Positions 1 through 32,159 of a DNA stretch of 32,159 nt are shown here, in pieces. The number at the start of each line of letters is the position of its first letter. Position 1 is the first letter of the stretch. The translations under genes were made by a program, and so were the position numbers. Below the pieces are notes generated by a model, which did not search any database, was not told where the DNA came from, and saw only the letters and a list, made by a program, of their open reading frames with translations. Source of the DNA: a virus. The stretch lies in the IMG/VR virus record IMGVR_UViG_3300043331_000319, positions 1 through 32,159 of that record. One strand, written 5' to 3'.

Positions 1-1
1 G

Positions 2-448
2 GGATGGATTCCGATCTGCGACAAGGCGTTTCCCTTCGAGCTCACTGCGTCGTTCATCCTGACGCCGGACCGGCCGGGCGTGCCGACCCCGATCAAGTTG
101 CAGGAGCAGCACCGGGCCATGTTCCCGGAGGGGGGGCCCATCGACGAGGAGACGGGCCGCCGACTCGCCGAGTGGGCGAAGGGCGGCGCGGACCGGGCCG
201 CCGAGGCCACGGCGCCCGTGACTCCGACACCAGCCGCCAGCCCGGCCGCCGCGCTGATCGCCGAGATCCAGGGCGAGCTCCGCCGGCGCGTGCCGGGGCG
301 CTCGCCGGCGGACCGCGCCGCGATCAATGCGCTCATCGTGCGCGCGTGGGGTGTCGAGACGTGGGGCGAGCTGGCGCGGATGGATGCTGGCCTCCAGGCG
401 GACGGGCTGGCGAGGCTCAAGGCAATCCAAGAGGAGGTGCCCGCGTGA
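2..448 (+). CDS. Phage AAA ATPase (Sak4-like), C-terminal part only
   Basis: The frame is open from base 2, so the gene begins before the window; 148 residues of its C-terminus are visible. The opening stretch reads WIPICDKAFPFELTASF and continues to PIKLQEQHRAMFP and then DEETGRRLAEWAKGG. From memory this is the end of a family of phage AAA ATPases (RecA-like, Sak4 group) that usually accompany a phage single-strand annealing protein. No Walker motifs can be checked because they would lie upstream. After about residue 65 comes an Ala/Pro/Thr linker and a helical tail of about 70 residues. An ERF-type annealing protein and a PD-(D/E)XK nuclease lie 1.3-2 kb downstream, which fits a recombination module. 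The stop overlaps the next start (GTGA). The family call is by pattern recognition only. Confidence 0.6.
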   Translation, partial: GWIPICDKAFPFELTASFILTPDRPGVPTPIKLQEQHRAMFPEGGPIDEETGRRLAEWAKGGADRAAEATAPVTPTPAASPAAALIAEIQGELRRRVPGRSPADRAAINALIVRAWGVETWGELARMDAGLQADGLARLKAIQEEVPA

Positions 449-660
449 GCCGCCGGCCGGCCCGCATCGACGCCATCGACCTGGCCCTCGACGCCCTGGA
501 GGATGCGCGGCGGCGGGAGGATCAGGACGCGAGCATCGCCGCGTTACGCCGAGAGTGCGCGCCGTTGTGGGACCTGGCCGAGTGGGAGCGGTGGGAGTTG
601 CCCGAGTGGTTCCCCGCGCCGATGCCCGAGGTCGGGCCGGTGGATCAGGAGTGCAAGTGA
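445..660 (+). CDS. Small hypothetical protein, 71 aa
   Basis: The GTG start at 445 overlaps the previous stop as GTGA and follows a GAGGAGG ribosome site at 431-437. The product is short, charged and mostly helical (Arg/Glu/Asp-rich, with LALDALEDARRREDQDASIA) and has three tryptophans in a WERWELPEWFP segment. No domain is recognised. The stop overlaps the next ATG as TGATG, so the gene sits inside a coupled chain. The overlap pattern on both sides and the G/C-rich third positions are the main evidence that it is real. Confidence 0.6.
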   Translation: MSRRPARIDAIDLALDALEDARRREDQDASIAALRRECAPLWDLAEWERWELPEWFPAPMPEVGPVDQECK

Positions 661-842
661 TGGACGACTGCTGCTGCAAGTCATGTCGATTCTTTCGCCG
701 CGACCTCAGCCTAAGTTTCGCTGACGGGCGCTGCCACCGTCGAGCGCCCACCGGACCGGAGTCAACGTGGCCCACCGTGGCGTACTCCGACTGGTGTGGT
801 GAGTACGAGCCCCGGGGCCCGGTGGATCAGGAGGAGCGATGA
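660..842 (+). CDS. Cysteine-rich small protein, probable metal-binding
   Basis: The 60-residue product begins MDDCCCKSCRFFRRD and carries later cysteines in GRCHRRAP and DWCGEYEP. The C-x2-C ... C ... C spacing, with a WPTVAYSDWCGEYEP ending, matches a common type of small phage protein presumed to bind zinc or an iron-sulfur cluster. The ATG at 660 overlaps the preceding TGA as TGATG, and its own TGA overlaps the next ATG. Function is unknown. The call rests on the cysteine pattern and the tight packing. Confidence 0.65.
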   Translation: MDDCCCKSCRFFRRDLSLSFADGRCHRRAPTGPESTWPTVAYSDWCGEYEPRGPVDQEER

Positions 843-1069
843 GCGTCGTGAAGCCCGAGGCGCCTACGCCCCGCTGCGCGGCCCGCATCGTCACCAAGTC
901 CGGCTCGATCAGGGCCCTGCAAGTGATCGAGGACGACGCCTGCCCCAGCGCGGGGCGCCACCGCCGCGCCGGGAAGGCGCTCTGCGCGCTCCATCTGCGC
1001 GCCTACGACCGGCGAGGCAAGGCGCCGCTGGTGTGGGGATGGACGACGGCCGATGCCCCGGCGCCGTGA
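839..1069 (+). CDS. Small protein with a Cys/His zinc-finger-like motif
   Basis: The ATG at 839 overlaps the previous stop (ATGA) and has GGAGGAG just upstream. The 76-residue product contains C-PSAGRHRRAGKAL-C-AL-H-LRAYDRRG (about residues 35-58). This is like the short phage finger in which a Cys is followed by a basic stretch, then LCxxH and a basic helix. Such modules are often found in HNH-type or DNA-binding phage proteins, but no nuclease motif is visible here. It overlaps the next gene by 17 bases. Confidence 0.6.
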   Translation: MSVVKPEAPTPRCAARIVTKSGSIRALQVIEDDACPSAGRHRRAGKALCALHLRAYDRRGKAPLVWGWTTADAPAP

Positions 1070-1280
1070 CCCCGACCCCGTCGAGGAGCAGGACCGCGAG
1101 GATGCCCAGCGGCGGGAGGATGAGGCGCGGGCCTTGATTGACGCGGTCTGGGAGCGGCTCGACGCGATTGGCTTGGCCGAGATTGTGGACGCCTGGCTCG
1201 TCGATGACGAGTGGGAGCCCGGCAGCCTCAAGCGCGTGGACGAGTACATCGCACCGGAGCAGGAGTGGGGGAGGACATGA
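1053..1280 (+). CDS. Small acidic hypothetical protein, 75 aa
   Basis: The ATG at 1053 lies inside the end of the previous gene (17-base overlap), and the stop overlaps the next ATG as ATGA. The first third is highly charged and probably coiled (RRRDPDPVEEQDREDAQRRE). The rest is helical with a hydrophobic LAEIVDAWLVDDEW segment. No family is recognised. The longer overlap makes the exact start less certain than for its neighbours. Confidence 0.5.
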   Translation: MPRRRDPDPVEEQDREDAQRREDEARALIDAVWERLDAIGLAEIVDAWLVDDEWEPGSLKRVDEYIAPEQEWGRT

Positions 1281-1483
1281 GGCGGACCCTTCAGTTCGGC
1301 GCCCGCGTGCAGTTGAGCCTAGAGGGGCAGGCGGCCCACGCGAGCCATCACGCGGAACGCCTCGGGACGGTGTGCCGCGATCAGGTCGAGGGCGAGCAGT
1401 GCGTGCTGGTGCGCTGGGACGGCAACAAGCACGCGCACCTGGTAGCGGCGGCATTCGTGGAGCACGCGGAGGAGGAGAGATGA
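1277..1483 (+). CDS. Small hypothetical protein, 68 aa
   Basis: The start was chosen at ATG 1277 because it overlaps the preceding TGA (ATGA) and follows GGGGGAGG. A longer in-frame reading from 1211 would lie fully inside the previous gene. The product looks like a small beta barrel: GARVQLSLEG near the start, then GTVCRDQVEGEQCVLVRWDG. That resembles short KOW/SH3-like phage proteins, but this is only an impression. The stop overlaps the next gene's ATG. Confidence 0.55.
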   Translation: MRRTLQFGARVQLSLEGQAAHASHHAERLGTVCRDQVEGEQCVLVRWDGNKHAHLVAAAFVEHAEEER

Positions 1484-1716
1484 GAATCAGCGTGACGAGT
1501 AAGACCCTCGGCGGCCATACGCACCTGCGCGTGGCCCTCGACGGGCGCGCGATGACCACCGATCCGCTGGCGCTGCGGAATGAGCACGTCGGCGAGTTCC
1601 TCGCGCGACTCCAGCCCGAGGAGCTGACCGACGAAACACCCGAGGGGCACGAGCCTGTGGCGGCGCGGTGGCGGGAGGAGCTGCGATGGCATCCCGGGTG
1701 GAGGGAGACGGCATGA
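1480..1716 (+). CDS. Small hypothetical protein, 78 aa
   Basis: The ATG at 1480 overlaps the preceding stop (ATGA) and is preceded by GGAGGAGAG. The N-terminal half (VTSKTLGGHTHLRVALDGRA) suggests beta strands. The C-terminal half is acidic then Trp-rich (WREELRWHPGWRE). No family is recognised. Its stop overlaps the ATG of the annealing-protein gene, so the two are probably translated together. Confidence 0.55.
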   Translation: MRISVTSKTLGGHTHLRVALDGRAMTTDPLALRNEHVGEFLARLQPEELTDETPEGHEPVAARWREELRWHPGWRETA

Positions 1717-2519
1717 GCGAGGCGGTGGCGATCCGGCCGAGCGACACGGCGCTGATGCGCCTGGACCCGTCGGAGCTCATCGCGAAGGCCATCGACGCGG
1801 GGGCGGGCATCGAGACGATGGAGCGGCTTGTCGCGCTCGCCAAGGACATGCGGGCCCAGCTCGCCCGCGACGCCTGGCATGAGGCGATGGCGCAGTTTCA
1901 GGCCGCGTGCCCGTCCATTCGCAGGACGAAGCGCGCCAGTATCCGCATGCGGGCCGGCGGGAGCTACAGCTACAGCTACGCGCCGCTCGACGAGATCCTC
2001 GGGGTGATCCAGCCCGTCATGGGGCCCCTCGGACTGTCCGTCTCGTGGCGCCAGCGGATGGAGGAGCATCGCGTCGTGGTCTCCTGCCGGATCTCCCACA
2101 CCCTCGGGCACTACGAGGAGTCGGGCGAGATCGCCATGCCGATCATCGCGACGGACCCGGAGACCGGCGCCAACCCGGCGCAGCGCGTGGGGATCGCGAC
2201 GACCTACGCCAAGCGGTATTCGCTCCTGGGCATCGTCGGCATGGCGCCCGAGGATGATCCTGACGCGGCGGCGGGCCCGGAGAAGGCGGCCCCGGAGGCC
2301 AACGGCCCGCACCACCAGCAGAGCGCGGCCGGCGCGATCTCGGAGAACCAGGGCAAGCGCGCGTGGGCCATCGCCCGGGGCGCCGGGTGGAAGGATGAGG
2401 AGGTCGCGGGCTACCTGATCCGCGAGGGTATCGAGTCCGGCCAAGTGGCCGACATTCCGCGGGCGCGCTATGAGGCCATCGTCGAGGCGCTGCGGGCCGG
2501 GACGGCGCCGCGTGGCTGA
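1713..2519 (+). CDS. erf: ERF-family single-strand DNA annealing protein
   Basis: ERF proteins anneal complementary single strands during phage recombination and circularisation. This 268-residue product has the family core at about residues 40-190: a helical start (DAWHEAMAQFQAACPSI), then the loop SYSYSYAPLDEILGVIQPVM, strands with VVVSCRISHTLGHYEESGEI, and the typical QRVGIATTYAKRYSLLGIVG segment. The last 70 residues form a small helical domain (NQGKRAWAIARGAGWKDEEV), as often seen at the C-terminus of phage annealing proteins. The ATG at 1713 was chosen over 1668 and 1686 because it overlaps the previous stop and follows GGAGGGAG. The following nuclease gene overlaps its end by 8 bases, so co-function in recombination is likely. 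Confidence 0.88.
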   Translation: MSEAVAIRPSDTALMRLDPSELIAKAIDAGAGIETMERLVALAKDMRAQLARDAWHEAMAQFQAACPSIRRTKRASIRMRAGGSYSYSYAPLDEILGVIQPVMGPLGLSVSWRQRMEEHRVVVSCRISHTLGHYEESGEIAMPIIATDPETGANPAQRVGIATTYAKRYSLLGIVGMAPEDDPDAAAGPEKAAPEANGPHHQQSAAGAISENQGKRAWAIARGAGWKDEEVAGYLIREGIESGQVADIPRARYEAIVEALRAGTAPRG

Positions 2520-3081
2520 GACCTGGCCCAGCGTCACGACCATCCTTGCCGCGGTGGGGCTCGGCCCGGACTACAGCGCCGTGCCGCCGGCCATCCTGGA
2601 GGTGGCGCGCCTCCGGGGCCAGGCCGTACACGAGGCCATCGAGGCGGCGCATCTCGGGTACGAGATCAACGATCCGCTCCCCGGGGACTGGCGGCCCTAT
2701 CTGGAGGCGTCCCGCGCGTTTGCACGCGAGTCCGGGGCCCAGGCCGAGCGGCTGGAGTTTCGCGTCGCGCATCCGCAGTGGCGCTACGTCGGTCACCCGG
2801 ACTGGACGGGCTACATCCTCGGCAAGCGTGCGCTGATCGACTGGAAGTGCATGGATGCGCTGCGGCCGGGCGATCTGCTCGCGGCGACCTACCAGCTCGC
2901 CGGCTATCTCCTGGCCCTAGAGGCGGAACGGCCGACCGAGCGGATCGAGGTCGCCGCGGTGGTGCAACTCCGCAGCGACGGGACCTATCGGCTGCGCGAG
3001 GTGGACGCGCGGAGCGCGGGGCATGTGTTCCTGGCCGCGGTCACCGTCTATGCCGCGCGCGAGGAGTTACGGGCCGCATGA
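2512..3081 (+). CDS. PD-(D/E)XK nuclease, RecB/Cas4-like
   Basis: The 189-residue product shows the motif order of the PD-(D/E)XK exonuclease superfamily: an early R-x-G-x-x-x-HE segment (RLRGQAVHEAI, residues 34-43), GHPDWTG with Asp97, LIDWK with Asp110 and Lys112, and the QLAGY signature at 128-132. It would act as an exonuclease supplying single strands to the ERF annealing protein encoded directly before it. The GTG at 2512 sits in the end of that gene. Starting further upstream would only add sequence overlapping it. The next gene follows with an ATGA overlap. The fold is well supported; the polarity and substrate of cleavage cannot be read from the sequence. Confidence 0.85.
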   Translation: MAETWPSVTTILAAVGLGPDYSAVPPAILEVARLRGQAVHEAIEAAHLGYEINDPLPGDWRPYLEASRAFARESGAQAERLEFRVAHPQWRYVGHPDWTGYILGKRALIDWKCMDALRPGDLLAATYQLAGYLLALEAERPTERIEVAAVVQLRSDGTYRLREVDARSAGHVFLAAVTVYAAREELRAA

Positions 3082-3821
3082 GCACCATCCTGCCGGCAGT
3101 AGCGGAGACTTCAGCCTTGGAGTCCTCGGGCGCGGCGCTGATGGCCCGCGCCGAGGCGATCCAGGTGATTGACCAGGCCAGCCTCGAGGAGGCGGCCGGC
3201 TTCGCGCAGCTCGTCAAAGCGTATCTCGCCGAGGTCGAGGCCTTTATGGGCCCCGTCGTGGCCGCCGCGCACGCCGCACACAAGACCGCCGTGGCGCGCC
3301 GCGACGGGCTCAAGGCCCACGCCGTCAAGGCCGAGGCGCTCATCAAGGGCCGCATCAGCGGCTACGTGCGCGAGCAGGATCGGCTCCGGCGCGAGGCTGA
3401 GGAGCGGGCGCGGCGCGAGAGGGAGGAGGCCGAGCGCCGGGAGCGCGAGCGCGTGGCGGCCGAGACGGCGCGTCGCATCCGGGAGGAGGAGGAGTGGCGC
3501 TTGTCCGAGGCGGCGGACGCCGAAGCCCGTGGGGATGCGCGGGCCGCCGAGCAGATCATCGCGGCGCCGGTCGTGGTCGATCCTGTGACCGCCCGGCCGG
3601 TCTTCACCCCGCCCGTGTACGTGCCGCCCGCGCCGAAGGTGGCCGGCGTGACCGTCTCCGAGGACTGGACTTTTGAGGTCGTGGACGAGGGGGCGGTGCC
3701 GCGAGACTACCTCGTGGTGGATCGCGTCGCCATCGGCAAGGTGGTGCGCGCGCTGAAGGGGCGGACGAGCATCCCGGGCATCCGTGTGTGGGATCGCGGC
3801 CGGACATCGGTGCGAGCATGA
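3078..3821 (+). CDS. Coiled-coil phage protein of the recombination module
   Basis: The 247-residue product has an all-helical N-terminal half with a long charged coiled coil at about residues 90-160 (Arg/Glu-rich heptads such as EERARREREEAERRERER). It then has a Pro/Val linker and a small C-terminal domain ending VPRDYLVVDRVAIGKVVRAL and IPGIRVWD. That C-terminal pattern recurs in phage proteins encoded next to RecT- or ERF-type annealing proteins, but I know of no proven activity. The ATG overlaps the nuclease stop (ATGA) and the stop overlaps the next ATG. It may be an accessory or structural partner of the recombination proteins. That is inference from position. Confidence 0.75.
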   Translation: MSTILPAVAETSALESSGAALMARAEAIQVIDQASLEEAAGFAQLVKAYLAEVEAFMGPVVAAAHAAHKTAVARRDGLKAHAVKAEALIKGRISGYVREQDRLRREAEERARREREEAERRERERVAAETARRIREEEEWRLSEAADAEARGDARAAEQIIAAPVVVDPVTARPVFTPPVYVPPAPKVAGVTVSEDWTFEVVDEGAVPRDYLVVDRVAIGKVVRALKGRTSIPGIRVWDRGRTSVRA

Positions 3822-3946
3822 ACGCCGTCCCGATGATCGCGCGGTGCATGGCGCGACAGGAGAGAAAACTCACGGTGGCCGACTGGAAGGAGATCGTCGC
3901 GCTCGCAGGCTTTACACCCCGATCCTCATCGTTCAAGAGGGCATGA
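3818..3946 (+). CDS. Very small hypothetical protein, 42 aa
   Basis: An open frame of 42 residues starts at ATG 3818, overlapping the previous stop (ATGA), and ends at TGA 3944-3946, which overlaps the next ATG at 3943. The product is basic and contains a helical LTVADWKEIVALAGF segment. It bridges what would otherwise be a 120-base gap in a fully packed operon, which is the main reason to believe it. A GACAGGAGAG stretch inside the gene could also serve an internal start. Function is unknown. Confidence 0.5.
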   Translation: MNAVPMIARCMARQERKLTVADWKEIVALAGFTPRSSSFKRA

Positions 3947-4164
3947 TGGTACTCACGGACCGCACCTGGGGCCGCGCGTGGCAGGAGGCCGAGGCCATTG
4001 TCCAGCGGTGGCTCGACGCCTACCCCGAGGACGTGTTCCCGCCGATCACGCCCGGCGACGTCCTCGCGGGCAAGCAGCCGACGCGGGATCAGGTCGTGGC
4101 CCACATGGCGCGGCACATGGCCCGGGAGATCCTCCGGCAGTTCGCCGAGGCACGGAGGGGGTGA
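3943..4164 (+). CDS. Small hypothetical protein, 73 aa
   Basis: Two adjacent ATGs at 3943 and 3946 are possible starts. 3943 gives the ATGA overlap with the upstream stop. The product has tryptophan- and Glu-rich helices (TWGRAWQEAEAIVQRWLDAYP), a Pro-rich turn (VFPPITPGDVL) and a final amphipathic helix (HMARHMAREILRQFAEA). No family is recognised. The stop overlaps the next ATG as TGATG. Confidence 0.6.
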   Translation: MMVLTDRTWGRAWQEAEAIVQRWLDAYPEDVFPPITPGDVLAGKQPTRDQVVAHMARHMAREILRQFAEARRG

Positions 4165-4469
4165 TGGCCACGCTCACCCTCGCCGCCCGCCCGGGCCTGA
4201 CGGCGCCGACCGTCCCCGTCGTCGCGGCCCTCGGCGGACTGGCGCTCCACGAATCGCCATGGTTGGGCCCTCCGTGGATCATCAGCCACGAGGCCACCGG
4301 GCTGCGCGTGCTGTCGCTGTCGTCGCGCCGCGATGGCCTGGTGGCGCTCGCCGCGCTCAATGCCCCTGGTGTCGACTGGTGCGCCGTGACGCCGCGGGCC
4401 GCGGCACCGGACACGTACCGCGCGGTGCTCGATCGAGCCATCTCGGCGTGCCTGGAGGAGGCGCGGTGA
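4164..4469 (+). CDS. Hypothetical protein, 101 aa
   Basis: The ATG at 4164 overlaps the preceding TGA and follows GGAGGGGG. The product has a hydrophobic Val/Ala-rich start (TVPVVAALGGLAL), a GPPWIISHEATGLRVLSL segment that reads like two strands, and a helical C-terminus. It looks like a small alpha/beta protein without a known motif. The stop overlaps the GTG of the next gene. Nothing ties it to a specific step. Confidence 0.6.
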   Translation: MATLTLAARPGLTAPTVPVVAALGGLALHESPWLGPPWIISHEATGLRVLSLSSRRDGLVALAALNAPGVDWCAVTPRAAAPDTYRAVLDRAISACLEEAR

Positions 4470-4867
4470 GTCCGACGTCGAGGTCCCTCCGACATCTCCG
4501 CGCGCTGGGCTACATGGCCCAGGTGGTGGAGCGATTCAACCCCGGGGCGCGGGTCCGCCAAGACCTCTATGGGTTTGGGGACATTCTCGCGGTGCGCGAG
4601 GCGGTGCTGCACCCTCGCGACGCGGCATTTCTCAAGGGGCCCATGCTCCTCGTTCAGGCGTGCACCGTCGGGGATCAGAGCAGGCGCCTGGCGAAGATCA
4701 CGAGTCCGCCCGTCGCCGAGAAGGCGCGCGTCTGGCTCCAGGCCGGCGGGCGCATCGAGGTGCACGGCTGGGCCCTGCGCGGCCCGCGGGGGAAGCGCAA
4801 GCTGTGGAGCCTGACGTGTACCACCGTGACATTGGCGGACCTGGCGCGCGTGACGAGGACGCCGTGA
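4466..4867 (+). CDS. Phage protein resembling a nuclease/resolvase fold
   Basis: The 133-residue product opens with SPTSRSLRHLRALGYMAQVVERFNP, followed by DLYGFGDILAV, LLVQACT and a basic C-terminus (GPRGKRKLWSL). This arrangement is familiar from a widespread phage family. The order helix - strand - (D)xxGxxD(I)LAV - strand with Q - helix - K resembles PD-(D/E)XK nucleases and archaeal-type Holliday junction resolvases. The match is by pattern only, and the expected E/QxK pair is degenerate (QAC). The gene uses GTG 4466, overlapping the previous stop. A nuclease role beside the recombination genes is reasonable but unproven. Confidence 0.65.
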   Translation: MSPTSRSLRHLRALGYMAQVVERFNPGARVRQDLYGFGDILAVREAVLHPRDAAFLKGPMLLVQACTVGDQSRRLAKITSPPVAEKARVWLQAGGRIEVHGWALRGPRGKRKLWSLTCTTVTLADLARVTRTP

Positions 4868-4929
4868 GGATGCGGGCGACGGCGGAGCGGATGACGATAT
4901 ACCAGCGCGAGCTGGAGGGGATGCTGTGA
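4864..4929 (+). CDS. Possible 21-residue leader-like ORF
   Basis: GTG 4864 overlaps the previous stop (GTGA), and the TGA at 4927-4929 overlaps the next GTG at 4926. The peptide (MRATAERMTIYQRELEGML after its first residues) is helical and charged. It may simply carry ribosomes across the 58-base gap to the next gene. A longer reading of the same frame from about 4660 would lie inside the upstream gene and is less likely. Evidence is limited to the overlaps on both sides. Confidence 0.3.
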   Translation: MRMRATAERMTIYQRELEGML

Positions 4930-5627
4930 CCCGTCCCTGCGCCGACTGCGAGTCGCCCGTCACCTTCCGCACCGTCGCCGGCCGCTACTGCGCGCAGTGC
5001 CGCTGGCGCCATCGGGGCAAGCGGCGGCTCTACGTCTGGACGCCCGAGCGGGACCAGGTGCTCCGGGAGCGCTACTACGTCGAGGGGCGGTGCCAGGCTC
5101 GAGCCCTGGCCCGGATCATCGGCTGGCCGGACTGGGCGATCACGCGGCGCGCCCAGGAGCTGGGGCTGACGCGTGCGCCCATTGAGCGCCGGGCGTGGAC
5201 GCCGGAGGAAGAGGCCTTCCTCCTCGAGCATGCGGGATCGCGGCATGTCCGGTGGATGGCCAGGCAGCTCGGCCGCGGCCTGACGGCGACGGTGCTCAAG
5301 CTCAAGCGGATGCGGATCAGCCGGCGCTGGCGCGAGGGCTACACGCTGCGGGAGCTGGTGGCGTGCTTCGGGGTCGACCACAAGGTCATCCGGCGGTGGA
5401 TCGTCGACGGCAAGCTCGATGCGCGGCGGCGCGGACTCTCCAGCGACGAGACCCGCGATGGGTGGTACGTCACCGACGCGGGGATTCTCCGGTTCCTCCA
5501 GGCGCACCCGCTGCTCTTCCCGCTGAGCAAGGTGGACCAGGTGTGGTTCATGGACCTGATCCTCGGCGGGGCGCTCATGCGGCGGGCCCTGGCCGCGGCG
5601 GCCGAGGGCGAGGAGGAGACGGCGTGA
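4926..5627 (+). CDS. Zinc-ribbon and HTH DNA-binding protein
   Basis: The 233-residue product starts with two Cys pairs (CADC at 5-8 and CAQC at about 22-25), a probable zinc ribbon. Two SANT/Myb-like helix-turn-helix units follow: WTPERDQVLRERY to IIGWPDWAITRRAQELGL, and WTPEEEAFLLEHAG to LGRGLTATVLKLKRM. Then comes a MerR/excisionase-like helix-turn-helix (YTLRELVACFGVDHKVIRRW, about residues 138-157) and a helical tail. This looks like a sequence-specific DNA-binding protein, such as a regulator or replication-associated factor. A small-terminase role is possible in principle but not supported by position, as it lies 3 kb before the large subunit. The GTG at 4926 overlaps the upstream stop. 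Confidence 0.75.
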   Translation: MTRPCADCESPVTFRTVAGRYCAQCRWRHRGKRRLYVWTPERDQVLRERYYVEGRCQARALARIIGWPDWAITRRAQELGLTRAPIERRAWTPEEEAFLLEHAGSRHVRWMARQLGRGLTATVLKLKRMRISRRWREGYTLRELVACFGVDHKVIRRWIVDGKLDARRRGLSSDETRDGWYVTDAGILRFLQAHPLLFPLSKVDQVWFMDLILGGALMRRALAAAAEGEEETA

Positions 5628-5860
5628 GCCTCCCCGCGACCGTCGAGCTGTGCGCCCGTCCCCGGGAGGGGCAGCCGTGTCTCGGAGTCGTCTCCAGGGG
5701 CCAGCCGGACCGGCCCTATTGCTTTCGCTGTGGCGCGCAGGATGCCGGGGTGCTCTACCGCCTGGTCGTGCCCGTCGACGAGTCGGCGTGGGGCCGCCTG
5801 GTCGCCTGGCTCGGCGGGCTCCGGCGCGCGCGGGGTCGGACCGGGGTTCGGGTGGGATAG
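5624..5860 (+). CDS. Small zinc-ribbon-like protein, 78 aa
   Basis: GTG 5624 overlaps the preceding stop (GTGA) and follows a GAGGAGGAGA ribosome site. Cysteines at about residues 10, 19, 33 and 36 (ELCARP, QPCLG, YCFRCGAQ) suggest one metal site. The C-terminus carries a hydrophobic helix (WGRLVAWLGGLRRARG). No family is recognised. It sits two bases upstream of the primase-type zinc-finger gene and may be co-translated with it. Confidence 0.6.
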   Translation: MSLPATVELCARPREGQPCLGVVSRGQPDRPYCFRCGAQDAGVLYRLVVPVDESAWGRLVAWLGGLRRARGRTGVRVG

Positions 5861-5862
5861 GG

Positions 5863-6336
5863 GTGCTCGACGACATCCTCTCCCGTCTCCAGCATCGCGC
5901 CCTGGAGCCCGGCCACTGGATCGCGCGGTGTCCCTGTCCGGGCCACGCGTCCGGGGACCGCCGACCCTCGCTCGACATCCGGCGCGCCGGCGATGGCCTC
6001 CCGCTGGTGATCTGCCGCTCGCTCGGCCACCGATACCCCGAGGTGCTCGCGGCGCTCGGGCTCGGATCCTTCCCCGGGGCCCCGCCCTACGTGGCGCCGC
6101 CAGTCGACGAGTGGGAGGCGGCACACCGCCTTGCCCTGGAGATGGCCGCCCGGCAGGGCTGGTGGACCCCGGAGCTGATCGAGCTCCGCGCGTGGCGGGG
6201 GCGCATCGCCGATCTGCACGCGGCGGCCGAACGGCTCGGGCCGGATGACCCTGCCGCGTGGGCCATGCTGGCCACTGCCTCCGCCTTGGAGCACGAGTTG
6301 TGCCTGCTGGACACCATTGACCATCCCGACGCGTGA
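5863..6336 (+). CDS. Primase-type zinc-finger protein
   Basis: The 157-residue product has CPCPGHASGDRRPSLDI at about residues 23-39 and ICRSLGHRYPEVLAALGL at about 49-66. This is the layout of CHC2/primase-type zinc fingers, which read CPxHxDxxPSLxI, then CHxGC, then ILxALGL. The second half normally reads CHAGC; here it is CRSLGH, so the ligands would be C-C-H-C-H. No TOPRIM or archaeal-primase catalytic domain follows; the rest is helical. It directly precedes the helicase gene with a GTGA overlap, so it probably supports primer synthesis or helicase loading. GTG 5863 was chosen as the first start after the upstream stop. Confidence 0.7.
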   Translation: MLDDILSRLQHRALEPGHWIARCPCPGHASGDRRPSLDIRRAGDGLPLVICRSLGHRYPEVLAALGLGSFPGAPPYVAPPVDEWEAAHRLALEMAARQGWWTPELIELRAWRGRIADLHAAAERLGPDDPAAWAMLATASALEHELCLLDTIDHPDA

Positions 6337-7592
6337 GCACGGCGCTCTCCATTACCCGAGTCGGCGACGAGTACCGCGTGATGGCCGGTCAGGCCAGCCT
6401 TCGGTTCCGCTCCCTCACGCCCCACCACGACGGTCCCACGGCCATCGTGGAGGCGCTGGACATGGCCCTCGGGGGCCGGCCCCATGTCGACCGACTGGCG
6501 CTCCTCTCCTCCCGGACCCGCGCCGCCCTGGCCAAGACCTTGGCCGCACGATGGGACGGGCACCGCTGGTCGGACATCCTGGACGACGCGTGCCACGCGA
6601 TCTACGAGGCGGTGTCGACGGGAGAGCCAGCCGAGTCACTCCGGCCCGAGGCCCCCATGCCGGGAGACTCCCTGATTGAGGGGCTCATCCCACTCGATCA
6701 GATCACGGTCCTGTATGCCGACGGCGGATCGCTCAAGAGCTACTTCGCGCTGGCCCTGGCCGTGGCTGCCCTGCGCAACGAACCCCTGGTGAGCTCCGCT
6801 CGATGGTGTGTCCGGCGCTGCCAGTCCGCCCTCTACCTCGATTGGGAGACCGATCGCCGGACGCACGCCCGGCGGCTCTGGCGTCTCCTCCAGGGCCTCC
6901 AGATCGAGGCGCCCGAGGGATTGCACTACCTGGGCCTCAAAGGCCGCCCGCTGCACACGGCGGCCCAGCATCTCGCCGGCGAGGTGGCTCGGCTCGGGGT
7001 CGATCTCCTCATCGTGGACTCCCTCGGCATGGCGTGCGGGGATGAGCCCGAGACGGCCGTCGCCAACCTCCGCACCCTGGGCGCCCTGTCGAGTCTCCCG
7101 GGCACCAAGTTGGTCCTGGCCCACGTCAACGCGGTCACGGCCACCTCGCCCAACGGCCCAGGGCGCCCCTACGGGTCCGTGTTCATTCGCAACACGGCCC
7201 GATCCGCCATCGAAGCACGATCCGAGCCGGATGGTGAGCACGCCCAACTCGTGACCTATTACCACCGAAAGAGCAATGATGGCCGGGAGTTGCCTCCATC
7301 CGCCATCAGGTGGGAGTTCCCCGCCGGCGGCGGAGTGGTGCTCTATGCGGCCCAGCCCGACCTCGCCCATGCCCCCATCCCGGACCGCATCCTGGGCGCT
7401 CTGGACGAGGGCGAGAAAAGCGTGGCATCGCTCTCGGAGAGTTTGGGGGTTTCGGAGCCAGTTGTGCGGTCCGCACTGGCTCGGCTGGAAAAGCGTGGCA
7501 TCGTGGACCGCGTCGACGATGGTTTGAGCGGAAGAGGCAAAAAAGCGCTGTGGATTCGCATAGATGAAAAGCGTAGCAGGCTCGGAGAATAA
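6333..7592 (+). CDS. RepA/DnaB-like replicative helicase (AAA_25 type)
   Basis: The 419-residue product contains a RecA-type ATPase core: Walker A as ADGGSLKSYFAL (about residues 129-140, with Gly-Gly-x-x-Lys-Ser), the post-strand YLDWE at 168-172, Walker B as DLLIVDS at 224-230, and LVLAHVNAV with a sensor-like His at about 261-269. This matches RSF1010 RepA-like phage and plasmid helicases. The N-terminal 100 residues are a separate small domain. Residues from about 355 onward form a winged helix (LSESLGVSEPVVRSALARLEKRGIVDRV). GTG 6333 overlaps the zinc-finger gene. Its 3' end contains several copies of the AAAAGCGTGGCA repeat described separately. Confidence 0.88.
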   Translation: MSTALSITRVGDEYRVMAGQASLRFRSLTPHHDGPTAIVEALDMALGGRPHVDRLALLSSRTRAALAKTLAARWDGHRWSDILDDACHAIYEAVSTGEPAESLRPEAPMPGDSLIEGLIPLDQITVLYADGGSLKSYFALALAVAALRNEPLVSSARWCVRRCQSALYLDWETDRRTHARRLWRLLQGLQIEAPEGLHYLGLKGRPLHTAAQHLAGEVARLGVDLLIVDSLGMACGDEPETAVANLRTLGALSSLPGTKLVLAHVNAVTATSPNGPGRPYGSVFIRNTARSAIEARSEPDGEHAQLVTYYHRKSNDGRELPPSAIRWEFPAGGGVVLYAAQPDLAHAPIPDRILGALDEGEKSVASLSESLGVSEPVVRSALARLEKRGIVDRVDDGLSGRGKKALWIRIDEKRSRLGE

Positions 7593-7689
7593 AGCGTGGC
7601 ACCATGCCACGGCTTTCTGTCTCTGGCTGGTTCAACGACACCAGCCAGAAAGCGTGGCACTTCTGTCTCTCTATAGGCGCTACGCTTTT
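7416..7689. repeat. Iteron-like repeat cluster, candidate origin or operators
   Basis: An 11-12 base motif, AAAAGCGTGGCA or a close variant, recurs here on both strands. Exact or near copies lie at 7416-7427, 7489-7500, 7567-7578 (GTAGCA), 7591-7601 and 7649-7659 on the + strand, and at 7605-7616 (one extra base) and 7679-7689 on the - strand. A partial copy starts at 7541. The first four full or partial copies lie inside the helicase gene. The rest are in the following gap, which is AT-richer than the surroundings. Clustered short repeats next to a replication gene are the hallmark of iteron origins such as those in lambda O. Repressor operators are the main alternative. Confidence 0.6.
7622..7649. 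repeat. Inverted repeat, 10-bp stem with 8-base loop
   Basis: TCTGGCTGGT at 7622-7631 pairs with ACCAGCCAGA at 7640-7649 around the loop TCAACGAC. It is flanked by a direct repeat TTCTGTCTCT (7615-7624 and 7661-7670) and by iteron-like copies. It has no T-run behind it, so it does not look like a simple terminator. It may be part of the origin or a binding site. Confidence 0.55.
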
Positions 7690-7741
7690 TCGGGAGGGCC
7701 GAACATCGCCGAGCGGATGGAGCGGCTGGTGGCGCGGATGC

Positions 7742-7831
7742 ATGTCGGCGGAGGCGTCGATGCGCGGGGATAGCGAGCCCCGCGCCGAGCTGGATCGGCG
7801 GCTCGCGCGGATCGGGCGGGGCGCGCCGTGA
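7742..7831 (+). CDS. Possible 29-residue ORF after the repeat region
   Basis: A short frame from ATG 7742 to the TGA at 7829-7831 ends in a GTGA overlap with the next gene, like most genes here. The peptide is charged and helical (SEPRAELDRRLARIGRG). The same frame is open back to ATG 7604, giving 75 residues, but that part runs through the repeat cluster and its codon use is unlike the neighbours. A competing frame ends at 7773. Which of these is translated cannot be settled. Confidence 0.3.
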   Translation: MSAEASMRGDSEPRAELDRRLARIGRGAP

Positions 7832-8064
7832 TCGATCTGGTCTGGCGCGGTGGGGCTGGGGTGGAGCACATCGCCTGCGCCGTCGTACTCTTGATCGTGA
7901 TGGCTATTCTGGGCGTGTCGGTCCGGCGCGCCAAGGCGGCTGCCTCTCTGCGACTGTACGAGAGTCACACCGCTGCCTGCCCAGTCTGCGGCCACCGCAA
8001 GGACTGGCCGCCTGTGTCGCGCGCGATCCAGCCACCGGGTCGCCCTCCCAGCGAGGGGCCGTGA
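7828..8064 (+). CDS. Small membrane protein with a CxxC motif
   Basis: The 78-residue product has one clear hydrophobic segment (HIACAVVLLIVMAILGVSV, about residues 14-32), then a basic stretch, then CPVCGHRKDWPP at about 51-62, a half zinc ribbon. It is probably a single-pass membrane protein with the CxxC part in the cytoplasm by the positive-inside rule. It starts at GTG 7828, overlapping the preceding TGA. A lysis role is conceivable because of the membrane segment, but nothing specific supports it. Confidence 0.55.
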   Translation: MIDLVWRGGAGVEHIACAVVLLIVMAILGVSVRRAKAAASLRLYESHTAACPVCGHRKDWPPVSRAIQPPGRPPSEGP

Positions 8065-8429
8065 TGCCCACGCGACCACCCCGAGCCTGCCCGAGGCCAT
8101 ACTGCCCCCACGTGCAGCCGTGTCCGGTGCACAGCCGGCAGTACGATCGCACCAGGCCGAGCGCGGTGAAGCGCGGCTACCGGAGTGACGAGGGATCACG
8201 GTGGCAGCAGGTGCGAAGGATCGTGCTGGCGAGAGATCCGATCTGCCGATGGGGGACGCTGCCGACTGATCGCGCGACAGTGTGCACGAGCCCGAGCCGC
8301 GACGTCGCCCACCTGCGCACGCGCCGCGGGCCCGAGGACGACACGCCGGACAATGCGCGCGGACTGTGCCATCGGCATCACAGCGTGGAGACGGCGCGGA
8401 GGGAGAGCGGATGGGGGAGGGGCGGGTGA
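8064..8429 (+). CDS. HNH endonuclease
   Basis: The 121-residue product has the architecture of HNH proteins encoded next to terminases. An N-terminal Cys/His finger (ACPRPYCPHVQPCPVH) comes first, then a basic RGYRSDEGSRWQQVRRIVLARDPIC segment, split here as RGYRSDEGSRWQQV and RRIVLARDPIC. The catalytic part follows as DVAHLRTRRGPEDD, DNARGLCHRHHSVETARRE and GWG. The first His is in VAH, the Asn in DNARGL and the last His in CHRHHS. In HK97-type phages such nucleases assist terminase cleavage at DNA packaging. ATG 8064 (TGATG overlap) was chosen; GTG 8061 would add one residue. The large terminase follows after 66 bases. Confidence 0.88.
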   Translation: MPTRPPRACPRPYCPHVQPCPVHSRQYDRTRPSAVKRGYRSDEGSRWQQVRRIVLARDPICRWGTLPTDRATVCTSPSRDVAHLRTRRGPEDDTPDNARGLCHRHHSVETARRESGWGRGG

Positions 8430-8495
8430 AATCCTTGAATGATGCAAGGAGAAGACCGCGCGGTGCCTGCGCGCGGGATTACACTGCGCTGAATC
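8430..8495. other. Gap before the large terminase gene
   Basis: This 66-base gap holds an imperfect dyad CCTTGAATGATGCAAGG at 8433-8449 and a GC-rich inverted repeat (CCGCGC ... GCGCGG) at about 8456-8475. TACACT at 8480-8485 could serve as a weak -10 element, but no acceptable -35 lies 16-18 bases before it. No strong Shine-Dalgarno precedes the terminase ATG, and an in-frame stop at 8490-8492 rules out an earlier start. No small terminase gene fits here. Confidence 0.35.
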
Positions 8496-10106
8496 ATGAT
8501 CAAGGCCGGCCCGAAGCCTGAAGCCTCCACCGCGGCACTCCCGCCGCTCACGGCCAGGACGCCGGCGGGCCGCGTCGAGGAGTTCTTTCGCCGACACTTG
8601 CGTCACGTGAAGGGCGAATGGGCGGGCCAGCCGCTTGAATTGGCCGCCTGGCAGAAGCGCGACATCGTGCGGCCTCTGTTCAACGCGCGTCTGGATGGGC
8701 GACGGCGCTACCGCACGGCCTACGTCGAGGTTCCACGGAAGAACGCGAAGTCGACCCTCGCGGCGGGCCTAGCGCTGTACCTGCTCTACGCCGACCGCGA
8801 GCCTGGCGCCGAGATCATCTCGGCCGCCGCGGACCGGCAGCAGGCGCACGTGACGTTCGACATCGCGCGCAACATGGTCGAGGCGTCGCCCGAGCTGGCC
8901 GCCCGGACGCGCATCTACCGGCGGGAACTGGTGACGACCGGGCCCGACGGGACCGAATGTACCTACCGCGTGATCAGCAGCGAGGCGTATAGTAAGCACG
9001 GCTTGAACCTGTCGGGCGCCATTGTCGACGAGCTGCACGCGCACGAGAGCGGCGAATTGCTCGACGTGCTGCGGACCAGCTTCGGCGCCCGCCGTCAGCC
9101 TCTGCTCTTCATGATCACCACGGCCGGCTTCGATCGCACGAGCGTCTGCTGGGCCGAGCACGAGATGGCGCTCAAGGTCCGCGATGGCGTCGTCGACGAC
9201 CCGTCCTACCTCCCGGTGATCTATGCTGCCGAGCTCGAGGACGACTGGACGAGTCGCGCGGTGTGGAAGCGGGCGAATCCCGGCTACGGCGTCACGATCA
9301 AGGCCGACTACCTCGCCCAGGAGTGCCGTCGCGCGCAGTCGATGCCGGCCTACGAGAACGCCTTCAAGCGGCTGCACCTGAACCTCTGGACGGAGCAATC
9401 GGACCGGTGGCTCCCCGTCGCCACGTGGGATGCGTGCGACGGGCCCGCGGACATCGAGACGCTCGCCGGCCGCGATTGCTACGGGGGCCTCGACCTGGCC
9501 TCGACGACGGACATCGCCGCGCTCACCCTGGTGTTCCCCTCGGAGGGCGACGAGGCGCGCTCGTACACCGTGATCCCGCGCTTCTGGATCCCGCGCGCCC
9601 GCCTCGATCACGCGCAGCGGCGAGAGCCGCGCATCCGGGATCTCCTCGCTCAGTGGGCCGCGCGGGGGCTCATCACGGCGACGCCGGGCGATGCGATCGA
9701 CTACGACGTCATCCGCCGCGAGATCACCGCGCTCACCCAGCGGGTGCGCATCCGCGAGATCGGGTATGACCGCTGGGGCGCCACCCAGCTCTCGACGCAA
9801 CTGCAGGGCGACGGGATCGCGATGGTGGAAGTCGGTCAGGGCTTCGCGTCGATGAGCGCGCCGACGAAGGACCTGGAGCGGCTCCTCCTCGAGCGGCGCA
9901 TCGCCCACGGCGGCCACCCGGTGCTGCGCTGGATGTTCTCCAACCTGGCCGTGCGGCAGGACGCGGCCGGCAATCTCAAGCCCGACCGGGAGAAGGCGAG
10001 CGAGAAAATTGACGGGATCGTGGCGCTGATCATGGCGATCGACCGGGCGGGTCGGCAGGCGACCCCGCGCAGCGTGTACGACACGCGCGGGGTGATCTAT
10101 GCCTAG
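8496..10106 (+). CDS. terL: Large terminase subunit
   Basis: This is the 536-residue packaging motor. The ATPase half has Walker A as VPRKNAKST (about 79-87) and Walker B with catalytic acid as GAIVDELHAH (174-183), followed by the coupling motif MITTAG (206-211). The nuclease half has GGLDLASTTD (330-339), with Asp333 as the first metal ligand, and EKIDGIVALIMA near the C-terminus, supplying a late acidic ligand. This is the Terminase_1/HK97 type at full length. It would cut concatemers and pump DNA through the portal encoded downstream. The ATG at 8496 is the only good start. Its end overlaps the next small gene by 8 bases. Confidence 0.95.
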   Translation: MIKAGPKPEASTAALPPLTARTPAGRVEEFFRRHLRHVKGEWAGQPLELAAWQKRDIVRPLFNARLDGRRRYRTAYVEVPRKNAKSTLAAGLALYLLYADREPGAEIISAAADRQQAHVTFDIARNMVEASPELAARTRIYRRELVTTGPDGTECTYRVISSEAYSKHGLNLSGAIVDELHAHESGELLDVLRTSFGARRQPLLFMITTAGFDRTSVCWAEHEMALKVRDGVVDDPSYLPVIYAAELEDDWTSRAVWKRANPGYGVTIKADYLAQECRRAQSMPAYENAFKRLHLNLWTEQSDRWLPVATWDACDGPADIETLAGRDCYGGLDLASTTDIAALTLVFPSEGDEARSYTVIPRFWIPRARLDHAQRREPRIRDLLAQWAARGLITATPGDAIDYDVIRREITALTQRVRIREIGYDRWGATQLSTQLQGDGIAMVEVGQGFASMSAPTKDLERLLLERRIAHGGHPVLRWMFSNLAVRQDAAGNLKPDREKASEKIDGIVALIMAIDRAGRQATPRSVYDTRGVIYA

Positions 10107-10242
10107 CCGCGCGGAGTCAGCCGCGGCCCTACTCGGCGCGGCCCTGGTGGCGACCGGGACCGGCATCTATTCGCTGCCAGCCGCGATGGTCGTGGTGGGG
10201 CTCCTGCTCCTGATCGCATCCTTCTGGCGCCGAGCGAGGTAG
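10099..10242 (+). CDS. Tiny membrane protein between terminase and portal
   Basis: A 47-residue frame runs from ATG 10099, inside the terminase end, to TAG 10240-10242, three bases before the portal start. It has two short hydrophobic stretches, ALLGAALVATGTGIYSL and AMVVVGLLLLIASFW, and a basic C-terminus (RRAR), which suggests one hairpin or two membrane helices. Small membrane proteins in this slot occur in many phages without a known role. Overlap, spacing and hydrophobic pattern support it. Confidence 0.6.
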   Translation: MPSRAESAAALLGAALVATGTGIYSLPAAMVVVGLLLLIASFWRRAR

Positions 10243-10245
10243 GCA

Positions 10246-12279
10246 ATGGCTCTTCTTGACGCGATGCTGGCCCCCTGGCTGGCCCCGGAGCGTCGCTCCT
10301 ACTGGCTCGGCCCCTTCGGCGCCGGCGACAAGGCGCTCTCTGGCATCATGGGCGGGAAGCCGACCTATGCGGGTGTGAGCGTCACCGAGCAGACCGCGCT
10401 CACCCTCGCCGCGGTGTGGGCGGCGGTGACGATGATCTCGGGTGCCGTGGCATCCCTGCCGCTATTTTTCTACCGCCGCATCCCCGGCGGCAAAGAGCAG
10501 TACGTCACCCACCCGCTCTATCACCTGCTCCACGCCCAGCCCAACCCGCAGATGGGCACGTTCACCTTCCGTGAGGTGATCACGCACCACATGCTGCTGT
10601 GGGGGAACGCCTACGCGGAGATCCAGCTCGACGGCGGGGGACGCGCGCGAGCGCTCTGGCCGATCACCCCGGACCGCGTGACGCCGTATCAGGACCGGAC
10701 GGGCGCGCTCCGGTATCGCATCACCAACGGCACCCAGCCCGATGCCGACCTCGCGCCGGACCATCTGCTGCACTTCCGCGGACTCGGCTTCGATGGCGTC
10801 CAGGGCTACTCCGTGATTCGCGTGATGGCCCGCCAGTCCCTCGGATTGACAGCCGCCGCCGAGAAGTACGGCGCGCAATTCTTCGGCGCCGGGGCGCACG
10901 CGTCGTTCGTCGCGCAACACCCGGGGGAAATGGGACAGGAGCAGCAGAAGCGGTTCAAGGACTCGGTCAAAGAAGCGGTCGGGGGCGACAATGCGTTCTC
11001 GATCATGGTGCTGGAGGAGGGCATCAAGGTCGAAAAGATCACGATCCCGCCCGACGACGCACAGTTCCTGGAGACCCGGCGCTTCCAGACGGAGGAAATC
11101 GCGCGGTGGTTCAACATCCCGCCGCACAAGATCAAGGACCTGGAGCGCTCGACGAACAACAACATCGAGCAGCAGTCGATCGAGTTCGTCACCGACACCC
11201 TGGAGCCCTGGCTGAAGCGGATCGAGGAAGAGCTGACGCTCAAGCTCGTGCGTCCGCTGGAGAAGGGACTCCAGAAATTCGAGTTCCAGGTGAAGGGGCG
11301 CCTCCGCGGCGACACGGCGGCCCAGACCGCGCACTACGCCACGATGGTCACCAATGGCCTGTACACCCTGGACGAGATCCGCGCGTTCGAGGGGCTGAAT
11401 CCCCTGCCGGACGGACTCGGCGCTCGCGCGTTCCTCCAGGGCGCGATGGTGCCGCTGGATCGGATTGACGAGATCATCGACGCGCAGGTCCGACCCCGCG
11501 AGCCTGCGCCGACTCCGGCCGCTCCGCCTCCGCCGCAGCCGGCCGCGCCCGAGGACGATGCCGGCCGCGGCGATCGGGTCCGCGCCATCGTGACCGCCGT
11601 GGTGGCCGAGGTGGTGGAGGCCCTGCCCGCTCCACAGCCGGCACTCCCGCCGCCACCCGATCCTGCCCTTGGCGAATTGCGCGAAGTCTTGGAGTCGGTG
11701 CGCGGCGCGCTCGAGGCTGGCCGGGTCGATACGGCCGCGATCGCGCGGGCCACGGTGGACGCCTTGACGCCAGCCCTGGAGACGATTCGGGCCGCCGCGC
11801 CCCCCGCGCCCGACGAGACGGAGGCGATCGTGGCCCGCGTGGCCGGCGCGGTCTCCGCGGAGATGGCCTCGGTCCGCGGAGACCTTGCCGCTGCCCAGGA
11901 CGTGACGCGGCGTCTCCACGAGTGGCAACACGCGACGGTCGCCATGCTGGTTGGTCGCCTGGTCCGCCGGGAGATCGCCCACGCGAGGAAGCTCGTGGCC
12001 GAGCCAGCCCGCGCGGACGAGCGCATCGAGGCCTTCCGCGCCCGCTTTCACGGCGACGCGATGGAGGACCTCCGCCCGTGGCTCACCCGGGAGACGGGAT
12101 TGTCGGCGGCTCCGATCGGCGATGCCATCGAGGCGTGGGCCGCCGACGCCAGGACGGAGTGTCTCGCCGCCCTCACCTCGGGGACGCTGCCCGACCTGGT
12201 GCGACGGTGGGAGAACGGGCGCGCGGAAGCAAAAACTGCGGACCTGATGGGGGTGATCTATGGGCCGACAGCTCGTTGA
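10246..12279 (+). CDS. Portal protein, HK97 type, with long C-terminal extension
   Basis: The portal forms the ring through which DNA enters the capsid. Residues 1 to about 420 match HK97-type portals: VSVTEQTALTLAAVWAAVTMI, PLYHLLHAQPNPQM, HHMLLWGNAYAEI, the EIARWFNIPPHKI segment and NNNIEQQSIEFVTDTLEPW. The visible protein is 677 residues, well above the roughly 420 of HK97. A Pro/Ala-rich linker (about 420-445) leads to a helical region of 230 residues with repeated Val/Ala helices. A C-terminal domain follows (about 560-677, including VGRLVRREIAHARKLVAEPA). Such extensions are known in some portals, but their role here is unknown. ATG 10246 follows the previous stop by three bases. Confidence 0.93.
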   Translation: MALLDAMLAPWLAPERRSYWLGPFGAGDKALSGIMGGKPTYAGVSVTEQTALTLAAVWAAVTMISGAVASLPLFFYRRIPGGKEQYVTHPLYHLLHAQPNPQMGTFTFREVITHHMLLWGNAYAEIQLDGGGRARALWPITPDRVTPYQDRTGALRYRITNGTQPDADLAPDHLLHFRGLGFDGVQGYSVIRVMARQSLGLTAAAEKYGAQFFGAGAHASFVAQHPGEMGQEQQKRFKDSVKEAVGGDNAFSIMVLEEGIKVEKITIPPDDAQFLETRRFQTEEIARWFNIPPHKIKDLERSTNNNIEQQSIEFVTDTLEPWLKRIEEELTLKLVRPLEKGLQKFEFQVKGRLRGDTAAQTAHYATMVTNGLYTLDEIRAFEGLNPLPDGLGARAFLQGAMVPLDRIDEIIDAQVRPREPAPTPAAPPPPQPAAPEDDAGRGDRVRAIVTAVVAEVVEALPAPQPALPPPPDPALGELREVLESVRGALEAGRVDTAAIARATVDALTPALETIRAAAPPAPDETEAIVARVAGAVSAEMASVRGDLAAAQDVTRRLHEWQHATVAMLVGRLVRREIAHARKLVAEPARADERIEAFRARFHGDAMEDLRPWLTRETGLSAAPIGDAIEAWAADARTECLAALTSGTLPDLVRRWENGRAEAKTADLMGVIYGPTAR

Positions 12280-12475
12280 CCGAAGGCCGTGCGTGACGTG
12301 TGGCCAGATCGTGGAGATCCTTGCTGACGGCAGCGAGCGCGGGCACGGGGCGCATCCGGCCGAGGTCTCCAGCGACAGCGTACCGATGTCGGCGGCGCCC
12401 GACCCCGTGGACCACCCGCTCGTGGAGTCGGAGCGACAGTCCGCCCGACGGAGGTTCGGCCGTGGCGCCGCCTGA
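12260..12475 (+). CDS. Small hypothetical protein with CxxC, 71 aa
   Basis: ATG 12260 lies inside the portal end (20-base overlap) and the stop lies inside the protease start (14-base overlap). The product begins MGRQLVDRRPCVTCGQIVEI, a Cys pair typical of half zinc ribbons, then becomes acidic and Ser/Pro-rich with a basic end. It fills the 180 bases between portal and protease. The overlaps on both sides make it plausible. No family is recognised. Confidence 0.5.
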   Translation: MGRQLVDRRPCVTCGQIVEILADGSERGHGAHPAEVSSDSVPMSAAPDPVDHPLVESERQSARRRFGRGAA

Positions 12476-13034
12476 CGTCGAGATCCGCGCGTGTGAGGGC
12501 GGGGACCTGCGCGTGGAGGCGCGGGGCGTGACCCCGGTGCTCCGCGGCTACGCGATTGTGTTCAACCGCCCATCGCTCGACCTCGGGTTCTTCCGCGAGA
12601 TCATCGCCCCCGAGGCCGTCGACCGGACGCTGAAGGAGCGCGTGGACTTGAGGGCCCTCGTGAATCACAACGACGACCTGGTGCTCGGTCGGCTTACCGC
12701 TGGCACGCTCCGCGTGGAGAAGGACGCGCACGGCCTGGCCGTCGAGATCGACCCGCCTGCGGCAAGGCAGGACATCGTCGAGTCCGTCCGCCGACGCGAC
12801 GTCACAGGCATGTCGTTCGCCTTTCGAGCCCTCGATGACCGATGGGACGAGTCGACGAATCCCCCGACCCGGACGGTCCTCGACATGCTGGTCCGGGAGG
12901 TCTCCATCGTGACCTTTCCCGCCTACCCGCAAACTGACGCGGCGCTGCGGTCTCTGGTGGCGGCTCGCTCGTTTCGACCTGGCCGCCCCGTCACGGTCGC
13001 CGACCGGCTCGCATGGTCGGCGAGAAAACGTTGA
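12462..13034 (+). CDS. HK97-type prohead maturation protease
   Basis: This serine protease cleaves the scaffold-like N-terminus of the capsid protein during head maturation. The 190-residue product shows the family signature: LRGYAIVFNRPS, FFREIIAPEAVDRTL, the catalytic His in ALVNHNDDLVLGR (His69), the catalytic Ser in GMSFAF (Ser118), and EVSIVTFPAYPQT (147-158), the conserved third segment. The start is set at GTG 12462, which gives a normal N-terminus directly before the first conserved strand. The same frame is open back to 12300, but that part overlaps the preceding gene. The stop is part of the TTGACA of the capsid promoter. Confidence 0.92.
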   Translation: MAPPDVEIRACEGGDLRVEARGVTPVLRGYAIVFNRPSLDLGFFREIIAPEAVDRTLKERVDLRALVNHNDDLVLGRLTAGTLRVEKDAHGLAVEIDPPAARQDIVESVRRRDVTGMSFAFRALDDRWDESTNPPTRTVLDMLVREVSIVTFPAYPQTDAALRSLVAARSFRPGRPVTVADRLAWSARKR

Positions 13035-13060
13035 CACCACGGGGTGCGCTGGAGTAGAGT
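13031..13060 (+). promoter_or_regulatory. Candidate sigma-70 promoter for the capsid gene
   Basis: A perfect -35 hexamer TTGACA (13031-13036) is followed after 18 bases by TAGAGT (13055-13060), which matches the -10 consensus at four of six positions. Transcription would start near 13067, giving a leader of about 185 bases before the capsid ATG. It sits in the largest non-coding gap of the late region, directly before the most highly needed protein, which makes the assignment sensible. No experimental support is visible. Confidence 0.55.
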
Positions 13061-13146
13061 CCGACCCCGAGCAGTCGTAGTTTCCGCTGGGCGGGGGCCA
13101 CATCTGAGTCCTTGACCGGCGGGACGCCTCGCGACGCGCCCCTCAT

Positions 13147-13207
13147 CAGCGGGCGCCGCGTAGTCGGACGAACCATCAACGGTTCGCCGATGGCGCGGCG
13201 CCCGTTG
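13147..13207 (+). promoter_or_regulatory. Long hairpin in the capsid leader
   Basis: Within the leader, GGGCGCCGCG (13151-13160) pairs perfectly with CGCGGCGCCC (13194-13203), and the stem extends outward four more pairs (one G-U) to 13147/13207. After a small internal loop (TAG/TGG), TCGG (13164-13167) and, after one bulged A, CGAACC (13169-13174) pair with GGTTCGCCGA (13181-13190) around the loop ATCAAC. The result is a near-continuous stem of about 24 pairs. The capsid ribosome site AGAAGGA (13237-13243) lies outside it. It lacks a downstream T-run, so it is not a classical terminator. It may stabilise the mRNA or bind a regulator. Confidence 0.6.
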
Positions 13208-13252
13208 TCGTTTCGGAGGCCGCAGCCACGGCGGGCAGAAGGAACACCGCCG

Positions 13253-14632
13253 ATGACGACTCAGGAGCTGCGGGACAAGCGCCGCACCCTCAATCTCCAG
13301 GCCGACGCCATCCTGAAGAAGGCCCACGACGACAAGCGGGAGATCCTGACCGGAGAGGAAGAGCAGGAGTGGCAGCGGCTCCACGACGAGATGGACGCGC
13401 TCAAGCGTCACATCGACAAGCTGGAGGCGCAGGCCAAGCGTACGGAAGAGATCGAGGAGGTGCAGCCCCGCCAGACCGCGCCCAACCCCGTCGGGGCTCC
13501 CGCCGACGAGCGCCGCGGCGACCGCAACTCGCAGGCCGGGATGCGCTACCTGCGCCAGGGCCAGGCCGACATGGCTCGGGCCCTCCGGGCGTGGCTCCTC
13601 TACCCCGCCCCGGGCGTCACCCTAAGCGCCGAGGATCGGAGCGCGTGCGAACGCGTCGGCGTGAATCTCGCCTCGAAGAGCCTCGCGATCTCCCTCTCCA
13701 CCATGCCCATGCGCAGCCTCCGGGGCGACGACCAGCGGGAGTGGGAGTACCGGGCGCAGGCCGTGGGCACCGGCTCGGCGGGCGGCTTCGCGGTGCCCGA
13801 CGAGCTGATGCGGGCGTTCGAGCGGGCGATGCTGACCTTCGGCGGCATGCGCCAGCGCTGCACCGTGATCCGCACCGAGACGGGGGCCGATCTGCCGTGG
13901 CCGACGGCGAACGACACCAGCCAGAAGGGGCAGATCATCGCGGAGAACGCGGCCGCGAACGAGCAGGACGTCACCTTCGCCCAGCTCGTCCTCAACAGCT
14001 ACCTCTACAGCTCCAAGATGATCCGCGTCTCCGTCCAGCTCCTCCAGGACGCGGCCATCAACGTGGCGGCCGTCCTCGGGGATATGCTCGGCGAGCGCAT
14101 TGCCCGCATCACGAACGAGCACTTCACGACGGGCACCGGCTCCGGGCAGCCGAACGGGATCGTGACCGCGGCGACCGTCGGCTTCACGGCCAGCAATGGT
14201 ACGTCGCAGGTGACCACCTGGACGTATCCGAGCATCGTCGAGCTCGAACACTCCGTCGATCCCGCGCACCGGCTCAACGGCGCGTTCATGATGGCGGACT
14301 CCAGCGTGAAGAAGACCAAGCAGATCGTGGACTCCACGGGCCGCCCGCTCTGGGCGGCCGGGATCGCGGGCGGCGCCCCGGATACCCTGCTCGGCTACCC
14401 GATCGTGGTCAATCAGGACGTGGCCGCGATGGCGGCCGGCGCGAAGAGCGTGGTGTTTGGCGACCTCTCCAAGTACCTCATCCGGGATGTCCTCGGCGTC
14501 CAACTCCTGCGCCTGGACGAACGCTATGCGGAGTTCCACCAGGTGGCGTTCCTCGCCTTCGCGCGCCACGACGGCGACCTTCTGAACGCGGGCACCAACC
14601 CGGTCAAGGTCTTCGTCAACGCGGCGTCGTAG
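13253..14632 (+). CDS. Major capsid protein, HK97 fold
   Basis: The 459-residue product has an N-terminal helical delta/scaffold region (MTTQELRDKRRTLNLQADAI, coiled to about residue 75) and a basic polar linker. The HK97-fold body follows: VGTGSAGGFAVPDELMRAF, GADLPWPTAND, QKGQIIAENAAANEQDVTF, the LNSYLYSSKMIRVSVQLLQDA spine segment written here in two parts (LNSYLYSSKM and IRVSVQLLQDA), GTGSGQPNGI and the C-terminal VAFLAFARHDGDLLNAGTNP. The upstream protease would remove the N-terminal region. ATG 13253 was chosen because it has AGAAGGA nine bases ahead and matches the usual family start. The frame is open upstream to 13112, but that would cover the leader hairpin. Confidence 0.95.
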   Translation: MTTQELRDKRRTLNLQADAILKKAHDDKREILTGEEEQEWQRLHDEMDALKRHIDKLEAQAKRTEEIEEVQPRQTAPNPVGAPADERRGDRNSQAGMRYLRQGQADMARALRAWLLYPAPGVTLSAEDRSACERVGVNLASKSLAISLSTMPMRSLRGDDQREWEYRAQAVGTGSAGGFAVPDELMRAFERAMLTFGGMRQRCTVIRTETGADLPWPTANDTSQKGQIIAENAAANEQDVTFAQLVLNSYLYSSKMIRVSVQLLQDAAINVAAVLGDMLGERIARITNEHFTTGTGSGQPNGIVTAATVGFTASNGTSQVTTWTYPSIVELEHSVDPAHRLNGAFMMADSSVKKTKQIVDSTGRPLWAAGIAGGAPDTLLGYPIVVNQDVAAMAAGAKSVVFGDLSKYLIRDVLGVQLLRLDERYAEFHQVAFLAFARHDGDLLNAGTNPVKVFVNAAS

Positions 14633-14641
14633 GGCACGCGC

Positions 14642-14845
14642 ATGAAAGTGCGAATGACGCGATTCGTCGGCTCCTACGTCGAGGTGCGCGACCTGGAGAT
14701 GGGCACGGTGTACGACCTCGCCGACGAGCGGGCGATGCAATTCATCGTCAACGGAATGGCCGTGGCCGTGGAGGACGGGGACGACGCGCGCGCGCCGAGC
14801 GCCCCGGAGGCCGCCGCGCTGCAGCCGGCCCGTCGACGGGGATAG
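14642..14845 (+). CDS. Small post-capsid protein, 67 aa
   Basis: ATG 14642 lies nine bases after the capsid stop. The product begins MKVRMTRFVGSYVEVRDLEMG, continues VYDLADERAMQFIVNGMAVAV and ends in an Ala/Pro/Arg-rich tail. Short proteins of this shape (a strand, a D-rich turn, then ERAxxFIxxGxA) commonly follow phage capsid or tail genes and have no assigned function. It may be a minor head component. That is inference from position. Confidence 0.65.
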   Translation: MKVRMTRFVGSYVEVRDLEMGTVYDLADERAMQFIVNGMAVAVEDGDDARAPSAPEAAALQPARRRG

Positions 14846-14861
14846 CGGGAGGAATCAGGGG

Positions 14862-15296
14862 ATGCTCTCTGAGCAGATCAAGCCAGTGCAGGCCCTCACG
14901 ATCGCGAGTGGCGCCTCCGGGTCCACGCCGGTCGACGGCGCCATCATCGACACGGCCGGATACGGCGGTTGTCTCTTCGTCGTGCAGACGGGGCCGATCA
15001 CGGCGGGCGCGGTGACCTCGGTCAAGGTGCAGCAGGACACCGACGCTGCCGGCGGCACGATGGCGGACCTGGCGGGCACGGCGCAGGCCATCGCCGACGA
15101 CAAGGACAACACCGTCTTTTACATCGACGTGAAACGCCCGCATGAGCGCTACCTGCGGCTGGTGCTCTCGCGCGGAACCCAGGCCGCCACGGCCGCAGCC
15201 ATGGCCTATCTCTACGACGGCCGCAAGAGGCCGCCGACCTTCCCCGCTGACGTCGTCGGCGAACGCCACGCGAGTCCGGCAGAGGGAACGGCGTAA
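14862..15296 (+). CDS. Probable head decoration-like structural protein
   Basis: The 144-residue product is rich in beta strands, Gly, Ala and Thr (SGASGSTPVDGAIIDTAGYG, CLFVVQTGPITAGAV, FYIDVKRPHERYLRLVLSRG). This pattern of alternating strands with a conserved hERYhRhVLxxG segment recurs in phage structural proteins encoded just after the capsid gene. Position and composition suggest a capsid-binding or minor head protein. A ribosome site GGAGG lies at about 14848. No exact family name can be given. Confidence 0.65.
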   Translation: MLSEQIKPVQALTIASGASGSTPVDGAIIDTAGYGGCLFVVQTGPITAGAVTSVKVQQDTDAAGGTMADLAGTAQAIADDKDNTVFYIDVKRPHERYLRLVLSRGTQAATAAAMAYLYDGRKRPPTFPADVVGERHASPAEGTA

Positions 15297-15305
15297 AGAG
15301 GCGCC

Positions 15306-15896
15306 GTGGCCCTCACCCTCGTCACCGCGCCCGCGAAGTCCCCCGTCGGCCTGGCCGAGGCGAAATCCTGGGCCCGGATCGAGACGGGGGACGAGGACGC
15401 GCTCATCCTCGGCCTGATCGAGGCGGCCCGCGGCTATCTCGGCGACCTGGACGGCTACACCGGGCTCGCGTTCATCACCCAGACCTTCGACTACTCCCTC
15501 GACGCCTTCCCCGCGTGCGGCTTTACCCTTCCGCGCTGGCCGGTGCAGTCGGTGGCTTCGATCACCTACATCGACTCGGCGGGTGCCAGCCAGACGCTCT
15601 CGGCCCTGGCCTACCAGGTGGACACCAAGTCCATGCCGGCCCGCATCGCCCCGGCCTACGGCACGACCTGGCCCTCGACGCGGACGATCCTCAACGCCGT
15701 CACCGTCCGCTTCGTCGCGGGGTATGGCGATGATCCCGGCGACGTGCCGGCGCCGCTCCGGGCCGCGATCATGGCTCTCGTCGCGCACTGGTACGAGAAC
15801 CGGGAGCCCGTGAACATCGGCAACATCACGACGCCGCTCCCCTGGCACGTGGCGCAGCTCGTGGCGCCGCATCGCCTGACGACGGGCGTGGGATAG
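15306..15896 (+). CDS. Head-tail connector (gp6-like)
   Basis: The 196-residue product has the helical N-terminus of the HK97 gp6/phiE125 gp8 connector group: SPVGLAEAKSWARIETGDED, ALILGLIEAARGYLGDLDGY and GLAFITQTFDYSLDAFP. Strands follow (LPRWPVQSVASITYID), with VRFVAGYGDDPGDVPAPLRA, an AIMALVAHWYENREPV helix and a short tail. It would dock under the portal as the first ring of the neck. It starts at GTG 15306 with AAAGAGG just ahead. Length and motif order are normal for the family. Confidence 0.88.
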   Translation: MALTLVTAPAKSPVGLAEAKSWARIETGDEDALILGLIEAARGYLGDLDGYTGLAFITQTFDYSLDAFPACGFTLPRWPVQSVASITYIDSAGASQTLSALAYQVDTKSMPARIAPAYGTTWPSTRTILNAVTVRFVAGYGDDPGDVPAPLRAAIMALVAHWYENREPVNIGNITTPLPWHVAQLVAPHRLTTGVG

Positions 15897-15908
15897 GAGG
15901 GCCAGTGC

Positions 15909-16331
15909 GTGGCTGCCTACAATAAGTTCCAGCAATTCGCTGAGGATCTCTGCAAGAAGGTCCACGACCTCCACGCCGACACGATCAAGGCGTACCTGTC
16001 CGACGCGACCCCGTCCGCATCGGCCGACGCGGTCAAAGCGGACCTCGCCGAGATCAGCGCCGGCAACGGCTACACCTCGGGCGGCCACGATACGCAAAAC
16101 ACCATTTCGGAGACGGGCGGCACGGCGACCCTGAACGCCGTCGATATCGTGATCACCGCATCCGGGGGATCGATCGGCCCCTTTCGGTACGTGCCGATCT
16201 ACAACGACACCCCGACGTCTCCCGCCGACCCCTTGATCGCCTGGTGGGACTACGGCTCGTCGATCACCCTGCTCACCGGCGAGACGTTCACGATCGACTT
16301 CGGCTCGAACAAAATCTTCGACCTCTCATGA
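15909..16331 (+). CDS. Structural protein of unknown role, 140 aa
   Basis: The product opens with AYNKFQQFAEDLCKKVHDLH and continues with DTIKAYLSDATPSASADAV and LAEISAGNGYTSGGHD, a start known from a recurrent phage structural family with a conserved AEIxAGNGYTxGG segment. The rest is beta-rich (ATLNAVDIVITASG, FRYVPIYND, ETFTIDFGSN). It probably forms a small beta-sandwich on the virion. GTG 15909 is used with AGGAGGG upstream. The stop overlaps the next ATG. Confidence 0.7.
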   Translation: MAAYNKFQQFAEDLCKKVHDLHADTIKAYLSDATPSASADAVKADLAEISAGNGYTSGGHDTQNTISETGGTATLNAVDIVITASGGSIGPFRYVPIYNDTPTSPADPLIAWWDYGSSITLLTGETFTIDFGSNKIFDLS

Positions 16332-16537
16332 TCGCCGACCTCCCGAAGCCCATCACGGTCGGGGTCATGAAGCCCTGCTGCGCGGACCTGCGCAACCGAG
16401 AGCCCTGGGATCAGCAGGCGGCGCCGCAGCCGGGACAACTCCTCGTCGAGCGCTGCCGACGGTGCGGGTGTCGCCATTTCACGATGCGCGCGGAGCCGGG
16501 GACGGTCGGGCTCCGGGGCGGACAGATGGGGCAGTAG
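16328..16537 (+). CDS. Small zinc-ribbon protein in the head gene block
   Basis: ATG 16328 overlaps the preceding stop (ATGA). The 69-residue product has CC at about residues 17-18 and CRRCGCRHF at about 43-51, which together can form a four-ligand metal site. It resembles other small zinc-ribbon proteins of this genome and is unusual in that it lies within structural genes. Function is unknown. Confidence 0.6.
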   Translation: MIADLPKPITVGVMKPCCADLRNREPWDQQAAPQPGQLLVERCRRCGCRHFTMRAEPGTVGLRGGQMGQ

Positions 16538-16541
16538 GCGC

Positions 16542-16793
16542 ATGGCTGCCCTCTCCGCGCCCGACGTCGCCCGCGTGCGCCAAGCCTTCACCCGCGAGGT
16601 GAACGGCGGGGAGTCGATGGCCGCCACGCGCCCGGATCTGCTCGCGGCGATCGAAGCGCTAGACGCCTGGCTCGACGGCAACGCCGCGACTGTCAACGCG
16701 GCCCTCCCGCAGCCCGCGCGGACGGCCTTGACGAATCGCCAGAAGGCGCGCCTCCTCTCGGCCGTCGTCCGGCGCCGTTTCGAGGTGTCCTGA
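16542..16793 (+). CDS. Small helical hypothetical protein, 83 aa
   Basis: ATG 16542 follows the previous stop by four bases. The product is nearly all helical (SAPDVARVRQAFTREVNG, RPDLLAAIEALDAWLDGN, NRQKARLLSAVVRRRFEV) with no Cys. It may be a minor structural or assembly protein. The following gene starts four bases after its stop, as expected in a packed operon. No family is recognised. Confidence 0.65.
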   Translation: MAALSAPDVARVRQAFTREVNGGESMAATRPDLLAAIEALDAWLDGNAATVNAALPQPARTALTNRQKARLLSAVVRRRFEVS

Positions 16794-16796
16794 CCC

Positions 16797-17297
16797 GTGG
16801 CCAGCGGCGATACCCTCTGCGTCTTCACCCCGCAGATGAGCGAGGCCCCCGCGTCCAACTACGCGACGCTTGACGCGCGCAACAACCACCTGGTCCTCGA
16901 CTTCGACGACGCCACCGACGAGGCGACCTTCTTCAAGTCCATCCTCCCGCGCCACTACGGAGGCGGCGGGATCACGGCCTATGTCCACTACGCCATGACC
17001 TCGGCCACGACCGGCAAGGTCCGATGGGACGTGAGCGTCGAGCGGATCGGCGACGGCCAGCAGGACATCGACAGCGACGGCTTTGCCTCCGCGCAGAGCG
17101 TGAACGTCGCGGCCGTGCCCGGCACGTCGGGCCACGTCGACATCGTCTCCATTGCCTTCACCAATGGGGCGCAGATGGATTCGGTCGCCGTCGGCGAGGC
17201 CTTCCGCCTCAAGGTGGAGCGCAAGCCCTCCGACACCACGAACGACACCGCCAGTGGGGACGCTGAGCTATTCGCGCTTGAGCTGAAGGAGACGTAG
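16797..17297 (+). CDS. Beta-rich structural protein, 166 aa
   Basis: The product reads ASNYATLDARNNHLVLDFDD, then ILPRHYGGGGITAYVHYAM, WDVSVERIGDGQQDIDSDGF and a VDIVSIAFTNGAQMDSVAVG segment before a charged end. The strand-rich pattern and the ERIGDGQQDxDSDGF block recur, from memory, in structural genes of uncultured phages. It is probably a jelly-roll or immunoglobulin-like protein on the virion. It uses GTG 16797. The next gene, also beta-rich, follows four bases after its stop. Confidence 0.65.
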   Translation: MASGDTLCVFTPQMSEAPASNYATLDARNNHLVLDFDDATDEATFFKSILPRHYGGGGITAYVHYAMTSATTGKVRWDVSVERIGDGQQDIDSDGFASAQSVNVAAVPGTSGHVDIVSIAFTNGAQMDSVAVGEAFRLKVERKPSDTTNDTASGDAELFALELKET

Positions 17298-17301
17298 CGC
17301 C

Positions 17302-18759
17302 GTGGCGCGCTCCTTCACGCGCGGCTCCTCCGAGTACCTGGAGCATGCCGCCGCCGCCCTGACCGCCGCGCCCATCACCCTCGCCTGCTGGGCGTACGTG
17401 CTCGACACGACGAACACGCACACCCTCATGTCCCTCGGGGACGCGGGCACGGCCGTCAACGGATTCCACCTCCAGGCGCGAGGCGCCACCGGAGGTGATC
17501 CGGTCACCGCGCGCACGAACAACGCGAACGCCGACAGCGCGTCCGGCTATCCAGCAAACACGTGGTTTCATGCGGCGGCGGTGTTCGCCGCCTCCAACTC
17601 CCGCTTCGCCTACCTGAACGGCACTGCGGGCACCGAGCAGACGGGTTCGGCCACGCCAGCGCCCGAGGTGACGTCGATCGGGCGGCGGAACAACACCACG
17701 CAGGACTACCTGGACGGCTCCGTCGCCGAGGCCGCGATTTGGAACGTCGCCCTGACGGCCGCCGAGATCGCAGCGCTCGCCCAGGGCGTGTCGCCGCTCT
17801 TCGTCCGCGCCGGCAACCTCGTGGCCTACTGGCCACTCCTGGGACGCACGTCGCCCGAGATCGACCGCGTGGGGCGCTTCGACCTGACCGCGACGGGCAC
17901 GGTCGCGATTGCCCACCCGCGCATGGTGGGGCGGCCGTCGACCGTCCACGTAGAGCGCAGGACGACGGGGGCCACGGCCTATACCCTCGACGCGGCCCCA
18001 GGCAGCTACGCGATCACCGGCGCCGCTGCGGCCCCCCTCGCGGCCCGCCTGGTGAGTGCCGATCCTGCGACCTACGCTGTGACCGGGGCGGCGATGGCCA
18101 CCATCGCCGCCCGATCCCTGGTAGCCGATCCGGGCACCCTGGCGATCACCGGCGCCGCTGCGTCGCTTCTGGCCACCCGGGTGCTCGCCGGGGATCCGGG
18201 CGCGCTCACCATCACCGGCGCGGCGAGTACGGTGCTCGCGGCCCACCTGCTGGTAGCCGATCCGGGCACCCTCACCCTCGATGGCGAGGACGCCGAACTT
18301 GATCACGCCACGGCCGGCGACTACGTGCTGAACGCCGACCCCGGCAGCTACTCGCTCACGGGGCTCGCTGCGGGCCTCACGGCCGTGCGTTCCCTGCCCG
18401 CCGATCCCGGCGCGTACGCCATGACGGGGCAGGCCGCGAGCCTCACCGCGACGCGACGGCTGGAGGCCCTACCCGGCACCTATGTGGCCACGGGCGAGGT
18501 GGCTGGGCTCTACGTCGGCCGGGCGCTCTCGGCCGACCCCGGCGCCTACCAGGCGACCGGCGCGGTAGCCGGCTTGGTGGCCACGCGCGTCCTGGCCGCC
18601 GTGCCCGGGCTGTATCTCCTGACTGGCTCCGCGGCGACGCTCCTTGCCGGGTCGGGGATCACCCTCGGCGACATCCGCCACGGCACCGTGCGCATCCTCA
18701 CGCCGACCCGGACCGTCCTCGCCCTCACGCCGCGGCGCACCACGGTGCTCGCGGAATGA
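17302..18759 (+). CDS. LamG-like protein with ten C-terminal repeats
   Basis: Residues 1 to about 215 form a concanavalin/LamG-type jelly roll: SRGSSEYLEH-like opening (FTRGSSEYLEHAAAA), PITLACWAYVLD, WFHAAAVFAASNSRFAYLNG and YLDGSVAEAAIWNVALTAAE, ending NLVAYWPLLG. Such domains bind sugars. From about residue 230 a 22-residue unit, typified by ADPGTLAITGAAASLLATRV, repeats ten times. A conserved short C-terminus (about the last 30 residues) closes the protein. It is likely an exposed virion fibre or decoration that touches host glycans. This is inferred from the domain type and its place among structural genes. It uses GTG 17302. Confidence 0.8.
   Translation: MARSFTRGSSEYLEHAAAALTAAPITLACWAYVLDTTNTHTLMSLGDAGTAVNGFHLQARGATGGDPVTARTNNANADSASGYPANTWFHAAAVFAASNSRFAYLNGTAGTEQTGSATPAPEVTSIGRRNNTTQDYLDGSVAEAAIWNVALTAAEIAALAQGVSPLFVRAGNLVAYWPLLGRTSPEIDRVGRFDLTATGTVAIAHPRMVGRPSTVHVERRTTGATAYTLDAAPGSYAITGAAAAPLAARLVSADPATYAVTGAAMATIAARSLVADPGTLAITGAAASLLATRVLAGDPGALTITGAASTVLAAHLLVADPGTLTLDGEDAELDHATAGDYVLNADPGSYSLTGLAAGLTAVRSLPADPGAYAMTGQAASLTATRRLEALPGTYVATGEVAGLYVGRALSADPGAYQATGAVAGLVATRVLAAVPGLYLLTGSAATLLAGSGITLGDIRHGTVRILTPTRTVLALTPRRTTVLAE
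17989..18657 (+). repeat. Tandem 66-bp (22-residue) coding repeats
   Basis: Ten units begin with a D/A-P-G/A motif. The proline codons lie at 17998, 18064, 18130, 18196 and 18262, 66 bases apart, then at 18340 (a 78-base step caused by a four-residue insert) and on at 66-base steps. Identical DNA blocks of about 20 bases recur 132 bases apart (for example at 18010/18142 and 18118/18250). That suggests recent duplication or gene conversion rather than only protein-level conservation. Confidence 0.85.
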
Positions 18760-19094
18760 CCTACCACCTCGTGGCCGGCCAGACGGGCAACCAGGACTTC
18801 CAGCTCCTGGAGAATGACGCGCCCCTGGCCGTCTCCATCCAGGGCATGACCGTCGCTCTCGTCCTCCGCGACAACCGCGGCGAGCTGGTGGCCACCACGG
18901 GCGACGTGACGGTCCTCGACGACGGCACGGCGGGCACGCGGGGCAAAGTGCGCGTGAACCTCGACGCGGACGATGTCGTCTACGCCCGCAGCCCCTACAC
19001 CGCGCGCTGGAAGATCACCGACGGCGCCGGGAAGATCAACTATTTCCCGACGGCGGACGCGGATACCTGGATCGTGGGCCGGGGGGAGACATGA
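18756..19094 (+). CDS. BppU-like or immunoglobulin-like structural protein
   Basis: The 112-residue product reads FQLLENDAPLAVSIQGMTVA, VALVLRDNRGELVATTGDVT, GKVRVNLDADDVVYARSPYT and ARWKITDGAGKINYFPT. This strand series with ARWxITDxxGxxxYFP is typical of the N-terminal domain of baseplate upper proteins (BppU) and related phage Ig-like proteins. The ATG at 18756 overlaps the preceding gene (ATGA). It may pair with the LamG-repeat protein as its virion anchor, since the two are adjacent and coupled. That is inference. Confidence 0.65.
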   Translation: MTYHLVAGQTGNQDFQLLENDAPLAVSIQGMTVALVLRDNRGELVATTGDVTVLDDGTAGTRGKVRVNLDADDVVYARSPYTARWKITDGAGKINYFPTADADTWIVGRGET

Positions 19095-19411
19095 GGGCCG
19101 GGCGTCTCCGCCACCGGATCGAGATCCAGCGCGCCACCGTCACGCGCGACGCGATGGGCGGCGAGATCAAGGCGTGGCAGACCACGGCCATCCGCTGGGC
19201 CAACGTCGTGCCGCTCGCGGGCCGGGAGTATTTTGCCGGCCAGGCGGGCGACGCGACCGTGAGCCACCGGATCGAGCTGCGCTACCTGCCCGGCATCGTG
19301 CCCTCGATGCGCGTCAAGACCGGCGACCGAGTCCTCGACATCGAGGCGGTGCTCGACATCGAGGGCCGCCATCGCGAGCTGCACCTGATGGCGACGGAGG
19401 CCGTGGCGTGA
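19091..19411 (+). CDS. Head closure / head-tail joining protein
   Basis: The 106-residue product has the family layout of SPP1 gp16-like head-closure proteins: AGRLRHRIEIQRATVTRDAM, GGEIKAWQTTAIRWANVVPL, AGREYFAGQAGDATVSHRIE, then LRYLPGIVPSMRVKTGDRVL and a final DIEAVLDIEGRHRELHLM. It would seal the neck and bind the tail. ATG 19091 overlaps the preceding stop (ATGA) with GGGGGGAG upstream. It lies 3.2 kb from the gp6-like connector rather than next to it. Confidence 0.9.
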   Translation: MRAGRLRHRIEIQRATVTRDAMGGEIKAWQTTAIRWANVVPLAGREYFAGQAGDATVSHRIELRYLPGIVPSMRVKTGDRVLDIEAVLDIEGRHRELHLMATEAVA

Positions 19412-19557
19412 TCTGCCCGATCTGCGGCGAGCCCGCCCGCATGGTCCAGCGCGACACCGCGCGTGGCCAGACGGCGACGACCTACTACCACGCGCGCACC
19501 AACCACGTCGTGGGCCGCATCCCGGCGAAGCCCGTCGAGGCGGCAGGGCGGATCTGA
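19408..19557 (+). CDS. Tiny zinc-ribbon protein, 49 aa
   Basis: GTG 19408 overlaps the head-closure stop (GTGA), and the TGA at 19555-19557 overlaps the next ATG (TGATG). The peptide begins ICPICGEPARMVQRDTARG and contains a later His (YYHARTNHVVGR), giving a C-x2-C plus His/His metal site. It resembles the other small zinc-ribbon genes in the window. It is short, but the coupling on both sides and the motif support it. Confidence 0.6.
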   Translation: MICPICGEPARMVQRDTARGQTATTYYHARTNHVVGRIPAKPVEAAGRI

Positions 19558-21779
19558 TGCCCTACTCCGTCACCGGCCTCGATCTCATCCCGGAGACCTA
19601 CCCCGCCCCCACGCTCCCGGGCGCCGCGGGTGGCACGTTCGTCGAGCCCGAATTCGGGCGTCGCGTGATGCAGGTGACGGCGAACGCATCGGGCGGCGTC
19701 TCGATGCACTCCTACTCCAGCCGCTCGCCGTTCTCTCGCAACTCGACGCGCGTCCTCTTCAAGACTGAGGGCACCGGCTGGCTCGTGCGCGCAGTCGACC
19801 CGGCGGCGTTCTCGCTCGGAGCGCAGATGAGCAATCTCGGCGCGGCCGTCTATCAGGACCCGCTCCTCTGGGACTGGAGCGGCGACCACGAGACGCGCCT
19901 CTACGGGGCCTGGCACGGCATCGGGTCCGATCCCGAGGCGGACGGCTACCGCCAATTCGTCTATCTCGACGCGGACACCTATTCTGGCGTCGGCTCCGCT
20001 GTGCTCCTCAAGGATTTCTCGTCGAATCTCCGACTCGATGGCGTGGTGACCTCGGGATCGAACAACACCACCTTCGTCCACAATGCGGGCGCCCCGACGT
20101 CGCCGATCACCGACTTCGCCACCCATTGGTTCACCGGCCAGAAGATCCGCTTCGCGACGGACACGACGACGGTGGCCTTGCGCGGCCAGCGGTACACGAT
20201 CTCGTCCTACGATGCGGGCACGCGCACGATCGTCACCACCGGCGCAATGGCCGCCACGCCCGCGAGCGGGGACACGTTCTACGTCTATCCCGCCGGCTAC
20301 GGACTCCACTTCGCCGCGTCGACCGATGGCGTGTGGGTGGCCACGGCGATCAGCGAGCCCGCGGGCGCGGGCGGGGACATCGCGCATACCCTCGTGGCGT
20401 ACAACCGCGTCACGGACACCGTCTACGTCCGCCGCGCGAGCAAGGCCGAGTTCGCCGGCGTCGACACCGGCGGCGTGCACCGCATGGGCTTCGAGCGCGG
20501 CACTGGGCTTGCCACCCCGCGCGTATTCATCTCGATCTTCTCGCCCGCGAAGTCCGCCGTGTGGGACATCGTCGCCGGGACCATCGAGTCGGACTCGGAC
20601 AACCTCGGCCACGAGGATGAGACTTACGATGGCCGCGCGTTGTCGGGCCAGACGGGCCAGACCCTCGCCTACGACCTGGCCGACATTGCCGCGGCGCCCG
20701 CGGTGGCCTTCGATCCGCCCAAGAAGGACTCGAAGTACATGTACGCCACCACGGCCCACGTGGGCTGCGCCGCGGAGGACACAGCGCTCCTCTCCACCTA
20801 CGTGAGCTACGGCGCGTGGCCCGCCGGCTGGGCGAACGTCACCGGCGCCGTGTACGTCTACTCCGGCGGCTTCCTCGCCCGCGACGCGCGCGCGATCCAT
20901 GCCACGCCCGCGAATCTCGGCGAAGCCCGATACAAGGGCACGCGCCTGACCTACATGGGCACGACGTCCGGCGCGATCGTCGGCGCCGGCCAGTGGGCCT
21001 ACGACCCCGCCGGCAACAGCGGCAACGGCACGCTGTGGGTGCGGACGCAGGACGACGCGGACTTGACGAGCGGCGCGAACAACCAATGGCTCGACGTGTT
21101 TGACTGGCGGTGGGGGCAGCAGGAAATCTGGCTGGCCCACATCGGGAACCCCGCTGTCGTCGACTCGTTTACCCGCGCGTGCAAGACCTACTCGTGGATC
21201 AATCCCACGGGCAGCGGCGCGGCCAGCTCGGCCACCGTCGCCGGACCCCGAGCGGCGCCCAACCGAGACGGCACGCTCGTCATGTGGACGTCCACGTGGG
21301 GCCCGCGGGATGTCGTCGACGTGTTCATCGCGGAGATCATCCCCGAGGAGCCCGCTCCGGTCGGGCAACTCGAGGAGGCGCTTTACGCGCGCCTGTCGGG
21401 CTACGCCAGCCTCACCGCACTCGTGGGCGCGCGCATCTATCCGCTGCGGGCTCCGCAGACGGCGCCCTTGCCCTACGTCGTCTACCAGAGAATCTCGACC
21501 ATCCGATGGTCCGCGATGGGCGTCGACACCGGACTCGCCCGTCCCCGCATGCAGCTCACCGCCTGGGCATCCACCCCGGCCGCCGCGAAGGCCGTCAAGG
21601 AGCAGGTGCGCGCGGCCCTCCAGCGCTGGCGCGGGACGGCCGCGAACGTGACGATCCTCGATTCGTTTCTCGCCGACGAGCGCGACCTCGTGGACGAAGA
21701 GCAGCAGGAGGCGGGGCGCGGCGAGGCCGGGGCCTACGGCGCATCCCTGGACGTGCTGATCCCGCACCGGGAGAGCTGA
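19557..21779 (+). CDS. Beta-propeller-like protein fused to DUF3168 tail completion domain
   Basis: This 740-residue product has two parts. Residues 1 to about 590 read GLDLIPETYPAPTLPGAAGG, FGRRVMQVTANASGG, then SYSSRSPFSRNSTRVLF and a series of beta strands like a WD40/TolB-type propeller, including LLWDWSGDHETRLYGAWHGI. A region at about 440-515 (GQWAYDPAGNSGNGTLWVRT) may be an inserted domain. From about residue 603, EEALYARLSGYASLTALVG, RIYPLRAPQTAPLPYVVYQR, RMQLTAWASTPAAAKAVKEQ and the final LDVLIP match the usually separate tail-terminator protein (DUF3168). There is no stop or frame change at the junction. An in-frame GTG at 21321 could start the tail domain alone. The tail domain is firm; the propeller call is moderate. 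Confidence 0.8.
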   Translation: MPYSVTGLDLIPETYPAPTLPGAAGGTFVEPEFGRRVMQVTANASGGVSMHSYSSRSPFSRNSTRVLFKTEGTGWLVRAVDPAAFSLGAQMSNLGAAVYQDPLLWDWSGDHETRLYGAWHGIGSDPEADGYRQFVYLDADTYSGVGSAVLLKDFSSNLRLDGVVTSGSNNTTFVHNAGAPTSPITDFATHWFTGQKIRFATDTTTVALRGQRYTISSYDAGTRTIVTTGAMAATPASGDTFYVYPAGYGLHFAASTDGVWVATAISEPAGAGGDIAHTLVAYNRVTDTVYVRRASKAEFAGVDTGGVHRMGFERGTGLATPRVFISIFSPAKSAVWDIVAGTIESDSDNLGHEDETYDGRALSGQTGQTLAYDLADIAAAPAVAFDPPKKDSKYMYATTAHVGCAAEDTALLSTYVSYGAWPAGWANVTGAVYVYSGGFLARDARAIHATPANLGEARYKGTRLTYMGTTSGAIVGAGQWAYDPAGNSGNGTLWVRTQDDADLTSGANNQWLDVFDWRWGQQEIWLAHIGNPAVVDSFTRACKTYSWINPTGSGAASSATVAGPRAAPNRDGTLVMWTSTWGPRDVVDVFIAEIIPEEPAPVGQLEEALYARLSGYASLTALVGARIYPLRAPQTAPLPYVVYQRISTIRWSAMGVDTGLARPRMQLTAWASTPAAAKAVKEQVRAALQRWRGTAANVTILDSFLADERDLVDEEQQEAGRGEAGAYGASLDVLIPHRES

Positions 21780-21780
21780 G

Positions 21781-22512
21781 ATGCCGAGCGACGTGATTCG
21801 CAACGCCAAAGTCTGGATGGGCGGCTTCAACGTCTCGTGCGACCTGAACGCCGTCGCGATGGTCAAGTCGCGCCGCCTGGTCGAGGCGCCGACCCTCTGC
21901 GACGTCGGCATGGTCCGCCGCGGCGGGCTCGCCAGTGTGGATCTGAGCCTCACGGGCTACTGGACGGGCGAGCTGACGGACCCGCTCTTCTACGGCCATC
22001 TCGGGCTCGCGGATATCCCGATCACCGTCTCGCCCGGCGCGGCCGATAGCATCGAGGCCGGCGCCACCGGCGCGCGCGCCTTTCTGTTCCGCGCCGTCGA
22101 GGGCGAGTACACCTTCGGCGGCGCGATCGGCGACATGCACGCCGCGCGCGCGACCGCGCAATCCTCGGCCGGCGATCCGCTCGTGCGGGGGACGCTCCTG
22201 CACAACGGCACGCAGAGCAGCGGCGCCGCGGCCAGCACGCCGCTCAACCTCGGCGCGGTCGCGAGCGGGAAGCGCCTCTACGCGGCGCTCCACGTCCTCG
22301 CCGTCGCGGGCACGCTGGACGTGCTCGTCGCCAGCGACGACGCGGAGGCGTTCGGGAGCCCGACGGCGCGGATCGTGTTTACGCAGGCCAGTGCCGTCGG
22401 CTCGCAGTGGGGCACGCCGGTCGCCGGGCCGATCACGGACACCTGGTGGCGGGCTTCGTGGACGGTGGCCGGCGGCGACGCCACGTTTGTCGTCGCAATG
22501 GGAATCGAGTAG
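21781..22512 (+). CDS. Tail-tube-like protein, first of two
   Basis: The 243-residue product begins IRNAKVWMGGFNVSCDLNAV, followed by GGLASVDLSLTGYWTG, then GDPLVRGTLLHNGTQSSG, LYAALHVLAVAGTLDVLVAS, FGSPTARIVFTQASAVGSQW and GPITDTWWRASWTVAGG. The strand order (G-F-N-V start, a hairpin, then LYAALHV and WWRASW late) is that of phage major tail proteins. It lies directly before a second tail-tube-type gene, so one may be the tube and the other an initiator, capping or decorated variant. ATG 21781 follows the previous stop by one base with GGGAGAG ahead. Confidence 0.75.
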   Translation: MPSDVIRNAKVWMGGFNVSCDLNAVAMVKSRRLVEAPTLCDVGMVRRGGLASVDLSLTGYWTGELTDPLFYGHLGLADIPITVSPGAADSIEAGATGARAFLFRAVEGEYTFGGAIGDMHAARATAQSSAGDPLVRGTLLHNGTQSSGAAASTPLNLGAVASGKRLYAALHVLAVAGTLDVLVASDDAEAFGSPTARIVFTQASAVGSQWGTPVAGPITDTWWRASWTVAGGDATFVVAMGIE

Positions 22513-22530
22513 CGCAAGGGGGGATGAGCG

Positions 22531-22956
22531 ATGGGTTCATTTGTCCTCAGCGACGCCTTCATCAGCATCAACGGGGTCGACCTCTCCGACCAGGTGGAAT
22601 CCGTCGAGATCACCCACGCGCGCGCCCTCAAGGAGTTCACGACGATGGGCAAGGCGGGCATCGTCCGCAAGGCCGGGCTCTACGACTGGTCCGCGCGCAT
22701 CACCTTCTTCCAGAACTTCGATGCGGCGAAGGTCGACGCCACGCTCTTTCCGCTCGTGGGCGTCCAGACGGCGCTGCGCATCCGCTCCGTCAACGGCGCG
22801 GCGATCTCCGCCACCAATCCCGAGTACCAGGGCAACGGGATGATGGCCGAGTACCCGATCCTCGGCGGGGAGACCGTCGGCGAGCCCGGGAAGGCCAGCG
22901 GCGTCACGTTCGTCATGTCGGACGGAGTGGCGCTGGTCCGAGACACCACGCCGTAG
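22531..22956 (+). CDS. Major tail tube protein
   Basis: The 141-residue product has the standard series of siphovirus tube proteins: VLSDAFISINGVDLSDQVES, EFTTMGKAGIVRKAGLYDWS, ARITFFQNFDAAKVDATLFP, LVGVQTALRIRSVN, SATNPEYQGNGMMAEYPILG and KASGVTFVMSDG. It would polymerise around the tape measure to form the tail. ATG 22531 has AAGGGGGGATGAG just upstream. Length is normal for the small-tube type. The assembly chaperone gene follows at once, as in lambda-like tails. Confidence 0.88.
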   Translation: MGSFVLSDAFISINGVDLSDQVESVEITHARALKEFTTMGKAGIVRKAGLYDWSARITFFQNFDAAKVDATLFPLVGVQTALRIRSVNGAAISATNPEYQGNGMMAEYPILGGETVGEPGKASGVTFVMSDGVALVRDTTP

Positions 22957-22979
22957 CCGGGGCAGGGGGCCCCCATCCT

Positions 22980-23399
22980 ATGGGTCGACCACTCACCCGA
23001 GACGAGATTCTCGCGGCCCCGGATCTCCCGACCGAGCGCGTCGCGGTCCCAGAATGGGGCGGCGATGTGCTCGTCCGGGGGCTCATGGCCGACGAGCGCG
23101 ATCAGTTCGAGGCCGAGACGTACGAGGTCCGCGGGAAGAACGTCGAGGTCAACAAGCGCGGCATGCGGGCCCGCCTGGTCGCCAAGTGCCTCGTCGATGA
23201 GGCCGGCGATCGCCTCTTCACCGCGGAGGACATCGCCGCGCTGGGGCGCAAGAGCGCCGTGCCGCTCGACCGCCTCTTCGGGATCGCCCGCCGCCTCTCC
23301 GGCCTGCAGCCCGCCGACGTTGAGGAGCTCGCGGGAAACTCCGGGCCCGGCCGCTCCGGCGATACGCCTTCCGACTCGCCGAGCGGCTCGGCGGCATGA
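22980..23399 (+). CDS. Tail assembly chaperone, G-type zero-frame product
   Basis: The 139-residue product reads LTRDEILAAPDLPTERVAVP, EWGGDVLVRGLMADERDQFE, NKRGMRARLVAKCLVDEAGD and LGRKSAVPLDRLFGIARRLS. This is a characteristic tail assembly chaperone that binds the tape measure during tail assembly. It ends in a short polar tail (PGRSGDTPSDSPSGSAA). A GGGAAAC heptamer near its end allows -1 slippage into the next frame, giving the longer GT form. Its start codon ATG 22980 lies in a small dyad CCCAT-CCT-ATGGG (22972-22984). A moderate ribosome site (AGGGGG, about 22964-22969) precedes it. Confidence 0.88.
   Translation: MGRPLTRDEILAAPDLPTERVAVPEWGGDVLVRGLMADERDQFEAETYEVRGKNVEVNKRGMRARLVAKCLVDEAGDRLFTAEDIAALGRKSAVPLDRLFGIARRLSGLQPADVEELAGNSGPGRSGDTPSDSPSGSAA
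23333..23339 (+). other. Slippery heptamer GGGAAAC for -1 frameshift
   Basis: In the chaperone frame the codons read GCG GGA AAC, so the heptamer is G-GGA-AAC, a canonical X-XXY-YYZ site. A -1 slip continues into CTC CGG GCC with no stop until 23566. GC-rich sequence just downstream (CCGGGCCCGG, 23341-23350) can form a stimulatory structure. Position and product match lambda G/GT exactly. Confidence 0.88.
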
Positions 23400-23566
23400 C
23401 GGTCGCCGAGTTGCTCCACCGCATGAGCAGCCGGGAGCTATCGGAGTGGATGGCCCACGACGCCCTCGACCGGGAGGACCGGCTGCGGGCTGATCTGGAC
23501 CGCCAGGCCCGCGCCGGCCTCGCCACGCTCCAGCGGCGCCCCCTGCGGAGGCGCCCGGGTGGCTGA
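23339..23566 (+). CDS. Tail assembly chaperone, T part (expressed by -1 frameshift)
   Basis: Read in the -1 frame from the slippery site, the sequence gives LRARPLRRYAFRLAERLGGM, then TVAELLHRMSSRELSEWMAH, then DALDREDRLRADLDRQA and a basic end. RLAERLGGMTVAELLxRMSSxEL is the common signature of the T part of tail assembly chaperones. The fused GT product would be about 195 residues (120 from the zero frame plus 75). An independent start at ATG 23396 is possible, but the conserved segment before it (YAFRLAERLGG) argues for the fusion. The stop overlaps the next gene by 8 bases. Confidence 0.85.
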   Translation, partial: LRARPLRRYAFRLAERLGGMTVAELLHRMSSRELSEWMAHDALDREDRLRADLDRQARAGLATLQRRPLRRRPGG

Positions 23567-23945
23567 GGTCCGGGGGCTCGCGCAGTTCAAGCGCAACGTG
23601 GCCACCCTCAAGGATCAGGTGGAGCTGCGCGCGGCGGTCCGCGCCGTCGAGGCCGGCGCTGCGATCTTCCAGCGCGGCATGAGCGCCCGCGCGCCCCGCG
23701 AGACGGGCCAGCTCGCGAGTGACATCCTGGTGGAGCTGCACGTGATCCGCGGGGCCATCGTGGCGCGCGTGGGCCCCTCGCGCCGCTCGTTCTACGGCAC
23801 GTTCCTCGAGTTCGGGACGCGCTACCGGGCCGCGCATCCCTTCGTCCGCCCGACGCTCGATGAGGACTCGACGCCGGTGCGCACGACGATGGATCGCGAA
23901 TTCCGCGCGGCGATCGACGCGGCGGCACGCCACCTGTCGGTATAG
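23559..23945 (+). CDS. HK97 gp10-like neck/tail completion protein
   Basis: The 128-residue product reads VRGLAQFKRNVATLKDQVEL, AVRAVEAGAAIFQRGMSARA, PRETGQLASDILVEL and FYGTFLEFGTRYRAAHPFVR with a helical end. GALxFQxxxxxxAPxxTGxL...YgxFLEfGT...a.PFlrPa is the HK97-gp10 family pattern, usually a neck or tail-completion protein. It is normally encoded before the tail tube, but here it lies between the chaperone and the tape measure. It starts at GTG 23559, overlapping the chaperone end. Confidence 0.85.
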   Translation: MAEVRGLAQFKRNVATLKDQVELRAAVRAVEAGAAIFQRGMSARAPRETGQLASDILVELHVIRGAIVARVGPSRRSFYGTFLEFGTRYRAAHPFVRPTLDEDSTPVRTTMDREFRAAIDAAARHLSV

Positions 23946-23949
23946 ACGG

Positions 23950-25755
23950 ATGCCCACCATCGGCGCGCTGATGCTGGAGACGGGCCTGACGACGGTCGGG
24001 CTCAAGCGCGACCTGGACACCGCCGTCTCCATGACCGAGCAGGGCGCCCGGCGGATGAAGCAGGTGCTCGACGAGTTCGGCCGCCCCGCGTTCCAGGGAT
24101 TCGAGCAGTCGTCGCAATCGGCCGTGGTCAGCCTTCGCGACGTGGAGCAGGGTGTCCGCGCGACCACGCGATCCGTCCGGGCCCTGGCCGTGCCGCTGGC
24201 GAACGAGCTGGCGCCAGCCTTCGGCGCGACGATCGCGCAGATGACGCAGACGACCACGATGGCACTCTCCGTCCAGCGAGGGTTTGGCGGCCTGGCGCTC
24301 GCCGCGACCGGCGTCGCCGGCATCCTCGCGGGCGAGCTGCTCTCCTCCTGGCTGGCGAACATCAAAGCAAAGGAAGACTTCAACGCGGCGATGCAGTCAG
24401 GAGACCTGGCTGCGGTGGAGGCCCAAGCCAAGAAGGCGGCCGAGGGCGTGCGGGGCCTCGGCGATGAGGTCGCCAAACTCCAGGGCATCATCGAGCGCAC
24501 GCCGGCCAGGCTCTTCGGGAAGGAGATCGTGCAGGAGCTGGAGAAGATCCGCGCGGGCAAGGGCGCGGACATCGACGAGGCGCTGAATCGCGATGCCGCT
24601 GCCAAGCGGGCGCGCGACGATCTGCAGCGCGCCCAAGATTTTGCGCGCGCCGAGGCGCAAGGGATGGTCGACGCCAAGAAGTACATCGCCGACCAGCAAC
24701 GCATCGCGGACGAGCGCGCGGAGCAGGAGCGCGAGAAGGCGAAGAGGAAGGCCGAGCAGGATGCGGCCGAGCGGCTCAGGCAGGACCAGGCGCTGAGCGA
24801 GGCCGGGCAGCGGTCCGCCGTGGCGATGGCCGACGAGGTCATCGCCGAGACGCAGCGCATTCAGCAGGCCGAGATCCAGCGCAACGATGCCGCGCGCCAG
24901 GACGAAGAGCGGCTCAGGGCCGAGAGCGTGGCCGGTTGGGTGCTCCACGCCGACGCGGTCATCGCGGAGCGCGAGCGCATCCTGGCGGCCGAACTGGCGA
25001 TGAACAACCGGGCCCGCGACGAGGAGAAGCGCATCCAGGACGAGTACATCGCCGGCTGGGTGGCCGTCGCCGAAGCGCGCATCGCGGAGACGGAGGCCGA
25101 GCAACTGGCCATCGTGCGCATTCAGGACGAGCGCACCGCCGCGATCGACCGCGAGGGCCGCGAGTGGGGGCACCTCTTCTCGTCGGTGCGACACGGCGTG
25201 GCGGACCTGGTGACCACGACCGAGGGCGCCGGGGAGGCCCTGCTGCGGCTCGGCGACCGCATCGCGAGCACGCTCCTCGACACCGTCCTCGCCAAGGCGC
25301 TCAAGCCCGCCGAGGACGCGCTGGCCTCGTTCCTCGCGCAACTCACCAAGGCGGGCATCTCGTCCATCAGCGGGTACTTCGGCGGCGGGGCAGCCGGGGT
25401 CGGGGCGGGCGGGGCCGTCGCCGGGGACTTCGGCGCCGGGCTCGGCACAGTCGGGCTCCCGGCCTACGCGGCGGGCGGGATCGTGACCCGGCCCACCCTT
25501 GGGATCGTCGGCGAGGCGGGCCCCGAGGCGATCGTGCCGCTCGATCAGTACCGCGGTGGCGGGGACACCTACGTCACGATCGTCGACCAGCGGGGCGGCG
25601 GGGCACCCGAGCCACGGGTACGCGAGTCGATGGCGAACGGCCGCCGCGAGATCGAGGTGCTCATCACGGACGTGGTGCGCGGTGGCCTCGCGAGTGGCGC
25701 CTACGATCGGGCCCTCCAGTCGAGCTACGGCGTGAGTCGCCGGGGGGTGCGCTGA
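23950..25755 (+). CDS. Tail tape measure protein
   Basis: The 601-residue product is helical almost throughout. A hydrophobic region at about 75-140 (FGATIAQMTQ ... GGLALAATGVAGILAGELL) precedes a long Arg/Glu/Ala coiled coil (about 145-410). A final segment follows with FGGGAAGVGAGGAVAG and the typical YAAGGIVTRPTLGIVGEAGP and EAIVPLDQY. The coiled coil contains two clear and one looser 40-residue repeats. By the usual 0.15 nm per residue, the tail would be about 90 nm long, a rough estimate. ATG 23950 follows the upstream stop closely. TGATG joins it to the next gene. Confidence 0.92.
   Translation: MPTIGALMLETGLTTVGLKRDLDTAVSMTEQGARRMKQVLDEFGRPAFQGFEQSSQSAVVSLRDVEQGVRATTRSVRALAVPLANELAPAFGATIAQMTQTTTMALSVQRGFGGLALAATGVAGILAGELLSSWLANIKAKEDFNAAMQSGDLAAVEAQAKKAAEGVRGLGDEVAKLQGIIERTPARLFGKEIVQELEKIRAGKGADIDEALNRDAAAKRARDDLQRAQDFARAEAQGMVDAKKYIADQQRIADERAEQEREKAKRKAEQDAAERLRQDQALSEAGQRSAVAMADEVIAETQRIQQAEIQRNDAARQDEERLRAESVAGWVLHADAVIAERERILAAELAMNNRARDEEKRIQDEYIAGWVAVAEARIAETEAEQLAIVRIQDERTAAIDREGREWGHLFSSVRHGVADLVTTTEGAGEALLRLGDRIASTLLDTVLAKALKPAEDALASFLAQLTKAGISSISGYFGGGAAGVGAGGAVAGDFGAGLGTVGLPAYAAGGIVTRPTLGIVGEAGPEAIVPLDQYRGGGDTYVTIVDQRGGGAPEPRVRESMANGRREIEVLITDVVRGGLASGAYDRALQSSYGVSRRGVR
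24826..25185 (+). repeat. 40-residue repeats inside the tape measure
   Basis: Three consecutive 120-base units (24826-24945, 24946-25065, 25066-25185) encode related helices. They start with MADEVIAETQRI, HADAVIAERERI and VAEARIAETEAE, and the first two end with SVAGWVL and YIAGWVA. The third is more diverged. Whole-repeat gain or loss would change tail length by a fixed step. Confidence 0.7.
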
Positions 25756-26111
25756 TGCCAGAAGCCTGGCCGGGGACGCTCCCACAAGAGCCGCTCTATG
25801 ACGGCTTCTCCGAGACGGCGCCCAACACGGTGCTGCGGACGCGCATGGACGCGGGCCCGCCGAAGCAGCGCCGCCGCTACACGGCCGGCGTGCGCGTGTT
25901 TTCGATGAGCCTCGTCCTGACGAAGGCGCAGGTGGCGGTCCTCGATGACTTCTACCTGAACGCGCTCAACGGCGGCGTTGATGCCTTCACCTGGCAGCAT
26001 CCGCGCACTCTCGCCGCCGCATCGCTCCGCTTCGCCGGCGAGCCGCCGACCTACAAGCCTTGGTCGGATGACTGCTGGACGGCGACCCTGACCCTGGAGA
26101 TCCTCCCCTAG
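25755..26111 (+). CDS. Minor tail protein (tail-tip, lambda M-like position)
   Basis: The 118-residue product opens with WPGTLPQEPLYDGFSETAPN, then VFSMSLVLTKAQVAVLDDFY, NGGVDAFTWQHPRTLAAASL and a final DDCWTATLTLEILP. The strand pattern FxWxHPxT ... W.xxLxLEE matches small tail-tip proteins that follow the tape measure, a role like lambda M or a distal-tail adaptor. The ATG overlaps the tape measure stop (TGATG), and the next gene begins at the base after its stop. Confidence 0.8.
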   Translation: MPEAWPGTLPQEPLYDGFSETAPNTVLRTRMDAGPPKQRRRYTAGVRVFSMSLVLTKAQVAVLDDFYLNALNGGVDAFTWQHPRTLAAASLRFAGEPPTYKPWSDDCWTATLTLEILP

Positions 26112-26603
26112 ATGCCGCGGGCGCTCTCCACCGCGGCGATCACGTCGGCCTTCAACCAGGAGGGCGGCGATGCGGTCTTCCTCACCCTTCTTGAGATCGA
26201 TCGCGTGACCGACCTGCTCGACCCGATCCGCGTCGTCAACAACTTGCAGAACGTCACGCACGGCGGCCACACCTATCTCGCCTGCGCGTTCGGCATCGCC
26301 CTCCCGGCCGAACAGGACGACGGTGCGCCCCAGCAGGTGCGCCTGCGGATCGACAACGTCGACCGCGCGATCGTCGAGGGGATCCGGCTCCTGACCGGCC
26401 CGCCGACCGTGACGCTCACCGTGGTGCTCGCCGCCACGCCCGACACGATCGAGGCCGGCCCCTTCGTCATGACCTTGCGCGATACCGAGTACGACGCGCT
26501 GGAGGTGTCTGGTGCCCTGGCCAGCGACGACATCCTCGGCGATAGCTTCCCGCAGCATGCCTTCTCGGCCAGCAATCATCCCGGCCTGGTCGCGGCCGCA
26601 TGA
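26112..26603 (+). CDS. Minor tail protein, DUF1833-like
   Basis: The 163-residue product has an N-terminal segment AFNQEGGDAVFLTLLEID, then DPIRVVNNLQNVTHGGHTYL, LPAEQDDGAPQQVRLRIDNV and PTVTLTVVLAATPDTIEAGP, ending LRDTEYDALEVSGALASDDI and QHAFSASNHPGLV. This is the pattern of DUF1833, a tail-tip protein usually encoded between lambda-M-like and NlpC genes. ATG 26112 follows the previous stop directly. The stop overlaps the next ATG (ATGA). It probably forms part of the hub of the tail tip, a role comparable to lambda L. Confidence 0.85.
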   Translation: MPRALSTAAITSAFNQEGGDAVFLTLLEIDRVTDLLDPIRVVNNLQNVTHGGHTYLACAFGIALPAEQDDGAPQQVRLRIDNVDRAIVEGIRLLTGPPTVTLTVVLAATPDTIEAGPFVMTLRDTEYDALEVSGALASDDILGDSFPQHAFSASNHPGLVAAA

Positions 26604-27034
26604 GCACCGCGGTGCCGCCCGCATGGGCCGCGGAGTACGTCGGGATTCCCTTCGCCGAGCGGGGGCGCTCCCGCGCTGGCGTCGACTGCTGGGGCCTGGC
26701 CCGCCTGCTCCTGGCCGAGCGCTACGGAGTGGATGTGCCCTCCTACGTCGGCGACTACCGATCGCCCCTCGACCGGGACGAGGTAGCCACCCTGATCACC
26801 GGGGAGATCCCCGAGGCCTGGCAGGCTGTCCCGTCGGCGCCGCGGCCAGGGGATGTGGCCCTGCTCCGGGTGGCGGGCCGCCCCCTGCACGTCGGCGTGC
26901 TGGTCGCGCCCCCGTGGTTCCTTCACGTCATGGAGGGCCGGGAGACGGTCCTGGAGCGCCTCGATTCCCCCCAGTGGGCCCGGCGGGTCCTGGGGGTGTA
27001 CCGGCATGTCCGCCTCGCTGATCGCCCCGCCTGA
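26600..27034 (+). CDS. NlpC/P60 peptidase (tail-tip, lambda K-like)
   Basis: The 144-residue product has the NlpC/P60 core: GVDCWGLARLLLAERYG with catalytic Cys30, PRPGDVALLRVAGRPLHVGV with His97 and FLHVMEG with a third polar residue, His109. It would open cell-wall peptides during DNA entry. Lambda K also has a JAB metalloprotease domain at its N-terminus, which is absent here. It ends 29 bases inside the next gene, which begins with a beta-grasp domain of the lambda I type. ATG 26600 overlaps the preceding stop. Confidence 0.9.
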   Translation: MSTAVPPAWAAEYVGIPFAERGRSRAGVDCWGLARLLLAERYGVDVPSYVGDYRSPLDRDEVATLITGEIPEAWQAVPSAPRPGDVALLRVAGRPLHVGVLVAPPWFLHVMEGRETVLERLDSPQWARRVLGVYRHVRLADRPA

Positions 27035-30000
27035 GCCCGCCCTGGCCCGCCGCGAGGCTTCTGGCCCCCTCTCCGTCGTCGCCTGCCCGCATCTCTTCAC
27101 CGTGCGGGACCGGGTGATCCGGGAGATCCCCGCCGGGCTCACGCTGGCCGAGATCCTCCTCGAGTGCGGCATCCCGCCGGACCGCTACGCCCGGGCGTGG
27201 GTCGACGATCGCGAGGTGCCGCGCGCCTGGTGGCCCCATGTGCGCCCGAAGCCCGGCCACCGGGTGACGATCCGCGTCGTCCCGCTGGGCGGGGGGCAGA
27301 GCGGCAAGCAGGTCGGCCGCATCGTCGGGCTGATCGTGGTGGCCATCGTGGCCGCGGCGGTCAGCTACGGCGTCGGGGGCGCCATCGTGGCCGCCGGCGG
27401 TAGCCCCCTCCTCGGCGCGGTCGTCGGGGGCGTGGCGGGCGCCGCGGTGGCCGGCGCCGGAGGCCTCCTGGTCAACGCCTTGATCCCGATCCAGACGCCC
27501 CGCATGGATGCCCTCCGCGACCCCGCGGGCACCACGTCGAGCCCGACCTACTCCCTGCAGGGCGCGCGGAACACGATGGCGATCGGGCGCAAGGTGCCCA
27601 AGGTGTACGGCCTCCATCGGATGACGCCGCCCTACGCGGCCGAGCCCATCGTCGAGACCATTGGGACGGATCAGTATCTGACCCTCGTGTTCTCGTTGGG
27701 GATCGGCCGGGTCGCGTACCTCCGTCCGCGCATCGGCGATGAGCCGCTGGAGAACTTCCAGGGTGTCGAGACCGAGTTTCGCGAGGGCAGCCTGAGCGAT
27801 CCCGCGCTCACGCTGTACCTCGGCGATGCGCACATGGAGCCGTTGTCGCTGCCGCTGTCCTCGACGCAGGGCGCGCACATCCGCACCACGCAGGTCGGGA
27901 CGCGCCGCATTGTCGTCGATTACCTCTTCCCGCGCGGCGTCGGCCGCTTCGATCGACAGACCGGCGACCTGGGGCCGTACGAGGCGGGCGTGAACGTCAT
28001 CCTGGCGATCCGCCTGCAGGGCACGCCCACATGGATACAGATCACCGACGTGTGGCATCTCGGTCCGACGCGCGATGCCATCCGCGGGACGCTCGTCGCC
28101 GAGGTCGCCGAGGGCACGTACGAGGTGACGGTCTACCGCCAGGCCCCGGAGAGCACCGAGGATGCGGTGCTCGATGAGGTCTTCTGGACGGGGATGACCT
28201 CGCGGAAGTGGACCCCCATCATCAATCTGCCCGGCGAAGCGCTCTTCGCGCTGCGGATCAAGGCGAACGAGCAACTGCAGGGCATCGTGGACACCTTCAA
28301 CGTGGAAGTGGTCTCCATCCTCCCCGCGTGGACCGGGGCCGCGTGGGTGGAGACGACGACGAACAATCCCGCGGCGATCTACCGCGACATCCTCCAGGGG
28401 CGGGCCACGCGCCGACCGGTCGCGGATGCCCGGATCAATCTGGAGGCGCTGCAAGACTGGTCGGAGTTCTGCGACCAGAAGGGCTACGGCTTCTCTGCCG
28501 TCATCGACTACGAGACGACGGTGGGCCAGCTCCTCGCCGATGTGGCGGCCGTCGGCCTCGCGACGCCGACGCTCGATAGCCAGGGGCGTCACAGCATTGT
28601 CCGCGACGTCGCGCAGGCCGCGCCCGTGCAGCTCTTCACCCCGCGCAATTCCTGGGGCTTCCGTGGACGCAAGGCGTTCCCGGATCGGCCGCATGGCTAC
28701 CGGGTCCGCTTCGTCGATGGCGATCCCAACGCGCTGACCAGTACGACGGCGCCGCCGACCTGGGAGATTGACGAGCAGGTCGTGTACGCGGAGGGCTACG
28801 GGTCCGCGAACGCCACGCTCTTCGAGAGCCTCGAATTCCGCGGGGTGACGTGGTGGGGCCATGCGTGGGCGCTCGCGCGATACCACGAGCGCGTGGTGGC
28901 GCTCCGCCCCGAGGTCTGGGAGCTGTCGGCCGACGTCGAGAACCTGGTCTGTACGCGCGGCGACCGCGTGCGCCTGGCGCACGACGTCCTGAGCGTCGGG
29001 CTCGGATGGGGCCGCGTGAAGTCCTGGATCCTCTCCGGCGGCGGCCCGCAGGTGATCGGCTTCGTGTCGGACGAAGAGCTCTCGACGGAAACGACGAAGA
29101 GCTACTCGGTCGTCCTGCGCGGGACGGGCACGCCGCAGCAAGTGGTCTGGCCCATCGTCTCGACGGGTACCACCACCACCACGGTCACGTTCACGACGCC
29201 GCGGACGGTCGGCGAGGCCGGGGGGCTCTTCGCGTGGGGCGAGACGGGCGCGGAGACAATGGACGCGCTCGTCAAGTCCATTGAGCCCGGCGAGGATCTC
29301 ACGGCGCGCCTGACGCTCGTGCCCTATCACGAGGCGATCTACGCCTACGACACGAGCGAGCCGCTGCCGCCCTACATGCCGACCATCACGCGCGGCCGGC
29401 GCCTGCCCTGGCGTCGCCCGGGCCCGCCGGCGCCGCCGATCATCGACGCCGTGCAGGCCGACGAAACCGTGATGCGATTTGGCCCGGCCGGGGAGCCACG
29501 TCTCCGCCTCGTGGCGTCCGTGCGCTACATCCCGCAGCCCGGCGCCCCGGACCAGGCGCCGGAGTTCGTCGTGCTGGAGCGCCAGTACCGCATCGTCGGC
29601 CCGCCGTTCTCCCGCGAGGCGCCGGGCCCGTGGGTGCTCCTCGGCGGCACGCCGGCGATCTACTCCTACGTCGAGTTCCCGGAGTTGGACCTCCAGGCCG
29701 GACAGACCTACGACATCCGCATCCGGTCGATTGCCGGGCGCCAAGCGTCTGCGTGGGTGGAGTGGCGCGACATCACGCCGACGGGACGGACGACGCGCCC
29801 TCCGGACGTGCCCGTGTTCATGGTGGACGGACGGGTCATCCGGTGGGCGTATCCCGACCCGCCCGTCGACTTCGCGGGATTCCGGCTCCGCCGCCACATC
29901 TCCACGCGCACGATCTGGGAGGATGCGCAGCCGCTCCACGACGGCCGGCTGTCCTCCACGGTGGAGAGCTACGCGATCGACCACTACGACACCGACGTCA

Positions 30001-30860
30001 CCTATCTGCTCAAGGCGGTCAACACGAGCGGGCTGGAGAGCCAGGGCGCGGCCGTCGTGACCGTCAATCTCCCGAGCGGTATCGTGTTCGGCGATCGCTT
30101 GGTCCCGAACATCCTGGAGGTGCGCGACTACCAGGCCGACAGCTACCCGGGCACCGTCGTGAATGGCGCCCTCGACGGTGGCTCGCTCAAGGCCGCGGCC
30201 ACGCCGACGGTGCTCTTCTGGTCCGAGGGCGATCCCGCGCTGTTCTGGAGCGGGGACGACGGCGCGCTCTTCTGGGACGGCGCGTCCTACCTCGCGATGC
30301 AGTACCTCTTCTCGGCGCTCCCCGATGCGGACCAGGTGCCGTCGACGCTGGTGATTGACGGCGACGTGACGGGCGCGCACGCCGTGGACTATCGCCCCGG
30401 CGGGATGGCGCTCTTCTGGAGCAGCGACGGGGCCGACTTCTGGGACGATGACGCCGCGCTCTTCTGGACGCCCGGCGCGCTGGGGTGGATCCCCTGGCCC
30501 GGCTCGCTGGATCTCCTCACGCGCCAGGTGGTGGAGTTCCGCATCACGACGGCGGCCGGGCCCGTCCGCGGCATCATCGGCGACCTGGCCGTCACGATCG
30601 ACGTCCCCGACATCCGCGAGCACTTCGAGGACTTCGCGATCGGGTCGAGCGGCTCGCGCCTGCCCATCACGCGCACCTATCGCGCCGTCAAGATCGTCAA
30701 CGCCACCCTGCAGGCCGACGGCGGCTCGGCGGTCCGCGTGCGCATCGACGACAAGGGCACGGGCGGGCCGCCCCTGACCGACGGGCCACTGCTGAGTGCC
30801 TTCAACGCGGCGGGCTCGGGCGTGACGGCGACCGCGGATGTGGAAATCATCGGGTACTGA
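27006..30860 (+). CDS. Host-specificity protein J, fused to an I-like domain
   Basis: The 1284-residue protein starts with a beta-grasp domain (about residues 20-95: VVACPHLFTVRDRVIREIPA ... VTIRVVPLGGG), then a Gly/Ala/Val membrane-like segment (about 105-160). This is the layout of the separate lambda protein I. Residues from about 165 match J-type tips: AIGRKVPKVYGLHRMTPPYA, YLTLVFSLGIGRV, YRDILQGRATRRPVADARIN and LEALQDWSEFCDQKGYGFSA, then DRPHGYRVRFVDGDPN. Fibronectin-like parts follow at about 800-1020. The last 250 residues carry LFW repeats and a beta-rich domain that probably contacts the receptor. ATG 27006 overlaps the peptidase gene. Confidence 0.9.
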   Translation: MSASLIAPPEPALARREASGPLSVVACPHLFTVRDRVIREIPAGLTLAEILLECGIPPDRYARAWVDDREVPRAWWPHVRPKPGHRVTIRVVPLGGGQSGKQVGRIVGLIVVAIVAAAVSYGVGGAIVAAGGSPLLGAVVGGVAGAAVAGAGGLLVNALIPIQTPRMDALRDPAGTTSSPTYSLQGARNTMAIGRKVPKVYGLHRMTPPYAAEPIVETIGTDQYLTLVFSLGIGRVAYLRPRIGDEPLENFQGVETEFREGSLSDPALTLYLGDAHMEPLSLPLSSTQGAHIRTTQVGTRRIVVDYLFPRGVGRFDRQTGDLGPYEAGVNVILAIRLQGTPTWIQITDVWHLGPTRDAIRGTLVAEVAEGTYEVTVYRQAPESTEDAVLDEVFWTGMTSRKWTPIINLPGEALFALRIKANEQLQGIVDTFNVEVVSILPAWTGAAWVETTTNNPAAIYRDILQGRATRRPVADARINLEALQDWSEFCDQKGYGFSAVIDYETTVGQLLADVAAVGLATPTLDSQGRHSIVRDVAQAAPVQLFTPRNSWGFRGRKAFPDRPHGYRVRFVDGDPNALTSTTAPPTWEIDEQVVYAEGYGSANATLFESLEFRGVTWWGHAWALARYHERVVALRPEVWELSADVENLVCTRGDRVRLAHDVLSVGLGWGRVKSWILSGGGPQVIGFVSDEELSTETTKSYSVVLRGTGTPQQVVWPIVSTGTTTTTVTFTTPRTVGEAGGLFAWGETGAETMDALVKSIEPGEDLTARLTLVPYHEAIYAYDTSEPLPPYMPTITRGRRLPWRRPGPPAPPIIDAVQADETVMRFGPAGEPRLRLVASVRYIPQPGAPDQAPEFVVLERQYRIVGPPFSREAPGPWVLLGGTPAIYSYVEFPELDLQAGQTYDIRIRSIAGRQASAWVEWRDITPTGRTTRPPDVPVFMVDGRVIRWAYPDPPVDFAGFRLRRHISTRTIWEDAQPLHDGRLSSTVESYAIDHYDTDVTYLLKAVNTSGLESQGAAVVTVNLPSGIVFGDRLVPNILEVRDYQADSYPGTVVNGALDGGSLKAAATPTVLFWSEGDPALFWSGDDGALFWDGASYLAMQYLFSALPDADQVPSTLVIDGDVTGAHAVDYRPGGMALFWSSDGADFWDDDAALFWTPGALGWIPWPGSLDLLTRQVVEFRITTAAGPVRGIIGDLAVTIDVPDIREHFEDFAIGSSGSRLPITRTYRAVKIVNATLQADGGSAVRVRIDDKGTGGPPLTDGPLLSAFNAAGSGVTATADVEIIGY
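30170..30480 (+). repeat. Short LFW peptide repeats near the C-terminus of J
   Basis: Two blocks of a short unit recur: VLFWSEGDPA, LFWSGDDGA, LFWDGASY, and after about 40 residues LFWSSDGAD, FWDDDAA, LFWTPGAL. Each turn has a bulky LFW and an acidic loop. This may be a small beta-helical or metal-binding element that stiffens the tip. Confidence 0.65.
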
Positions 30861-30865
30861 GGGTG

Positions 30866-31183
30866 ATGGCTCGCACGGCGCACGCCTCCAAGATTCACCC
30901 CGTCACGGCGCGCGACAGCGGCGAGGTCGTGGCCTGGGTGTTTGGCCTGACCCTCGGAGAAGGCGGTCAGCAGGCCTTCGATTTCATCCCGGTTGAGGTC
31001 TCGGTCCGCCGACCGCTCGACGAATGGACGAGGCTGGAGGTGTATACCCTCGTCCGCGACGCAATCATCGGCGTCGAGGGGGGCGCTCCGCATCCTCGCG
31101 TCACCAGGCTTCACGGCACGCTGAGCGCGCGGCTCGCATTCGAGGAGCACATCGACTTCGATCTGAATCGGCTAGGGGTCTAG
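30866..31183 (+). CDS. Small tail-associated hypothetical protein, 105 aa
   Basis: ATG 30866 follows the J stop by five bases, with TGAGGG upstream; GTG 30863 is an alternative. The product reads IHPVTARDSGEVVAWVFGLT, LGEGGQQAFDFIPVEVSVRR, PLDEWTRLEVYTLVRDAIIG and HIDFDLNRLGV. It looks like a small alpha/beta protein. No family is recognised. Its place between J and a fibre-like gene suggests a tail role. Confidence 0.65.
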   Translation: MARTAHASKIHPVTARDSGEVVAWVFGLTLGEGGQQAFDFIPVEVSVRRPLDEWTRLEVYTLVRDAIIGVEGGAPHPRVTRLHGTLSARLAFEEHIDFDLNRLGV

Positions 31184-31193
31184 GGGGAGAGGG

Positions 31194-32159
31194 ATGTCAA
31201 ATTTTAGCTCGGCCTCATACCTGAGCAACGCCGCTCGCACCGAGGGTGAGATGAAGGTGGCGTTCGAGGACAATCTTGCCGCCACCAAGCAGCTCCCGGG
31301 CGGCAACGCGGAGGCGACGCTGACGATCGCGGCGGGCTCAATCACGCCGACGCGCACCGTCCACACCGTCGACACCGAGGCGGCGGCGCCGGCGGACGAT
31401 TTGACGAACATCGCGACCACGAACCTGCCGGACGGCTCGCTCCTGCTCATTCGCTGCGCCAACAACGCGCGCGTCGTCACGTGCAAGTACGCCGCGGGCG
31501 GGACGGGGCAGCTCGATCTCGTGGGCCAGGCGGACATCGTGCTCCGGTCAACGGACGCCTGGGTACTCCTCAAGCTCTCCTCGACGGTGTGGGAAGAGGT
31601 GTTCCGCTCCACCGGGGACCGCGTGCAGCCCTACGCGCGCCTGGAATACGCGAGCGCCACATCGATCCAATTGCAGGGCGGGCTCGTGCCGATCTGGATC
31701 ACCGGGCAAAACCTCTGGGTGTGGCGCCAGGTGCCGGACGCGGGCGTGGCCGTCGGCAATGGCGGGCTCAGCGCCAACACGGGCTACTACGTCTACGCGA
31801 CCGCCTCGGGCTCCTCGGTCGCGCTGGAGCTGAGCACCACGGGGCGCGCGCTGAGCGATGGCGTGATGTGCAAGTCCGGCGACCGCACCCGGACCCTCGT
31901 CGGCATGATCTGGACGAATGCCTCCTCCCAGTTCGTCGACTCGGCCACGTCCGCCGCCGTGATCTCCTGGTTCAACCGGCGGCGGAAGGCGGTCACGCGG
32001 GGCACGGCCGGACCGAACACGACGACGAGCACCAGCGCGGCGAACCTCTCGACGGGCGGCGTGTCGCTCCTCCAGTGGGCGGACGCCGATGCGCTGTGTG
32101 GGCTCAGCGCGACCGTGAACAACGACACGGCCGCGAAGTTCTGCGTGACGTCGCTCTAC
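31194..32159 (+). CDS. Tail-fibre-like structural protein, 3' end missing
   Basis: An open frame of 322 codons runs from ATG 31194 (GGGGGAGAGGG just ahead) to the window end without a stop, so the C-terminus is missing. It starts SNFSSASYLSNAARTEGEMK and continues HTVDTEAAAPADDLTNIATT, DGSLLLIRCANNARVVTCKY, GGTGQLDLVGQADIVLRSTD and AWVLLKLSSTVWEEVFRSTG. This TVDTE ... DDL ... DGxxLxLRAxNxARxVTVK ... VLxxTDxxLLLxxxxxxWxEVxR pattern is common in phage tail-fibre and minor structural proteins. A following beta-rich part (GYYVYATASGSSVALELST) looks like a fibre domain. Its likely job is host contact. Confidence 0.8.
   Translation, partial: MSNFSSASYLSNAARTEGEMKVAFEDNLAATKQLPGGNAEATLTIAAGSITPTRTVHTVDTEAAAPADDLTNIATTNLPDGSLLLIRCANNARVVTCKYAAGGTGQLDLVGQADIVLRSTDAWVLLKLSSTVWEEVFRSTGDRVQPYARLEYASATSIQLQGGLVPIWITGQNLWVWRQVPDAGVAVGNGGLSANTGYYVYATASGSSVALELSTTGRALSDGVMCKSGDRTRTLVGMIWTNASSQFVDSATSAAVISWFNRRRKAVTRGTAGPNTTTSTSAANLSTGGVSLLQWADADALCGLSATVNNDTAAKFCVTSLY

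Follow-up and report, generated by a model that had tools for sequence, protein, structure and literature searches.

What kind of protein is encoded when the open reading frame in the tail terminator position of a phage runs to 740 amino acids, given that siphovirus tail terminators are mostly regarded as minimal, conserved plugs? We address this question for a gene on an IMG/VR virus record of 32,159 bases (70% G+C), all of which was analysed and is referred to here as the window. We consider it reasonably probable that a tail terminator gene has become joined, at its start codon, to a β-propeller gene, and that the product would form a hexameric collar at the neck with an auxiliary role in glycan adhesion.

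Gene neighbourhood and the tail terminator domain

Judging from its gene content, the virus is an uncultured long-tailed phage with a siphovirus-type morphogenesis module (Table 1), which also encodes a tape-measure-like protein and a central fibre J. The gene order Ad1 ... Hc1, small ORF, Tc1, major tail protein (MTP) is that of a Type 1 neck (PMC4362835), and the gene in question sits between Hc1 and the MTP gene, as Type 1 terminators do. The small ORF (beginning MICPIC and at best zinc-ribbon-like, E = 0.13) overlaps its two neighbours, Hc1 and the fusion gene, by no more than a few bases. Ne1 is encoded downstream of the tail tube genes, its usual place being between Hc1 and Tc1. The two major-tail-type genes stand in tandem, the first product being about 100 residues longer at its C terminus, and a comparable pair occurs in L002, L003 and L004. 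Upstream of the neck genes, the LamG domain of another protein is followed by imperfect repeats of about 20–25 residues (ADPGxYxxTGxAAxLxAxRxL), and this repeat part resembles proteins of Manatee Spring phages.

Table 1 Features of the window discussed in the text, with their positions and supporting evidence
Feature	Position	Strand	Evidence or remark
Large terminase	8496-10106		
Portal	10246-12279		
Major capsid protein	13112-14632		
Ad1 connector	15306-15896		
LamG protein	17302-18759		
Hc1 head closure protein	19091..19411	+	PF05521, 107 bits
Small ORF, 49 aa	19408-19557		Between Hc1 and fusion gene
Fusion gene, predicted propeller and tail terminator Tc1, 740 aa	19557..21779	+	Stop-free ORF, uniform GC3, neighbours overlapping or abutting
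Predicted propeller region, residues about 19-595	19611..21341	+	Family profile, 41.6 bits; fold by way of family member L104
Insertion 1 relative to family, residues about 157-245	20025..20291	+	Family alignment
Insertion 2 relative to family, residues about 418-515	20808..21101	+	Family alignment; approximate boundaries
In-frame GTG, proposed internal start	21321..21323	+	3-base Shine-Dalgarno-like match only
Linker IPEEPAPV, residues 595-602	21339..21362	+	Between free-propeller end and free-Tc1 start
GAGGAG nine bases before GTC (V602)	21345..21362	+	Position of homologues' start codon
Tail terminator domain Tc1, residues 603-740	21363..21776	+	PF11367, PHROGs, AF2, Foldseek
Major tail protein	21781..22512	+	phrog_9522, E=4e-36
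Second major-tail-type protein	22531..22956	+	phrog_4574
Ne1 (HK97 gp10-like)	23583..23816	+	PF04883, 41.4 bits

The first-pass annotation, made from the sequence alone, had read the last 138 residues as a tail terminator, and profile and fold searches bear this out. Residues 607–717 match PF11367 (Tail_completion_gp17) with E=3.3e-20 and a score of 72.9 bits (cut-off, 24.5), and the PHROG tail terminator families agree with this assignment. The AF2 model of residues 601–740 (pLDDT mostly >90) retrieves through Foldseek the terminators of phiXacJX1, GTA, Mu, SPP1 and lambda (entries 9lbn_K, 6tba_4A (TM by target 0.80), 2lfp and 3fzb), and this part shares 42% identity with a free-standing terminator of 136 aa from L002, the phage whose major tail protein is nearest. 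Residues 603–740 constitute a Type 1 tail terminator. The terminators known to date cap the tail as hexamers and offer a surface for head joining (PMC11784142).

The predicted propeller region and its family

Residues 1–590 are not covered by any model in Pfam, PHROG or NCBIfam, no WD40 or TolB repeat model of Pfam matches the fusion protein at E≤1, and direct searches with this part (three viral-contig scans, genome contigs and INPHARED) returned no close relative. The only route to homologues was a degenerate DNA pattern based on the final propeller blade. Most of its other matches were due to chance; the pattern led to locus L031, which in turn led to about 50 bacterial loci (Myxococcus, Corallococcus, Massilia, Lautropia, Lysobacteraceae and others). 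Phage copies were also found, a second DNA pattern led to a further phage subfamily, and more divergent members occur in Myxococcota. The resulting unnamed family spans Myxococcota, Burkholderiales, Xanthomonadales and some phages (L031, L034–L083, L100–L110 and L117–L122), is often secreted in bacteria (that is, with signal-peptide-like starts), and its tested members have no significant match in Pfam, PHROG or NCBIfam. Loci L034–L083, L100–L110 and L113–L122 point to a widespread secreted β-propeller family, of which some Myxococcota genomes hold two copies. In the Xanthomonas jumbo phage LucasX, a propeller copy lies inside a 1172-aa protein with an Ig domain, encoded two genes after the host-specificity fibre gene and adjoining a GH5 cellulase-like gene (the propeller–Ig and GH5 cellulase-like proteins at L123:4831-10612).

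The family profile scores 20 bits against the fusion protein, and a profile including the divergent members scores 41.6 bits (E=1.6e-12), where 200 shuffled sequences reached 6.0 at best. In a global profile alignment from which both insertions had been taken out, the score is 39.2; 60 shuffles gave no more than 8.8, and the reversed sequence gave 4.1. The family is collinear with the N-terminal part at both ends and in part of the middle; alignments of the whole part put the middle out of register, owing to the two insertions. The first of these is weakly similar to part of a protein of Synechococcus phage S-CRM01 (33% over 88 aa; E=1 in the whole collection and 5e-5 in a small set). For a phage member of the family, L104, AF2 gives an all-β fold (pLDDT 84, pTM 0.81) with the oligogalacturonate lyase 3pe7 as best PDB match (E=5e-16, 15% identity) and WD40 propellers next, such that the family is predicted to adopt a β-propeller fold. 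When the full fusion protein was modelled, the terminator alone folded, the N-terminal part (a single sequence without relatives) reaching a pLDDT of about 33. Residues ~19–595 would therefore be a propeller by homology to the family, and the WD40/TolB-like propeller of about 590 residues named by the first-pass annotation appears right in fold, on profile homology only. Two otherwise invariant family motifs are altered in the fusion protein (RNDYSRRQ to MHSYSSRS, and EPHA to GPRA), and, with near-invariant motifs missing, the N-terminal part is at most a divergent member of a wider superfamily.

A putative neck collar and competing readings

We propose that a siphovirus Tc1 gene was joined at its start codon to a gene of this secreted bacterial and phage propeller family. 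The Tc1 part would form a hexamer that caps the tail tube and links it to the head, like known Tc1 proteins, and from its N terminus the propeller would hang by an eight-residue Pro/Glu linker. About six propellers of ~60 kDa, each with two inserted domains, would thus probably crown the neck and may project around it as a collar; whether they face outwards would depend on the direction of the Tc1 N terminus. Six copies at the neck with a binding role had been suggested from the sequence, and the present reading retains both in conditional form. The likeliest task of such a collar would be auxiliary adhesion to glycans of the host surface or the environment, and an auxiliary hold on surface glycans is to us the most economical reading. 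In lactococcal phages of the 936 group, neck and tail decorations with carbohydrate-binding modules bind host cells (PMC6669499).

The closest solved fold of the family being a lyase, the propeller might instead be a neck-mounted, polysaccharide lyase-like enzyme cleaving slime or capsule in the vicinity of the virion. The N-terminal part has counterparts of several family histidines (VHRM, GHED and TTAHV), and the LucasX copy lies beside the GH5 cellulase-like gene. However, the EPHA histidine is Arg in the fusion protein, an enzyme-like fold does not demonstrate activity, and depolymerases usually sit at the tail tip. Given that two family motifs are lost, binding is likelier than catalysis, and we regard an enzymatic role as unlikely.

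A propeller that binds no host ligand could also serve as an assembly aid or passive structural collar, taking over a neck or scaffold function. Terminators touch both head and neck, and in some of them extra domains have structural roles (PMC11784142), but Ad1, Hc1 and Ne1 are all encoded elsewhere in the window, so that nothing obvious is replaced, and the propeller family is otherwise secreted; we find this reading improbable. In particular, the idea that the propeller replaces Ne1 was dropped, as Ne1 is encoded downstream.

In a further reading, the two parts would not stay together. Free propellers of the family stop at fusion residue ~594 and free terminators of related phages begin at 602–603, and the joint is, on alignment, a clean end-to-start joining through IPEEPAPV. 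This exposed Pro/Glu linker might be cleaved, or internal initiation might free Tc1, the propeller then being shed or becoming a non-virion product. A GAGGAG precedes V602 and an in-frame GTG lies at 21321, from which the first-pass annotation had derived a possible short tail-domain product and a mixed ring. That proposal was abandoned: this GTG, one of 38 internal in-frame ATG, GTG or TTG codons, is all but devoid of a Shine-Dalgarno match. GAGGAG, for its part, is followed by GTC, which is not a normal start. The GAGGAG hexamer may be a relic of the start of a separate Tc1 gene, yet it could be chance, given that it has 29 copies on the same strand and that Glu-Glu codons readily produce it. 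Overall, separation of the parts seems to us distinctly unlikely. A bolder version of the collar, in which the terminator rings of long-tailed phages are a general docking platform for surface-active domains and six large, still active lyase-like propellers would form a glycan-processing crown on the neck, is highly doubtful; if true, it would place such enzymes at a virion location not known for them.

Each of these readings presupposes that the gene is what it appears to be. It starts with ATG and has no internal stop over its 740 codons, and GC at codon position 3 (GC3) is 0.80–0.97 in all of its 30-codon blocks (across the junction, 0.93 in codons 571–600 and 0.87 in codons 601–630), as expected of one coding frame; in accidental long frames around other PF11367 genes, the same measure makes a frame switch visible. 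All three forward frames are free of stops from 21261 to 21480, and a single-base indel therefore cannot mask a nearby stop/start pair. The fusion gene is genuine and intact and keeps to a single open frame, as the first-pass annotation had noted. Although the fusion is known from a single metagenomic contig, the joining of two genes by an assembly or sequencing artefact is very improbable, as it would take at least two coincident substitutions at the joint to conceal two genes, no alternative stop lies near the joint, GC3 is uniform and the neck gene order is intact on either side.

Rarity of the fusion and comparison with known systems

The first-pass annotation knew of no such fusion in other phages, and rarity is what we found: the propeller–terminator fusion occurs in 0/22 related phage loci and 0/114 prophage terminators, the latter comprising 107 over-cut-off PF11367 places in 398 Pseudomonadota genomes and 7 in 396 Actinomycetota genomes. 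Of the IMG/VR terminator loci (several of which are copies of one phage), 21/22 are free-standing or best read so. Relatives had also been envisaged in which a stop and a start part the two halves; the terminators of related phages do stand free, but without this propeller. The longest over-cut-off open frame in the prophage set is 449 aa, and in the four longest frames around PF11367 (339–449 aa) the GC coding signal switches frame upstream, so that none was kept as a fusion; a 770-aa case was set aside as a sub-cut-off match in an ORF unlike a phage protein. No ORF at the loci searched other than the fusion ORF matches both profiles (92 propeller and 27 terminator ORFs). No relative with propeller and terminator as adjacent genes was found in these loci, no second phage with the fusion in the collections searched, which leaves one metagenomic contig, and no such fusion in the open-licence literature. 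A widespread secreted propeller family that lacks a library model is now tied to a predicted virion protein.

With Tc1 proteins (PF11367; SPP1 gp17, lambda gpU and the GTA terminator), the fusion protein shares the profile, the position between Hc1 and MTP, the AF2 fold and the Foldseek matches, but these are normally free and 120–140 aa long, whereas here Tc1 is the C-terminal fifth of a 740-aa protein. With the propeller family, the N-terminal part shares collinear homology and a natural C-terminal end; members of the family are free or tail-cluster proteins, whereas the fusion copy carries two insertions and a terminator. The likeness to oligogalacturonate lyase (3pe7) applies to L104 only and, at the low identity given above, is one of fold alone. 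No match to a BppU-like N-terminal ring domain or coiled-coil trimer appears among the Pfam and PHROG results.

The neck passage structure of 936 phages would likewise put multivalent binding domains at the neck, but in that case the collar is made of a protein of its own, which surrounds the connector, has other domains and is not part of the terminator (PMC6669499). Terminators of myophages and contractile systems are also enlarged by additional domains (PMC11784142), although there the extra part is concerned with sheath termination or is a terminator-like duplicate, in contrast to a predicted propeller in a siphovirus-type module. A further comparison is offered by the remaining IMG/VR terminator locus, L026 (IMGVR_UViG_3300002220_001748), another phage in which the same terminator family carries a carbohydrate-type domain, CBM_4_9 (33 bits against 25.9). 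This domain, also weakly similar to a GTA head-spike fibre domain, belongs to a different family and is inserted after helix 1, before the IYPMRAPQ strand (L026:5470-6288), whereas the propeller is N-terminal. The terminator ring would thus have been decorated at least twice, independently, and the two cases suggest that it can act as an attachment point for host-contact domains; if so, this would aid the reading of neck densities and provide a simple search rule, namely over-long PF11367 genes.
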